64,000 bases of DNA from positions 124,001-188,000 of the forward strand of contig JAHLLI010000008.1 of the NCBI GenBank assembly GCA_020444245.1. Direction: 5' to 3'. The notes below the pieces were generated by a model. That model worked only from the letters and a program-made list of their open reading frames with translations. It was not told the DNA's origin and searched no databases. Within the stretch, counting starts at the first letter, position 1; each line of letters begins with the position of its first letter. Source of the DNA: Actinomycetales bacterium (GTDB taxonomy: Bacteria > Actinomycetota > Actinomycetes > Actinomycetales > Cellulomonadaceae). The position numbers and the translations under genes are program-made. Below are positions 1 to 64,000 of the stretch, piece by piece.

Positions 1-30
1 CCCGATGAACGGGTCGACGTGCTCGAACAC
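1..30 (-). CDS. N-terminus of a GH92-like glycosidase (partial, runs off the window start)
   Basis: Minus strand from GTG at 28-30 reads MFEHVDPFIG, the typical N-terminal VDPFIG motif of GH92; AGGGGGTGAG Shine-Dalgarno-like sequence just upstream. Only 10 codons visible. Confidence 0.5.
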   Translation of the reverse strand, partial: MFEHVDPFIG

Positions 31-213
31 CGCTCACCCCCTGGGGTCCGTGGGCGTCGGCCGGTTGGCCTCGGCCGGGCACAGGGCGGCGCCGACCGTG
101 GCGCCGACGTTAGGACCGGTCTGTGTCGTGCCTGTTGCCGGGGCGTGACCGTTGGGTCAGGGGTCGCGGCGGTGCTCGGTGCGGCGGACCTCGGTGCAGC
201 GGTGCGGCGGTGC

Positions 214-792
214 TCAGTGCAGCGACGCGTCGGCCTCGCCGGTGCGCCAGGCGCGGAACCGCACGGTCAGGCCCGCGCGCGTAGGTGCGCAGCAGAAGGG
301 CCCGGCGCCGGCAGCGACGTCACCCGGGAACGGCGCGACCCGGACCAGGCGCCACGCCTCGCCGGCGACGCGGGCCCGGACCGTCACCGCGTCCCGGCCG
401 CGGCTGAGTCGCACGGTCGCGGTGCGTCCTGCCCAGTCCGGGACCTGCCCCGTGGACCAGTCCGACAGGCTCAGCGTCACCACCGCGCCGAGCTGGGGGA
501 CGCCGTCGGACACCTCGACGCCGGCCTTGATCCAGGTGTTGGCGTCGGCGCGCAGCAGGACGCCGGCCTGGTCGAACTGCTCGGTGAGGTCCAGGTCCAC
601 GTCGACCTCGACCGCCGAGCCCACCGGGAGCGGGGCCAGCAGGCCGTGCGCGTCGTCGTGCACGAAGCCGTAGGCGGTGTGCCGCCACGCGTCGCTGCCC
701 TCGGCAGCGGTGACGAGCAGGTGGTCGCCGTCGGCGCGGACCTCGACCGGTGGGGTGGTCCAGGTGCCGGCGTCCCAGTCGATGCGTTCCAC
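214..792 (-). CDS. DUF1349 (concanavalin-like) domain protein
   Basis: VERIDWDAGTWTTPPVEVRADGDHLLVTAAEGSDAWRHTAYGFVHDDAHGLL...LTEQFDQAGVLLRADANTWIKAGVE reads as DUF1349; GTG start chosen with TAGCGT 7 nt upstream. Confidence 0.8.
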   Translation of the reverse strand: MERIDWDAGTWTTPPVEVRADGDHLLVTAAEGSDAWRHTAYGFVHDDAHGLLAPLPVGSAVEVDVDLDLTEQFDQAGVLLRADANTWIKAGVEVSDGVPQLGAVVTLSLSDWSTGQVPDWAGRTATVRLSRGRDAVTVRARVAGEAWRLVRVAPFPGDVAAGAGPFCCAPTRAGLTVRFRAWRTGEADASLH

Positions 793-869
793 GGCCGCCA
801 CGCTAGCCGGGGTCAGCCTCCCTCCGGGGCCGCGTCGGGGCCGGACCGCGGTCGCGGGCAGCGGGTGGC

Positions 870-1352
870 TCAGGGCCGGGCGCGACCCAGGTGCTCGGCG
901 AGCGCGTCGCACACCTCGCCGGCCGAACCCACCTCGAGGAGCCGGCCCGGGGCGCGGGCGCCGTCGCCGCGCGGCACCCAGGTGCGTAGCGCGACCACCG
1001 GCACGCCGGTGCGCACCGCGAGCGCGAGCTCGGACAGCGTCCCCCACGAGCCGCCCACGCACACCAGCACGTCGCAGGCGCGGACCAGCAGCGCGTTGCG
1101 GATCTCGCCGAGGCCGGTCGGGATGGCCACCGTCAGGCCGTCCGCGGCCCCGTCGCGCGTATCGCCCGGGAGGAGCCCCACCGAGGTCCCGCCCGCGTCG
1201 GCGGCGCCCCGGGCGGCGGCGGCCATCACGCCGTCGAGCCCGCCGCACACCACGACGTGCCCGTGCGCGGCAGCCCAGCGCGCCACGTGCGCCGCGTCGG
1301 CGAGGTCCTGCGGCCGGGCGGCGCTCGGCCCGCTGATCCCGACGTAGCCCAT
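870..1352 (-). CDS. LOG-family / TIGR00725-like nucleotide-binding protein
   Basis: MGYVGISGPSAA...VVVCGGLDGVMAAAARGA...IRNALLVRACDVLVCVGGSWGTLSELALA: Rossmann-like LOG motifs. Confidence 0.8.
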   Translation of the reverse strand: MGYVGISGPSAARPQDLADAAHVARWAAAHGHVVVCGGLDGVMAAAARGAADAGGTSVGLLPGDTRDGAADGLTVAIPTGLGEIRNALLVRACDVLVCVGGSWGTLSELALAVRTGVPVVALRTWVPRGDGARAPGRLLEVGSAGEVCDALAEHLGRARP

Positions 1353-1417
1353 GTCGCTCCTCCGGTGGTGGACGGCCCCCGCGGGCCGGTTCCCGGCCCT
1401 CGACCTAGCATGGCGCG

Positions 1418-1924
1418 GTGGACGACTCCCGCGTGCGGCTCTGGCAGTGGCGGCCCGCCTCGAGGGCCGCGGTGCTGGGCTGGTGGGTCGCGACGCTCGC
1501 GGTCTCCGCCGTGCTCGCGGTGCTCGTGGCGATCGTCGTCGGCGTGATCGCCTACGTGGCGAGCGACCCGTCCGACGAGATGCCCGGCCTCGGCGCGCTC
1601 GTGGCGGCGACCGGGGCGCTCGTGGTGGTCGGGTACCTGACGGTGATCGCGGGAGCGGTGCTCCTGGCCCGCCGGTACGTGCCGCCGCAGCGTCGTGGGT
1701 CGGGCTGGACGGCGACGTTCATCGCGACGCTCGTGGTGGCCACGGGACTGCTGGTCCTCGGCTTGGCGCAGGTGAACCAGCTGGTCCTGGCGGTGACCGT
1801 GCCGGCGATCGCGCTCGCGGTGCCCGCGCTGGTGGTCACGCGGGTGCCGGTCGTCGCCCCGCTGCCCGCGCCCGCGTCTCCACCGCCCGGCCCGCCCGCG
1901 GGCTCGGACGTCCCGCAGGAGTGA
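1418..1924 (+). CDS. Hypothetical multi-pass membrane protein
   Basis: Several hydrophobic segments, proline-rich C-terminus; TAGCAT 6 nt before GTG. Confidence 0.65.
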   Translation: MDDSRVRLWQWRPASRAAVLGWWVATLAVSAVLAVLVAIVVGVIAYVASDPSDEMPGLGALVAATGALVVVGYLTVIAGAVLLARRYVPPQRRGSGWTATFIATLVVATGLLVLGLAQVNQLVLAVTVPAIALAVPALVVTRVPVVAPLPAPASPPPGPPAGSDVPQE

Positions 1925-1928
1925 CAGC

Positions 1929-2345
1929 ATGGAACCCGTGACCCAGACCTCCGGCCCCGCCTCGGCCGTCCGGCCGGTGTCCGACCCGGTGGCCATGGCC
2001 GCCGACGCCGCCGCCGTGCTGCTGTTCGTGGTGATCGGTCGTGGCTCGCACGACGAGGGCTCGGTGCTGGCCGGCACGCTCGCCACGGCCTGGCCGTTCC
2101 TGGCCGGCGCGGCGCTGGGCTGGGCCGCGCTCGCGGTGGCGCGCCGGGGCCGGGACCGGCCCGGCCGGTCGCTGCCCGCCGGCGCGGTGGTGTGGGCGGG
2201 CGCGGTGGCCGGCGGGATGGTGCTGCGCCACCTGACCGGCGGCGGGACGCCGTGGTCCTTCGTGCTGGTGGGCGGGAGCTTCCTCGGCCTGTTCCTGCTG
2301 GGCTGGCGGGCCGCGGTCCGGTGGACGGGCCGCCGCGGCCGCTGA
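1929..2345 (+). CDS. DUF3054-like membrane protein
   Basis: DAAAVLLFVVIGRGSHDEG...WPFLAGAALGW...LRHLTGGGTPWSFVLVG motifs. Confidence 0.8.
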   Translation: MEPVTQTSGPASAVRPVSDPVAMAADAAAVLLFVVIGRGSHDEGSVLAGTLATAWPFLAGAALGWAALAVARRGRDRPGRSLPAGAVVWAGAVAGGMVLRHLTGGGTPWSFVLVGGSFLGLFLLGWRAAVRWTGRRGR

Positions 2346-2361
2346 GCCGGCGCAGCCGCGG

Positions 2362-3114
2362 TCACGCCACGAGCAGCCACACCCCCGCCGCGGCCGTGGC
2401 GACCAGCGCGACGTTCTCGAACACGGCGCGTGACATCCCCAGCACCAGCCGCCGGCCCACCAGCGCGCCCACCACGATCCCGGGCACCAGTGCGGCGCTG
2501 ATCACCAGCGACTGCGGCGTGATGAGGCCCAGCTGAGCGCTGAACGGCACCTTCAGCAGGTTCACCGCGAAGAAGAACCACGCGACGGTGCCCAGGAAGG
2601 TGTTCTTGGTCACCCCGAGGCGCAGCAGGTAGAGCGTCATCATCGGCCCACCGGCGTTGGCCACCATGGTGGAGAACCCGGCGCCCGCGCCCAGCGCGAG
2701 CGAGGCCGCGCTGCGGTCACCCGACACCGGTGGTGGTCCGCCGTGGGCCGCCACCCGCCGTCGTCGCCAGATCTCGCCGGCGCCGCTGATCACCAGCATC
2801 GCTCCGATGATCCGCGCTGCGGCCCCTCGGTCGACGTGGTCGATCACCGCGTACCCGGCGACCAGGCCGACCGCCACGGCGGGCAGCATGCGCAGCAGCA
2901 CCCGCAGGTTCACCGACCGCGCGTAGAAGCTCAGCGCGACCACGTCGCCCACCAGCAGCACGGGCAGCGCGACCCCGGTCGACGGAAGCGCCGGCAGCAC
3001 CAGGGTCAGCAGCGCCGCGCCGAACGAGCCCACCGCCGGCACGGCGGTCTTGGACAGCCCGTAGACGAACATGGCGATCGTGCCCACCACGACGACGGTT
3101 GCGGTCAGCTCCAC
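2362..3114 (-). CDS. TSUP family (TauE/SafE-like) transporter
   Basis: 250 aa with multiple TM segments; MVANAGGPMMTLYLL motif and TSUP topology. Confidence 0.85.
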   Translation of the reverse strand: MELTATVVVVGTIAMFVYGLSKTAVPAVGSFGAALLTLVLPALPSTGVALPVLLVGDVVALSFYARSVNLRVLLRMLPAVAVGLVAGYAVIDHVDRGAAARIIGAMLVISGAGEIWRRRRVAAHGGPPPVSGDRSAASLALGAGAGFSTMVANAGGPMMTLYLLRLGVTKNTFLGTVAWFFFAVNLLKVPFSAQLGLITPQSLVISAALVPGIVVGALVGRRLVLGMSRAVFENVALVATAAAGVWLLVA

Positions 3115-3206
3115 GCAGCGGTCCCCGAGGTCACGTGGCGCACGCTAGCCCACGCGAGGGTCGCGCCCCGCACCCCACAGGTCCCGCAGTGCAGACGCCC
3201 GGCCCG

Positions 3207-3731
3207 TCACGGCCGGGTGTAGGTGCCGGTCAGTGTGCCGCCCTGGACGTCCTGGGCCCCCAGCACCGCCGCCGCGGTGATCGGCTCGGGCGAGGTGGTG
3301 GGCAGGGACACCACGGTGAACACGTAGTGGTGCGTGCCCGACGGCGGGCACGGCCCGCCCCAGCCGACGTCGCCGAAGTCGTTGGCCCCCTGGGGCAGGT
3401 CGGGGTCGGCGCTCGCGTCCTCGGGCAGCGAGGTGGTGGCCATCGGCAGCGGCCCGACCACCCAGTGCACGAAGCCGCCCGCGTCGGGGTCGGTCACCAC
3501 GACCGCGATCGCCGCGGCCGGCAGGTCGAACGGCGCCCAGCTCAGCGGCGGGGAGACGTCCTCGCCGTCGCAGGTGTAGCGCGCCGGGATCGCGCCGCCC
3601 TCGTCGAACGCGCTGCTGGTCACCCCGGACGGCAGGGGTGCCGCGGTGTCGGCGGGCGCCGTGCACCCGGCGAGCCCGATCGCGCACCCGAGCGCCACGG
3701 CGCCGACGGTGCCCACGGTGCCATGTCGCAT
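3207..3731 (-). CDS. YbhB/YbcL Raf-kinase-inhibitor-like lipoprotein
   Basis: Lipobox LAGC; YTCDGEDVSPPLSWAP...DPDAGGFVHWVV...GPCPPSGTHHYVFTV PEBP motifs. Confidence 0.9.
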   Translation of the reverse strand: MRHGTVGTVGAVALGCAIGLAGCTAPADTAAPLPSGVTSSAFDEGGAIPARYTCDGEDVSPPLSWAPFDLPAAAIAVVVTDPDAGGFVHWVVGPLPMATTSLPEDASADPDLPQGANDFGDVGWGGPCPPSGTHHYVFTVVSLPTTSPEPITAAAVLGAQDVQGGTLTGTYTRP

Positions 3732-3792
3732 GGTCCGAACGTAGTCCGCCCCGGCGCCGACGGTGCGTCGGGCCGGGGCGGGCGGTGGTGTC

Positions 3793-5703
3793 TCAGGCGT
3801 ACATCGGGGTCAGCGCCTCGTACGCCTCGACGGGCGCGTCGCGCAGGCACAGCTCGATGATCTGGCGGCCCAACGGGTCCAGCTCGTCGGTGAGGTACTG
3901 GCGGAGCTCGGTCTTGAAGAAGTCGGTGAGGATCTTCGCGCCGATGTCGTACGCCTCGACGCCGACCCGGGACTGACGCTCGGTGCGCAGGAACGTCGGG
4001 CGGATCTCCTGGCCGTCGATCCGCATCTCGCCGAGCGTGTAGCCCAGCAGCGGCAGCCTGGACGGCACCAGCTTGTCCCTGCGGATCCGGCCGGCGCGGC
4101 GCGCCAGGTACTCGCGGGTCAACCACTCGGCGGAGAACCCGACCTTGTAGGCGCCGATGTGCTGGTTGGGCGTGAGCACGTACCGGGTGCGGTGGGCGTC
4201 GACCAGCTGGCGCAGCAGCAGGTTCGCGCCGCCCACCTTGGTGCCGGTCGAGAACGGCCAGAAGGACCCGACGCCCTCGGAGATCATCCCGCCGTGCTGC
4301 ACCGTCGACAGCTCGGCGTCGGTGGCGCCGATCGAGGGGTTCTTGTCCCCGCGCGGCGCGATCAGCCGCCACAGCCAGGCGATCGACGGCGGCACGAAGT
4401 GGGTCATGCCCATGATCCCGTAGGTCGGCTTCTCCCGGGTGCACAGCGGCATCCGCACACCGAAGGTGCGGACGTCGACCGGCTGCGGCTCGCCGACCAC
4501 GTCGCGGAACTCGTCGCGGGAGATCACCACGCGCGGGTTCGGGCACGGCTTGCCGGTGGAGTCGAGGGTGTGCTCCCAGGGCAGGGCCGTGGCGTCCGGC
4601 ACACCCTTGATGTTGAAGAACACCAGCGGCCTCTTCGGGTGGATGAACGCCTTCTCGAGGTTGTAGTCCTCGCCGTACTCCTCGAGGTTGTCCACCCGGA
4701 CGAACCAGCCGTCCTCGGCGTCGGCGACGACGAGCTTGCCCGAACCGTCCTGCACGGACGGGTGGCACAGGGTCATGTCGTCGGTGACCGGCTCGAGCTT
4801 CGAGGACTGCGACAACGTGATGTGGTACGGCTCGTCGCTGACCACGTTGTAGCCCAGCAGGATGCGGCCGTCGTCCTCGCGCCGGATGTCCTGGCACATC
4901 TCGGACTTGCCGCCGCCCGAGGCGCCCTCGTGCATGACGACCGTCTCGTTCTCGTACGGCGTGGTGACCCGCACCGACGACGCGTGCGCGGTGAGCCAGC
5001 CCTCGTGGGCGCCGATGTCCAGCAGCACCGAGAACACGCCCTTCTTGGCGCTCGGCCCGGGGTACAGGTTGTACGCGAAGACCTCGTGCAGGTCGTCCGT
5101 GCGGTCGTGCACGACGATCTGCTTGCCGTCGAAGTGGGTGTGCCGGAACGGCGGGGCGACGTACAGGATCGAGCGCGGCGTGTAGGGCCCGATCTCGTCG
5201 AAGGTCACCCAGCCCTGCAGGTCCATCAGGGCCAGGGCGAAGAACGCCGCGTTGGTCGGGACCACGGCCAACGACGGGGAGCCGAAGGTCAGGCCGCCGG
5301 CCTTGAACGGCACCAGGATGAGCGACTGCTCGGAGAGCCACTGCAGGGTCTCGGCCTTGACCCCGGCGAAGTCCTCGCCGTGCCGGTCGCGGTAGCGGGG
5401 CTTGTCCGAGGGCAGGTCGTCGGCGATCCGCATGCAGTCCGGGTCGCGCCGCCGCATGTAGTCCTCGACGTAGTTGACCGCGATGCCGTTGGTGCAGCGG
5501 ACGACGTCGACCTCCTTGACCCGGGTGCCGTTGACGTCGTACGAGACGTCGTACTTCGGTCCGCGCTCCGGGCCCAGCGACAGCCAGTACAGCTCGTCGC
5601 GGGTCGCGGGGATGGTGACGTCCAGGCACGCGTCGAGGGCGGCGCGCAGGTCGGACGGCAGCGTGACGTCAGGCAGCACGGGGCGATGGGAGATCGTCGT
5701 CAC
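3793..5703 (-). CDS. DUF4914 family protein (PEPCK-like P-loop)
   Basis: 636 aa, GTG start with GAGGAG SD; GASGGGKSEMCQDIRRE nucleotide-binding loop; DUF4914-like throughout. Confidence 0.8.
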   Translation of the reverse strand: MTTISHRPVLPDVTLPSDLRAALDACLDVTIPATRDELYWLSLGPERGPKYDVSYDVNGTRVKEVDVVRCTNGIAVNYVEDYMRRRDPDCMRIADDLPSDKPRYRDRHGEDFAGVKAETLQWLSEQSLILVPFKAGGLTFGSPSLAVVPTNAAFFALALMDLQGWVTFDEIGPYTPRSILYVAPPFRHTHFDGKQIVVHDRTDDLHEVFAYNLYPGPSAKKGVFSVLLDIGAHEGWLTAHASSVRVTTPYENETVVMHEGASGGGKSEMCQDIRREDDGRILLGYNVVSDEPYHITLSQSSKLEPVTDDMTLCHPSVQDGSGKLVVADAEDGWFVRVDNLEEYGEDYNLEKAFIHPKRPLVFFNIKGVPDATALPWEHTLDSTGKPCPNPRVVISRDEFRDVVGEPQPVDVRTFGVRMPLCTREKPTYGIMGMTHFVPPSIAWLWRLIAPRGDKNPSIGATDAELSTVQHGGMISEGVGSFWPFSTGTKVGGANLLLRQLVDAHRTRYVLTPNQHIGAYKVGFSAEWLTREYLARRAGRIRRDKLVPSRLPLLGYTLGEMRIDGQEIRPTFLRTERQSRVGVEAYDIGAKILTDFFKTELRQYLTDELDPLGRQIIELCLRDAPVEAYEALTPMYA

Positions 5704-5782
5704 AGGGGCTCCTCGCTCGGTGTGGGGCAGGCCGCACAGCGGCGGGCAGGCCTGAGGAACTGTACCGAGACGGTAGGAGCGG

Positions 5783-5799
5783 ACCTGACGGGGTCAGGT
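5783..5799. promoter_or_regulatory. Inverted repeat ACCTGAC-GGG-GTCAGGT upstream of the DUF4914 gene
   Basis: Perfect 7-bp arms, 3-nt spacer, in the 5' region of the minus-strand DUF4914 gene. Confidence 0.4.
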
Positions 5800-5878
5800 G
5801 GGACCTTCGGGTGAGCGAGACGGCCGCGGCGCAGGGCGCGCGGCCCGGATCAGACCGGCGGACGCCGGCCCGCGACGA

Positions 5879-6088
5879 TCAGTCCCAGAACAGGAACTCG
5901 TCGGCGCTGTCGTCGAGGTGGTCGAGCTCGAGGTCGATCTGGTCGAGGATTTCGACGGCTGCGGGGGACTCCACGGAACTCACCTTCGGAGGTCGAGCTG
6001 ATTGAGCGGACACAAGAATCATCGGCGTCCCACCTGCGAAAACAAGGGGGTCGAAGGTCCCTCGCGAGATTCCGTGCGAGATGTTCAC
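5879..6088 (-). CDS. Small acidic peptide ORF (maximal 69 aa; ATG at 6022-6024 or an internal GTG more likely)
   Basis: ...MILVSAQSARPPKVSSVESPAAVEILDQIDLELDHLDDSADEFLFWD; AGGTGGG before the internal ATG and GAAGGTGAG before the internal GTG (VESPAAV); same strand as DUF4914. Confidence 0.45.
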   Translation of the reverse strand: MNISHGISRGTFDPLVFAGGTPMILVSAQSARPPKVSSVESPAAVEILDQIDLELDHLDDSADEFLFWD

Positions 6089-6336
6089 GCAGTAGTAACA
6101 ACGGCGCGGACCAAGCCGGTGACAAATGCCAACGACGGCGCGTCAAAGAAACGTCAAGAACACGTAGGGTGTTGTGCCGGGATGCGCCGCCCGGCCGATC
6201 CAGGTGCGGCCTGGCACGCCCGCGCCTCACCGGCCGGTCAAGACTCCGTCAGGTCGTCCCGGCAGGCCCCCGCAGGCCCTGGCGTCTCGCGACGTGGACG
6301 TCTTCGTCACCCGTTCGGGCGTGTCGCGCCCAGGCG

Positions 6337-6777
6337 TCAGTCCCCGACGGGCGTCAGCAGCAGCACCGGGATGAGCCGCTCGGTCCTCGCCTGGTACTCG
6401 TCGTACGGCGGCCAGACCTCGACGGCCCTGCGCCACCACTCCTCGCGCTCGTCGCCGGAGAGCTCACGGACCGTGTAGTCGCGCCGGGTCGGCCCGTCCT
6501 GCAGCTCGACCAGTGGGTGGGCCTGCAGGTTGTGGTACCAGACCGGGTGCTGCGGCGCGCCGCCCTTGGAGGCCACCACCGCGTACTCGCCGTCGTGCTC
6601 GACGCGCATCAGGGCGGTCTTGCGCAGCAGGCCGGTCCGGGCGCCGAGCGAGGTCAGCACGATGATCGGGCGGCCCTGCAGCGTGCTCGCCTCCGTCCCG
6701 CCGGAGGCCTCGTAGCGTTCGGCCTGCTCGCGGGCCCAGGCGGACGTGGACGGTGCGTACTCCCCTTGCAGCGGCAT
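6337..6777 (-). CDS. Nitroreductase/deazaflavin-dependent oxidoreductase family protein
   Basis: [54 protein letters not shown]420-binding DDN-like motif. Confidence 0.9.
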
Positions 6778-6918
6778 GCCCGGGTCAACGCGACGACGGG
6801 GCGTTCGATTCCGGCCACCGCAGTCGCTCCGGCAGCGCGGGACCGCCGGGCGGGACCAGGGTCCTGCATGCGAAGATCGGACCAGGGAGGGCAACGGGGC
6901 CGAGCGAGGGGAGCCGCC

Positions 6919-7839
6919 ATGCGGGCCGTCCAGTTCGACGCCTACGGCGGCATCGACGTCCTCCGGGTCGGTGACGCGCCGGACCCCGAACCGGGCCCGG
7001 GCGAGGCGCTCGTCCGGGTGCGCGCCGCGGGGACGAACCCCGACGACGTGCCGATCCGCGAAGGGATGCTGGCCGAGCTGTTCCCGCGCCCTTTCCCGGC
7101 CGGCCAGGGCAGTGACCTGGCCGGAGTGATCGAGGCAGTCGGGCCGGGCGTGACCCGGATGTCGATCGGTGCCCACGTGCTCGGGTTCACCCACCGCCAC
7201 GACGCCCAGGCCGAGCTCGTCGCCGTGCCCGTCCACCACCTGGTGCGCAAGCCGGCGTCGGTGAGCTGGGAGGTCGCCGGCGCCCTGCCGCTCGTCGGGG
7301 TGACCGCCTGGGCGGCGGTGCACGCGGTCCAGCTGCGCCCGCGCGAGACCGTCGTGGTCAGCGCCGCCGCCGGCGGGGTCGGCAGCCTCGTCGTCCAGCT
7401 CGCCCGCCGGGCCGGGGCGCGGGTCATCGGCATCGCCGGCCGCCACCACCACTCCTGGCTGCGGGAGCACGGCGTGACGCCGGTGGAGCACCACGGCGAC
7501 ATCGCCGAGGCGGTGCGCCGGGCCGCCGCCGGGCCGGTGCACGCGCTGATCGACTGCTACGGGCACGGCTACGTGCGGATGGGCGTCGAAGAGCTCGACG
7601 TGGACCCCGGCCGGATCGACACCGTGGTCGACATGGTCGCGGCCCACCGGTTCGGCACCAAGAACCGCGGTCAGGCGTCGGGCGCCCACGCGCACGTGCT
7701 CGACGAGCTGGTCCAGCTGCTCAGCGCCGGAGAGCTCGAGGTGCCGATCGCCGCCGCGCTGCCGGTCGAGGACGTGCAGACCGCCTACCGGGTGCTCGAG
7801 GAGCACCACACGCACGGCAAGATCGTCCTGATGTTCTGA
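6919..7839 (+). CDS. NADP-dependent zinc-type alcohol dehydrogenase/quinone oxidoreductase
   Basis: [17 protein letters not shown]...[15 protein letters not shown]...[27 protein letters not shown]. Confidence 0.9.
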
Positions 7840-7945
7840 GCCGGCGCGGCGCGGGCCGGGCGAGCGCACGAGCCGTGCACCCGGCCGCCTAGGCTGGACG
7901 TACCGCCACCGTCGTCGGGACGGAGGCTCGGGACGGAGGGCAACC

Positions 7946-8920
7946 ATGGACGCCGTCAACTTCGGGGTGCTCGGGGCGTCGGGGTTCGCGCTCGCGCACA
8001 CCGCCCGGGCGATCAACGAGGCCGAGGGCGCGCGGCTCGCGGCCCTGGCCACGTCCTCGCCCGCCAAGGCGGCCCCGTTCCAGGCGTTCGCGCCCGACCT
8101 GACCGTGCACGACTCCTACGAGGCGCTGCTGGCCGACCCGTCGATCGAGGCGGTCTACATCCCGCTGCCCAACCACCTGCACGTGGAGTGGACGCTCAAG
8201 GCGCTCGAGGCCGGCAAGCACGTGCTGTGCGAGAAGCCGATCGCCATGCAGGCGGACCAGATCGACGCGCTCATCGAGGCGCGGGACCGCACGGGGCAGT
8301 TCGCCACCGAGGCGTACATGATCGTGCACCACCCGCAGTGGCAGCTGGTCCGGCGCCTGATCGACGAGGGCGCGATCGGTGCCGTCCGGCACGTCGACAC
8401 GGTGCAGACCTTCGACGTCGGCGCGGACGTGACCAACATCCGCAACCGTCCGGAGACCGGCGGCGGCTCGATCTCGGACGTCGGGGTCTACACCTACGGC
8501 TCGGTCCGGTTCGCGGCCCGTGCCGAGCCGGTCGAGCTCAGCTCGCGGATCCGCCGGGAGAACGGCGTGGACGTGTGGGCGCACGTGGTGGGCACGATGG
8601 CGCACGACGGTGCCGAGTTCACGTTCGCCTCCACCACCTCCACGCGGCTGCCCAACCGCCAGGAGGCGGTGTTCCAGGGCGAGGACGGGATGATCCGGGT
8701 CACCGTGCCGTGCAACGCCGGCGTGGTCGGCGAGGCGCAGGTGCACCTGGTGCGCGGCGACGTCACGCTGGTCGAGCGGTTCCCGACGGTGCGCCAGTAC
8801 GTGCTCCAGGCGCAGAACTTCGTCGCGACGGTGCGCGAGGGCGCGCCGTACCCGTGGTCGCTCGAGGACGCCAAGGGCACGCAGGCGATGATCGACCTGG
8901 TCCTCGCGAACGAGATGTGA
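7946..8920 (+). CDS. Gfo/Idh/MocA family oxidoreductase
   Basis: [31 protein letters not shown] signature. Confidence 0.95.
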
Positions 8921-8974
8921 TCGGTCGGGCCCAGGGTCTACCGCCCGGGACCGGTCCCGGGTGACGATCGTGGT

Positions 8975-9712
8975 GTGACCGACGCGCTGCCGCCCGGAGA
9001 GCTCCGGGCCCTGTGGGACTTCGACGACCCGGTCGGGTCGGAGGCCGTGCTGCGCGCCGCGGCTGACGGGTCCTCGACGGCGCCGGGCCGCCAGGCGGAG
9101 CTGCTCACCCAGGTCGCGCGGTCGATGGGGCTCCAGGAGCGCTTCGACGAGGCCCACCGGATGCTCGACGCCCTCGACCCGACCACGCCGGCCGTCGCGG
9201 TGCGGGTGCTCCTCGAGCGCGGCCGGCTGTACCGCACCGCCGGGGACCTGCCGGCCGCGGTGTCCTCGTTCGAGGCGGCCGCGGCGGCGGCGCAGCGCGC
9301 GGGACTGCCGGTGCTCGAGGCGGACGCCCTGCACATGCTCGCCCTTGCCGACGAGGACCGGGCCCCGGTGTGGACCTCCCAGGCGCTCGGGCTCGTGCAC
9401 GGGTCGTCCGACCCGGAGGTCCAGCGCTGGGCGGTCGCCCTGGAGAACAACCACGCGTGGTTCCTCATGGAGCGCGGGCGCGCCCTGGACGCGCTCACCC
9501 ACTTCCGCGCCGCGCACGACGCGGCGGTGGCGGTGGGCTCGCCCGACCAGGAACGGATCGCCCGGTGGGCCGTCGCGCGCTGCCTGCGCGAGCTCGGCCG
9601 GGTGACCGAGGCGCTGGAGATCCAGCGCGGGCTCGTCGACGAGGGGCACGAGACGCCCTACGTGACCGAGGAGATCGCGACCCTCGAGAACCTCATCGGC
9701 CGGGCCGACTGA
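8975..9712 (+). CDS. Tetratricopeptide-repeat-like protein
   Basis: Helical repeat pattern (AHRMLDAL.., RTAGDLPAAVSSFEAAAAAAQRAG, RGRALDALTHFRAAHDAAVAVG). Confidence 0.75.
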   Translation: MTDALPPGELRALWDFDDPVGSEAVLRAAADGSSTAPGRQAELLTQVARSMGLQERFDEAHRMLDALDPTTPAVAVRVLLERGRLYRTAGDLPAAVSSFEAAAAAAQRAGLPVLEADALHMLALADEDRAPVWTSQALGLVHGSSDPEVQRWAVALENNHAWFLMERGRALDALTHFRAAHDAAVAVGSPDQERIARWAVARCLRELGRVTEALEIQRGLVDEGHETPYVTEEIATLENLIGRAD

Positions 9713-9799
9713 CCCGGTCGGCGTGCCACCGCCTGCTCGCGGGGCACGTGCGCGCGACGGTCGTGCGGGTGGGACGTAGCGTGGTCGTCGGGAGGTGTC

Positions 9800-9976
9800 A
9801 TGGGCCAGGGCTCCGACCGCGACCCGACGCTGGACGCGGCTCGCTACCGGGTCGACCGGGACTCCGACGCGCTGCCGCGCGGCGTGGCCGGTCGGGTCGA
9901 GGGAGACGTCGGCGCGTCCGAGGCGCCCACGGAGACCGAGGTCGCGGCCTGGCGCGAACGGCGCGGCCGCTCCTAG
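9800..9976 (+). CDS. Small hypothetical protein (58 aa)
   Basis: GGAGGT SD then ATG; MGQGSDRDPTLDAARYRVDRDSDALPRGVAGRVEGDVGASEAPTETEVAAWRERRGRS. Confidence 0.5.
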   Translation: MGQGSDRDPTLDAARYRVDRDSDALPRGVAGRVEGDVGASEAPTETEVAAWRERRGRS

Positions 9977-10599
9977 TGCGGTGGCCTCGAGCCCGCGGCG
10001 GAGCCCGGGCCGGGACCGGTGGCACGTAGTCCACCGTGGACCAGGGCGAGTGTCCGGGCCGTGACCTCGTCGAGCCCCGCGCCGTGCACCACCGCGCGCG
10101 TGGCGCCCTCGATCAGGCCCATGACGAGATCGGCGGTGAGCCCCGGGTCGGGTGCCCCCAGGTCCGCGAGGGCCGCCCGCAGCGGAGCCTGCTGGCCGAG
10201 GTGCAGCTCGGCCAGTCGCGCGGTGCACTCCGCAGGCAGGTCGGCGTCGGCGAGGGCGGACAGCGCGCGGTGCGTGGTGTCGGTCGTGGTGCTCAGGGCC
10301 GTCCGGACGAACGCGTCGACCCGGCCCATCGGGTCGGCCGCCGCGGCGGTGTCGGCGTCGAGCCGCGCGAGGGAGCGCGGCATGAGGTCCTCCACCAGGG
10401 CGGCGATGAGGGCCGGGGCCGAGTCGAAGTACTGGTAGACGCTCGAGCGGGCGAGCCCGGCCTGCGCCCCGACGGCGCCGATCGTGACGGCCTCCACGCC
10501 GCTCTCGGCCAGGAGGCTCTCGGCCGCGTCCAGGAGGGCCCGACGCCGGCGGCGGTGGTGCTCGGCGACGGTGGGCGCGTCGATCTTCGGCATCGCCAC
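9973..10599 (-). CDS. TetR/AcrR family regulator
   Basis: RRALLDAAESLLAESGVEAVTIGAVGAQAGLARSSVYQYFDS HTH; divergent from an MFS gene. Confidence 0.93.
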   Translation of the reverse strand: MAMPKIDAPTVAEHHRRRRRALLDAAESLLAESGVEAVTIGAVGAQAGLARSSVYQYFDSAPALIAALVEDLMPRSLARLDADTAAAADPMGRVDAFVRTALSTTTDTTHRALSALADADLPAECTARLAELHLGQQAPLRAALADLGAPDPGLTADLVMGLIEGATRAVVHGAGLDEVTARTLALVHGGLRATGPGPGSAAGSRPPH

Positions 10600-10644
10600 C
10601 TCCCGTCCCTATGGCCGTCGAGCCCCTCGACTTGATGCCGACAG

Positions 10645-10655
10645 TATCGTCGATA
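10645..10655. promoter_or_regulatory. Candidate TetR operator (TATCG-T-CGATA) in the divergent promoter
   Basis: Imperfect palindrome between the divergent start codons; flanked by direct repeats GATGCCGAC at 10634-10642 and 10657-10665. Confidence 0.5.
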
Positions 10656-10665
10656 AGATGCCGAC

Positions 10666-12270
10666 GTGAGTGTCGAGAAAAACGTGTCCTTCCCCCACCG
10701 CTGGTGGGCCCTTGCCGCCGTCGCCCTCGGGGTGTCGCTGATCATCATGGACGCGACGGTGGTCAACGTCGCCCTCCCGGTGATCATCGAGGACCTCGGC
10801 CTCAGTGCGACCCAGGCCGAGTGGATGAACGCGATCTACTCCTTGGTGTTCGCCGCGTTGCTGCTGACCGTCGGGCGGGTGGGCGACCTGTACGGCCGGC
10901 GACGCATCTTCGCCGCGGGCATGACCGTGTTCGTCCTGGCCAGCATCGCTGCGGGCGCCTCCGGCTCCGCCGAGGTGCTGATCGGGGCCCGGCTGATCCA
11001 GGGCATCGGGGCCGCGATGATCCTGCCCGCGACGTTGTCGACCCTGAACGCGGTGTTCGTCGGCCGCGAGCGGGCGATCGCGTTCGCCGTCTGGGGTTCG
11101 ACGATCGGTGGCATGGCCGCCGTGGGGCCACTCGTGGGGGGTTGGCTGACCACTGACGTGTCCTGGCGCTGGGCGTTCTGGCTGAGCGTCCCGGTGGGGC
11201 TCGCCGTGCTCGCCGGCATCGCCTGGGCGGTCCCCGAGACGCGGGACGAGACCGCGGGGCGAGGCCTCGACTGGGGCGGCGTGGCGCTCTCGGCGGTGGG
11301 CATGGGCGCCATCGTCTTCGCGCTGATCGAGAGCCGGACGTACGGCTGGTGGCGGCAGGGCTCCGGTGCGATCTCGCCGGTGCCGATCGCCCTGGTGGGC
11401 GGCGTCGCGCTGATGGCGGCCTTCGTCGCGCTCCAGCGCACCCGGCGCCGGGCGGGACGCGTCGTGCTCGTCGACCTGCGGCTGCTCGGGATCCGCTCGT
11501 TCCGGTTCGGCTCGATCGCCGCGCTGATCGTGGCGCTCGGCGAGTTCGGGCTGATCTTCACCCTGCCGCTGCTGCTGCAGAACGCGCTCGGGTACTCGGC
11601 GCTCGGGACCGGGTGGCTCATCGTCAGCCTGGCCGTCGGGACGTTCCTGGTCTCGGGTGCCACGCCGGAGCTCACGGCAGCCCTGGGCGGGCGGGCCGTG
11701 GTGCGGATCGGGCTCGCGCTCGAGGCCGTCGCGGTCGGCGGGCTCGCGCTGACGCTGACCGCGACGATCGGCACCTGGGCGATCGCGGGATGGCTGTTCC
11801 TCTACGGCGCGGGGGTCGGGATGGCCACCGCGCAGCTGACCAGCGTGATCCTCGCCGAGGTGCCGGTCGCCGAGTCCGGCCAGGCCTCGGGGCTGCAGAG
11901 CACCTTCCGTCAGCTCGGCTCCGCGCTGGGCGTGGCGGTGCTGGGCACGCTCCTGCTCACCACGCTCGGCTCCGCCACCAGCACGAGGCTCGCGGACGCC
12001 GGCGTCCCTGCCGCGCAGCGCGACCAGGTGGTGCAGGTCGTGACCGGTTCGGCCGGCTCGGCGATCCCCGGGCTCCAGGCGGACCCGACGACCGCGCCCG
12101 CGGGTGACGCGGCCGCGGCGGCGATGATCCACGCGAGCAAGGTCACCACCGGCGGCGCCGCGCTGGTGATCGCCCTCGGGCTCGCGGCCACCTGGGCGCT
12201 GCCCTTCGTGGCGCCGCCCGAGCGCCGGCCCCGCAACCGGCGCAAGCCCGAGCGCAGCACCGCGTCCTGA
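10666..12270 (+). CDS. MFS transporter, DHA2-like drug efflux
   Basis: 14-TM-like 534 aa; FPHRWWALAAVALGVSLIIMDATVVNVALPVI...GRVGDLYGRRRIF...GASGSAEVLIGARLIQGIGAAMILPATLSTL. Confidence 0.93.
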   Translation: MSVEKNVSFPHRWWALAAVALGVSLIIMDATVVNVALPVIIEDLGLSATQAEWMNAIYSLVFAALLLTVGRVGDLYGRRRIFAAGMTVFVLASIAAGASGSAEVLIGARLIQGIGAAMILPATLSTLNAVFVGRERAIAFAVWGSTIGGMAAVGPLVGGWLTTDVSWRWAFWLSVPVGLAVLAGIAWAVPETRDETAGRGLDWGGVALSAVGMGAIVFALIESRTYGWWRQGSGAISPVPIALVGGVALMAAFVALQRTRRRAGRVVLVDLRLLGIRSFRFGSIAALIVALGEFGLIFTLPLLLQNALGYSALGTGWLIVSLAVGTFLVSGATPELTAALGGRAVVRIGLALEAVAVGGLALTLTATIGTWAIAGWLFLYGAGVGMATAQLTSVILAEVPVAESGQASGLQSTFRQLGSALGVAVLGTLLLTTLGSATSTRLADAGVPAAQRDQVVQVVTGSAGSAIPGLQADPTTAPAGDAAAAAMIHASKVTTGGAALVIALGLAATWALPFVAPPERRPRNRRKPERSTAS

Positions 12271-12285
12271 CGGTCGGCGCGGGCG

Positions 12286-12906
12286 CTACTCGAAGCGGCT
12301 CGGGTCCCCCGCGCCCACCCTGACGACCTCGGGCTCCGGTCCGGACCAGTCGATCACCGTGGTGAGCTCGGGGTTCACGGGGCCGGCGTCGATCACTGCG
12401 TCGACCGCGTGGTCGAGCTCCTCCTTGACCGTCCAGGCGTCCGTGGGCGGCTCGTCCGCGCCGGGCAGCAGCAGCGTGGAGGACAGCAACGGCTCCCCGA
12501 GCTCGCGGACCAGGGCGAGCGCCACCGGGTGGGAGGGGATGCGCACCCCGACGGTCCGCTTCCTCGGGTGGGCGAGACGGCGCGGGACCTCCTTGGTGGC
12601 CGGCAGGATGAACGTGAACGGCCCGGGCGTGCTCGACTTGATCGCGCGGAACTGGATGTTGTCCAGGTAGACGAACCGGCCGAGCTGGGCGAAGTCGGAG
12701 CACACCAGCGTGAAGTGGTGGCGCTCGGACAGGCCGCGGATGCGCCGGATCCGGTCCGCCGCAGTGTGGCTGTCCAGGTGCGCGCCGAAGGCGAACCCGG
12801 TGTCGGTCGGGTACACCACCAGTGCGTCGTCGCGCAGCATCGCGACCACCTGCGCGACCGCGCGGGGCTGCGGGTCGTGCGGGTGCATCTCGACGAACCT
12901 GGCCAT
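12286..12906 (-). CDS. L-threonylcarbamoyladenylate synthase family (YciO/Sua5-like)
   Basis: YPTDTGFAFGAHLDS...ADRIRRIRGLSERHHFTLVCSDFAQLGRFVYLDN...KSSTPGPFTFILPAT. Confidence 0.92.
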   Translation of the reverse strand: MARFVEMHPHDPQPRAVAQVVAMLRDDALVVYPTDTGFAFGAHLDSHTAADRIRRIRGLSERHHFTLVCSDFAQLGRFVYLDNIQFRAIKSSTPGPFTFILPATKEVPRRLAHPRKRTVGVRIPSHPVALALVRELGEPLLSSTLLLPGADEPPTDAWTVKEELDHAVDAVIDAGPVNPELTTVIDWSGPEPEVVRVGAGDPSRFE

Positions 12907-12951
12907 GCGACGAGGGTAGGCCCGCGACCGGCCCGTCGGGCCGGCACGCTC

Positions 12952-13030
12952 GTTCGCATGCGTACACGTGCGCGCGCTCGTCCGGCGGGGCGTTCGAACG
13001 TGCGCCGGAGCTCGCATGCGAACACCTGGG
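12952..13030. repeat. Intergenic repeat element, copy 1
   Basis: GTTCGCATGCGTAC (12952), GTTCGAACGTGCGC (12992), GCTCGCATGCGAAC (13010); same spacing and long blocks identical to copy 2 at 14843. Confidence 0.75.
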
Positions 13031-13063
13031 CGGGAGGGGCGGACGTGGCGAGAACCGCCGCGC

Positions 13064-13804
13064 TCAGGCGGGGATCAGGCCCAGCAGGCCGCCCAGCAGG
13101 CGCATCTCGTGGTCGAAGAACGCTGCGGGGTCGTCCAGGACGTCGAACGTCCGGTGCCCGAACACCTCGAACGACACCGCGCCGAACAGGTGCGTCCAGC
13201 CGATCAGACCACGCACGACCATCGAGTCCGGCACCTCGGGCGGCATCGTCGCGCGCAGTGGGGCGATCGCGGCGTGCATCCGCTCGGCGTCCGCCCCTGG
13301 CGCCGGCACCGGCAGCCCGGCGGCGAGCGCGTCGCCCAGCAGCGCCATGAGCAGGCGGGGGATCCGGGTCGCCGGCCCGACGGTGTCCTGCGGTGCGGCG
13401 TACCCGGGCACGGGCGAGCCGTAGATCAGCGCGTACTCCTGCGGGTTGGCCAGCGCCCAGTCGCGTGTGGCGTGGCAGATGGCCATCCAGCGCTCCGCCG
13501 GTCCCGCGTCGTGCACGGCCGCCTCGGCGGCCTCGGCCGCCTCGCCGAGCGAGTCGTAGCCGGCGATGATCAGCCGGGTCAGCAGCGCGTCCTTGTGCGG
13601 CAGGTAGCGGAACAGGGCCGACGGGGCCATGCCCATCTCGCGGGCCACCGCGCGCAGCGACAGCCCGCCCGGGCCGACCTCGGCCAGCTGGGCGCGCGCG
13701 ACGTCGAGGATCTCGGCCGTGACGGCGTCGCGCGCTCGCTCACGGGCGAGCCTGGCTCGGGGTGGCACGGGCCCATCCTGCCCCGACGCGGTGAACGACG
13801 ACAA
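13064..13804 (-). CDS. TetR/AcrR family regulator with WHG-like C-terminal domain
   Basis: VTAEILDVARAQLAEVGPGGLSLRAVAREMGMAPSALFRYLPHKDALLTRLI HTH; C-terminal ANPQEYALIYGSPVPGY. Confidence 0.93.
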   Translation of the reverse strand: MSSFTASGQDGPVPPRARLARERARDAVTAEILDVARAQLAEVGPGGLSLRAVAREMGMAPSALFRYLPHKDALLTRLIIAGYDSLGEAAEAAEAAVHDAGPAERWMAICHATRDWALANPQEYALIYGSPVPGYAAPQDTVGPATRIPRLLMALLGDALAAGLPVPAPGADAERMHAAIAPLRATMPPEVPDSMVVRGLIGWTHLFGAVSFEVFGHRTFDVLDDPAAFFDHEMRLLGGLLGLIPA

Positions 13805-13863
13805 CGGATGCGACCAGCGCTCGCGTCCCAGATCGACGCTCTTGACGTCCGGCCCATCGCCGA

Positions 13864-13874
13864 GAACACTGTTC
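13864..13874. promoter_or_regulatory. Candidate TetR operator GAACA-C-TGTTC
   Basis: Palindrome in the TetR/epimerase divergent intergenic region, extended by GCAGTTC. Confidence 0.45.
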
Positions 13875-13906
13875 GCAGTTCAGACCAATGATCTCAGGAG
13901 GGTGGC

Positions 13907-14821
13907 ATGGCACGGTACGTGGTGGTCGGGTCCGGGAACGTCGGGTCCGCGGTGGCCCGCGAGCTGGCCGGGCGTGGCGACGAGGTGCTGCTCGTCTCGC
14001 GGAGCGGCCGTGGGCCGGAGCTCGACGGGGTGCGCCGCGAGGCGGCCGACGCGACGGACGCCGAGCGTCTGGCGCGCCTCGCCTCTGGCGCGGTCGCCCT
14101 GGTCAACGCGGCCAACCCCGCGTACCACCGTTGGCACCTCGACTGGCCGCCGCTCGCCGCCTCGCTGCTGACCGCCGCCGAGCGGTCCGGGGCCGTCCTG
14201 GTGACCGTCGGCAACCTGTACGGCTACGGGCCGGTCGACGTCCCGATGACCGAGGACCTGCCGCTCGTCGCGCAGACCGTCAAGGGGCGGGTCAGGGCCC
14301 GGATGTGGCTTGACGCGCTCGCGGCGCACGAGGCCGGGCGGGTCCGCGCGGTCGAGGTCCGTGGCTCGGACTACCTGTGCCCGGGTGACCAGAGCATGCT
14401 CGGCGACCGCGTGATGGGGCCGCTGCTCGCCGGGCGGCGCACCCGGGTGCTCGGCGACCTCGACCAGCCGCACACCTGGACGTCCGTCCCCGACGTCGCG
14501 CGCCTGGTGGCCGCGGTCGCGCAGGACGAGCGCGCGTGGGGTCGGGCGTGGCACGTCCCGAGCGTCGCTCCGCGCACCCAGCGCGAGGTGCTCACCGACC
14601 TCGGCGCGCAGGCCGGTGTCCCCGTCCGGCCCGGCGTCGTGCCGCGGGCCGCGCTGCGCGCGGCCGGCCTCGCGTCACCGCTGGTGCGCGCGCTGATCGA
14701 GATGCTCTACGAGTTCGACCGCCCGTTCGTGCTGGACTCCACCGACGCGCAGCGCACCTTCGCCCTCGCCCCGACCCCGTGGGAGGACCAGGTCGAGGCC
14801 CACGTCGCCGCCTACCGCTGA
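13907..14821 (+). CDS. NAD-dependent epimerase/dehydratase (SDR-like)
   Basis: MARYVVVGSGNVGSAVARELAGRGDEVLLVSR; GNLYGYGPVDVPMTEDLP; SD GGAGGG. Confidence 0.88.
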   Translation: MARYVVVGSGNVGSAVARELAGRGDEVLLVSRSGRGPELDGVRREAADATDAERLARLASGAVALVNAANPAYHRWHLDWPPLAASLLTAAERSGAVLVTVGNLYGYGPVDVPMTEDLPLVAQTVKGRVRARMWLDALAAHEAGRVRAVEVRGSDYLCPGDQSMLGDRVMGPLLAGRRTRVLGDLDQPHTWTSVPDVARLVAAVAQDERAWGRAWHVPSVAPRTQREVLTDLGAQAGVPVRPGVVPRAALRAAGLASPLVRALIEMLYEFDRPFVLDSTDAQRTFALAPTPWEDQVEAHVAAYR

Positions 14822-14842
14822 CACGCCCGCCGCGCGCCGGAC

Positions 14843-14925
14843 GTTCGCATGCGAACACGTGCGCGCGGTCGTCCGGCGGAGGGTTCGCGTGCGCGTTCTG
14901 GTTCGTATGCGAACACGCGGGCGGG
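14843..14925. repeat. Intergenic repeat element, copy 2
   Basis: GTTCGCATGCGAAC (14843, perfect palindrome), GTTCGCGTGCGCGT (14883), GTTCGTATGCGAAC (14901); offsets 0/+40/+58 as in copy 1. Confidence 0.75.
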
Positions 14926-14955
14926 GTGGGAGGGCGGCCACGCGGGGGGAGGACG

Positions 14956-14993
14956 CCGACGCGTGCGCACCCCCACGGGCGCGCACGCGTCGG
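14956..14993. terminator. Bidirectional hairpin between convergent genes
   Basis: CCGACGCGTGCGC - 12 nt - GCGCACGCGTCGG, perfect 13-bp stem. Confidence 0.65.
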
Positions 14994-15003
14994 GAGTCGT
15001 CGG

Positions 15004-17070
15004 CTACTCGGGCTTCGGGAGCTTGTCCACCAGGTGCGACGGAAGGATGTCGTAGTGGTCGTGCTCGGAGACGAACGAGCCGCGCCCGCCGGTGAGCGAA
15101 CGCAGGTCGAGCACGTAGCGGCTCAGCTCGGCCTCCGGGACCATCGCCTGGATCGTGCAGCGCCCGTCCGCCGACACCTCCGTGCCTGCGATCCGGCCGC
15201 GCCGCGAGGACAGGTCGCCCATCACGTCGCCCTGGAGGTCGACGGGCACGGTCACAGTGACCATGGACACCGGCTCGAGCACCACGGTCCCGGCCTTCGC
15301 CATCGCCTCCTTGAGCCCGAGCGCGGCCGCGGTGCGGAACGCCATGTCGGAGGAGTCCACCGAGTGCGCCTTGCCGTCGAACGCCTCGACGCGCACGTCG
15401 ACCACCGGGAAGCCGTGCGCCCCGCCGTTCTCCATCGCCTCCATGACGCCCTTCTCGACGGCAGGGATGTAGTTGCGGGGGATCGAGCCCCCGACGATGG
15501 AGTCGACGAACTCCGAGCCGCTGCCGTGCGCCAGCGGGCCCACCCGCAGCATCGCCACGGCGTACTGACCATGCCCGCCGGACTGCTTCTTGAGCTTGCC
15601 CTCGACCTCGACCTGGCGCGCGATCGTCTCCTTGTAGGCGATCTTGACGTCCTCGGTCTCGACGTTGACACCGAACTTGCGGGCCAGCCGCTCCAGGGCG
15701 ACGGCGATGTGAGTGTCGCCGGTGCCGCGCAGGACCGTCTGGTGCTCGGTCCGGTCCACGACGAGGGTCTGGTCCTCGGCGGCGAGCCGCTGGAGGGCGC
15801 TGGACAGCTTGTCGTCGTCGGCCTGGGTGAGGGGCTTGAGCGCGAGCGCGTAGGGCGTCGGGCGGTGCGCCGGGCCCGGGACGGTGACGGTGGTGCCCTT
15901 CTTGGACAGCGTCGACCCGGTGGGCGTGCCGCTGAGCTTGGCCAGCGCGGCGATGTCGCCGGCCTGGACCTCGTCCACCGGCAGGTGCTCCTTGCCGCGC
16001 AGCTTGAACAGGCCGTGCACACGCTCCTCCTGGCCGGTCACGGAGTTGGTGAGCCGGTCCTCGTTCTTGACCGTGCCGGAGAGCACCTTGAACACCGAGA
16101 CCTGCCCGACGAAGGGGTCGGCCATGGTGCGGAACACGTGCAGCAGCGGGTCGCCGCTCGGGTCCGCCGCGACCTCGATGGTCGCGCCGCCGGGCACCGT
16201 GACGGTGGTGTCGCGGTCCGCGGGCGACGGCCCGAGCTCGCAGATGAAGTCGGCGAGCCGGTCGATGCCGACCCCGGTCACCGCGGAGCCCACCAGCACC
16301 GGGAACTCCTGGCAGTCGCGCACCTCGTGCACCAGGGCGCGCTCGAGCTCGGCGGCCTCGACGGGCTCGCCGGACAGGTAGCGCTCGAGCTGCTCGTCGT
16401 CACCGGAGACGATCTCCTCGGCGACCTGCTCGTGCAGCTCGGCCTCCTCGGCGGCGACGTCCTCCGGCATCTCCGCGGTGTGGTGCGTGCCGTCGGCGTC
16501 GTAGTCGAAGCCCGTGTCCGAGAGCACGTCGGCGACGCCGTGGAACGCCTCCTCCTCGCCGATCGGCAGCTCCAGGGGCACCAGGCCGGAGCCCACCAGC
16601 TCGCCGAGCTGACCGAGCACCCGGTGGAAGTCGGCGTGCTGCTTGTCCTCCTTGGTGCAGAAGATCATCCGGGGGATGCCGGCGTCGGCGGCCTGCTGCC
16701 AGGCGATCTCGGTGCCCACCTCGACGCCGTCGACCGCGCTGACCACGACGATCGCGAGGTCGGCGACCGCGAGCGCCTGGTCCATGCCGCCGGCGAAGTC
16801 GGCGTACCCGGGGGCGTCGATGAGGTTGATCGTGTAGGTCTGGCCGTCCGGGGCCTTCCACTCGAACGGTGCGATGGCGGGGGACAGCGAGATCCCGCGC
16901 TTGATCTCCTCCGGCTCCGTGTCGCAGACGGTCGTGCCGTCCTCGATCGAGCCCAACCGCTGGACCACGCCGGCGCGGTGCAGGAGCGCCTCGGCCAACA
17001 TGGTCTTGCCGACACCGCTGTGGCCCACCAGGGCCACATTCCGGATGACAGGCGTCGCCGCCATTCCCAT
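15004..17070 (-). CDS. Elongation factor G-like GTPase (EF-G paralogue)
   Basis: NVALVGHSGVGKTMLAEALLHRAGVV G1 motif, NLIDAPGYADF, EF-G domains; ATG with GGAGAAGGA SD. Confidence 0.93.
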   Translation of the reverse strand: MGMAATPVIRNVALVGHSGVGKTMLAEALLHRAGVVQRLGSIEDGTTVCDTEPEEIKRGISLSPAIAPFEWKAPDGQTYTINLIDAPGYADFAGGMDQALAVADLAIVVVSAVDGVEVGTEIAWQQAADAGIPRMIFCTKEDKQHADFHRVLGQLGELVGSGLVPLELPIGEEEAFHGVADVLSDTGFDYDADGTHHTAEMPEDVAAEEAELHEQVAEEIVSGDDEQLERYLSGEPVEAAELERALVHEVRDCQEFPVLVGSAVTGVGIDRLADFICELGPSPADRDTTVTVPGGATIEVAADPSGDPLLHVFRTMADPFVGQVSVFKVLSGTVKNEDRLTNSVTGQEERVHGLFKLRGKEHLPVDEVQAGDIAALAKLSGTPTGSTLSKKGTTVTVPGPAHRPTPYALALKPLTQADDDKLSSALQRLAAEDQTLVVDRTEHQTVLRGTGDTHIAVALERLARKFGVNVETEDVKIAYKETIARQVEVEGKLKKQSGGHGQYAVAMLRVGPLAHGSGSEFVDSIVGGSIPRNYIPAVEKGVMEAMENGGAHGFPVVDVRVEAFDGKAHSVDSSDMAFRTAAALGLKEAMAKAGTVVLEPVSMVTVTVPVDLQGDVMGDLSSRRGRIAGTEVSADGRCTIQAMVPEAELSRYVLDLRSLTGGRGSFVSEHDHYDILPSHLVDKLPKPE

Positions 17071-17107
17071 TGTCCTTCTCCTTCGTTGGAGTGGCCCTAG
17101 GGGCCCC

Positions 17108-17136
17108 AGGCTAGTCACGCGACCTGGCCGGGCAAA
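17108..17136 (-). promoter_or_regulatory. Sigma70-like promoter for the EF-G-like gene
   Basis: Minus strand TTTGCC-N17-TAGCCT upstream of 17070. Confidence 0.5.
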
Positions 17137-17205
17137 CATGACCTTGGGCCGTGGACGGTCCCGTCCCGGCGACGGTGACACCCACCCTCATCCTCGGTCC
17201 GAACG

Positions 17206-18279
17206 GTGCCGATGACACGTGCTGTGGGGGGCGCACTCGACAGGCTGGGGCGACGCTGGGAACGGCGTCGTGGTGATCAGTACCGGACGTTACCGCCCGG
17301 TGGGAGCGCGCCGGAGGGCGGCTCCCAGGGCGGTGAGCTCACCGTCGAGCACGTGGCGCAGCTGACGTGCCCGCCGGAGCAGGTGTGGCGGCTGGTCTCC
17401 ACGCACGAGGCGCTGACCGTCAACCAGGCGCCCACGGCCCGCGCGTTCGCGCTGCCGGGGCCGAGGGAGCGCTGGTGCGTCGCCGACGTCGGCCTGGGCG
17501 GTGCGCTGCTCGGCGCCCTGGTCGAGGTGCTCGAGCGCGAGGAGGGGTGCCGGGTCGTCACCCGCAGCCTCAGCGAGAGGGGGCAGCCGCGGTACGACTG
17601 GCGCCTCGTCGGCACCCAGGGCGCGACCGGCTCGGAGACCCTCGTCAGGGTGCGCGTCACCGCGAACGCCAACGACCCCGGCTCACAGGCCTGCCAGGCG
17701 AAGGTGCGCAAGCTCGCCGAGGACGAGCTCGGCTGGGCAGCCCATCGACTGGTGGGGGCGCCGCCACCGGCTCCGGTGCCGGGCGGGATGACCGCCGCTC
17801 AGCGTGCCGCCCGCCGCCGCCACGCCGAGTGCCCCCTCGAGGAGCACGACGTGCGCGGGCAGGTCGTGGTCCCGCTGCCGCCGGAGATCGTCTGGGCGGG
17901 CCTGCTCGACGCGTCCACGTTCAGCCTCACGGCCATCGACGGAGAGCGCGCGGCCGTGGTGCCGGGGACGCCGGCGGGCGAGGTCGGTGAGCTGCGCGCG
18001 ATCGTCTCCCTGGTGCGGGGTCTGCCGTACGTCACCTTCCACGAGGTCGTCGAGATCGGTCCGGGACCGCGCCTCGTCCTGCGGGGGCACAGCGCGAGCC
18101 ACCCGCCGCACCTGTTCACCGAGGTCGAGCCGCACCCGCAGGGCAGCATGGTCAGGGCGACCCTGCGCCTCGTCCAGCACCGCGGCTCGGGCATGGCGTC
18201 CGTCGACCTGGTGCGCACGGCGCTGGCCGAGTACCTGGGCCGGCTCCGCCTCGACCTCGTCACGCGGGCCGCCGGCTGA
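17206..18279 (+). CDS. SRPBCC/polyketide-cyclase-like protein with two related halves
   Basis: LTVEHVAQLTCPPEQVWRLVSTHEAL and VRGQVVVPLPPEIVWAGLLDASTF look like two START-like strands. Confidence 0.55.
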   Translation: MPMTRAVGGALDRLGRRWERRRGDQYRTLPPGGSAPEGGSQGGELTVEHVAQLTCPPEQVWRLVSTHEALTVNQAPTARAFALPGPRERWCVADVGLGGALLGALVEVLEREEGCRVVTRSLSERGQPRYDWRLVGTQGATGSETLVRVRVTANANDPGSQACQAKVRKLAEDELGWAAHRLVGAPPPAPVPGGMTAAQRAARRRHAECPLEEHDVRGQVVVPLPPEIVWAGLLDASTFSLTAIDGERAAVVPGTPAGEVGELRAIVSLVRGLPYVTFHEVVEIGPGPRLVLRGHSASHPPHLFTEVEPHPQGSMVRATLRLVQHRGSGMASVDLVRTALAEYLGRLRLDLVTRAAG

Positions 18280-18395
18280 CGGCGCGGCCTGCCGGGGTGG
18301 TCCCCGGCAGGCGCTCCGCGCCGACCGGGACTAGCGTCACGTGGCGTGGGCTTGGGCCACGCGTGACCTGGCGAGTACCGTGGGGGACCTGACGA

Positions 18396-18409
18396 TGGGA
18401 CCGGTCCCA
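18396..18409. promoter_or_regulatory. CebR/CelR-like operator TGGGACCGGTCCCA upstream of the GH94 gene
   Basis: Perfect palindrome, extended to 20 bp CGATGGGACCGGTCCCATCG (18393-18412), 24 bp before the start codon; resembles TGGGAGCGCTCCCA. Confidence 0.7.
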
Positions 18410-18432
18410 TCGAGCGTCCCAGAGAGGCGACC

Positions 18433-20901
18433 ATGCGCTACGGGCACTTCGACGACGAGACCCGCGAGTACGTCATCACGACGCCGCACACCCCGGCCCC
18501 ATGGATCAACTACCTGGGGTCGCAGCGGTTCTTCTCCCTGATCTCCCACCTGGGCGGCGGCTACTCGTTCTACCGCGACGCCCGGATGCGCCGCCTGACC
18601 CGCTACCGGTACAACAACATCCCCGCCGACGCGGGCGGCCGGTACTTCTACGTGCACGACGCCGGTGACGTCTGGACCCCCACCTGGCTGCCGGTCAAGG
18701 CGGACCTCGACCACTTCGAGACCCGGCACGGCCTGGGCTACACGCGGATCACCGGTGAGCGAGGCGGGCTCCGGGTCGAGCAGCTGCACTTCGTGCCGGT
18801 CGACACCGACGCGGAGATCGCGAAGATCACGGTCACCAACACGTCCGACGTGACCAAGACGCCGACGCTGCTGTCCTTCGTCGAGTTCGCGCTCTGGAAC
18901 GCCCAGGACGACCAGACCAACTACCAGCGCAACCTGTCGATCGGCGAGGTCGAGGTCGAGCAGGACGGCCCGTACGGCTCGGCGATCTACCACCGGACCG
19001 AGTACCGCGAGCGCCGGGACCACTTCGCGGTGCACGCCGTCAACGCCCGCGCCGAGGGCTTCGACACCGACCGGGACACCTTCGTCGGGCCGTACAACGG
19101 GCTGGGCGAGACGACGGTGCCGCGCGTCGGTGCGTCGGCCGGCTCGGTGGCCTCGGGCTGGTACCCGATCGGGTCGCTGAGCGTGCGCCCGACCCTCGCG
19201 CCGGGGGAGTCGGCGACCTACACGTTCGTCCTCGGGTACCTGGAGAATCCGGTCGACGCGAAGTGGGCGGACGACGCGCACCAGGTGGTCAACAAGGCCC
19301 CGGCGCACGCGCTGCTGTCCCGGTTCGCCACCACCGAGCAGACCGACGCGGCCTTCGCCGAGCTCCAGCGGTACTGGACCGAGCTGCTGTCCACGTACTC
19401 GGTGACCTCGACGGACCCGAAGCTGGACCGGATGGTCAACGTCTGGAACCAGTACCAGTGCATGGTCACGTTCAACATGTCGCGCTCCGCGTCGTACTTC
19501 GAGACCGGGATCGGGCGCGGGATGGGCTTCCGGGACTCGACCCAGGACCTGCTGGGCTTCGTGCACCTGGTGCCCGAGCGGGCCCGCGAGCGGATCCTCG
19601 ACATCGCGGCCACCCAGCTGCCCGACGGGTCGGCGTACCACCAGTACCAGCCGCTGACGAAGCGCGGGAACCACGACCTGGGCTCGGGCTTCAACGACGA
19701 CCCGATGTGGCTCGTCGCAGGCGTGGCCGCCTACCTCAAGGAGACCGGGGACCTCGCGGTCCTCGACGAGCAGGTGCCGTTCGACAACGACGACGCCCTG
19801 GCGGCGCCGCTGTTCGAGCACCTGAGCCGCTCCTTCCGGTTCGTCACCGACCACCTGGGCCCGCACGGGCTGCCGCTGATCGGGCGGGCGGACTGGAACG
19901 ACTGCCTCAACCTCAACTGCTTCTCCACCGAGCCCGGCGAGTCGTTCCAGACCACGGAGAACCAGCCCGGCGGGGCCGCGGAGTCGCTGTTCATCGCCAC
20001 ACAGTTCGTGCTCTACGGCGAGCAGTACGCGCAGATCGCCGAGCGCCACGGGCAGCCGCGGATCGCCGCGGCCGCGCGCGAGGAGGTCGACCGGATGCGC
20101 CGGGCCGTGCTCGAGCACGGCTGGGACGGGCGCTGGTTCCTGCGGGCCTACGACTACTACGGGCACAAGGTCGGCACCGACGAGGACACCGAGGGCAAGA
20201 TCTGGATCGAGCCGCAGGGTTTCGCGGTCATGGCGGGCATCGGCACCGACCGGCCCGCGGAGGGCGGTCCCTCCGTCGCGGAGACCGCGCTCGAGTCGGT
20301 CAACGAGCTGTTGGCCACGCCGCACGGGATGGTGCTCCAGTACCCGGCCTACACCACGTACCGGATCGAGCTTGGCGAGGTGTCCAGCTACCCGCCGGGG
20401 TACAAGGAGAACGGCGGCATCTTCTGCCACAACAACCCGTGGGTGATCATCGGTGAGACCGTGCTCGGCCACGGCGCGCGCGCGTTCGACTACTACCGTC
20501 GGATCGCGCCCGCCTACCGGGAGGAGATCTCCGACGTGCACCGCCAGGAGCCGTACGTCTACGCCCAGATGATCGCGGGCAAGGAGGCGGTGCGGCACGG
20601 CGAGGCGAAGAACTCCTGGCTCACCGGGACGGCGGCGTGGAACTTCGTCGCGATCAGCCAGCACCTGCTCGGCGTGCGGCCGGACTGGGACGGGCTCGTC
20701 GTCGACCCGCAGATCGGCCCGGACGTACCGGAGTTCACGGTGCGGCGCGTGGCACGCGGGGCCACCTACGAGATCACGGTGCGCAACTCCGGCGCCGACG
20801 GTGCGCGGGCCCGGCTGACCGTCGACGGCCACCCGGTGGAGGGCCGCACCGTGCCGTACGCTCCGGCCGGCGCCGTGGTGCGGGTGGAGGCGGTGCTCTG
20901 A
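18433..20901 (+). CDS. cbp: Cellobiose phosphorylase, GH94
   Basis: MRYGHFDDETREYVITTPHTPAPWINYLGSQRFFSLISHLGGGYSFYRDARMRRLTRYRYNN...; strong recall to Cellulomonas cellobiose phosphorylases along the full length. Confidence 0.97.
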   Translation: MRYGHFDDETREYVITTPHTPAPWINYLGSQRFFSLISHLGGGYSFYRDARMRRLTRYRYNNIPADAGGRYFYVHDAGDVWTPTWLPVKADLDHFETRHGLGYTRITGERGGLRVEQLHFVPVDTDAEIAKITVTNTSDVTKTPTLLSFVEFALWNAQDDQTNYQRNLSIGEVEVEQDGPYGSAIYHRTEYRERRDHFAVHAVNARAEGFDTDRDTFVGPYNGLGETTVPRVGASAGSVASGWYPIGSLSVRPTLAPGESATYTFVLGYLENPVDAKWADDAHQVVNKAPAHALLSRFATTEQTDAAFAELQRYWTELLSTYSVTSTDPKLDRMVNVWNQYQCMVTFNMSRSASYFETGIGRGMGFRDSTQDLLGFVHLVPERARERILDIAATQLPDGSAYHQYQPLTKRGNHDLGSGFNDDPMWLVAGVAAYLKETGDLAVLDEQVPFDNDDALAAPLFEHLSRSFRFVTDHLGPHGLPLIGRADWNDCLNLNCFSTEPGESFQTTENQPGGAAESLFIATQFVLYGEQYAQIAERHGQPRIAAAAREEVDRMRRAVLEHGWDGRWFLRAYDYYGHKVGTDEDTEGKIWIEPQGFAVMAGIGTDRPAEGGPSVAETALESVNELLATPHGMVLQYPAYTTYRIELGEVSSYPPGYKENGGIFCHNNPWVIIGETVLGHGARAFDYYRRIAPAYREEISDVHRQEPYVYAQMIAGKEAVRHGEAKNSWLTGTAAWNFVAISQHLLGVRPDWDGLVVDPQIGPDVPEFTVRRVARGATYEITVRNSGADGARARLTVDGHPVEGRTVPYAPAGAVVRVEAVL

Positions 20902-20948
20902 GCGGTCGGTGGGGCGGGTAGTTGCGGACCTCGCCCCGCCGACACAGA

Positions 20949-20982
20949 ACGCGGGCCCCTCCCGATCGGGAGGGGCCCGCGT
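20949..20982. terminator. Bidirectional terminator
   Basis: 34-bp perfect palindrome ACGCGGGCCCCTCCCGATCGGGAGGGGCCCGCGT between convergent genes. Confidence 0.85.
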
Positions 20983-20998
20983 GCTGCGTCCCGGACGG

Positions 20999-21970
20999 TC
21001 AGGTCGCCGCGAGGATGTCGACCACGAAGATCAGCGTGGAGTTGGCCGGGATGGTGCCCTGCTCGGTGTCGCCGTAGCCCAGGCTCGGCGGGATGACCAG
21101 CAGCACCTGGCTGCCCACGGTCTGGCCGACCAGGCCCTGGTCCCAGCCCTGGATGACCGAGCCCGAGCCGATCTGGGTCTGGAACGGGTTCTTGCCCCAC
21201 GACGAGTCGAACTCGGTGCCGTCCCACAGCCAGCCGGAGTACTCGACGGTGATCGTGTCGCCGGACTTGACCTCGGCCCCGGCGCCCTTGATCAGGGTCT
21301 GGGTCACCAGGTCGGTGGGCTCGGTGGTGCCGGCGGGGACCGAGATCGAAGGAGTCCCGTCGGCGGCGAGGGTGACCACCGGCAGGCCGGCCGGCGGGGT
21401 GACCGCCGTGCCCTCGGCGCGCAGCGGGACGTTCTCGAACGCCTCGAGCACCATGACGCTGGACGGGCTGGCCTCCGCGGTCGAGGTAGCGGCGGTGCCG
21501 GGCAGCGCGACCACGATGCGGGAGCCGAGCGGCGCGCCGACCAGGGCGTTGACCAGCGGTTCGAACACCGGGTCGAGTCCCGTCAGCGGGATCACCTCGG
21601 GGGTCTTGTCGTCCCAGGTGGAGCCGACCATCGAGCCGTCGTCCCCGCTGAACAGCGCGTAGTTCACCTTGACCATGGCGCCGGCCGGGATCGGTTCCCC
21701 GGTGCCCTTCGTGTCCACCTTGGCCACCGTCGCGCCCACCGACAGCGGGGTGTCGAAGGTCACGGTCGGGGTGGCGCCCGGGTCGCCGCTGACCTGGATC
21801 GCGTCGAGGGTGGCGAGGTCCGCGGCGGAGGCGGTGGCCGTTGCGGTGTCGGTCGACGACGGTGTGCTCGCCGAGGTGCTGGGTGCCGCGGAGCCTCCGG
21901 AGCAGGCCGCCAGGAGGCCGGCGGGCAGGGCGAGGGTCGCGGCGAGCAGGAGGGTGGCCGGTCGGCGCAC
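20999..21970 (-). CDS. FKBP-type peptidyl-prolyl isomerase, lipoprotein, two FKBP-like domains
   Basis: Lipobox LLAAC; C-terminal [59 protein letters not shown]. Confidence 0.93.
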
Positions 21971-22098
21971 AGCGGGGTCCTTCGACGTGGTTGCCGGGCC
22001 CGGGCCCGGTCGCCCGCGCGGGTGCGGGCCGTGGCGAGGATACGTGCTCGGCCTGTGCGGCGGGTCACGGGCGTGTGGCGATGGCGTGGAGATCGGGC

Positions 22099-22140
22099 TT
22101 GACGTGTCGCGGCGAGGCCGATACTTTGGGACTAAATAAA
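22099..22140 (+). promoter_or_regulatory. Promoter/operator of the ROK gene
   Basis: TTGACG at 22099-22104, TACTTT at 22123-22128; AT-rich ACTTTGGGACTAAATAAAG stretch overlapping/after the -10. Confidence 0.5.
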
Positions 22141-22143
22141 GCC

Positions 22144-23370
22144 ATGAACAAAGGAGTGATGGTGCCGGCACAGCCCGCCCGTGGGGACCTCGTCCCGTCG
22201 GCCGTCCTCGGCCTGCTGGGGACCCGCGGCCCGCTGTCCCGGGCGCAGATCGCTCGTGAGCTCGGCATCAGCCCCGCGACGGTCACGCAGACCACCAAGG
22301 CACTCATCGGCCGGGGCCTCGTCGAGGAGTTGGAGCAGGTCCCCTCGCTCGGCGGGCGCCCCGCCCGGCTGCTCGGCCTGGTCGCCATGGCGGCCGGTGC
22401 GATCGGCGCCAAGGTCACAGCCGACCACGTCGCCGTGGTCCACGTGACGCTGTCCGGCGATGTCACCCACTCCAGCGTCCACCCGTTCGACCCGGATGCC
22501 CCCGAGGCGCTCGACGCGCTCGCCGCGGTCCTGCGCACCGCTGTCGAGAGCTTCGACGGCCACCTGCTCGGCGTCGGGATCGGCATCCCGGGCGCCACCG
22601 ACAGCCAGGCCAGCGGGAACGTCGAGGCGCCGACCCTCGGCTGGGGCGACGTGCGGCTCGGGCGGATCATGCGCGCCGCACTCGGCGTGCCGGTGCTGGT
22701 GGAGAACGACGTCAACACGCTCGCCGTGGCCGAGCGGGTCTACGGCATCGGCCGAGAGCACAGCTCCTACCTCGTCGCCACGATCGGGCGCGGCGTCGGG
22801 TGCGGCATCGTCATCGACGGCGCCCTGTACCGAGGCGCGTTCGGCGGCGCGGGCGAGATCGGGCACATCCCGATGTCCGACGACGGACCGGTGTGCGGCT
22901 GCGGCAACCGAGGCTGTCTGGAGGCATACATCGGCCAGTCGGCGCTCGAGCGGCTCGCGGTCGAACGCGGCGTCGTCGACCCGGGCGGGTCCGTCCAGGA
23001 GCTCCAGGCGCGGGCCGACGCGGGCGACGCCGGGGCCCGGGCGCTGTACGCCGAGGCCGGAGCGATGCTCGGCCGGGCGCTGGCGGGCGTGGTGCACACC
23101 ACCGATCCCGAGGCCGTGGTGCTGCTCGGCGAGGGCGTCGCGGCGTGGCTGCACTGGGAGCCCGGGTTCGCCGGTGCCTTCCGGCGCCATCTCATGCCCA
23201 GCAGGCGCGACACGCGGTTCGTCGTGGAGACCTGGGACGAGGACAAGTGGGCCCTGGGCGCAGCTGCGCTCGTGCTCGCCTCGCCGTTCGACCACACCGG
23301 CGCCACCGGGGACCAGGGTCTGCTGGTCCGCGAACGCCTGCACACCGGCCCCGTGGCGGTAGCGCCGTGA
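22144..23370 (+). CDS. ROK family transcriptional regulator
   Basis: [77 protein letters not shown] zinc motif. Start may be 22159/22162. Confidence 0.93.
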
Positions 23371-24311
23371 CCCTCGCCCCCGAGCGTGCGAAGGCCGCCC
23401 CGATGCGTGCCACGGGCCGGCGCCAGGCGTCGCGCACCGTGGCGAGGCGTCGCGCCAGGTGGTGGGCCCTGGCGTTCCTGCTGCCCAGCGCCGTGCCGCT
23501 CGTCCTCTTCTTCTACGTCCCCATGGTCCGGGCCGGCTGGATCAGCCTGCACGAGTGGAACCTCATCTCGCCGATGCGGTGGGCGGGCCTGGACAACTTC
23601 CGCGCGGTGCTCGGCGACCCGACCACCGCGGCGGTGTTCTGGCACACCGTCCAGTACGTCCTCGGCTACCTGCCGCTCGTGCTCGTCTTCGGGCTCGGCA
23701 TCGCCCTGGCGCTCAACCGCAGGCTCGCGGGCCGCGACCTGCTACGCGGCGTGTACTTCCTGCCGGTGATCACCAGCTGGATCGCCGTGGCCGTGGTGTG
23801 GCGCTGGCTGCTCAACCCGACGGTGGGCGTGGTCAACCAGGTCCTCGCGTGGTTCGGCATCGACGGGCCCGGCTGGTGGGCCGACCCCACCTGGGCGATG
23901 GCCTCGATCGTCCTCGCCTCGGCGTGGAAGGACGTCGGCTTCGTGATGATCATCCTGCTGGCCGGGCTGCAGTCCATCCCGGCCGAGGTCAACGAGGCGG
24001 CCGTGCTGGACGGCGCCGGTCCGTGGCGGCGGCTCTGGTCGATCACGCTGCCGCTGCTGTCGCCGTCGGTGTTCTTCGTCGTGGTGATCTCGCTGATCAA
24101 CGGCTTCCAGGTGTTCGACCAGGTCTACGCGATGACCGAGGGCGGCCCCGGAGGGGCGACCCAGGTCGTCGTCCAGCAGGTCTACGACCTCACCTTCCGC
24201 TACGGGCAGGCGGGCAGCGGCGCCGCGCTCTCACTCCTGCTGTTCGCGGTGATCATGGCGGTCACCGTGGTCCAGCTCTGGGGCCAGCGCAAGTGGGTGC
24301 ACGATGCCTAG
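23367..24311 (+). CDS. Sugar ABC transporter permease (MalF-like)
   Basis: GTGA overlap with the ROK stop; [28 protein letters not shown] loop. Confidence 0.94.
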
Positions 24312-25125
24312 GGCCACTGGTGTGCGTAGCTGGGTGCTGTGGCTCGTGGTCGCCGCGGGCGCCCTCGTGATGCTCTTCCCCTTCTGGTGGACGCTCGTCT
24401 CGTCGCTGACCGACCAGACCGCGCTGGGACAGAGCCCGTCGCTGATCCCCGACAACCCGACGATGTCGGCCTACCGAGAGCTCTTCTCGCGCACGCCCTT
24501 CGCACGGGTCGTGCTCAACTCGCTCGGGCTGGCACTGGCGACGGTCGTGATCCAGATCGCGACCAGCTCGCTGGCCGCCTACGCGTTCTCGCGCCTGGAG
24601 TTCCGGGGCCGCCCGGTCGTCTTCGCGGCGTACCTCGCCACGATGATGATCCCGATGCAGGTGCTGCTGGTGCCGCTCTTCGTGCAGATGAAGAGCTGGG
24701 GCCTGGTCGACACCTACCTCGGGGTCCTCCTGCCCTCGACCGTCTCGGCGTTCGGCGTGTTCCTGCTCCGTCAGGCGATGAACGCCGTTCCGCGTGAGCT
24801 CGACGAGGCCGCCACCATCGACGGTGCGGGCCACCTGCGGATCTTCGCCCGGGTGGTCATGCCTCTGATCCGGCCGGCGATCGCGACCTTCGCGGTCCTG
24901 TCGTTCATGAGCTCGTGGAACGCATTCCTCTGGCCGCTGGTCATCCTGCGCTCGGAGGAGCTGCGCACGCTCCCGCTCGCCCTCGCTTCCCTGGTCGGTC
25001 AGTACGCGACCGACTGGAACGTCCTGATGGCCGGGTCGGTGGTCTCGATCCTGCCGATGCTCGCGCTCTACATCCTCGCGCAGCGTCACGTCGTGGCCGG
25101 CATCGCCGGCACCGGACTGAAGTAG
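24304..25125 (+). CDS. Sugar ABC transporter permease (MalG-like)
   Basis: ELDEAATIDGAGHLRIFARVVMPLIRPAI EAA loop; SSWNAFLWPLVIL. Confidence 0.94.
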   Translation: MPRATGVRSWVLWLVVAAGALVMLFPFWWTLVSSLTDQTALGQSPSLIPDNPTMSAYRELFSRTPFARVVLNSLGLALATVVIQIATSSLAAYAFSRLEFRGRPVVFAAYLATMMIPMQVLLVPLFVQMKSWGLVDTYLGVLLPSTVSAFGVFLLRQAMNAVPRELDEAATIDGAGHLRIFARVVMPLIRPAIATFAVLSFMSSWNAFLWPLVILRSEELRTLPLALASLVGQYATDWNVLMAGSVVSILPMLALYILAQRHVVAGIAGTGLK

Positions 25126-25156
25126 CCCGTCCCCACCCGATCGAAGGAGATCTGTC

Positions 25157-26428
25157 ATGCGACACCACGTCCGTGCCTCGGCTGCCCTTGCGGCCGTAGC
25201 CGCCCTAGCCCTGGCCGGGTGCTCGGGCGGGACCTCGTCGGACCCCACGTCCGGCGCCAGCTCCGACGCCGGCGGCGAGCCGGTGACCATCACCTACTCG
25301 AACTTCATCTCCAACGGCGGCAACGAGGACAACCTCGCGACCATCGTGGACGCGTTCGAGAAGGAGAACCCCGACATCACCGTGGACGTGCAGACGCTGC
25401 CGTACACGGACTACTTCACCGCCCTGCAGACCGACCTCGCCGGCGGCACGGTCGCGGACGTGTTCGACATGGAGTACTCGGGCTACGCGGCGCTGCAGCA
25501 GTCCGGTGTGCTCGCCCAGCTCGATGGGGTGGACGGCTCGAAGTACGCGACCTCGCTGCTCGACGCGTACCAGACCGACGGTGCGCAGTACGCCCTGCCG
25601 TCGTCGTTCTCCACCGTCGTGCTGTTCTACAACAAGGACCTGTTCGACGCGGCAGGCCTGGACTACCCGACCTCCGACTGGACCTGGGCCGACGAGAAGG
25701 CGGCGGCGGAGAAGCTGACCGACACCGCGGCCGGGGTCTGGGGCGACTACCAGCCGATCGGCTACCACGAGTACTTCAAGACCGTGGCGCAGGCGGGCGG
25801 CCAGTTCCTCTCCGACGACGGCTCGTCGACGGCGTTCAACTCGCCCGAGGGTCTCGCGGCCGCGAGCTGGTTGGTCGACAAGTCCGGAACGGTCATGCCG
25901 ACCGCCGAGCAGGGTGCCGGCACCGCCGACTTCGACACCAACCTCTTCACCTCCGGCAAGCTCGCGATGTGGCACACCGGGATCTGGATGTTCGGCGTCG
26001 TCGGCGAGCAGGACTTCGCCTGGGATGTCGCCGTCGAGCCGGGTGACACCCAGAAGGCCAGCGTGCTGTTCTCCAACGGCGTCGGCGTCTCGGCGACCTC
26101 CGAGCACAAGGCGGCCGCGCAGAAGTGGGCCGAGTTCCTGACCTCGTCCAGCACCATGGCCGACGTGCGGATCAAGGGCGGTTGGGAGCTGCCGCCGATC
26201 TCCGACCAGACCGCGCTGCAGGGCTACCTCACCCAGGGCACGCCGGACAACCGTCAGGCGGTGTTCGACTCGCTCGACGCCACCGTGCTGCCGCCGTCGA
26301 TCGGCGACAACCAGGCCCAGATGCAGGACATCGTCACGGAGAAGCTCGGCGAGGCCGCGGCCGGCCGGATGAGCGTGCAGGACGCGCTCGACCAGGCCCA
26401 GGCGGCAGTCGACAAGCTGCTCAAGTGA
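25157..26428 (+). CDS. Sugar ABC transporter substrate-binding lipoprotein
   Basis: Lipobox LAGC; SBP family 1 layout. Confidence 0.94.
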   Translation: MRHHVRASAALAAVAALALAGCSGGTSSDPTSGASSDAGGEPVTITYSNFISNGGNEDNLATIVDAFEKENPDITVDVQTLPYTDYFTALQTDLAGGTVADVFDMEYSGYAALQQSGVLAQLDGVDGSKYATSLLDAYQTDGAQYALPSSFSTVVLFYNKDLFDAAGLDYPTSDWTWADEKAAAEKLTDTAAGVWGDYQPIGYHEYFKTVAQAGGQFLSDDGSSTAFNSPEGLAAASWLVDKSGTVMPTAEQGAGTADFDTNLFTSGKLAMWHTGIWMFGVVGEQDFAWDVAVEPGDTQKASVLFSNGVGVSATSEHKAAAQKWAEFLTSSSTMADVRIKGGWELPPISDQTALQGYLTQGTPDNRQAVFDSLDATVLPPSIGDNQAQMQDIVTEKLGEAAAGRMSVQDALDQAQAAVDKLLK

Positions 26429-26433
26429 GTCCC

Positions 26434-26473
26434 GTGGTGGGGGTGGCCGACATCCCTGCGCCACCCCCACCAC
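26434..26473. promoter_or_regulatory. Strong intercistronic hairpin after the SBP gene
   Basis: GTGGTGGGGGTGGC - 12 nt - GCCACCCCCACCAC, perfect 14-bp stem between the SBP stop and the GH15 start. Confidence 0.75.
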
Positions 26474-26494
26474 CGCCTGCGAAAGGCCTGACGA

Positions 26495-27586
26495 ATGAGT
26501 GACCTCGGTGACCTGGCGCGCCGCTCGACGGAGCTGATCAGTACCCTCCAGCAGCCCTCCGGCGCCTACCCGGCCAGCCCGACGTTCTCGGCGTACCGCG
26601 GGTACTGCTGGTTCCGCGACGGCTCGTTCATCGCCGACGGCATGTCCGCGGCGGGCGAGGACGGGTCGGCGGACCGTTTCCACGACTGGTGCGCCCGGAC
26701 GCTCGAGACCCAGCGAGGCCGGGTCGAGTCCGTGGTCGCGCTCGTGCACTCGGGGCGCCCCGCCCCGCCCGCCCAGATGCTGCCCGCGCGGTTCGCCTTC
26801 GACGGCGGCGTGGGCGCCGACCCCTGGTGGGACTTCCAGCTGGACGGCTACGGCACCTGGCTGTGGGCGGTGACCGCGCACGCCCGGCGGCACGACCGCG
26901 ACCTGGCGCGCTGGGCCGGCGCGATCACGCTGGTCGTGGACTACCTCGTCGCCTCGTGGGAACGGCCGTGCTTCGACTGGTGGGAGGAGCACGACGAGCA
27001 GGTGCACACCTCCACGCTCGGGTGCGTGGGGGCCGGGCTCGAGGCAGTCCTTCGCGCCGGCGTGCTCGACGCGCGCCGGGCCGAGGCGGCGGGTGCGGCC
27101 GCCGCCGGCATCCGTGCGCTCGTGGCCGAGCGCGCCACCACCGAGGGGCGCCTGACCAAGTGGCTCGGGCGGAGCGACGTGGACGGGTCCCTGACCGCCC
27201 TGGTCGCACCGCTGGGCTGGCTGGACCCGGCCGGCCCGGTCGCCCAGCGGACCGTCGCCGAGGTGGAGCGCACCCTGACCTACGCGGGCGGGGTCCACCG
27301 GTTCGCCGACGACGTGTTCTACGGCGGCGGGCAGTGGCCGCTGCTCACGGGTTTCCTCGGGCTCGCTCGGCTCGCGGCAGGTGACCGGGCGGCCGCGATG
27401 GCGTCCCTGCGCTGGATGGCGTCGACCGCCACCGCCGACGGTGACCTGCCGGAGCAGGTCGACGGCCACCTGCTGGCCCCCGATCATCGGGAGCAGTGGG
27501 TAGAGCGGTGGGGACCGGTCGCCACGCCGCTGCTGTGGAGCCACGGGCAGTACCTGCGTCTGTGGCACGACCTCGGTCGGCCCTGA
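26495..27586 (+). CDS. GH15-like glucan hydrolase (short, about 363 aa, no signal peptide)
   Basis: PSGAYPASPTFSAYRGYCWFRDGSFIADGMSAAG; GTWLWAV; conserved (a/a)6 motifs. Confidence 0.8.
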   Translation: MSDLGDLARRSTELISTLQQPSGAYPASPTFSAYRGYCWFRDGSFIADGMSAAGEDGSADRFHDWCARTLETQRGRVESVVALVHSGRPAPPAQMLPARFAFDGGVGADPWWDFQLDGYGTWLWAVTAHARRHDRDLARWAGAITLVVDYLVASWERPCFDWWEEHDEQVHTSTLGCVGAGLEAVLRAGVLDARRAEAAGAAAAGIRALVAERATTEGRLTKWLGRSDVDGSLTALVAPLGWLDPAGPVAQRTVAEVERTLTYAGGVHRFADDVFYGGGQWPLLTGFLGLARLAAGDRAAAMASLRWMASTATADGDLPEQVDGHLLAPDHREQWVERWGPVATPLLWSHGQYLRLWHDLGRP

Positions 27587-27650
27587 GCCCGCCGCCCCCT
27601 TCCTCTCAAGCACCGTCCCGTCCCCTCGACCCGCGAGCCAGGAGCTCCCC

Positions 27651-29909
27651 ATGCCGATCGAACCGGTCCGCCACCGACCCCATGGCGACGGCCACCCGTA
27701 CGCGTCCTCGGCCGACCAGCGCATCCCGGTGCGGCCCTCGCTCGGCGAGCCGTTCGTGGTCGGCGCGGTGTCGACCGCCGCGACCGCTGTGCGATGCCGC
27801 ATCGAGGGCGGGGAGGTGGTCCCGCTCGTCTCCGGGCCTGCGCTGGGCGTGGACCCCGCCGCGCTCGCGGGCGGGGAGGGTCACCTCGCGGAGGTGCAGG
27901 CCGCCGGGCTGCGTGCCGACGGGGCCTGGCACGCGCAGCTGCCCGCCCTTGACGACAGCGCACCGCACCGCTACCGCTTCGAGGCGGAGCTGGCGGACGG
28001 CAGCGCCTGGACCGGGCCGTGGCACGAGGTGAGCGCCGGCGCCTGGCGCTCCGATGGGGGCACGCTTCGGATCGGTGGCTCGGCCGACCATCCGCGCCTG
28101 GTCCCGGGCTCGGTGGCCTGGTGGACGGACGCGGCGGGTGTGCACCGGGTGCGGTTCGCGCTCCGCCTGACCGACCGCGAGCACGTCGTCGGGTTCGGCG
28201 AACGGTTCGACGCCGTGGACCAGACCGGTCGGCGGCTCGACGCCGTGGTGTTCGAGCAGTACAAGAGCCAGGGGCGGCACGGCCGCACGTACCTGCCCAT
28301 GCCCTTCGCGCACGTCGTCGGCGGCGACGGGTGGGGCTTCCACGTGCGGACCACGAGGCGCACCTGGTTCGACGTCGGCGCGAGCGAGCCCGGACACCTG
28401 CTCGTCGAGGCGGCGGTGTCGCCGGACACCCCCGAGCTGGACGTCGACGTCTGGGACGGCGACGTCCCCACCGTCCTGCAGGCGTTCACCGAGCAGGTCG
28501 GCAGGGCCGAGGAGCTACCGGACTGGGTGCTGTCGCTGTGGGCGTCGGGCAACGAGTGGAACAGCCAGCGCGTGGTCACCGAGCGGATGGACACCCATCG
28601 AGAGCTGGACATCCCGGTGGGCGTCGTGGTGGTCGAGGCGTGGAGCGACGAGCTCGGCATCACCGAGTTCCGTGACGCGCGATGGACGCTGAACCCCGAC
28701 GGCGCGCCCCGCACCGCGGACGACCTGACCTACCCCGCCGACGGTGCGTGGCCGGACCCGGCGGCCTGGGTCGCCGACATGCACGCTCGCGGCATCAAGG
28801 TCGTGCTCTGGCAGATCCCCCTGCTCAAGACCGACGAGTCGATCGAGCGCGACCCGGTGTCCTTCACCGCGGAGCAGACCGCACAGGTGCTCGCCGACGG
28901 TGCTGCGCTGGAGCGTGCCGGGCACGTGGTGCGCGAGGCGGACGGCAGCGCGTACCGCAACCGCGGCTGGTGGTTCCCCCGGGCGCTGATGGCCGACCTG
29001 AGCACGCCCGAGGGCCGCGAGGCGTGGACGGCGTACCGCCGCTACCTGGTGACCGACGTCGGCGTCGACGGTTTCAAGACCGACGGCGGCGAGCACGCCT
29101 GGGGCGACGACCTGCGTTACGCCGACGGCCGTCGAGGGGACGAGGGCAACAACCTCAACCCGGTGCACTACGCCCACGCCTTCGGCGACCTGCTGCGCTC
29201 GGCCGGCAAGGCGCCCGTGACCTTCTCGCGTGCCGGGTTCACCGGCTCGCAGGCGCACGGGGTGATCTGGGCCGGCGACGAGGACTCCACGTGGGAGGCG
29301 TTCGGCTGGTCCCTGAACGCCGGTCTCACCGCCTCGGCCTGCGGGATCGTCTACTGGGGCTGGGACATCGCCGGGTTCTCCGGCCCGGTGCCCGACGCCG
29401 AGCTCTACCTGCGGGCGGTCGCGGCCTCGGCGTTCGTGCCGATCATGCAATACCACTCCGAGTACAACCACCACCGCAGCCCGCTGCGCGACCGCACGCC
29501 GTGGAACATCGCCGAGCTGAGCGACGACCCCGCCGTGGTCGACGTCTTCCGCCGCTACGCGCACCTGCGCGAGCGCCTGGTGCCGTACCTGGCCGAGCAG
29601 GCCCGCGCCGCGATCGCCACGGGCCGCCCGCTGATGCGCGGCATGTTCGTGGACCACCCCCGAGACGAGCGGTACTGGGCGTTCCCGCACCAGTTCCAGC
29701 TGGGCGACGACCTGCTGGTGCACCCCGTGACCCGGCCGGGCGCGGAGCGCTGGAGCACCGCGCTGCCGGAGGGCGCGTGGGTCGACGTGTGGACCGGCGA
29801 GACCGTGGCCGGCGGCGGCGCGGTCGAGCGCGACGTCCCGCGCGACGTCGTGCCGGTGTGGTGCCGCGCCGAGGCCTGGCCTCGGCTGCGAGCCGTCTTC
29901 GCGCCGTGA
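27651..29909 (+). CDS. GH31 family glycosidase (alpha-glucosidase/alpha-xylosidase class)
   Basis: VDGFKTDGGEHAWGDD nucleophile region; GVIWAGDEDSTWEAFGWSLNAGLTASACGIVYWGWDIAGFSGPVPDAELYLRAVAASAFVPIMQYHSEYN. Confidence 0.92.
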   Translation: MPIEPVRHRPHGDGHPYASSADQRIPVRPSLGEPFVVGAVSTAATAVRCRIEGGEVVPLVSGPALGVDPAALAGGEGHLAEVQAAGLRADGAWHAQLPALDDSAPHRYRFEAELADGSAWTGPWHEVSAGAWRSDGGTLRIGGSADHPRLVPGSVAWWTDAAGVHRVRFALRLTDREHVVGFGERFDAVDQTGRRLDAVVFEQYKSQGRHGRTYLPMPFAHVVGGDGWGFHVRTTRRTWFDVGASEPGHLLVEAAVSPDTPELDVDVWDGDVPTVLQAFTEQVGRAEELPDWVLSLWASGNEWNSQRVVTERMDTHRELDIPVGVVVVEAWSDELGITEFRDARWTLNPDGAPRTADDLTYPADGAWPDPAAWVADMHARGIKVVLWQIPLLKTDESIERDPVSFTAEQTAQVLADGAALERAGHVVREADGSAYRNRGWWFPRALMADLSTPEGREAWTAYRRYLVTDVGVDGFKTDGGEHAWGDDLRYADGRRGDEGNNLNPVHYAHAFGDLLRSAGKAPVTFSRAGFTGSQAHGVIWAGDEDSTWEAFGWSLNAGLTASACGIVYWGWDIAGFSGPVPDAELYLRAVAASAFVPIMQYHSEYNHHRSPLRDRTPWNIAELSDDPAVVDVFRRYAHLRERLVPYLAEQARAAIATGRPLMRGMFVDHPRDERYWAFPHQFQLGDDLLVHPVTRPGAERWSTALPEGAWVDVWTGETVAGGGAVERDVPRDVVPVWCRAEAWPRLRAVFAP

Positions 29910-31120
29910 GCGTCGCGGCCGTGCGCCCGGCCGTGGACCGCTACCTCGCGGTGCTGCGCCGGCCGTCGGTGGCGTTCGCCCTCGGCGCGTCGGTGGTCGG
30001 GCGGCTCCACGAGTCGATGATCGCGTTCGGCGTGATCCTCGTCGTGACCGCCGATGGCAGCTACGCCGACGCCGGCTGGGTGCTGGCCGCCTACGGGGCG
30101 GGTGGGATCGTCGCGGCTCCGGCGTCCGCTCGTCTGGCGGACCGGCTCGGCCATCGGCCCGTGCTCGCGGTCACCGCGGTCGGCCATGCCGCCGCTGTGC
30201 TGGCCCTCGCGCGTGGGGTCGGTCCCTTGCTGCCGGTCGCGGTGGTCGCCGGCCTGCTCACCCCGCCGCTCACGCCGGCTCTGCGCTCGACCCTGCCGCG
30301 GCTGGTGGGCGACGAGCTGCGGCTGACCGCGTTCGCGCTCGAGTCGACCGTCCAGGAGGTCATCTTCGTGGCCGGACCGGTGGTGGCGGCCGGTGTCGCC
30401 TGGCTGGCCGGGCCCGAGGCCGCGCTCGTGGTCGCCGCGTCGACGACGGTGCTGGGCGTGACCGGCTATCTCATCGCCGTCGGCCGGGCCGACGGCCGGA
30501 CGGGCCACGCGGCGCAGGCCGAGGCGCCTTCCGGCGACGGTCGGTCCCTCGACCCGCGCGAGCCGCTGGCGACCGCGGAGGTCCTGCGCCTGATGGCCGG
30601 GGCGGCCGGCTTCCTGCTGGTCCTGTCGATCGCCGCGGTGGCGATCGTCGCGGCGGCCAGCGGGCCGTCCGCCCGGGCGGGGTCCGGCGTGCTGCTGGGG
30701 CTGTCGAGCCTCGGCTCGATGCTGGGTGGCCTGGCGTTCGGCGCCCGCGCGCGGGTACCGGCCCTGCCGCGACGGTTCGTGGCGCTCGCGGGCGGCGTCG
30801 CGGTGACCGCGGTGGTCGCACCGCTGGCCGCGACCGGGGTCGGGGTGGTGATGCTCGGCGCGGCGGTGCTGATCTACGGCGCCACGATCGCCCCGGTCGG
30901 CACCGTCCTGTTCGGGCGGCTCTCGGAGGTCGCGGGGACGTCGCGGGCCACCGAGGCCTTCGGCTGGATGGGCGCGGCGATGGGGGTCGGGGGCGTGCTG
31001 GGGGATGCCGGCGGGGGCTGGCTCGCCACGGTGTCGCCGACCCTGGGTCTCGCGGTCGCCGCGGGTGCGGCGCTGGCCACGGCCGTCGTCGTCCGGGCCC
31101 GGCGGACGCCCGCTGTGTGA
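29906..31120 (+). CDS. MFS transporter (cotranscribed with GH31)
   Basis: GTGA overlap with the GH31 stop; 12-TM hydrophobic pattern, LADRLGHRPVL. Confidence 0.88.
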   Translation: MSVAAVRPAVDRYLAVLRRPSVAFALGASVVGRLHESMIAFGVILVVTADGSYADAGWVLAAYGAGGIVAAPASARLADRLGHRPVLAVTAVGHAAAVLALARGVGPLLPVAVVAGLLTPPLTPALRSTLPRLVGDELRLTAFALESTVQEVIFVAGPVVAAGVAWLAGPEAALVVAASTTVLGVTGYLIAVGRADGRTGHAAQAEAPSGDGRSLDPREPLATAEVLRLMAGAAGFLLVLSIAAVAIVAAASGPSARAGSGVLLGLSSLGSMLGGLAFGARARVPALPRRFVALAGGVAVTAVVAPLAATGVGVVMLGAAVLIYGATIAPVGTVLFGRLSEVAGTSRATEAFGWMGAAMGVGGVLGDAGGGWLATVSPTLGLAVAAGAALATAVVVRARRTPAV

Positions 31121-31180
31121 GACGATCCGTCTCGCCCCAGCGCGCCCGCCGCGTGCCCGAGCCAGCCCGACAGGAGCGTC

Positions 31181-32128
31181 ATGTCCGCCGTCCCCGCCCC
31201 GCCGCCTGCCGCGTTGCCTTCCCGGCTCCGGGCGTCGGGCGAGATGGGGCCGACGATCTCCTTCGAGCTCTACCCGCCCCGCACCGCGGGCGCCGCGGAG
31301 CGGCTGTGGCAGCGCACCCTGCCGGCGCTGGCCGAGGCCGCGCCGGACTTCCTGTCGGTGACCTACGGCGCGTCCGGCTCGTCGCGGGAGACCTCGCGCG
31401 AGGTGGTGCGCTGGGTGGCCGAGCACACCGACGTCCGCCCGGTCGCGCACCTGACGTGCATCGGTTCCCCCCGCGAGGAGCTGCGTGAGGTCGCCCGCGG
31501 GTTCGTCGCCGACGGCGTGCAGGACTTCCTCGCGCTGCGCGGCGACCCGCCCGCCGGCTCGACGACCTGGACACCGCACCCCGAGGGACTGCGCCGGGCC
31601 AGCGAGCTGGTCGAGCTGCTGCTGGCGACCGAGCCGGGGCTGGGCGTCGGGGTGGCCGCGACGCCGTCGTGCCTGACCGCGGACGTGGACCCGGCCACCT
31701 GCGGCGACCTGCTCGCGCTGCGCGCCAAGCAGGACGCCGGCGCGGGCTACGCGATCACCCAGGTGTTCTTCGAGGTGGAGTCCTACACGCGGTACGTGAC
31801 GGCCGCCCGCGCGGCGGGGGTGCACCTGCCGCTGGTGCCGGGCCTCGTCCCGCTGACCGACCCGACCCGGCTGCGCCGGCTCGAGGAGATCTCCGGCGTG
31901 CCGGTGCCCGAGCGGATCCTGGCCGCGCTCGACGCCGAGCCCGACGACGCCGGACGCGAGGCCGCCGGCCTGGCGATGGGCGCCGAGCTGCTCGAGGCGG
32001 TGCTCGCCGCCGGTGCGCCGGGCGTGCACCTGTACACGTTCAACCAGGCACCCGCCTCGCTCCAGCTGCTCGACCGGACCGGACTGCGTCCGGGCGTGGC
32101 ACCGGGGGCTGGCCCCGTCGCGGGGTGA
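31181..32128 (+). CDS. metF: Methylenetetrahydrofolate reductase
   Basis: GPTISFELYPPRTAGAAERLW; DFLSVTYGASGSSRETS; LTCIGSPREELREVARGF; AKQDAGAGYAITQVFFEVESY. Confidence 0.95.
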   Translation: MSAVPAPPPAALPSRLRASGEMGPTISFELYPPRTAGAAERLWQRTLPALAEAAPDFLSVTYGASGSSRETSREVVRWVAEHTDVRPVAHLTCIGSPREELREVARGFVADGVQDFLALRGDPPAGSTTWTPHPEGLRRASELVELLLATEPGLGVGVAATPSCLTADVDPATCGDLLALRAKQDAGAGYAITQVFFEVESYTRYVTAARAAGVHLPLVPGLVPLTDPTRLRRLEEISGVPVPERILAALDAEPDDAGREAAGLAMGAELLEAVLAAGAPGVHLYTFNQAPASLQLLDRTGLRPGVAPGAGPVAG

Positions 32129-32145
32129 TCAGGCACCCTGACCCG

Positions 32146-33222
32146 GTGACCGCAGCCTCCGACGCCGACGTGCGCCGCTGGCGCCGGTACCTCGCCGACG
32201 AGCGGGCCGAGGCCACGGTGTACCGCGAGCTCGCCCGGCACCGGACCGGCGAGGAGCGCGAGATCCTGCTCGCCCTGGCCGACGCCGAGCGCCGGCACGC
32301 CGCGCACTGGGAGGACCTGCTCGGGGACCGGGTCGGGCGTCCCGTCAGGCCCAGCTGGCAGTTCCGGTTCCTGTCGCGGATGGCCCGGTGGTTCGGCTCG
32401 GTGTTCGTGCTCGCGCTCGCCCAGCGCGCCGAGTCGCGCGCCGCCTACGACGTGGACGACGACGCGACCCCGACGATGGCCGCCGACGAGCGGATCCACG
32501 AGGAGGTCGTGCGCGGTCTGGCCGCCCGCGGCCGCACCCGGCTGTCCGGGACGTTCCGCGCCGCGGTGTTCGGGGCCAACGACGGCCTGGTGTCCAACCT
32601 CGCCCTGGTGATCGGTGTCGCCGCGGCCGGCGTGCCCACCTCCACCGTGCTGCTCACCGGACTGGCGGGCCTGCTGGCCGGTGCGCTGTCGATGGGCGCG
32701 GGCGAGTTCATCTCGGTGCGCTCCCAGCGTGAGCTGCTCGCCGCGTCGGCGCTGGGGGACGGCGCCGAGCACGCGCTGCCGCACCTCGGCCAGGCCAACG
32801 AGCTCGCGCTGGTCTACCGCGCGAGGGGACTGCCGGCGGACGAGGCCGAGGCCAGGGCCCGCGAGGTGCTCGCCGACATCGCCGCGCTGGGCGGGGAGTC
32901 CACGGCCTTCCGGGCCGACCACCCCGACGAGGAGCATGCCGCGGTGGGCACCGACGTCGGGGCGGCGCTGTCCAGCTTCACGTTCTTCGCCTCGGGCGCC
33001 GCGGTGCCGGTCCTGCCGTGGCTGCTCGGGCTGTCGGGCACCACCGCGCTGGTGGTCGCGGTGGCCGCGGTGGGCGTGGCGCTGCTGGTCGTGGGCGGGG
33101 TGGTGGGTCTGATCTCCGGCGGCCCACCGGTGCGCCGCGCGCTGCGTCAGCTCGCGATCGGGGTCGGGGCGGCAGCGGTGACCTACGTGCTGGGCGCCGC
33201 GTTCGGCGCGACCACCGGCTGA
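32146..33222 (+). CDS. Ferritin-like/erythrin domain fused to VIT1/CCC1 transporter
   Basis: N-terminal ADERAEATVYRELARHRTGEEREILLALADAERRHAAHWEDLL diiron-like helices; C-terminal GTFRAAVFGANDGLVSNLALVIGVAAAG...GALSMGAGEFISVRSQRE. Confidence 0.92.
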   Translation: MTAASDADVRRWRRYLADERAEATVYRELARHRTGEEREILLALADAERRHAAHWEDLLGDRVGRPVRPSWQFRFLSRMARWFGSVFVLALAQRAESRAAYDVDDDATPTMAADERIHEEVVRGLAARGRTRLSGTFRAAVFGANDGLVSNLALVIGVAAAGVPTSTVLLTGLAGLLAGALSMGAGEFISVRSQRELLAASALGDGAEHALPHLGQANELALVYRARGLPADEAEARAREVLADIAALGGESTAFRADHPDEEHAAVGTDVGAALSSFTFFASGAAVPVLPWLLGLSGTTALVVAVAAVGVALLVVGGVVGLISGGPPVRRALRQLAIGVGAAAVTYVLGAAFGATTG

Positions 33223-34400
33223 GTCGCGCGGCGCAGCGTCGGCAGCGCGAGCACGGCGGTCAGCGCCGCGACGCCCCCGGCGACCATCACCACGGCGAAG
33301 CCGCCGCCGGACCCCGACCGGTCGATCATCGCGCCGCCCGCCCAGGCGCCGACCGAGACGCCGACGCCCAGCGCCGTGCCCACCCAGGTGAGGCCCTCGG
33401 TGAGCCGGCCCGGCGGCACCAGCTCGGCGACCAGCCCGTTCCCGGCGATCAACGTCGGCGCGATCGCCATGCCCACGGCGAGCATCACGGCGGCCAGCGC
33501 CGCGATCGAGCCCACCAGCCCGAACAGGCTGACCCCGACCCCGAGCGCGACCATCCCGATGCCGAACCGGCGCCACTGCGGTCCGCGCCAGTGCCGGGCG
33601 CCGTAGACGAACCCGGCCAGGCCGGAGCCCATGGCGAACACCGCGAGCACCGCGCCGGCCAAGGACTTGTGCCCGAGCTCCTCGGTGAACGCGACCACCG
33701 CGACGTCGGTCGCCCCGAAGATCGCACCCATCCCGACGAACGTCCCCACGAGCACCAGCAGGGGTCCGCCGACGATGCTCGGGCCGTGGTGCTCGCCGGT
33801 CCCGCCGGTGGGCGGCTCCGTGGCGCGCTGGGCCAGCAGCAGCCAGCCGCCGACCGCGGCCGAGGCGGCCGCGAGCAGCAGGCCACCGGTCGGCGTGACC
33901 GACGTGGCGAGCAGCGTCGCCAGGATCGGGCCGACCATGAACACCACCTCGTCGAGGGTCGACTCCCACGAGTACGCGGTGTGGATCTCGGCGGGGCGGG
34001 TCAGCAGGTGGGACCAGCGTGCCCGTACCAGCGCGCCGACCGAGCCCATCGTCGCGCCGACCAGCGCCGCGCCCAGGTACAGCAGCCACGCAGGTCCGGT
34101 GGCGGCCGCGGTCGCCGCGAGCACACCCAGGCCGACGACGGTGGTCACGATCGCCGGACCCATCACCGCGGCCTGACCGCGGCGGTCGACCAGCCGGGAC
34201 AGCAGCGGGGCGAACGCCGCCTGGGTGAGCACCACGACCGCGGCGACCTGCCCGGCGAGCGCGTAGGAGCCGTACGTCGCCGACACCGCGAGCACCGCGC
34301 CGATGCCCACCGTGGAGATCGGCAGCCGGGCGAGCACCCCGGCGGAGGAGAAGGCCACTGCCCCGGGGCGCGCCAGGATCTCGCGGTAGGGGCGCAGCAT
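33183..34400 (-). CDS. MFS transporter
   Basis: 12-TM pattern; start 34400 or 34409; 3' end overlaps the VIT1 gene by 40 bp. Confidence 0.9.
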   Translation of the reverse strand: MLRPYREILARPGAVAFSSAGVLARLPISTVGIGAVLAVSATYGSYALAGQVAAVVVLTQAAFAPLLSRLVDRRGQAAVMGPAIVTTVVGLGVLAATAAATGPAWLLYLGAALVGATMGSVGALVRARWSHLLTRPAEIHTAYSWESTLDEVVFMVGPILATLLATSVTPTGGLLLAAASAAVGGWLLLAQRATEPPTGGTGEHHGPSIVGGPLLVLVGTFVGMGAIFGATDVAVVAFTEELGHKSLAGAVLAVFAMGSGLAGFVYGARHWRGPQWRRFGIGMVALGVGVSLFGLVGSIAALAAVMLAVGMAIAPTLIAGNGLVAELVPPGRLTEGLTWVGTALGVGVSVGAWAGGAMIDRSGSGGGFAVVMVAGGVAALTAVLALPTLRRATQPVVAPNAAPST

Positions 34401-34468
34401 GCCGCCCATTCTCGGCCCTGCCGGGGACCTCCCGTGACGCCGGACCGGAGGGGGACGCTGCGAGCGGC

Positions 34469-36154
<1,686 letters not shown>

Positions 36155-36216
36155 GGCCCGATCCTCCCACCGCACGGCGCGGCTGCCCAGGTGGGGCGCC
36201 GGTAGGCTCGGCCGCC

Positions 36217-37056
36217 ATGAGCAAGCACCGCGGCGTGGACTTCGTGCTCCGACCCTTCGAGGGCCTTCCCGGCGAGACCGACCTGGTCGCCCTGCGCGAG
36301 GTGGTCCCCGCGGCCACCGCGACCGCGCGCACCACCGCCGAGCACGGCGGTGTGGACGTCGTGCTGGCCACGGTGCTGCCGATGGCGTGGCCCGCCCTGC
36401 ACCGCGGCGACGGCGTGGTCATGGTCGGCCTCCAGCAGAACGCCGGCACGGGGGATGCGTCCCGCGACCTCGCGGTGGCGCTGCTCGCCGCGCTCGACGC
36501 GCCCGTCGGCACGCCGGTGCGCCACCTCGGGGTGATCGAGCCCGGGCCGCGCCTGCAGGACGTGCTCGACCTGGACGCGCCGTTCGAGGTCACCGTGCAC
36601 GACGGGTTCGACTTCTGGACCGCGGCCGGGGTCGAGCTCACGCCCGACGTGCGCGAGTCGCTGGACCGGATGAACGAGACCATCATCCCGACGGCGAAGC
36701 TCGCCGCGGCGCCGTCGGCCTACTGGGCGCGGATGGGGGACAAGGAGTTCCTGCGCTGGGCGGTGCCGCACGACGAGGACACCTTCCTCGACGCGCTCGC
36801 CCGCCTGCACGCCCGCCGGGAGTCGGGTCTGGGGCCGGCCGGACGCGACGGGCGGTTCATCGGGGCGTTCCGGTCCTGCGGCATCCTCGTCCCGGTGTGG
36901 GACCTCGCCCCGGGCAGCGAGCCCGAGATGGTCGAGGAGCCGCTCGGCGAGCTGGCGGCCCGGCTGGACGAGGCGCTCGCGATCACCGAGCCGCTGGACG
37001 CCACCGCCCGTCGGGCCAGGGCCGGGCTCGTCGCCCGCCAGCTCACGCTGCGCTAG
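36217..37056 (+). CDS. DUF5926 family protein
   Basis: Family-wide resemblance: [29 protein letters not shown]...[26 protein letters not shown]. Confidence 0.85.
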
Positions 37057-37185
37057 GAGCGTGCCGGGCCGTCCCCGCCCCGTGGAGCGTCTGCCCCGAC
37101 GTCGATGACCGGCGGTGATGACCTCGTGTTGACCGGCACGTGGCGCAACGCGGGCGCATCGCCGTGACGCCGATAGGGTGGTCCC

Positions 37186-37959
37186 GTGGCAGCACCCCGC
37201 CGCGGATCGGCCGGCCCTCAGCAGCGCGTCGCCGTGGTCATCCCGGCCAAGGACGAGTCCCGGAAGATCGCTGCCACGGTGCGTGCGGCGAAGGCGATCC
37301 CCAACGTCGACCTGGTCCTCGTCGTGGACGACGGCAGCACGGACGCGACCCAGCACGTCGCACGCGACGCGGGGGCGGTCGTGGTGCGGCACTCGGTCAA
37401 CCGCGGCAAGGCGTCGGCCATGGAGACCGGCGCGGCCGTGGTCGCGATGCGTGACGCGGAGGACGCCGAGCCGCGGCTGCTGCTCTTCCTGGACGGCGAC
37501 CTCGGTGAGACGGCCGTCAACGCCGCGCCCCTCGTCCCGCCCGTCCTCGAGGGCGCGGCCGACATGGCGATCGCGCTGCTCCCCCGCCAGGCGGGGGCCG
37601 GGGGTCGAGGCTTCGTCGTCGGCCTGGCCCGCCGGTCGATCGCCTCGATGACGGGATGGACGCCGACCCAGCCGCTGTCCGGCATCCGGTGCCTGACCCG
37701 CGAGGCGTTCGACGCGGCGACACCGCTCGCCCACGGCTGGGGCGTGGAGACGGGGCTGAGCATCGACCTGGTCTCCCAGGGCTTCGTCGCGGTCGAGGTG
37801 CCCTGCGACCTCAGGCACCGGGCGTCGGGTTCCGACCTCAAGGGTCAGCTGCACCGCGCGGGTCAGTACCGGGACGTGCTGCTGGCGGTCAACGCCCGCA
37901 AGGTGCGCAGGGTCGCCCGCGGTGTCGGTCGGCGGATGCGGCCGGGCTCGGGCACGTAG
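37186..37959 (+). CDS. Glycosyltransferase family 2
   Basis: VAVVIPAKDESRKIAATVRAAKAIPNVDLVLVVDDGSTDAT...LLLFLDGDLGE. Confidence 0.94.
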   Translation: MAAPRRGSAGPQQRVAVVIPAKDESRKIAATVRAAKAIPNVDLVLVVDDGSTDATQHVARDAGAVVVRHSVNRGKASAMETGAAVVAMRDAEDAEPRLLLFLDGDLGETAVNAAPLVPPVLEGAADMAIALLPRQAGAGGRGFVVGLARRSIASMTGWTPTQPLSGIRCLTREAFDAATPLAHGWGVETGLSIDLVSQGFVAVEVPCDLRHRASGSDLKGQLHRAGQYRDVLLAVNARKVRRVARGVGRRMRPGSGT

Positions 37960-37968
37960 CCTTGGCCG

Positions 37969-40900
37969 GTGCGCACCGACCGTCGACCCAGGGCGGTGCG
38001 GCGTAGCCTCGCCGTCGCGTCCGCCCTGCTGGTCGCGCTCGTGCTCGCGGCCTCGGTCGCCGCCGCCGACGTCGGACGCCGGGCGGGCACGGGGACGACG
38101 CCTACGCCCACCCCCGCTCCCGCCGCCGCGGTCGCCGACGGCCTGGTGCTGGTGGGCACCGACGGGCTGCACTGGACGGACATCGACCGCACCGCCACGC
38201 CGACGCTGTGGCGGATGGTGTCCTCCGGTGCCGTCGGCTCGCTCTCGGTGCGCATGGGTGGCACCCAGAGCTGTCCGATCGACTCCTGGCTGACCCTGTC
38301 CGCAGCCGGCCGAGCAGTGGCCTCCACACCCGGCGGCGGTCAGGACCCGTCGTTGGACTGCGTGCCGCTGCCGGACCTCGTGACGTCCGGCGGCGTCGGC
38401 ACCGTGACCGTGCCGGGCTGGACGGACCTCGTGGCCCCCGACGCCTCGGCGTCCGCCGCGGGCTCGCCGACCGACGGCTCGGACACCGCGACACAGACGA
38501 CCCCGGTCGGCACGCCCGGCGTGCTCGGTGAGCGGATCACCGTGGCCGGCTCGTGCACGACGGCCGTGGGGCCCGGCGCGGCGCTCGCGCTCGCCCAGCC
38601 GGACGGCACGGTGGACCGGTATGCGGCGACCCTCGCCGACGTGACCGACGCCGACCTGCTGGCGTGCCCGGTCGACGTGGTCGACCTCGGCGAGCTCGGC
38701 TACGAGCCCGAGGGGCGTCGCCTCGCACTCGCCCGCCTGGACCGGACGCTCGCGGCGCTGATCGACCGGCTGCCGGACGGTTGGCACGTGGTCGTGGCGG
38801 GTCTGTCCGGGGGGGTCGGCGAGCAGGGGCTTCCCGCGGTGATCGACTGGCGGGTCGGCGGCGGTGCCGCGGTCTGGCTCACCTCCGACTCCACCCGCAG
38901 GGCGGGCATCGTCACGCTGACCGACCTGTCCGCGACGGCGGCGGTCGCCGCCGGGGCCGAGGACACGGACTTCGACGGCGCGCCGCTCAAGGAGGGCCCG
39001 GTGCGGCGGATGAGCACCGAGCGCACCGTGGAGAACCGGCGCTACCTCACCGAGCTCACCACCACGGTCACCCACCTGTCGCCGGTCTTCGCCGCTGTCG
39101 TGGTGCTGGGTGGCGTGGGCGCCGTGCTGGCGCTGCTGGCCGGACGCCGGCGGCCGATCGGCCTGGCGGCCCGGCGGGCGATCCGCGGCGTGCTGCTGGT
39201 CGTGACGTGTGCGCCGGCAGGGGCCTTCCTCGCCGCGGCGTCGCGGTGGTGGGTGACCCGCGCGCCGGTGGTCGCGGCGTCGCTGTGGACGGTGGTGGCG
39301 ACCGTCGGGTGCGCGCTGGTGGCCTGGGCGCTCGCGCGGGTCGTCGGCCGGCTCGCCCCGGTGAGCGCGGGCCGGGCGCCGTGGCTGCTGGGCGCGGCGG
39401 CCGCAACGGTGACGTGGCTCGTGCTCACCATCGACGGGCTCACCGGCACGCTGCTCCAGCAGGGGTCGATCCTCGGCGCGAGCGCGACGGTGGGCGCCCG
39501 GTTCTACGGCTTCGGCAACCTGGCGTTCGCGGTGTACGCGGCGAGCGCGCTCGTGCTGGCCGGGACGCTCGCCGCGGCAGCCGGCACGCGGCGCGTGGCG
39601 ATGCTGGCGGGGACCGCGGTGGGGCTCGTGACCGTGATCGTGGACGGCTGGCCGGGGTTCGGCGCGGACGTCGGCGGCATCCTCGCGCTGGTGCCGGCGT
39701 TCGTCGTGCTGCTGCTGGGCCTGACGGGGCGCGGGGTGACCGGTCGTCGGGTCCTGGGGGCTCTCGGGCTGGCGGTCGTCGTGACCGCCGTGATCGGCAT
39801 CATCGACTGGGCGGGACCTGGGCCGGCCTCGCACCTGGGCCTGTTCGTGCAGCGCGTCGTGGACGGCCAGGCCTGGGGGCTGGTGGCGGAGAAGGCGGCC
39901 GGTGCCTGGGCCACGGTGGCGAACCCGTGGGGCGCGCTCGCGACGGTCGGGTGCCTGGCAGTGATCCTGGCCCTGGCCGGCCCGCAGCGGTGGCGGCCGG
40001 AACCGGTCCGGCTCGCCTACCGGCGGTGGCCGGTGCTGGGCCGCACCGTGGTGGCCGTCGTGGTGGCCGCGGTGCTGGGCACCCTGCTCAACGACTCCGG
40101 CATCGCGGTGGCCGTGGTGATCCTCGGGCTCACCGGGGGGTTGCTCGCGGTCTCCTGGGCCGATCGCGCCGAGCTGCGCCGGGGGGCCCGCCCCCGGCTG
40201 GACCCCGAGCGCGCCGGCGACGCCCTGGTGCGCGCCACCCCGCTGACCGTCCTGGCCGTCGGTGGAGGGATGGCCGCAGCGATGCTGCTGGGAGCCGCGG
40301 TGGTGCCGACCCAGGTCTCCGCGGGCGACGTCACGCACGGCGAGGGCACGCCGGTGGTCACGGCGGGCACCCCGCTGGTCGTGATCGGCACGGCGGGTCT
40401 GCGCTGGCAGGACGTGGACCGGACGGCCACCCCCACCCTGTGGGCCATGGTGCGCGACGGGGCGGTGGTCGGCGGCGTCGCGCCCGGGGTCACCTCGACG
40501 GACCGCAGGTGCGCGTCCGCCGGGTGGCTCGCGTTGTCCGCGGGCCGCTCGGTGATCACCGGGACGCGCGTCCCCGGCGGCTTCGAGTGCCTGCCGTGGG
40601 CGGCGACGCAGGACGCGTCGACCGGTGGCGGCGACGTCTCGGGGTGGGATGCCCTGGTGGCGGCCCAGCGCGGGTCGGCCTACGACCCCCACCCGGGGGT
40701 GCTCGGCGACACCCTGGCAGGTGCCGGGGTGTGCCGGATGGCGGTGGGCCCGGGCGCCGCGCTGGCGCTCGCCTCGTCGGACGGCACCGTGGCGCGCTAC
40801 CGCACCCTCGACGCGGCGCTCACCGACCCCGCTGACGCGTTCTCCTGCCCGGTGACGGTGGTCGACGCCGGCGCCGCGCCGTACGCGCCGGCGTCGCTCG

Positions 40901-42486
40901 TGGGCGTGCCCACCGACCTGGCCGCCCCGCCGCCGACCACCGACGGCCAGGACCGTGACGCGGCGCTCCTCGCGCTCGACGCGACCGTGCGGCGGGTGCT
41001 GGCCGCCGCACCGTCGGACGCGACGGTGCTCCTCGTGGACGTCGGCAACCCCGGCGCGGGGGCGCCGTGGCTGGGCGTCGGCGCCGTCGAGGCCGGTACG
41101 GGTCTGGGCGTGCGCTACCTGTCCTCGCCCTCGACCCGGTGGGAGGGCGTCGCGCGCCTGCTCGACGTGCCGACGACCATCCTGGCGTCCCAGGGCCTGG
41201 GCAACCCGGCGGACTTCTCCGGCGCGACGCTGGACGCGGCCGGCGCCCGTCCGGCGGACGTGTCGACGGTGGTCGACGGGCTCGCCGACCTCACCACGCG
41301 GGACCACGCCCTGCGGGGCCTGTCCGGCTGGCTGACCGGGACGCCGATGACGCTCGCGCTCCTGCTGCTCGGCGGGGCGTGGCTGCTGGGGCCGGTGCTC
41401 GCGGGGCGGCGCGGGAGCGCCACGGCCTCCCGGGCGCTCGACGCGGTGCTGGGTCTGCTCACCGCGCTGCCGATCGGCCTGTACCTGATGACCACATGGG
41501 TGTGGTGGCGCGCGCCAGACCCGGGCGTGGCGATGTGGCTCGCGATGGCCGGGGCCACGCTCACGGTCGCGGGGATGAGCGCTCTGGCGGCGTGCCGACC
41601 GGTGTGGTCGGCTGCGGCCGTGGTCTCCGTGATCACGTTCGGGGTGCTCACGATGGACGCCCTGCTGGGCACGCCGCTGCACCGGGGCAGCCCGCTGGGG
41701 CCCTCGCCGACGCTCGGCGGGCGGTACTACGGGTTCGGCAACCCGACCTACTCGATCTACGTCGTCGCCGCGCTGGTCACGGCGGCCGCGATCGGCTGGT
41801 GGCTGCGCGAGCGCGGCCACCGGGTGGTGGGCATGGTGGCGGCGGGAGCGATCGGCATGGTCGCGTTGCTCGTCGACCTGCTGCCCGGGCTGGGTGCGGA
41901 CGTAGGCGGCGGCCTGGTGCTGCTGCCGGCCGCCGCGATGGTCGTGCTCGCCGTCGGCGGGATCCGGGTCACCTGGACGCGTGCGGGGCTGATCGGGGTG
42001 GCTGGCGTGCTGCTGGTGGCCGGGATCGGCGTCCTGGACTGGATGCGTCCGGCGGACCAGCGCAGCCACCTGGGCCGGTTCGTGCAGTCCGTGATCGACG
42101 GGACCGCGTGGGAGACCATCTCGCGCAAGGCCGGCTACGCGGCCGCGACCTTGACCACGGGGCCGGTGGCCTGGATCACGGTCGCGGTGGTGGTCGGCGC
42201 CGTCGTGATCGTGTGGTCGTCCCGGCTGCGTCCGGCCTGGCTCACCCGGTTGGAGGGGCGGTGGCCGGTGGTGCGTCCGCTGATCATCGGGCTGCTGATC
42301 GCCGCGATCGGCGGGTCGCTGGTCAACGACTACGGCACCCGGATCGCCACGGTCCTGCTCGCCCTTGCGGTGCCGATGCTGGGCCGCATGGCCCTGCGCG
42401 CAGGCCGGCTCGCCGACGCGGGGACAGCTGAGGTCGTGGTTCCCGATCCTGGACAACCGGCCCCGGCTGCCGAGCCGGACAACTAG
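37969..42486 (+). CDS. 1505-aa membrane protein: tandem duplication of [phosphatase-superfamily-like ectodomain + polytopic membrane domain]
   Basis: Repeated landmarks: LVLVGTDGLHWTDIDRTATPTLWRMV / LVVIGTAGLRWQDVDRTATPTLWAMV; VGPGAALALAQPDGTVDRY / VGPGAALALASSDGTVARY; ARFYGFGNLAF / GRYYGFGNPTY; HLGLFVQRVVDG / HLGRFVQSVIDG. Confidence 0.92.
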   Translation: MRTDRRPRAVRRSLAVASALLVALVLAASVAAADVGRRAGTGTTPTPTPAPAAAVADGLVLVGTDGLHWTDIDRTATPTLWRMVSSGAVGSLSVRMGGTQSCPIDSWLTLSAAGRAVASTPGGGQDPSLDCVPLPDLVTSGGVGTVTVPGWTDLVAPDASASAAGSPTDGSDTATQTTPVGTPGVLGERITVAGSCTTAVGPGAALALAQPDGTVDRYAATLADVTDADLLACPVDVVDLGELGYEPEGRRLALARLDRTLAALIDRLPDGWHVVVAGLSGGVGEQGLPAVIDWRVGGGAAVWLTSDSTRRAGIVTLTDLSATAAVAAGAEDTDFDGAPLKEGPVRRMSTERTVENRRYLTELTTTVTHLSPVFAAVVVLGGVGAVLALLAGRRRPIGLAARRAIRGVLLVVTCAPAGAFLAAASRWWVTRAPVVAASLWTVVATVGCALVAWALARVVGRLAPVSAGRAPWLLGAAAATVTWLVLTIDGLTGTLLQQGSILGASATVGARFYGFGNLAFAVYAASALVLAGTLAAAAGTRRVAMLAGTAVGLVTVIVDGWPGFGADVGGILALVPAFVVLLLGLTGRGVTGRRVLGALGLAVVVTAVIGIIDWAGPGPASHLGLFVQRVVDGQAWGLVAEKAAGAWATVANPWGALATVGCLAVILALAGPQRWRPEPVRLAYRRWPVLGRTVVAVVVAAVLGTLLNDSGIAVAVVILGLTGGLLAVSWADRAELRRGARPRLDPERAGDALVRATPLTVLAVGGGMAAAMLLGAAVVPTQVSAGDVTHGEGTPVVTAGTPLVVIGTAGLRWQDVDRTATPTLWAMVRDGAVVGGVAPGVTSTDRRCASAGWLALSAGRSVITGTRVPGGFECLPWAATQDASTGGGDVSGWDALVAAQRGSAYDPHPGVLGDTLAGAGVCRMAVGPGAALALASSDGTVARYRTLDAALTDPADAFSCPVTVVDAGAAPYAPASLVGVPTDLAAPPPTTDGQDRDAALLALDATVRRVLAAAPSDATVLLVDVGNPGAGAPWLGVGAVEAGTGLGVRYLSSPSTRWEGVARLLDVPTTILASQGLGNPADFSGATLDAAGARPADVSTVVDGLADLTTRDHALRGLSGWLTGTPMTLALLLLGGAWLLGPVLAGRRGSATASRALDAVLGLLTALPIGLYLMTTWVWWRAPDPGVAMWLAMAGATLTVAGMSALAACRPVWSAAAVVSVITFGVLTMDALLGTPLHRGSPLGPSPTLGGRYYGFGNPTYSIYVVAALVTAAAIGWWLRERGHRVVGMVAAGAIGMVALLVDLLPGLGADVGGGLVLLPAAAMVVLAVGGIRVTWTRAGLIGVAGVLLVAGIGVLDWMRPADQRSHLGRFVQSVIDGTAWETISRKAGYAAATLTTGPVAWITVAVVVGAVVIVWSSRLRPAWLTRLEGRWPVVRPLIIGLLIAAIGGSLVNDYGTRIATVLLALAVPMLGRMALRAGRLADAGTAEVVVPDPGQPAPAAEPDN

Positions 42487-42526
42487 GCTCGGCCCCGCCC
42501 GCGCACGCCGGCCGGAGGGAGGCGCC

Positions 42527-43465
42527 ATGTCGCTCGCGCGCTACGCCTATCTGGGACCGGCGGGCACCTTCACCGAGGCGGCCCTGCGTCAGGTCGTGGG
42601 TCCGGACCAGGGCGAGTACCTGCCGCAGGTCGACGTGGTCGCCGCGATCGAGGCGGTGCGCACGGGCGAGGCGGACTTCGCCGTGGTGGCGATCGAGAAC
42701 TCGGTCGAGGGCGGGGTCACCGCGGTGCTCGACGGCCTCGCGGTGGGCGAGCCGCTGATGCTGCTGCGCGAGATGCTCGTGCCGGTCACCTTCACCCTCG
42801 CCGCACGGTCCGGCACGGCGCTGGGCGACATCCGCCGGATCTCGGCCCACCCGCACGCCTGGGCGCAGTGCCGGCACTGGCTCGCCGGCCACCTGCCCGG
42901 CGTCGTGCACGTGCCCGCCACCTCCAACACCGCGCCGGCCGCGCTGCTGGCCGGCACCCGGGAGGACCTCGGCTTCGACGCGGCCCTGGTGCCGCCGCCC
43001 GCCGTGGCCCACTACGGGCTGGCGACGGTGGCCGAGCACGTCTCGGACAACGAGCACGCGGTCACCCGGTTCGTGCTGGTCGGCCGTCCCGGGCAGGTCC
43101 CGGAGCCGACCGGCGCGGACAAGACGACCCTCGTGGTCCACCTGCCCAGCAACCAGGCCGGTGCGCTGCTGGAGATGCTCGAGCAGTTCTCCACCCGGGG
43201 CGTGAACCTGTCGAGGATCGAGTCCCGGCCGATCGGGGACTCCCTGGGCCGGTACTCGTTCTCCATCGACGCCGAGGGGCACCTGGCCGATGAGCGGATG
43301 GGCGAGGCCCTGATGGGCCTGCACCGGGTGTGCCCGCACGTGCGCTTCCTCGGCTCCTACCCGCGGGTCGACGCGCCCTACGGCGACGTCCGGCCCGGCA
43401 CGTCCGACGAGGACTTCCGCGACGCCCGCGCGTGGGTCCAGGCGCTGCGCGACGGTCGACGCTGA
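42527..43465 (+). CDS. pheA: Prephenate dehydratase
   Basis: YLGPAGTFTEAAL; IENSVEGGVTAVLDGL; ACT domain GALLEMLEQFSTRGVNLSRIESRP. Confidence 0.96.
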   Translation: MSLARYAYLGPAGTFTEAALRQVVGPDQGEYLPQVDVVAAIEAVRTGEADFAVVAIENSVEGGVTAVLDGLAVGEPLMLLREMLVPVTFTLAARSGTALGDIRRISAHPHAWAQCRHWLAGHLPGVVHVPATSNTAPAALLAGTREDLGFDAALVPPPAVAHYGLATVAEHVSDNEHAVTRFVLVGRPGQVPEPTGADKTTLVVHLPSNQAGALLEMLEQFSTRGVNLSRIESRPIGDSLGRYSFSIDAEGHLADERMGEALMGLHRVCPHVRFLGSYPRVDAPYGDVRPGTSDEDFRDARAWVQALRDGRR

Positions 43466-43481
43466 GGCGACCCGCCTCGAG

Positions 43482-43498
43482 GCCCGCTCGCAGCGGGC
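43482..43498. terminator. Short bidirectional hairpin between convergent genes
   Basis: GCCCGCT-CGC-AGCGGGC. Confidence 0.5.
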
Positions 43499-44935
43499 TC
43501 AGGGGTTGGCCTGCACCCAGCGCCAGGCCTCGACCAGCTCGTCGGCGAGCAGGTCGACGTGCTCGGCCCGCATCGCGTACCCGATGACGCTCGCGCGGAT
43601 GATCCGGCGCCCCGCCCAGTCGCCGTGGGTCGGGTACACCCGGCCGCGCTCCTGCACGCGCTCGAGCACCCGCGAGGTGAGGGCGTCCCCGTCGGCCCCG
43701 TCGCCGCACGCGATCGCGACCTGGTTGGAGTGCACCTCGTTGAGCACGGACAGCCCGGGTTCGGCCGCGACCCGCGCCGCGAGCCGCCGGGCGAGCTCGC
43801 AGTGCCGGGCGACCAGCTCCCTGACCCCCTCGCGCCCGAGGTGGCGCAGGATCGCGTAGCTGGGCACGCCGCGGGCACGCCGTGACAGCTCCGGTGTGGA
43901 GTCCGCCGGCTCCCACCAGTCCGTGGTCGGCGGCAGGTAGGAGCCCCGCGCCGACATCGTCGCCACGAGGCTGGGCCGATCGCGCACCACGACCACCCCG
44001 GCGTCGAACGGTGCGTTGAGCCACTTGTGCAGGTCGACGGCCCAGCTGTCGGCCCGGCCCACCCCGGCGAGGCGGTCGGCGAGCTTAGGGACGGCGGCGA
44101 GCCACAGCCCGAACGCGCCGTCGACGTGGACCCAGCCGTCCCGCTCGCGGACCAGGTCGATCAGCGGGTCGAACGGGTCGAACGCCCCGGTGTTGATCTG
44201 CCCGGCCTGGAGGATCACGAGCGGTGGCGTCGTGCACCGGTCCAGCGCGGCCGCGAAGGCGTCCGGCCGGATCCGGCCCTCGGCGTCGGTGGCGACCCGC
44301 ACGGCGCGCGCGTCGCCGAACCCCGCGTACCGCAGTGCCGCCAGCGGCGCCGAGTGCGCGTCGGCCCCGATGAGGACGTCGATCGGCGGCGCCCCGACGA
44401 TGCCCTCGCGCTCGACGTCCCACCCGCGCGCCGCCCACAGCGCGTGGCGGGCGGCCATGACGCCGACCATGTTCGCGGTGGTGCCGCCGGACACGAGCCC
44501 CGCGCCGCTCGCGGGGGGCAGGCCGAGCAGGTCGATCACCCAGTCGCAGACGGCGCGCTCCATCGCGCTGATGGCCGGGGTCTCGAAGGAGCTCCCGGCG
44601 TTCTGCCCCCACGCCGAGACGAGCATGTCCGCCGCGACGCCGACCGGGTGGGACCCGCCCAGCACGTAGCCGAAGAAGGTGGGCGCGGCCATCGCGTGCA
44701 GGGCGCCGTCCGCGCCGGCGACGATCTCGCCGACCACCTGCGCGGCGGGTGCGCCGTGCTCGCCGAGCGGTGCGCCGAACCGCCGGCCGGCCTCGCCCAG
44801 GCCCACCGTGGGTCGCGCCGGCGAGCCGGGCAGGTCGAGCCGGTAGGCGATCGCAGCGTCGGCGGCGATCCGCATGGCGGCCGCCTCGTCGGGTGTCAGG
44901 CCCGCCGGGGGGCTCTCGACGGCGCGGTCTGTCAT
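43499..44935 (-). CDS. Pyridoxal-dependent (group II) decarboxylase family protein
   Basis: APTFFGYVLGGSHPVGVAADML; GLVSGGTTANMVGVMAARHAL; DSWAVDLHKWLNAPFDAGVVVVRD PLP-lysine motif. Confidence 0.93.
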   Translation of the reverse strand: MTDRAVESPPAGLTPDEAAAMRIAADAAIAYRLDLPGSPARPTVGLGEAGRRFGAPLGEHGAPAAQVVGEIVAGADGALHAMAAPTFFGYVLGGSHPVGVAADMLVSAWGQNAGSSFETPAISAMERAVCDWVIDLLGLPPASGAGLVSGGTTANMVGVMAARHALWAARGWDVEREGIVGAPPIDVLIGADAHSAPLAALRYAGFGDARAVRVATDAEGRIRPDAFAAALDRCTTPPLVILQAGQINTGAFDPFDPLIDLVRERDGWVHVDGAFGLWLAAVPKLADRLAGVGRADSWAVDLHKWLNAPFDAGVVVVRDRPSLVATMSARGSYLPPTTDWWEPADSTPELSRRARGVPSYAILRHLGREGVRELVARHCELARRLAARVAAEPGLSVLNEVHSNQVAIACGDGADGDALTSRVLERVQERGRVYPTHGDWAGRRIIRASVIGYAMRAEHVDLLADELVEAWRWVQANP

Positions 44936-45005
44936 CGGGTGCCTCCATCGGCCGGCTGCCCGGATTCTCCCGGCCCGAGCCGGTGGTTCACAAGGGCTCC
45001 GGCGG

Positions 45006-45641
45006 TCAGCCCCACGCGGCCCGGACGACGGCGGTCGCGCCCTCGAGCATGGTCTGGGCGCCGATCGAGGCGAGCAGCAGACCCAGGAACCGGATGAGGA
45101 TGGCGTGGCCACGCCGATCCAGCCGCGCGGTGACCACCTCGGCGCCGGCGAGCGCGGCCAGCACCGCCAGTGCCGCGATCAGCACGGCGAGCAGCACCTC
45201 ACCCACGCCCGCGACCGTGTGGTGCCGGGCCGCGAGGGTGATCGCTGTGGCGATCGCGCCCGGCCCCGCGATCAGCGGCATCGCCAGCGGCACGACGAGC
45301 GAGTCCCGCGCGTCGGTGGGGCCGGAGTCGGGCCCACCGTGGTGGCCCTGGAGGCGGGACGTGCTCCCGCCGAGCATCTCGATGCCCATGAGGAGGATCA
45401 CCAGCCCACCCGCGGCGCGCAGCGCGTCCACCGAGATCCCGAGCAGGTGCAGCAGCGGTGCGCCCGCCAGCACCGAGGTGCCGAGGATCACCACGACCGC
45501 GGTCGCCACGGTGGCGGCCTCGTGCCAGCGTCGTCGCCGGCCCTCGCCGGTGGTGATCTCCGCGAAGACCGGTACCGCACCCAGCGGGTTGGTGATCGCG
45601 ATCAGCGCCACCGCGGCCAGTGCGATCCCCCCGAGAGACAT
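45006..45641 (-). CDS. MarC family membrane protein
   Basis: LIAITNPLGAVPVFAEITTGEGRRRR; GGLVILLMGIEMLGG; VVPLAMPLIAGPGAIATAITLA. Confidence 0.93.
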   Translation of the reverse strand: MSLGGIALAAVALIAITNPLGAVPVFAEITTGEGRRRRWHEAATVATAVVVILGTSVLAGAPLLHLLGISVDALRAAGGLVILLMGIEMLGGSTSRLQGHHGGPDSGPTDARDSLVVPLAMPLIAGPGAIATAITLAARHHTVAGVGEVLLAVLIAALAVLAALAGAEVVTARLDRRGHAILIRFLGLLLASIGAQTMLEGATAVVRAAWG

Positions 45642-45652
45642 CGTCCGCCTCC

Positions 45653-46792
45653 TCAGGACACCCGCACGGTCAGGGCCCGCGGCTCCACGCGGGCCTCCAG
45701 CTCGAACGCCGCACCGACGATGTCGCCGTCCACCTGCACCTGCTGAGGTTCCCGGGTTCGCACCCGCACGACCTTCGCCCGGGCGTGGTCGATGTGCCCG
45801 ATCGACGCCGGCAGCTCGGCACGCACCCCGAACCGCTGGACCACCACCTCGCCGAACAGCTGCGTCCAGCCCAGCAGCCCACCGCGGGTGTCGATCGCGC
45901 CGACGTCGAGCCAGCCGTCGTCCAGCACCGCGTCGGGCAGCAGCGTGATGCCGCCCGGCAGCCTCCCGCAGTTGCCGATGAGGAGGCTGCGCAGCCTCAG
46001 CTGGTGCCAGGTGCTCGCATCGAGCCGGGCCTCCAGGCGCATCCGTCGCGCGTGCAGGTGCCGTGCCCCGGCGAAGAAGTAGGCCATCCAGCCGACCCTG
46101 GCCTTGAGGTGCTCGTCCGCGTCGGCGACCATCGCGGCGTCGAAGCCGATCCCGCCGATCACCAGGAACAGGTGTCGGTTGGACGGGTCCACGTCCTTGG
46201 GTGACATCGCGCCGTCACCGCCCGGGTCGAAGCCGGCCACCGGTGTCCCGCGCCCGTCGCGCAGCACCGTGAGCCAGCCGACGTCGATGGTCCGGTCCAG
46301 GCCCTCCAGCGCGATGCGCAGCTGCGCCTCGAGGTCGCCCAGCGGCAGGTCGAGGTTGCGGGCGAGCAGGTTCCCGGTGCCCTGGGGGAGCAGCGCCATC
46401 GCGGCCGGGGTGCCGATCAGACCCTCGGCCACCGCACGGACCGTGCCGTCCCCGCCGACCGCGACCACCACCTCCGCGCCGTCGGCCACCGCCTGCCGGG
46501 CCTGGCCCACCCCCGGGTCGTCCGGGGTGGTCTCGTACCAGAGCGGCTCGGGCAGGTACCGCGAGGCGCACGCCCGCACGGCGCGCTCGCGCAGCTCGGC
46601 CGCGCCGGGCTTGGCGGGGTTGGCCACGAACGCGACCTGCTGGCGCTGGACACCGGGCGCGGGAGGCACGTCCGGGTGTTGCGACGCGCGATGCAGCAGG
46701 CCGCTCAGCCGCCGCCGGTTCTGCACGGCGATCCACACCGCGACCAGGGCGACGAGCACCGCGACCACGCTCACCCAGCCCTGCCAGCTCAT
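45653..46792 (-). CDS. Diacylglycerol kinase-family lipid kinase
   Basis: [52 protein letters not shown]. Confidence 0.94.
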
Positions 46793-46868
46793 GGGCACCA
46801 ACCTAGGGCCGGGCGCCGACGGAGTCCCGATGACGGCCGAGCCTGCCCGCGGTCGATACGCTCGGGGG

Positions 46869-48146
46869 GTGATCGACCTCCAGATGCTGCGGCACACCCC
46901 CGACGTCGTCCGAGCCAGCCAGCGAGCCCGCGGGGACGACGAGTCCGTCGTCGACACCGCCGTGGAGCTGGACGCCCGCCGTCGGGCCGCCCAGACCGAG
47001 TTCGAGCAGCTGCGTGCCGAGCAGAAGCAGATCGGCAAGCTGGTCGCCGCCGCGTCCGGGGACGAGAAGGCGGCCGTGCTGGCCCGCGCGAAGGAGCTCG
47101 CGGCGCAGGTCAAGGAGCGCGAGGCGGAGGCCGCCCGGCTGGCTGCCGAGCTCGACGACGTGCTCATGACGATCGGCAACGTCATCGTCGCCGGTGTGCC
47201 GTCCGGCGGCGAGGACGACTACATCGTGCTCAAGACGGTGGGCACCCCGCGCGACCTGGCCGCCGAGCTCGGCCGCGAGCCGCGCGACCACCTCGAGCTG
47301 GGCGAGGGCTTGCGCGCGATCGACACGGACCGGGGCGCGAAGGTCTCCGGGGCGCGCTTCTACTACCTGACCGGCATCGGCGCGCGCCTGGAGCTGGCGA
47401 TCCTCAACCTCGCGATGGACACCGCGCTCGCCCACGGGTTCACCCCCGTGATCACGCCGACGCTCGTCAAGCCCGAGGTGATGCGCGGCACCGGGTTCCT
47501 GGGCAAGCACTCCGACGAGGTCTACTACCTGCCCACCGACGACCTGTACCTGGTGGGCACGTCGGAGGTGGCGCTGGCCGGCTACCACGAGGGCGAGATC
47601 GTCGACCTGTCCGACGGGCCCCTGCGCTACGCGGGCTGGTCGGCCTGCTACCGGCGCGAGGCCGGCTCCTACGGCAAGGACACCCGCGGGATCATCCGCG
47701 TCCACCAGTTCCACAAGGTGGAGATGTTCGTCTACACCAGGCCGGAGGACGCCGAGGCCGAGCACGAGCGGATCCTGGCGATCGAGGAGGAGATGCTCGC
47801 CAAGCTCGAGCTGCCGTACCGGGTCATCGAGACCGCAGCCGGGGACCTCGGCTCGTCGGCGGCCCGCAAGCTCGACACCGAGGCGTGGCTGCCGAGCCAG
47901 CAGCGCTACCTGGAGCTGACCTCGACGTCGAACACCACGACGTTCCAGGCCCGCCGGCTCGGCATCCGCGAGCGCACCGAGAGCGGGACCCGGGTGATCG
48001 CCACGCTGAACGGCACGATGGCGAACACGAGGTGGATCGTGGCGATCCTGGAGAACCACCAGCAGGCCGACGGCTCGGTGCGGGTGCCGGAGGCGCTGCG
48101 CCCCTACCTGGGCGGCCTGGAGGTCCTGGAGCCGACCGCGTCGTGA
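46869..48146 (+). CDS. serS: Seryl-tRNA synthetase
   Basis: [22 protein letters not shown]; class II motifs [30 protein letters not shown]. Confidence 0.97.
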
Positions 48147-48961
48147 ACGCCCGGCCCACCGGTCGCGGCCCCTGGCTCGTCGCGCTGGACGTGGACGGCA
48201 CGGTGCTGGACTACCGCGAGCAGCTCTCGCCCGCGGTGGCCGACGCGGTCGCAGCCACCCGGGACGCCGGGCACCACGTGGTGCTCGCGACCGGCCGGTC
48301 GGTGACCGCGACGCTGCCGGTGGCCCGCGCCCTGGGCCTGACCGAGGGCTGGGCGGTGTGCTCGAACGGTTCGCTGACCATCCGGCTCGACCCGGGGCTC
48401 CCGGAGGGCTACGAGGTGGTCGAGATGGTCACCTTCGACCCGGGCCCGGCGCTGCGGCTGCTGCACCGCCATCTGCCCGACGCGCTGTTCGCGGTCGAGG
48501 AGATCGGGGTGGGGTTCCGGATGAACAAGCCCTTCCCGCCCGGCGAGCTGCACGGCGAGCACACCATCGTCGGCGTGGAGGAGCTTGCCGCGGAGCACGT
48601 CACCCGCCTCGTGGTGCGCAGCCCGGAGCACACCCCCGAGGAGTTCCACGCCCTCGCCTCGCAGATCGGCCTCGCGGACGTGACGTACGCGATCGGCTGG
48701 ACCGCGTGGATGGACGTGGCACCGGCCGGTGTCACCAAGGCCAGCGCGCTGGAGCCGCTGCGCGAGCGGCTGGGCGTGGGCCGGCGGACCCTCGCCGTCG
48801 GTGACGGGAACAACGACGTCGACATGCTCTCCTGGGCCTTCCGGGGCGTGGCGATGGGGCACGCCCCGGCCGGCGTGCGCGCCGCGGCCGACGAGGTCAC
48901 GGGCACGATCGAGCAGGACGGCGTGGCGGCCGTGCTGGCCTCGCTGCCGTCGGCCGGCTGA
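48143..48961 (+). CDS. HAD-superfamily (Cof-like) phosphatase
   Basis: GTGA overlap with serS stop; [32 protein letters not shown]. Confidence 0.94.
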
Positions 48962-49040
48962 GAACTGCCGAGCATCGCCGCAGGTCGCGGCTATGACAGC
49001 GCTTGCCTTCTCGGGGCTCGACCGTGGCACACTGGTCGGC

Positions 49041-50054
49041 ATGCAGGCCGGCATCGATGACGTGGCACGGGCTGCAGGCGTGTCCACGGCGACCGTCAGC
49101 CGGGCGTTGCGCAACCTTCCGAACGTCAACGCCAGGACCCGCGAGCGGGTGCAGGCGGTGGCGGCCGAGCTCGGCTACGTCGCCTCGCCGTCGGCGGCGA
49201 GCCTGGCCTCGGGCCGCACCCGGGCGATCGGCCTGATCAGCCCGTGGGTCAACAGGTGGTTCTTCGCCAGCATCATCGACGGCGCCGAGCGGGCGCTGCG
49301 CGCCCACGGGTACGACGTGCTGCTCTACACCTTCGACATCGAGCGCGCGGGCACCACCCCCCGGATCGACCCGGACGTGCTGCGGCGCCGGGTGGACGGG
49401 ATCCTCGTCGTCGGCCTGCCCCTCGCCCAGGACGAGCTCGAGGCGCTGCTGGGGCTCGGCTACCCGCTGGTGTGCATCGGCTGGGGCGGCTCCGAGGAGG
49501 CCACGGTCCGGCTTGACGACCGGGTGATCGGCCTCGAGGCGGTGCGCCACCTCATCCGGCTCGGCCACCGCACCATCGGGCACATCACCGGCACGCCGGA
49601 CGACGTGCACCCGTGGTCGCCGCCGGTGGACCGGGCGACCGGCTGGCGCGAGGCGCTCCTCGAGGCGGGCCTCGAGCCGGACCCGACGCTGGTCGAGCGC
49701 GGGCACTTCGAGGTCGCCGGCGGCCGTGCGTCGGTCAAGAGGCTCCTGGCGCGGCACCCGGACCTCACCGCGGTGTTCGCGGCGTCGGACGAGATGGCGA
49801 TGGGCGTGATCCTCGGGCTGCGCGACCTCGGTCTGCGGGTCCCGGAGGACGTCTCGGTGATGGGCGTGGACGGGCACGAGCTGGGCGAGCTGGTCGGCCT
49901 GACCACGATGTCGCAGCCGGTCGACGAGCAGGGCCGGGCCGCCGCCGAGCTCGTGCTGGACATGATCAACGGCAAGACGCCGCCGCGCCGGATCGTCTTC
50001 CCGGCCCGGCTGGTCGAGCGCTCCTCCACGGCTCCACCCCGCCGGGGCGTGTGA
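49041..50054 (+). CDS. LacI family transcriptional regulator
   Basis: MQAGIDDVARAAGVSTATVSRALRNLPNVNARTRERV HTH; periplasmic-binding-like domain. Confidence 0.95.
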   Translation: MQAGIDDVARAAGVSTATVSRALRNLPNVNARTRERVQAVAAELGYVASPSAASLASGRTRAIGLISPWVNRWFFASIIDGAERALRAHGYDVLLYTFDIERAGTTPRIDPDVLRRRVDGILVVGLPLAQDELEALLGLGYPLVCIGWGGSEEATVRLDDRVIGLEAVRHLIRLGHRTIGHITGTPDDVHPWSPPVDRATGWREALLEAGLEPDPTLVERGHFEVAGGRASVKRLLARHPDLTAVFAASDEMAMGVILGLRDLGLRVPEDVSVMGVDGHELGELVGLTTMSQPVDEQGRAAAELVLDMINGKTPPRRIVFPARLVERSSTAPPRRGV

Positions 50055-50071
50055 CGCCCTAGGCTCGCCGG

Positions 50072-50950
50072 GTGCCAGCCTCCTCGCCCGCCGCCACGCG
50101 GGTGCCGCCGCACGTGATGTTCGTGGGGTCGGGGCTGAGCCTGTACCTGGGGTCGGCGCTCGCCGTGCGGCTCTTCGAGCAGGTCGCGGCGCCTGCCGTC
50201 GCCTGGTGGCGGATCGTGGTGGCCGCGGTCGTGCTGATCGCGTGGCGCCGCCCGTGGCGGCGGCGGTGGACGGGTCGCGAGCTCGGTCTGGTGGCCGCGT
50301 TCGGCACGACGCTCGCCCTGATGAACGTCTTCTTCTACCTGGCGATCGACCACCTGCCGATGGGCACCGCGGTCGCGCTGGAGTTCGCCGGGCCGGTGGC
50401 GGTGGCGGCGGTCACCGGCGGGCGCCGCGAGCGGGCGGGGATCGCGCTCGCGGCCGTGGGGGTCGCCCTGCTGGCCGGCATGAGCCTCGAGCTCGGCGGG
50501 GCCGACGCCCGGGCCGGCCTGCTCGCGATCGCGGGAGCGGCGACCTGCTGGGCGGGGTACATCGTGCTGGGTCGCCGGGTCGCGCACGCGGGGGACGGTG
50601 TCACCCGCCTGGGGTTGGCGATGGCCGCCGGCGGGCTGGTGCTCGCCCCCGTGCTCGCGCCGCCCGGAGCCGTCGTGCTGGCGTCGCCGGGGTTGCTGGC
50701 CGCGGTCGTGGGGATCGGGGTGCTGTCCTCGGTCGTGCCGTACGCGATCGAACAGGTGGTGCTCCGCTCGGTGAGCGCCGCGACGTTCGCGGTGCTGCTG
50801 GCGACGTTGCCGGCGACGGCGGCGGTCGTCGGCGCGGTGGTGCTGGGCCAGGTGCCGCAGCTCGCGGAGGTCGTGGGCCTCGCCCTGGTGTCCGCGGCGA
50901 TCGGGCTCACCTCCCGGCGGCCGGCGCCCGAGGAGGCGCCGCCGGCCTGA
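50072..50950 (+). CDS. EamA/RhtA-like exporter
   Basis: 10-TM pattern; MNVFFYLAIDHLPMGTAVALEFAGPVAVA. Confidence 0.92.
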   Translation: MPASSPAATRVPPHVMFVGSGLSLYLGSALAVRLFEQVAAPAVAWWRIVVAAVVLIAWRRPWRRRWTGRELGLVAAFGTTLALMNVFFYLAIDHLPMGTAVALEFAGPVAVAAVTGGRRERAGIALAAVGVALLAGMSLELGGADARAGLLAIAGAATCWAGYIVLGRRVAHAGDGVTRLGLAMAAGGLVLAPVLAPPGAVVLASPGLLAAVVGIGVLSSVVPYAIEQVVLRSVSAATFAVLLATLPATAAVVGAVVLGQVPQLAEVVGLALVSAAIGLTSRRPAPEEAPPA

Positions 50951-50962
50951 GCGGCGCGCCCG

Positions 50963-51928
50963 TCAGGGGACCAGCACGAGGTTGCCGAACACCTCGCCGG
51001 ACGCCAGGCGCCGGTGCGCGTCGGCGGCCTGCGCCAGGGGCACCCGGTCGTGGACCACGGGCCGGACGCGGCCGTCGGCGACCATCGGCCAGACGTGCTC
51101 GGCCACGCCCGCCACGATCCGCGCCTTCTGTGCGGGCGGGCGCGAGCGCAGCGTCGTGCCGAGCACGGTGAGTCGCCGGGCGAGCAGCAGCCCGAGGTCG
51201 AGCTCGGCGTGGCTGCCCTGCTGGAGCCCGATCACGGCGAGCCGTCCGCCGTCCGCGAGTGCGGCGAGGTTGGCGGCCAGGCTCCCCGCCCCGAGCACGT
51301 CGAGCACCACGTCCACCCCGTCCGGGGCGACCCGGCGCACCTGCTCGGTGACGTCCTCCGCGCGGTGGTCGACGGCGACCTCGGCGCCGAGCGCCGCGCA
51401 CCGCGCCGCCCGCTCCGGCCCGCCGGCCGTCGTGATGACGTGCGCCCCCATCGCGACTGCGACCTGGATCGCCGTCGTGCCGATCCCGCCCGACCCGCCG
51501 TGCACCAGCAGCCACTCCCCGGCGGTCAGGCGAGCTGCCCCGAGAGTGCTCCACACCGTGCACGCCGCCTCCGGCAGGGCGGCGGCGTCCACCAGCGACA
51601 CGCCGGGCGGCGCGGGCAGCACCTGGGCGTCGGCGGCCAACGCGCGGGTCGCGTAGCCGCCGCCCTCGAGCAGGGCGACCACTCGATCCCCGACCTGCCA
51701 CCTCGAGCCCGGGCCCACTTCGCTGACCAGGCCCGACACCTCCAGGCCGGGCCACGACGGGGCACCGGGCGGGGGTGGGTACCGGCCCGCCACCTGGAGC
51801 AGATCCGCCCGGTTGACGCCCGCTCCGGCGACGTCGATGACCACCTGCCGGTCGCCCGGGACGGGGTCGCTTTCCTGGTGGAGGGTGCTGGAGCCGGTCA
51901 CAGTCGTGTCAGGATTGGCGACAAGCAT
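50963..51928 (-). CDS. NAD(P)H:quinone oxidoreductase (zinc-type ADH family)
   Basis: GAGVNRADLLQVAGRYPPPPGAPSWPGLEVSG; LLVHGGSGGIGTTAIQVAVAMGA. Confidence 0.94.
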   Translation of the reverse strand: MLVANPDTTVTGSSTLHQESDPVPGDRQVVIDVAGAGVNRADLLQVAGRYPPPPGAPSWPGLEVSGLVSEVGPGSRWQVGDRVVALLEGGGYATRALAADAQVLPAPPGVSLVDAAALPEAACTVWSTLGAARLTAGEWLLVHGGSGGIGTTAIQVAVAMGAHVITTAGGPERAARCAALGAEVAVDHRAEDVTEQVRRVAPDGVDVVLDVLGAGSLAANLAALADGGRLAVIGLQQGSHAELDLGLLLARRLTVLGTTLRSRPPAQKARIVAGVAEHVWPMVADGRVRPVVHDRVPLAQAADAHRRLASGEVFGNLVLVP

Positions 51929-52035
51929 CCCGTGAGTCTTACAGGTGGGTGAAAAACGGGCGATCCCGCGCGTCATGGCCATTGCGTTGCTCGGACGGGC
52001 TAATGGTCGGCGCGGCGGCGACCGATGTGTGAACG

Positions 52036-52094
52036 ACAGCGAGGTTGAGGCGACCTCGCTGTGTACGCCACCGGGCTCGGTGCTCGCGCCGAGC
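52036..52094 (+). promoter_or_regulatory. Two hairpins in the conservon leader
   Basis: ACAGCGAGGT-7nt-ACCTCGCTGT (52036-52062) and GCTCGG-8nt-CCGAGC (52075-52094) directly before the cvnA-like start at 52109. Confidence 0.5.
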
Positions 52095-52108
52095 AGCTAG
52101 GAGACGCA

Positions 52109-55100
52109 ATGTTCCGCAGGTTGGGCATCCGAGGCAAGATCCTCGCGGCCCTGTCGGTGCCCGTGCTCGTGCTCTTCTCGCTCGCCGGCTTCCTGTCCTG
52201 GCAGGCCGTGCAGGACGCGCGGTCGACGCGTGCGGTGAAGGACGTGGTGAGCACCCTCGAGGTCGTGCGTACGTTGTCCAGTGCCCTGCAGGACGAGCGT
52301 TCCTACTCCGTCCGCCTCTTCGGTCCCTCCGGGGCCAGCGTCATCGCCGGCCAGCTGGAGGACTCCCGCACCAAGGTCGACACGACGATCGCGAGCTTCG
52401 ACAAGGCGGTCGCCGGGCTCGACGTGGCCGTGCTCGACCCGAGCATCGCGACCGCCTTCGCGACCTATCGCTCGCAGCTCGGCATCCTGGACTCGGCCCG
52501 CAGCCTGGTGGACGGCGGCCAGGTCGCGCTCACCACGGTGGACTCCTCGTACGCCAGCCTCCTGCGTGCGACGGCCGAGCTCCCCAAGCGCGTCTCCGAC
52601 GGTGTCGACGACCGCGAGCTCGCCAAGATCCTGGCGACGAATGCCGACGTCGCGCTCCTGATCGAGGGCTACCGGCACGAGAGCGCCCTCGGCCGTGAGC
52701 TCCTCGCCGGTGACCGGGACACCGGTCTCGAGAGCTCGCTGTCGAGCCTCATCGCGGACAACGACGACCTGCGCCTCGAGCTCTCCGCGACGCTCTACGA
52801 CTACAACCTCGAGAGCACGGTGACCGAGGTCGCGCTGGCGACGTCACCCACCAGCTACGGCGCGATGCGCGAGTCCGTGAGCCAGATGACGGACGCCGCG
52901 CTGTCGAAGTGGCAGCCCGACGAGTGGGTCGCGGCGTCCTTCCAGGAGATCGGCCTCATCACCCCCGCCCAGGTCGAGCTCGACGCCCGTGCCACCACCC
53001 GTGCCGACGTGGTCGCCGCTGCGGCCGAGCGTCAGGCGATCCTGACGATCGTCGTGGCCGCCGCTGCGACGCTGCTGTCGGTCGTCATCGCGTTCGCCAT
53101 CGCCCGCTCGATCGTCCAGCCGGTACGCCGCCTGACGGCCGCTGCGGCCTCCGTGCGTGACCGGCTGCCCACCCTGGTGGAGCAGGCGGCCGTGCCCGGC
53201 CAGACGCCGGACCTGTCGATCGCCGAGATCCCCGTGGTCAGTCATGACGAGGTGGGGCGCCTGGCCTCCGCGTTCAACGACGTGAACTCCACCACGCTGC
53301 AGATCGCCCAGGAGCAGGCCGCTCTGCGTGGGTCGATCGCCGAGATGTTCGTCAACGTGGCGCGTCGCGACCAGGTCCTGCTCAACCGGCAGCTGACCTT
53401 CATCGACGCCCTCGAGCGGGCCGAGGAGGACCCGGCCACGCTGGCGGACCTGTTCCGGCTCGACCACCTCGCCACCCGGATGCGGCGGAACGCCGAGTCG
53501 CTCCTGGTGCTGGCCGGCATCGACACCGGGCGCAAGCTGCGCGAGACCCTGCTGCTCTCCGACGTCATCCGCACCGCCTCCTCGGAGATCGAGCACTACG
53601 AGCGCGTCCAGATCGACCTGCCGGTCGACCCGCGGATGCTGGGGCACACCGCCCTGCCGGCCGCGCACCTGCTCGCCGAGCTGCTGGAGAACGCGACGAT
53701 GTTCTCCGAGCCCGGGTCTCCCGTGCACGTGTCCACGGGACGCGACGAGACCCACGTGCTCGTCACGATCCTCGACCGCGGCCTGGGCATGACCGCCGCC
53801 GAGCGGGCCGAGGCGCAGTCCAAGATCGACTCGACGTCCGCGAGCGACGTGCTCGGCGCCCAGCGCCTGGGCCTGTTCGTGGTCGGCCGGATCGGCGCCC
53901 GGCTGGGCGCGAAGGTCCGGCTCGAGGCCGGACCGCACGACCAGGGCACGCAGGCCGTCGTGCGGCTGCCGCTCGCCCTGTTCGTGGACGTCGCCGACGT
54001 CCCGATGCACCAGCCCGCCGTGCCGCGCGCTGCCGTGCTGCCCAACCCCGAGCCGCCGGCCGGGCAGTCTCCCGTCGTGGCGCCCGAGCCCGAGGTCGTC
54101 GCGCCCGTCGACCTGGCTGCGCTCACCGACGGCGCGACCGACCGCGGCCTGCCCCGACGCCGCGCGGTGCGCGGCGCCGACGCCGAGGCAGCGGCGCCGA
54201 GCGAGCTCCAGCGCTCGCAGTCCGCCCCGCAGGCGCCGGTCGAGCGCCAGCGCTCCCAGACCATCCCCGACGCACCGTCCGCCGACCGGCTCACCGGTGC
54301 GGCGATGGCGGGCGGGGACGGCGGATGGGCGCCGCTCGTGGTGGAGCGCGACGCGCCGCTGGCACGTCGTCGGGCCGTGCGCGGTGCGCACGCCGCCGAG
54401 GCCGACGCCGAGGCCGCGCCCGCCGCGGAGGCGGGGCTCGCCGAGGCGCCCGTCGCGGCTCCCACCGGCCTGCCGACCCGCCGTCCGGCCGCTCCGCCGG
54501 TACCGCCGGCCCCGCGCCCGCCGGCCCCGCGCCCCGACACCGAGGCGTCGAGCCAGCGTCCCGCGTCGCCTCAGGACCGTGCGTCGATGTTCTCCGGCTT
54601 CCGGTCGCGCCGTGCGGAGATGGTGGCCGCGAGCCTGCATGTCGACTCGCACAGCGACGACCAGGCGGACGCTCCGGCCGAGGAGGAGCTCGAGGCCGAG
54701 ATGCTCGTGCCCGTGCTCGAGCCCGACGACGAGTTCGTCGTCCCGACGCTCGAGCCCGACGACGAGTTCGAGGACGACGTCGTTCCGGTCGACGAGACGC
54801 CGCTGTGGTCCGAGGAACCCGCCGAGGCCACGGCCGAGGCGCAGGAGGACGCCGGCTGGGCGCAGCTGCAGGCCGGGGAGGTCCCCTGGGCCGCCACTGC
54901 CGAGCCCGTCGCGGCCGACGAGACGTGGCCGCCGTCCGTGCCCGCCGAGACGGCGCCCGCCGCCTCGATCGCTCCGGCCCCGGTGTCGCAGGTTCCGCCT
55001 GCTCCGGCCCCGGTGTCACAGGTCCCGCCTGTTCCGGCCCCGGTGTCGCAGGTTCCGCCCGCTCCCGTCCCGGCCGTTCCCGAGGGTGCGGACGCGTGGG

Positions 55101-56059
55101 CGAACCCCGCGCCGTCGCCCGACTTCACGTCGCTGGTGCAGGGTGGGTCCCAGAAGGTGGCGCAGGCCGGTGGCCCGGCCAAGCCGAAGCGTCGCGGGCT
55201 CTTCCGCCGCCGGCCGAAGCCCGAGCCGCAGCTCCCGGTGGCTCCCCAGGTCGCAGCGGCCCCGGTCGCCCCGTTGGCCGTGCCCCCGGCACCGGTCCCG
55301 GCCCCGGCCCCGGCGCCGGCCCCGAGCTCCCAGTCCTGGGCCCCGGCGGGTCCCGCGATGTGGGCGCCGTCCGAGTCCGGCCCGTCGCAGGACGCCACGC
55401 AGACCTTCTCGGACCTCGCTGCGAGCGCGCCGCCGCCCGCTCGCTACAGCGAGCCGGCGCCCGCGCCGGTCGCCGACGCGTCCCCGGTCGCGCAGACGCC
55501 GGCCGTGCCCGCTCCGCCGAAGGACTCGGTCTGGACGCCTCAGGCGGAGGAGCCGGCCAGCAGCGCTCCGACGTGGCGCCTGCCGGTGCCCGGTGAGCCG
55601 GACTGGCCCGGTGCCGGAGCGGGCGAGTCGGCCGCCCCGGCTGCCCCCGCGGCTCCGGCGCCGGAGCCCACGGCCGCCGGCGAGGAGGCCGAGAGCGCGC
55701 GGCACGCCAAGCCGCTGGTGCCCTCGCAGCACGCCTACGCCACGTTCCAGCCCGCCGCCGACGACGCGGGCGCGATGCTCGCGCAGCGCGCCGGCATCGC
55801 CCAGCAGGCGCTCGCCGAGCTGAGCCAGCTGTCGACGTACCGGCCGCAGGTCGGCCCGTCGTCGGCACCCTTGACCCGCCGCAATCCCACCCAGATCCCC
55901 GAGGCGAAGGCGTTGTCGAGCCGTCGGGCCGCGGGTACGCCGCGGGACGCGAACCAGGTGCGCTCGCTCCTGGCCAGCTTCCAGTCAGGTACGAGCCGTG
56001 GCCGGGAGGCTGCCGACTCGGACACCGCTACCACTGAAGTCACTCAAAGGGGGCTGTGA
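52109..56059 (+). CDS. cvnA: Conservon sensor histidine kinase (CvnA-like) with about 640-aa disordered C-terminal region
   Basis: Nitrate/nitrite-sensing-like ectodomain, HAMP, DRQLTFIDALERAEEDP...LDHLATRMRRNAESLLVLAG, HATPase; conserved tail VRSLLASFQSGTSRGRE; followed by cvnBCD-like genes. Confidence 0.94.
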   Translation: MFRRLGIRGKILAALSVPVLVLFSLAGFLSWQAVQDARSTRAVKDVVSTLEVVRTLSSALQDERSYSVRLFGPSGASVIAGQLEDSRTKVDTTIASFDKAVAGLDVAVLDPSIATAFATYRSQLGILDSARSLVDGGQVALTTVDSSYASLLRATAELPKRVSDGVDDRELAKILATNADVALLIEGYRHESALGRELLAGDRDTGLESSLSSLIADNDDLRLELSATLYDYNLESTVTEVALATSPTSYGAMRESVSQMTDAALSKWQPDEWVAASFQEIGLITPAQVELDARATTRADVVAAAAERQAILTIVVAAAATLLSVVIAFAIARSIVQPVRRLTAAAASVRDRLPTLVEQAAVPGQTPDLSIAEIPVVSHDEVGRLASAFNDVNSTTLQIAQEQAALRGSIAEMFVNVARRDQVLLNRQLTFIDALERAEEDPATLADLFRLDHLATRMRRNAESLLVLAGIDTGRKLRETLLLSDVIRTASSEIEHYERVQIDLPVDPRMLGHTALPAAHLLAELLENATMFSEPGSPVHVSTGRDETHVLVTILDRGLGMTAAERAEAQSKIDSTSASDVLGAQRLGLFVVGRIGARLGAKVRLEAGPHDQGTQAVVRLPLALFVDVADVPMHQPAVPRAAVLPNPEPPAGQSPVVAPEPEVVAPVDLAALTDGATDRGLPRRRAVRGADAEAAAPSELQRSQSAPQAPVERQRSQTIPDAPSADRLTGAAMAGGDGGWAPLVVERDAPLARRRAVRGAHAAEADAEAAPAAEAGLAEAPVAAPTGLPTRRPAAPPVPPAPRPPAPRPDTEASSQRPASPQDRASMFSGFRSRRAEMVAASLHVDSHSDDQADAPAEEELEAEMLVPVLEPDDEFVVPTLEPDDEFEDDVVPVDETPLWSEEPAEATAEAQEDAGWAQLQAGEVPWAATAEPVAADETWPPSVPAETAPAASIAPAPVSQVPPAPAPVSQVPPVPAPVSQVPPAPVPAVPEGADAWANPAPSPDFTSLVQGGSQKVAQAGGPAKPKRRGLFRRRPKPEPQLPVAPQVAAAPVAPLAVPPAPVPAPAPAPAPSSQSWAPAGPAMWAPSESGPSQDATQTFSDLAASAPPPARYSEPAPAPVADASPVAQTPAVPAPPKDSVWTPQAEEPASSAPTWRLPVPGEPDWPGAGAGESAAPAAPAAPAPEPTAAGEEAESARHAKPLVPSQHAYATFQPAADDAGAMLAQRAGIAQQALAELSQLSTYRPQVGPSSAPLTRRNPTQIPEAKALSSRRAAGTPRDANQVRSLLASFQSGTSRGREAADSDTATTEVTQRGL
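54971..55060 (+). repeat. 30-bp in-frame tandem repeat (three units) in cvnA-like gene
   Basis: gctccggccccggtgtcgcaggttccgcct repeated at 54971, 55001, 55031; encodes APAPVSQVPP units. Confidence 0.85.
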
Positions 56060-56085
56060 TGGAGCCCCACCACCGAGGAGGAAAC

Positions 56086-56535
56086 GTGACCACGCTGAGC
56101 GCCGAGGCCGCGAACTATGCCTGGCTCCTGGACAACTTCGTCCGCACGGTGCCGGGTGCCCGGCACACGCTGGCCGTCTCCGCCGACGGCCTGCTGATGG
56201 CGATGTCGGCCAACCTGGACCGGACCAGCGGCGACCAGCTCGCTGCGATCGTGGCGGGGCTGTCCAGCCTCACCCGGGGTGCGGCCCGACAGCTCGAGGC
56301 GGGTGAGGTTCGGCAGGCGATCGTCGAGATGGAGGACATGTTCGTCTTCTTGATGAGCGTCTCGGACGGCTCCGTGCTCTCCGTGGTCGCCGAGTCCACC
56401 TGTGACGTCGGGCTGGTCGGCTACGAGATGGCCATGCTCGTGTCGCGGACCGAGTCGGTCCTCACCCCGCAGCTCGTCTCCGAGATGCGCAACGCGCTTC
56501 CCGTCCACGGCGCGGTGCGGTCGACGGTTGGGTGA
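56086..56535 (+). CDS. cvnB: Roadblock/LC7 domain protein (CvnB-like)
   Basis: AANYAWLLDNFVRTVPGARHTLAVSADGLLMAMSANLDRTSGDQLAAIVAGLSSLT; SD GAGGAGGAAAC-GTG. Confidence 0.95.
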   Translation: MTTLSAEAANYAWLLDNFVRTVPGARHTLAVSADGLLMAMSANLDRTSGDQLAAIVAGLSSLTRGAARQLEAGEVRQAIVEMEDMFVFLMSVSDGSVLSVVAESTCDVGLVGYEMAMLVSRTESVLTPQLVSEMRNALPVHGAVRSTVG

Positions 56536-56951
56536 ACGACCCGATGACAGAGAACCCCTCCACCGGCCGTCACGCCGACGCCGACACCGAGTACGAGGCG
56601 AGGACAGTCCGCCCGTACGCGGTGACCGGCGGTCGGGTCCGTGCGGCGGGTAACGACCTGCCGCTGGAGGCGCTCGTCGAGATGCTGCCGGCCGCCGCGG
56701 AAGCGCGCGGTCTGCCTCCCGAGAAGCGCGCCATCCTCCAGCACGCGGGCCACACCTTCGTCAGCGTCGCCGAGCTCTCGGCGCTGCTGCGGCTCCCGCT
56801 CGGTGTCGTCCGCGTGCTCGTCACCGACCTGTCGGAAGACGGGTACCTGCGGATCCATTCCTCGACCCCGGTCAGTGTTCACACCGGTCAGTCCCCCGCC
56901 CTGTCCCTGAGCGTGCTGGAGAGTGTTCTCAATGGCATTGCAGCCCTCTGA
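56532..56951 (+). CDS. cvnC: DUF742 protein (CvnC-like)
   Basis: VRPYAVTGGRVRAAGNDLPLEALVE...LLRLPLGVVRVLVTDLSEDGYL; GTGA overlap. Confidence 0.95.
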   Translation: MNDPMTENPSTGRHADADTEYEARTVRPYAVTGGRVRAAGNDLPLEALVEMLPAAAEARGLPPEKRAILQHAGHTFVSVAELSALLRLPLGVVRVLVTDLSEDGYLRIHSSTPVSVHTGQSPALSLSVLESVLNGIAAL

Positions 56952-57534
56952 AGCCACGAGCGGTCCCGCGCTCGCTGAGCGGGTCGCGCCCACTGTCGTC
57001 AAGATCGTCGTCGCCGGCGGGTTCGCCGTCGGCAAGACGACCTTCATCGGCTCGATCTCCGACATCGAGCCGCTCAACACCGAAGCCGCCATGACCGAGC
57101 ACTCGGTCGGCGTGGACGACGCGGGCGGGGTCACCGACCGCAAGACCACGACCACCGTGGCGATGGACTTCGGCCGGATCGCCCTGCCGGGCGACCTCTG
57201 GCTCTACCTGTTCGGCACCCCTGGTCAGGACCGGTTCCTGTTCATGTGGGACGACCTGGTGCAGGGCGCCATCGGCGCCGTCGTGCTGGTCGACACCGAG
57301 CGGCTGGACCAGTGCTTCCCGGCGGTGGACTACTTCGAGAGCCGGGGCATCCCGTTCGTCGTCGCTGTGAACTGCTTCGACGGCGTGGCGCGCCACCGAC
57401 TCGAGGACGTCCGCGAGGCGCTCGCCGTGCCGGAGCACACCCCGCTGATGTACACCGACGCCCGGTCGCGCGAGGCCACCAAGCAGGCTCTGATCACCGT
57501 CGTCAAGGTCGCGATGGAGCGACTGCGCGGCTGA
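56932..57534 (+). CDS. cvnD: Ras-like GTPase (CvnD-like)
   Basis: VVKIVVAGGFAVGKTTFIGSISDIEPLNTEAAMT; YLFGTPGQDRFLFMWDDL. Confidence 0.96.
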   Translation: MALQPSEATSGPALAERVAPTVVKIVVAGGFAVGKTTFIGSISDIEPLNTEAAMTEHSVGVDDAGGVTDRKTTTTVAMDFGRIALPGDLWLYLFGTPGQDRFLFMWDDLVQGAIGAVVLVDTERLDQCFPAVDYFESRGIPFVVAVNCFDGVARHRLEDVREALAVPEHTPLMYTDARSREATKQALITVVKVAMERLRG

Positions 57535-57687
57535 GCACGTCCCGACCCGTGGACCGGCTGCACCTCGGTCCGACGGTCGGGACCGGTCCGGGGTCGACCT
57601 CGCGACCGCGCACGCGCGGCGCGGTCTGCTGGGAGGTCCACACCGGTCCGGGGCCGACCCGGTCCGTGACCGGTCGAACGCGGTATC

Positions 57688-57716
57688 CCGCCCCCGACCC
57701 CCAGGGTCGGGGGCGG
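57688..57716 (+). terminator. Hairpin terminator after the conservon
   Basis: CCGCCCCCGACCC-CCA-GGGTCGGGGGCGG, perfect 13-bp stem, 3-nt loop. Confidence 0.8.
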
Positions 57717-57784
57717 TGCCGTGCCGGCGGAAGGCGCGGCCTGGCTAGGCTTCGGGGTCGGGACAGGCCTGAGGACGGACCGCC

Positions 57785-58195
57785 ATGCTCATCTACGCCG
57801 ACGGAGGTGCGCTCTCCCGCGCCCTGACCACCGGCGCGGAGAGCATCGCCTGGATGCGCTACGCCGACGAGGCCGGCGACCGGCTGGTGACCTCGCCGTT
57901 GGGTCTGACCGAGCTGCGCCGGATCGCGGACCCGCTGGGGCGCCGGCAGCGGGAGCTCGCTCGTGACCTCGCCGAGCGGATCACCGTGCTGAGGTTCAGC
58001 GACCAGGCCCTGCGCGCCGCGGCGATGGCGACGTCCGCGGTGGCGCCGTTCACGGCGATCCACGTCGGGATCGCGGCCTCCCACCCGGACGTGGACACCG
58101 TCGCGACCTACGACCTGCTGCTGGCGCGGATGGCCGTCATCCACGGCCTGGAGGTGGCGACGCCGGGGCGAGCACCCGGCTGGTGGGAGGGCTGA
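57785..58195 (+). CDS. PIN-like domain protein (possibly degenerate VapC-type)
   Basis: MLIYADGGALSRAL; SPLGLTELRR; FTAIHVGIAASHPDVDTVATYDLLLARMAVIHGLEVATPG; no antitoxin ORF seen upstream. Confidence 0.7.
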   Translation: MLIYADGGALSRALTTGAESIAWMRYADEAGDRLVTSPLGLTELRRIADPLGRRQRELARDLAERITVLRFSDQALRAAAMATSAVAPFTAIHVGIAASHPDVDTVATYDLLLARMAVIHGLEVATPGRAPGWWEG

Positions 58196-58234
58196 GCCGA
58201 CGGCGTCGTGCTGGGGGACGGGATGCTGGGCGGC

Positions 58235-58342
58235 TCAGTGGACGCGACGGTGCTCGGCGATCTGCACGGCGCGGCCGACGAACAGCGCGACGACCGGCGA
58301 GAAGACGAGCCAGGCCGCGAGGGTCATCCAGATCCACGTCAT
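58235..58342 (-). CDS. Small single-pass membrane protein (35 aa)
   Basis: GGGAGG SD then ATG; MTWIWMTLAAWLVFSPVVALFVGRAVQIAEHRRVH. Confidence 0.6.
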   Translation of the reverse strand: MTWIWMTLAAWLVFSPVVALFVGRAVQIAEHRRVH

Positions 58343-58436
58343 CGGGGCCTCCCCGCTCGGCACTGGGCGATGTGATGCCGCGCTCATCGTGCCATCAGGT
58401 GCGCGTCCGGAGCGTGCCACACGCGCATGACGCGCC

Positions 58437-58448
58437 GTGAGCGCTCAC
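58437..58448. promoter_or_regulatory. LacI-type operator-like palindrome GTGAGCGCTCAC
   Basis: Perfect 12-bp palindrome with central CG, upstream of a LacI gene. Confidence 0.4.
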
Positions 58449-58560
58449 ACCGGCCTCGGGCGGCGAATCGGCGCCAGGGCCCTTGGTCCCCTGGGAGGGG
58501 TTGTGCCCTCGAGGCCCGCGTCGGCGGCTGCGTCGCGGACGGAAGCGACCCAGGCGGGAC

Positions 58561-58574
58561 GTACAACGATGTAC
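58561..58574. promoter_or_regulatory. Autoregulatory LacI operator GTACAACGATGTAC
   Basis: GTACA-N4-TGTAC upstream of LacI; contains TACAACGATGTA, repeated upstream of the SBP gene. Confidence 0.7.
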
Positions 58575-58603
58575 GGTTGCCAGGTCACCGGGGGAGGGGC
58601 GAG

Positions 58604-59638
58604 ATGGCGATGAGGCGGTCTGCGGGGGGCGTCACCATGCACGACGTCGCTGCGATGGCGGGCGTGTCGATCAAGACCGTGTCGAACGTGGTCAACGGGT
58701 ACCCGTACATCCGCCCTGCGACCAAGCAGCGGGTCGAGGAGGCGATCGAGCGTCTCGGCTACCAGCTGAACATCACGGCGCGGAACCTGCGGCAGGGCCG
58801 CACCGGCATGATCGGCCTCGCACTTCCGGAGCTGAGCCTGCCCTACTTCGCCGAGCTCGCCGACTCCGTGATCGCCGCGGCCGACGACCTCGGGCTCACC
58901 GTCCTCGTGGAGCTGACCGGCGCGGTCCGGCAGCGCGAGATCGACGTCCTGAAGAGCGACCGGCGCCGGCTGAGCGACGGGCTCCTGTTCTCGCCCCTGG
59001 CTCTCGGGCAGGAGGACGCGGGTCTGCTGGACGTCGGCTACCCCCTGGTGCTGCTCGGCGAGCGGATCTTCAACGGACCGGCGGACCACGTGACGATGGC
59101 GAACGTCGAGGCCGCCCGGGCGGCGACGGAGCACCTGCTCTCCGCCGGTAGGCGGCGCATCGCCTTGATCGGCGCCCATCCCGGCGAACGGATCGGCTCG
59201 GCGGGCTTGCGCGAGACGGGGTACAGGCAGGCGATCGAGGCCGCGGGGCTGACCGTGGACCCGGCGCTCATCGTCGAGGCAGGGCTGTGGCACCGCTCCA
59301 CCGGCGCCGAGGCGACCCACCGGTTGCTCGACTCGGGGGCACCCGTCGACGCGGTGTTCGCCCTCAACGACGCGATGGCGCTCGGTGCGCTGCACGCGCT
59401 CCACGACCGACGCGTCACCGTGCCCGACGACGTCGCGGTGATCGGCTTCGACGACATCGACGAGGCGAAGTACTCCACGCCGACCCTGACCACCGTGTCC
59501 CCTGGTCGTGAGCAGATCGCTCAGACCGCCGTCGACCTGCTGCGCCGCCGGATCGACGGCACGGCCGATGAGCCGTTCCAGCAGTTCGTGGCCGACTTCT
59601 CGATCGTGGTTCGCGAGTCGACCGCCTTCCCGCTCTGA
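58604..59638 (+). CDS. LacI family transcriptional regulator
   Basis: GVTMHDVAAMAGVSIKTVSNVVNGYPYIRPATKQRVEEAIERLGYQLN. Confidence 0.95.
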   Translation: MAMRRSAGGVTMHDVAAMAGVSIKTVSNVVNGYPYIRPATKQRVEEAIERLGYQLNITARNLRQGRTGMIGLALPELSLPYFAELADSVIAAADDLGLTVLVELTGAVRQREIDVLKSDRRRLSDGLLFSPLALGQEDAGLLDVGYPLVLLGERIFNGPADHVTMANVEAARAATEHLLSAGRRRIALIGAHPGERIGSAGLRETGYRQAIEAAGLTVDPALIVEAGLWHRSTGAEATHRLLDSGAPVDAVFALNDAMALGALHALHDRRVTVPDDVAVIGFDDIDEAKYSTPTLTTVSPGREQIAQTAVDLLRRRIDGTADEPFQQFVADFSIVVRESTAFPL

Positions 59639-59688
59639 CCGCCCGCGCCGTGTCGTTGACGAGCCGGTGCTCAGCGACGTACACTCCC

Positions 59689-59714
59689 TACATCGTTGCA
59701 TTACATCGTTGTAA
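59689..59714. promoter_or_regulatory. Tandem LacI operators upstream of the ABC/GH1 operon
   Basis: TACATCGTTGCA (59689-59700) and TTACATCGTTGTAA (59701-59714); the latter core is the exact reverse complement of the 58562-58573 core. Confidence 0.75.
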
Positions 59715-59756
59715 AGCGAATCGGGATCGCGCCCGACCCGTCCAGAAAGGCGTTCA

Positions 59757-61043
59757 ATGAAGAAGGTCATCGCTTCCGTCGCAGCTCTCACGGGTGCCGC
59801 GCTCGTCCTCGCCGGCTGCTCGTCCGGAGGTGACGGCGCTGCGTCGAGCAGCGACGCGTCCGGATCGGCGTCGGGTCCCGTCACCCTCGAGTTCTGGCAC
59901 GGCTACACCGAGGCCGACGGCAAGGTCCTCGACCAGATCGTCGCGGACTTCAACGCCTCGCAGAGCGACATCACGATCAACGACACCACCAAGACCTGGG
60001 CCGACATCGGTGACCAGCTGCTCACCGCGCTGTCCGCCAAGCAAGGACCCGACCTCGTGGCGCTGCCCGCGGAGAACCTTCCGATCTACGCCTCCAAGGG
60101 TGCCTTCGCGCCGCTCGACGACTGGTACTCGAGCTCGGAGGCTGCCGCGTCGCTCAACCAGAACGCGGTCTCGATGGAGAAGATCAACGGGTCGTACGCA
60201 GGGGTGCCGTGGGGCTTCGTGCCGCTCTCGGTGATCTACAACAAGGCGCTCTTCGACCAAGCCGGGATCACCGAGTTCCCGACCACCTGGGACGAGTGGG
60301 TCGCGACGGCCAAGAAGCTCACGATCGACCAGAACGGCGACGGCACCCCCGAGCAGTACGGCCTGGTCCTGCCGGACCACGCGACGGTCGGCAACGGGGT
60401 CTGGGCGAGCCTGTTCTACGAGGGCGGGGGCGAGATCGTCGACAAGGACGGCAATGCCGTCGTGAACTCCGCCGCGAACGTCAAGACCCTCACGTACTGG
60501 GCCGACGCGGTCATGAAGGACAAGATCTCGCCCACCGGCGTGGACGGGGTCGGCGCCGACAAGCTCTTCACCGCGGGGACCGTGGCGATGGAGGTCGGCG
60601 GCCCGTGGATGGCCAGCGTCGCCGAAGGCGCGAACATCGACTACGGCCTTGCTCAGATCCCCGCCGGCCCGGCGGGCCCGGCGTCCTCGGCGATCGGCAT
60701 CTCCGTGGCCGTGACCAACCAGGCCGACGACGCCAAGAAGGCCGCGGCCGAGAAGTTCTTCGACTACTTCTACTCCCAGGAGGTCGCCACGAAGTGGTCG
60801 CTCGGCTCCGGGTGGCCTCCGCTGCGGACGGACATCCCCGCATCTGCGGTCTCCAGCAACCCCGTCGTCGCTGCGCTGACCCCCATGGCCGGCACGGCTC
60901 GCCCGTTGCTGCCCGGAATCGCCAACAGCGTCGACGTCCTGGCCGCGGTGGACGAGGCTACCCAGAAGGCGCTCGCGGGTGGCGACCCGACGTCGCTCCT
61001 CGACGCCGCGAACTCAGCGGTCTCTGACGCGCTCGCGCCCTAG
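59757..61043 (+). CDS. Sugar ABC transporter substrate-binding lipoprotein
   Basis: Lipobox LAGC; LEFWHGYTEADGKVLDQIVADFNASQSDI. Confidence 0.94.
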   Translation: MKKVIASVAALTGAALVLAGCSSGGDGAASSSDASGSASGPVTLEFWHGYTEADGKVLDQIVADFNASQSDITINDTTKTWADIGDQLLTALSAKQGPDLVALPAENLPIYASKGAFAPLDDWYSSSEAAASLNQNAVSMEKINGSYAGVPWGFVPLSVIYNKALFDQAGITEFPTTWDEWVATAKKLTIDQNGDGTPEQYGLVLPDHATVGNGVWASLFYEGGGEIVDKDGNAVVNSAANVKTLTYWADAVMKDKISPTGVDGVGADKLFTAGTVAMEVGGPWMASVAEGANIDYGLAQIPAGPAGPASSAIGISVAVTNQADDAKKAAAEKFFDYFYSQEVATKWSLGSGWPPLRTDIPASAVSSNPVVAALTPMAGTARPLLPGIANSVDVLAAVDEATQKALAGGDPTSLLDAANSAVSDALAP

Positions 61044-61056
61044 TCCGTCCCACCCC

Positions 61057-61096
61057 TGCGGTGGCCGCCACGCCTCCTCGAGTGGCGGCCACCGCA
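61057..61096. promoter_or_regulatory. Strong intercistronic hairpin after the SBP gene
   Basis: TGCGGTGGCCGCCAC - 10 nt - GTGGCGGCCACCGCA, perfect 15-bp stem between SBP and permease. Confidence 0.8.
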
Positions 61097-61115
61097 CCAT
61101 CCGGAGAGCTCAGAC

Positions 61116-62066
61116 ATGTCAGCGACAGCACAGACGCGGCGCACGTACCGTGCGCCAGGTCAGCTGGGCGGCCGCCCGCGAGGGCGCGGCGGCCCCAGAC
61201 CCGCGAGGTTGGCGCTGGCATTCCTCCTCCCGGCGCTGCTGATCCTCGCTGCCTTCGTGTTCTGGCCCGTGATCTCAGCGCTGCGCCTGTCGTTCACAGA
61301 CAGCAGCGGGTTCGGCGCCGAGCACTTCGTCGGGCTCGCCAACTACGTGGAGATCTTCACGACCCCGCGCATCCTGCGCACGCTCGGGGTGACCACGATG
61401 TACGCGGCGATGTTCACGCCACTGACCATCGCCGCGGCCCTCGCCCTCGCCCTGCTGCTCAACCGCAGGACCCTGTGGGGCCGCGGCTTCTTCCGGACCG
61501 CCTTCTTCCTGCCGTTCATCATCTCGATGGCGGTCGCAGCATTCGCCTGGGAGTTCCTGCTCGACCCCCAGATCGGGCTGCTCAACTACTGGCTGCAGTC
61601 GATCGGGATCCATCTGGGCAACGTGCTCCAGGACCCGAACCTCGCGCTGCCGACCGTCGTGCTCGTCGCCGTGTGGAAGAGCTTCGGCTTCTACATGGTG
61701 ATCTTCATCGCCGGCCTCCAGGACATCCCGGGCGAGCTCTACGAGGCCGCGACGATCGACGGCGCGAACGCGTGGCAGAGGTTCACCAACGTCACGTTGC
61801 CCCAGCTCAGCACCACGCTGGCGTTCGTCGCGATCTTCGCGCTCATCGCCGCGTTCCAGGCCTTCGACCAGATCTACGTGCTCACCGGCGGCGGACCGTA
61901 CCGCAGCACGCAGACCGTCGTGATGGAGATCTACCAGGAAGGCTTCAAGAAGCTCGACATCGGTCTGGCCTCGGCGCTCTCGTACGTGCTGCTGGTCATC
62001 ACGCTCGTCCTGAGCCTCATCCAGTTCCGGTTCTTCAACCGCCGAGAGGAGGCGATCGCCGGATGA
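61116..62066 (+). CDS. Sugar ABC transporter permease (MalF-like)
   Basis: ELYEAATIDGANAWQRFTNVTLPQLS EAA loop. Confidence 0.94.
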   Translation: MSATAQTRRTYRAPGQLGGRPRGRGGPRPARLALAFLLPALLILAAFVFWPVISALRLSFTDSSGFGAEHFVGLANYVEIFTTPRILRTLGVTTMYAAMFTPLTIAAALALALLLNRRTLWGRGFFRTAFFLPFIISMAVAAFAWEFLLDPQIGLLNYWLQSIGIHLGNVLQDPNLALPTVVLVAVWKSFGFYMVIFIAGLQDIPGELYEAATIDGANAWQRFTNVTLPQLSTTLAFVAIFALIAAFQAFDQIYVLTGGGPYRSTQTVVMEIYQEGFKKLDIGLASALSYVLLVITLVLSLIQFRFFNRREEAIAG

Positions 62067-62926
62067 GCGCCGTCACGGTTCGGTCAGCTGCCCGTACGTC
62101 TGCGCGTCCGGTCGTGGGTCGCGCCCTCGCCTTCCTCATCGCGCTCGCCCTTGCGTTCGCGGTGCTGCTCCCGGTGCTGATCATCGCGGTCACCGCGTTC
62201 AAGCCCCCGGCCGAGATCAACGCCTTCCCTCCGGGCCTCGTGCCGACGTCCTGGACGCTGGGCAACTTCACCCGGATCTTCACCGACCTGCCGTTCGCGA
62301 GGCTCCTGGGGAACAGCTTCCTGTTCGCGGGAGGGGTGACCGCGTGCGCGCTCGTCTTCGACTCGCTCGCCGCCTACGCCCTGGCCCGGCTCGACTTCCG
62401 TGGTCGCGGCCTGCTCCTGGTGGTCATCGTCTCGAGCCTGATGATCCCGTTCCAGGCAACCCTGATCCCCGTCTACCAGCTCGTCGCGCACCTCGGCTGG
62501 GTCAACACCTTCCAGGGCATGATCGCGCCCCGCGCCGCGGACGCCTTCGGGATCTTCCTGCTGCGGCAGTTCTTCGTCTCCCTGCCGCGCGACCTGGACA
62601 ACGCCGCCCGGATCGACGGCGCCTCCGAGTTCCGGGTGTTCTGGAGCATCGTGCTGCCGAACGTCAAGCCGGCGCTGCTGACCCTGGGCATCTTCACGTT
62701 CGTCAACAACTGGAACGATCTGCTCTGGCCGCTCATCTTCACCACCGACCCCGAGATGGGCACGATCACCTCCGGCCTGACGCTGCTCACGGGGCCGAGC
62801 GGGATCCTGCCCTACGGCACGATGATGGCCGGCTCACTCATCGCCGTGCTGCCGCTGGGCCTGCTGTTCCTGGCCCTGCAGGGGCGGTTCATCGAGAGCG
62901 TCGCGACGACGGGGCTCAAGGGATGA
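62063..62926 (+). CDS. Sugar ABC transporter permease (MalG-like)
   Basis: ATGA overlap; DLDNAARIDGASEFRVFWSIVLPNVKPAL EAA loop. Confidence 0.94.
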   Translation: MSAVTVRSAARTSARPVVGRALAFLIALALAFAVLLPVLIIAVTAFKPPAEINAFPPGLVPTSWTLGNFTRIFTDLPFARLLGNSFLFAGGVTACALVFDSLAAYALARLDFRGRGLLLVVIVSSLMIPFQATLIPVYQLVAHLGWVNTFQGMIAPRAADAFGIFLLRQFFVSLPRDLDNAARIDGASEFRVFWSIVLPNVKPALLTLGIFTFVNNWNDLLWPLIFTTDPEMGTITSGLTLLTGPSGILPYGTMMAGSLIAVLPLGLLFLALQGRFIESVATTGLKG

Positions 62927-64000
62927 GCGGCCGCTGGTTCGAGGACGGCGCCCTGCACTTCGGTCTGGGCATCGAGGACACGTTCGTGCCCCAGGCGAGG
63001 CCCGGGGAGCGCGCGATCGACGAGTACGAGCTGACCGAGCACGACGTGCGCTTCGCCGACGACTTCGCCCTCGCTGCGGACGTCGGGGCCGAGCTCCTGC
63101 GGTGGGGCGTGCCCTGGTACCGGGTCGAGCCTGCCGCCGGGCGCTGGGACTGGTCGTGGACCGACCGTGCCATGGGCGCGTTGCACGGCAGCGGGCTCCG
63201 GCCCGTCGTCGACCTCGTGCACTACGGGACGCCGCTGTGGCTCGACCGGGAGTTCGCCCACCCCGACTACCCGCTGCGGGTCGCCGAGTACGCAGCGCGG
63301 TTCGCCGAGCGCTACGCGGACGTGGCCGTCGACTACACGCCGGTCAACGAACCCGTCATCCACGCGCTGTTCGCGGGTGAGTACGGCTACTGGCCGCCCT
63401 ATCTCACCGGGGTCGACGGGTTCACCACGGTCGCCGTCGCCGTGGCACGCGGTCTGGTGCGCACGCAGCACGCCGTGGTGGACGTCCTCGGCGACGCGGC
63501 GACCTTCGTCCACGTGGACGCCGCCATGGCGTTCGTCGGTGACGACGCGGCACCGGAGCACCGCGCCCACGCGGACCGGATGCGCACGCAGGTCCACCTG
63601 GTGGAGGACCTCGTCACCGGCCGGGTCGGCGCCGACCACCCGGCGGTGCCCCAGCTCCACGCCGCGGGCTTCGGGGACGGTGACCTGGCGTGGTTCGCCG
63701 GGTCCGCCGTCCAGCCCGACGTCATGGGCGTCAACTACTACCCGCGTCACTCGACCGAGCGGTACGAGGCAGGCGTCACGCACACCGGTGGCTTCGCCGA
63801 CCCGCGGCCGTCCGTCGACCTCGGGGTCGACGGACTGCGCGCGGCGCTCACCACCTTCGCCGATCGGTACCGGGTGCCCGTCATGATCTCCGAGACCTGC
63901 GTCACCGCATCGGAGGCCGAGCGGATCGACTGGCTCGACGAGTCGGTCCGCGTCGTGGAGGAGCTCCGCGGCGCCGGGGTGCCGGTCGTCGGATACACGT
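62923..64000 (+). CDS. GH1-like beta-glycosidase (truncated by window end)
   Basis: ATGA overlap; MSGRWFEDGALHFGLGIEDTFVPQ...ELLRWGVPWYRVEPAAGRWDWSWTDRAM...VDYTPVNEPVIHALFAGEYGYWPPY...DVMGVNYYPRHS. Confidence 0.8.
   Translation, partial: MSGRWFEDGALHFGLGIEDTFVPQARPGERAIDEYELTEHDVRFADDFALAADVGAELLRWGVPWYRVEPAAGRWDWSWTDRAMGALHGSGLRPVVDLVHYGTPLWLDREFAHPDYPLRVAEYAARFAERYADVAVDYTPVNEPVIHALFAGEYGYWPPYLTGVDGFTTVAVAVARGLVRTQHAVVDVLGDAATFVHVDAAMAFVGDDAAPEHRAHADRMRTQVHLVEDLVTGRVGADHPAVPQLHAAGFGDGDLAWFAGSAVQPDVMGVNYYPRHSTERYEAGVTHTGGFADPRPSVDLGVDGLRAALTTFADRYRVPVMISETCVTASEAERIDWLDESVRVVEELRGAGVPVVGYT

Follow-up and report, generated by a model that had tools for sequence, protein, structure and literature searches.

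The window analysed here, a 64,000-nt stretch of an Actinotalea-like genome, carries two similar short repeats that enclose a TetR-family regulator gene and an epimerase gene. The arrangement raises the question of whether the repeats carried the gene pair in or out, serve as protein-binding sites or RNA structures, or belong to a dispersed element with a history of its own, and an earlier note on this DNA had considered each of these options.

A repeat pair around TetR and epimerase genes

Both copies described in the note are present. The stretches 12952-13034 and 14843-14925 are 83% identical, and a BLAST search of the whole genome with the second copy returned the first at 83% identity across all 83 bases (E = 2e-16). 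Their palindromic cores of 72 bp occupy 12952-13023 (copy C21a) and 14843-14914 (copy C21b), with no strand assigned to either. GTTCG-type sites are found at offsets 0, +40 and +58 in both, as had been observed, and the outer 14-bp dyads are spaced by exactly 58 bp in each. The site inventory was correct to this extent, but it under-described the CGAAC sites at +9 and +67; a further CGAAC at +27 is degenerate in C21a and C21b and clear in other copies. The two copies had also been said to share one orientation, which carries little information: the orientation of each is ambiguous because each is nearly palindromic.

The TetR and epimerase genes are indeed enclosed by the pair and are neighbors of the element rather than parts of it. 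C21a sits at the junction between the 3′ end of the TetR-family regulator gene (13064-13804, minus strand; PF00440, PF13305) and the start of a YciO/Sua5-like gene (12286-12906, minus strand; Sua5/YciO/YrdC family, PF01300), with its end 40 nt past the TetR stop codon. C21b lies where the NAD-dependent epimerase/dehydratase-family gene (13907-14821, plus strand; PF01370) and an elongation factor G (EF-G)-like GTPase gene (15004-17100, minus strand; Pfam-checked) converge with their 3′ ends. It starts 21 nt past the epimerase stop codon, and its arms are C-rich on the left and G-rich on the right. The Pfam check covered the genes of the window, and gene names at the other copies are read from translations.

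A family of ten intergenic palindromes

The earlier note had proposed scanning the genome for further members, and there are eight besides C21a and C21b. Seven copies gathered by BLAST and a pattern search were aligned and made into a first covariance model, a search of the genus with this model yielded three extra copies from the same genome, and a second model was built from all ten. With the ten-copy model, the clear copies in the genome (4.41 Mb) number exactly ten, each at E ≤ 5e-13, and the next tier of matches begins at 1.5e-4; the initial pass of the model searches scored only the best 150 candidates, however, and a few decayed copies could have escaped. A loose pattern (TTCGN4CGA..TCGN4CGA) proved of no use, matching 45-141 times per genome, mostly in coding sequence. 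The ten copies align almost gap-free with identities of 54-76% between them; they are therefore old and their movement is historical. BLAST of 18 other genomes of the genus found no copy, a check for plasmid or viral carriage gave no match, and literature searches brought up no account of the repeat family. Contig C21 (208 kb) carries four of the ten, at 47.8, 120.3, 137.0 and 138.8 kb, which is more than chance predicts (binomial P = 0.0008 before correction for contig number). Two copies within 2 kb are mildly unusual, 0.04 such pairs being expected for ten random sites.

Each copy is an imperfect 72-bp palindrome with the arrangement CGAAC-N13-CGAAC-N8-GTTCG-N13-GTTCG. The fixed spacing that was evident in the window recurs throughout, with GTTCG at 0, CGAAC at 9 and 27, GTTCG at 40 and 58, and CGAAC at 67, usually intact or with one mismatch per site. 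The outer sites that complete the 14-bp dyads are usual, not universal, being lost in C7, C21c and C6. Between 44 and 52 of the 72 positions match the reverse complement of the same copy in five of the seven copies compared; the remaining two, C25 and C10, are decayed. Flanking sequence is rich in C on the left and in G on the right, loosely prolonging the inverted symmetry. The whole non-coding element comes to about 107 bp around its 72-bp core. Within these flanks the ends of the unit cannot be placed to the base, and no clean target-site duplication is defined.

All ten copies are intergenic, and nine have an edge 8-40 nt past a gene 3′ end, which bears out the bias that the note had thought worth examining. 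Five junctions are convergent, four tandem and one divergent. The convergent sites involve genes or RNAs: epimerase/EF-G-like, RNase P RNA/redoxin, sdhB/yihY, rpsA/gnd, and a protein gene/SRP RNA. The tandem copies directly follow a stop codon (TetR/YciO, an ABC permease and two on C21); the divergent copy separates the start of an aldo-keto reductase (AKR) gene from that of uppP.

Such a placement is compatible with a structured RNA at gene 3′ ends, either a bidirectional U-less terminator or an mRNA-stabilizing hairpin, in which selection would act on the structure. Hairpins do form: eight of the ten copies fold better than dinucleotide shuffles (z from -2.7 to -9.5 on the strand tested), and the C7 copy takes the place of a different hairpin in the relative. 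However, C25 and C10 lack such a fold, rpsA and the EF-G-like gene each retain another hairpin, and one copy lies between two gene starts. Across the alignment of seven copies, 70.4% of cells are paired in the full hairpin, compared with 73.2% for shuffles, and compensatory changes in base pairs show no excess. Pairing lost without compensation fits the decay of an ancestral palindrome and argues against selection on RNA structure. The region 12880-15020 contains no T-tailed intrinsic terminator, and an Rfam search of 20 loci with copies and relatives matched the RNase P and SRP RNA neighbors and nothing in the element. The hairpins of the RNA proposal are thus real, but selection for their structure is improbable.

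Empty sites in the closest relative

Among relatives with a named record, Actinotalea sp. M2MS4P-6 (L045) is the closest, and genome G001 has the same gene arrangement and identities. The order YciO-TetR-epimerase-EF-G-like in G001 is that found here (86, 71, 70 and 90% identity, respectively), and the gaps beside TetR and epimerase both lack the repeat. The epimerase/EF-G gap measures 75 bp in G001 and 182 bp here, giving a net insert of 107 bp at C21b. The AKR/uppP gap measures 99 bp versus 207 bp (+108 bp), and the gap between the protein gene and SRP RNA 15 bp versus 121 bp (+106 bp). The genes sdhB and yihY overlap in G001 and are 124 bp apart here. At C21a, the excess over G001 amounts to only about 29 bp, so the 107-bp step is not seen there. 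The rpsA, rnpB and PadR-like sites were left out of the comparison, since the neighboring gene differs in G001. The best argument that the element behaves as a discrete, lineage-specific inserted unit is the constancy of this ~107-bp step over three independent sites; deletion of the element in G001, instead of insertion here, would be less economical.

Two further differences were seen near these genes. Downstream of rpsA stands gnd here and a dephospho-CoA kinase-like gene in G001, so that gene order changes at the element-bearing gap (L127:2788-2939, L181). Several tandem GC-rich units of ~110 bp (GGGCTCCGCGGGTCGGCGGGCCGCGGAGCCGCC...GGTGCCGCTATCCGGAACGGAGGTTCCCC) occupy the gap that precedes the EF-G-like gene of G011 (L118, about 7000-7280).

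The same comparison bears on whether the repeats are the recombination arms of a TetR/epimerase cassette, as their position might suggest, two copies of one family flanking exactly these two genes. The earlier note had said that related strains keeping the genes without repeats would count against cassette insertion or exchange, and G001 has all four genes in order without a repeat. The other eight copies, moreover, are single and flank no gene pair. We regard the cassette as having next to no likelihood: an origin of the TetR and epimerase genes by a repeat-flanked cassette is refuted, although a later deletion by recombination between the copies is possible. A resemblance to integron-like gene cassettes was rejected as well, the gene pair standing at its ancestral place, and divergent TetR/epimerase pairs are found in many other actinobacteria. 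The other half of the note's proposal, a dispersed intergenic element, is upheld by the ten intergenic copies and the net insert of ~107 bp at three orthologous sites.

The repeat was also considered as the TetR operator and discarded, because the intergenic region has a conserved dyad of its own and the relative has a TetR gene in the same place without the repeat. This dyad, GAGAACACTGTTC (13862-13874, no strand), lies in the 102-bp region between the TetR and epimerase genes and is unlike the repeat. Similar dyads occur in the orthologous regions, and on this sequence comparison it is the likely operator of the pair. TetR regulators with a divergent neighbor less than 200 bp away usually control that neighbor (PMC3511530). 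Given this rule and the operator-like dyad, the repeat is not needed to explain the gene pair. The best explanation for the position of the TetR and epimerase genes between two copies is chance or local spread of the element.

Known repeats and the half-site geometry

Proteobacteria supply the best-described short interspersed palindromes. Actinobacteria go unmentioned in the main text of a survey of palindromic repeats (PMC3733652). REP/REPIN and BIME sequences are short intergenic palindromes whose paired units lie about 20-100 bp apart and can form a single hairpin (PMC3733652; REPINs, PMC3116915), and the REP type prefers convergent and unidirectional gene junctions (PMC3733652). The element resembles them in all of these features, being palindromic, intergenic (10/10) and biased toward 3′ ends (9/10). 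However, REP/REPIN families usually exceed 100 copies, whereas the element has ten; their GTAG- or CGTC-tag at one hairpin end is absent from the ten-copy alignment; and four mirrored GTTCG/CGAAC half-sites stand in place of two REP hairpins. A REP mobilized by a RAYT (Y1_Tnp) transposase was rejected, since a PF01797 search of the genome gave no matches while its controls were positive. CGTC REPs are likewise palindromic repeats reported without a dedicated transposase (PMC3733652), but their sequence is unrelated to the element as far as inspected.

The likeness to MITEs is that the element is non-coding, about 100 bp long, lineage-specific and an inverted repeat throughout. Presence and absence differ by a constant 106, 107 and 108 bp at three orthologous sites, the fourth (C21a) differing by about 29 bp, and terminal inverted repeats are provided by a core that is imperfectly palindromic along its length. 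Elsewhere in the genome, no sequence outside the family carries the outer palindrome with its flank, and no transposase partner of the element was found. The half-sites also recall the actinobacterial LexA (SOS) box, CGAAC-N4-GTTCG, which has the same letters. In the element, however, 7-8 bp separate the inner half-sites, which are doubled at steps of 18-19 bp, and the consensus contains no site with the LexA spacing.

The element is best read as working like a REP/REPIN or a MITE while fitting the definition of neither. We put at roughly two in three the probability that it is a low-copy, non-coding, nearly palindromic interspersed element, non-autonomous and inserted between genes at ten places in this Actinotalea-like genome. 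On this reading an enzyme supplied in trans would have spread it, with the mirrored CGAAC/GTTCG sites or their hairpin as the probable substrate. Copies would persist where a hairpin is least harmful, right after stop codons, and in places the element may act as a 3′-end hairpin or terminator for the neighboring gene.

The half-site pattern extends beyond the ten copies. Four loci of G014, a sister species in the same genus, carry the strict arrangement CGAAC-N13/14-CGAAC-N7/8-GTTCG-N13/14-GTTCG, as do four copies of a second repeat in the element's own genome; the sequence between the sites differs. A reversed-pattern control gave zero, but the scanned loci were partly gathered with the model and the count is not unbiased. 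The second repeat, in which the second-tier matches of the element's own genome lie, is MITE-like and 0.3-0.6 kb long. Three copies (L161:2098-2411, L162:2051-2586 and L164:1939-2508) have 23-bp terminal inverted repeats, TGAGTTCGGCAGCAAGGTGTGAT, and others are degenerate or partial (L163, L160:186-444 and L123:774-1044). Read by eye, an imperfect 8-bp direct repeat stands outside the ends in two copies. The interior is variable, with the four-site GTTCG palindrome in four copies, which shows that this palindrome can travel inside a MITE-like unit. A family-wide R1 search gave matches (E ≤ 1e-3) in 6 of 81 genomes (5 of 25 genera, its own included); several resemble coding repeats or generic perfect hairpins, and two, in G103, have mirrored GTTCGAGC sites. 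Palindromes whose arms each contain GTTCGCAC or GTTCGAGC twice in direct orientation were seen in G015 (L166, L167; same genus) and G103 (L188, L192; another genus).

The fixed geometry gives the inserted element its main rival, a multi-site array for a DNA-binding protein (architectural, a regulator or a recombinase), in which half-sites at fixed 18-bp and 13-bp steps would be bound and copies kept through use. The half-site offsets are the most constant feature of the family, the four-site arrangement recurs in G014 and in the second repeat with different sequence between the sites, and spacing kept despite such divergence could mean a functional site. Nevertheless, the orthologous sites of the closest relative lack the element, the neighboring genes share no function, and the outer sites are gone from C7, C21c and C6. 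Part of the constancy also stems from how the counted loci were chosen, since the model that gathered them was itself based on the arrangement. We therefore consider such an array rather unlikely, though it is a stronger contender than the structured RNA. With similarly low confidence, the four-half-site palindrome may be a conserved recognition unit of a putative actinobacterial DNA-binding or mobilizing protein, its geometry outlasting the sequence between the sites across species and across two repeat families of one genome.

The comparison corrects a tempting misreading in which an ordinary conserved regulator-enzyme pair appears as a repeat-flanked cassette. The family is also a compact, low-copy case whose empty sites are mapped in a named relative and whose half-site geometry is unusually fixed, so that the mover or binder of the palindrome is testable.
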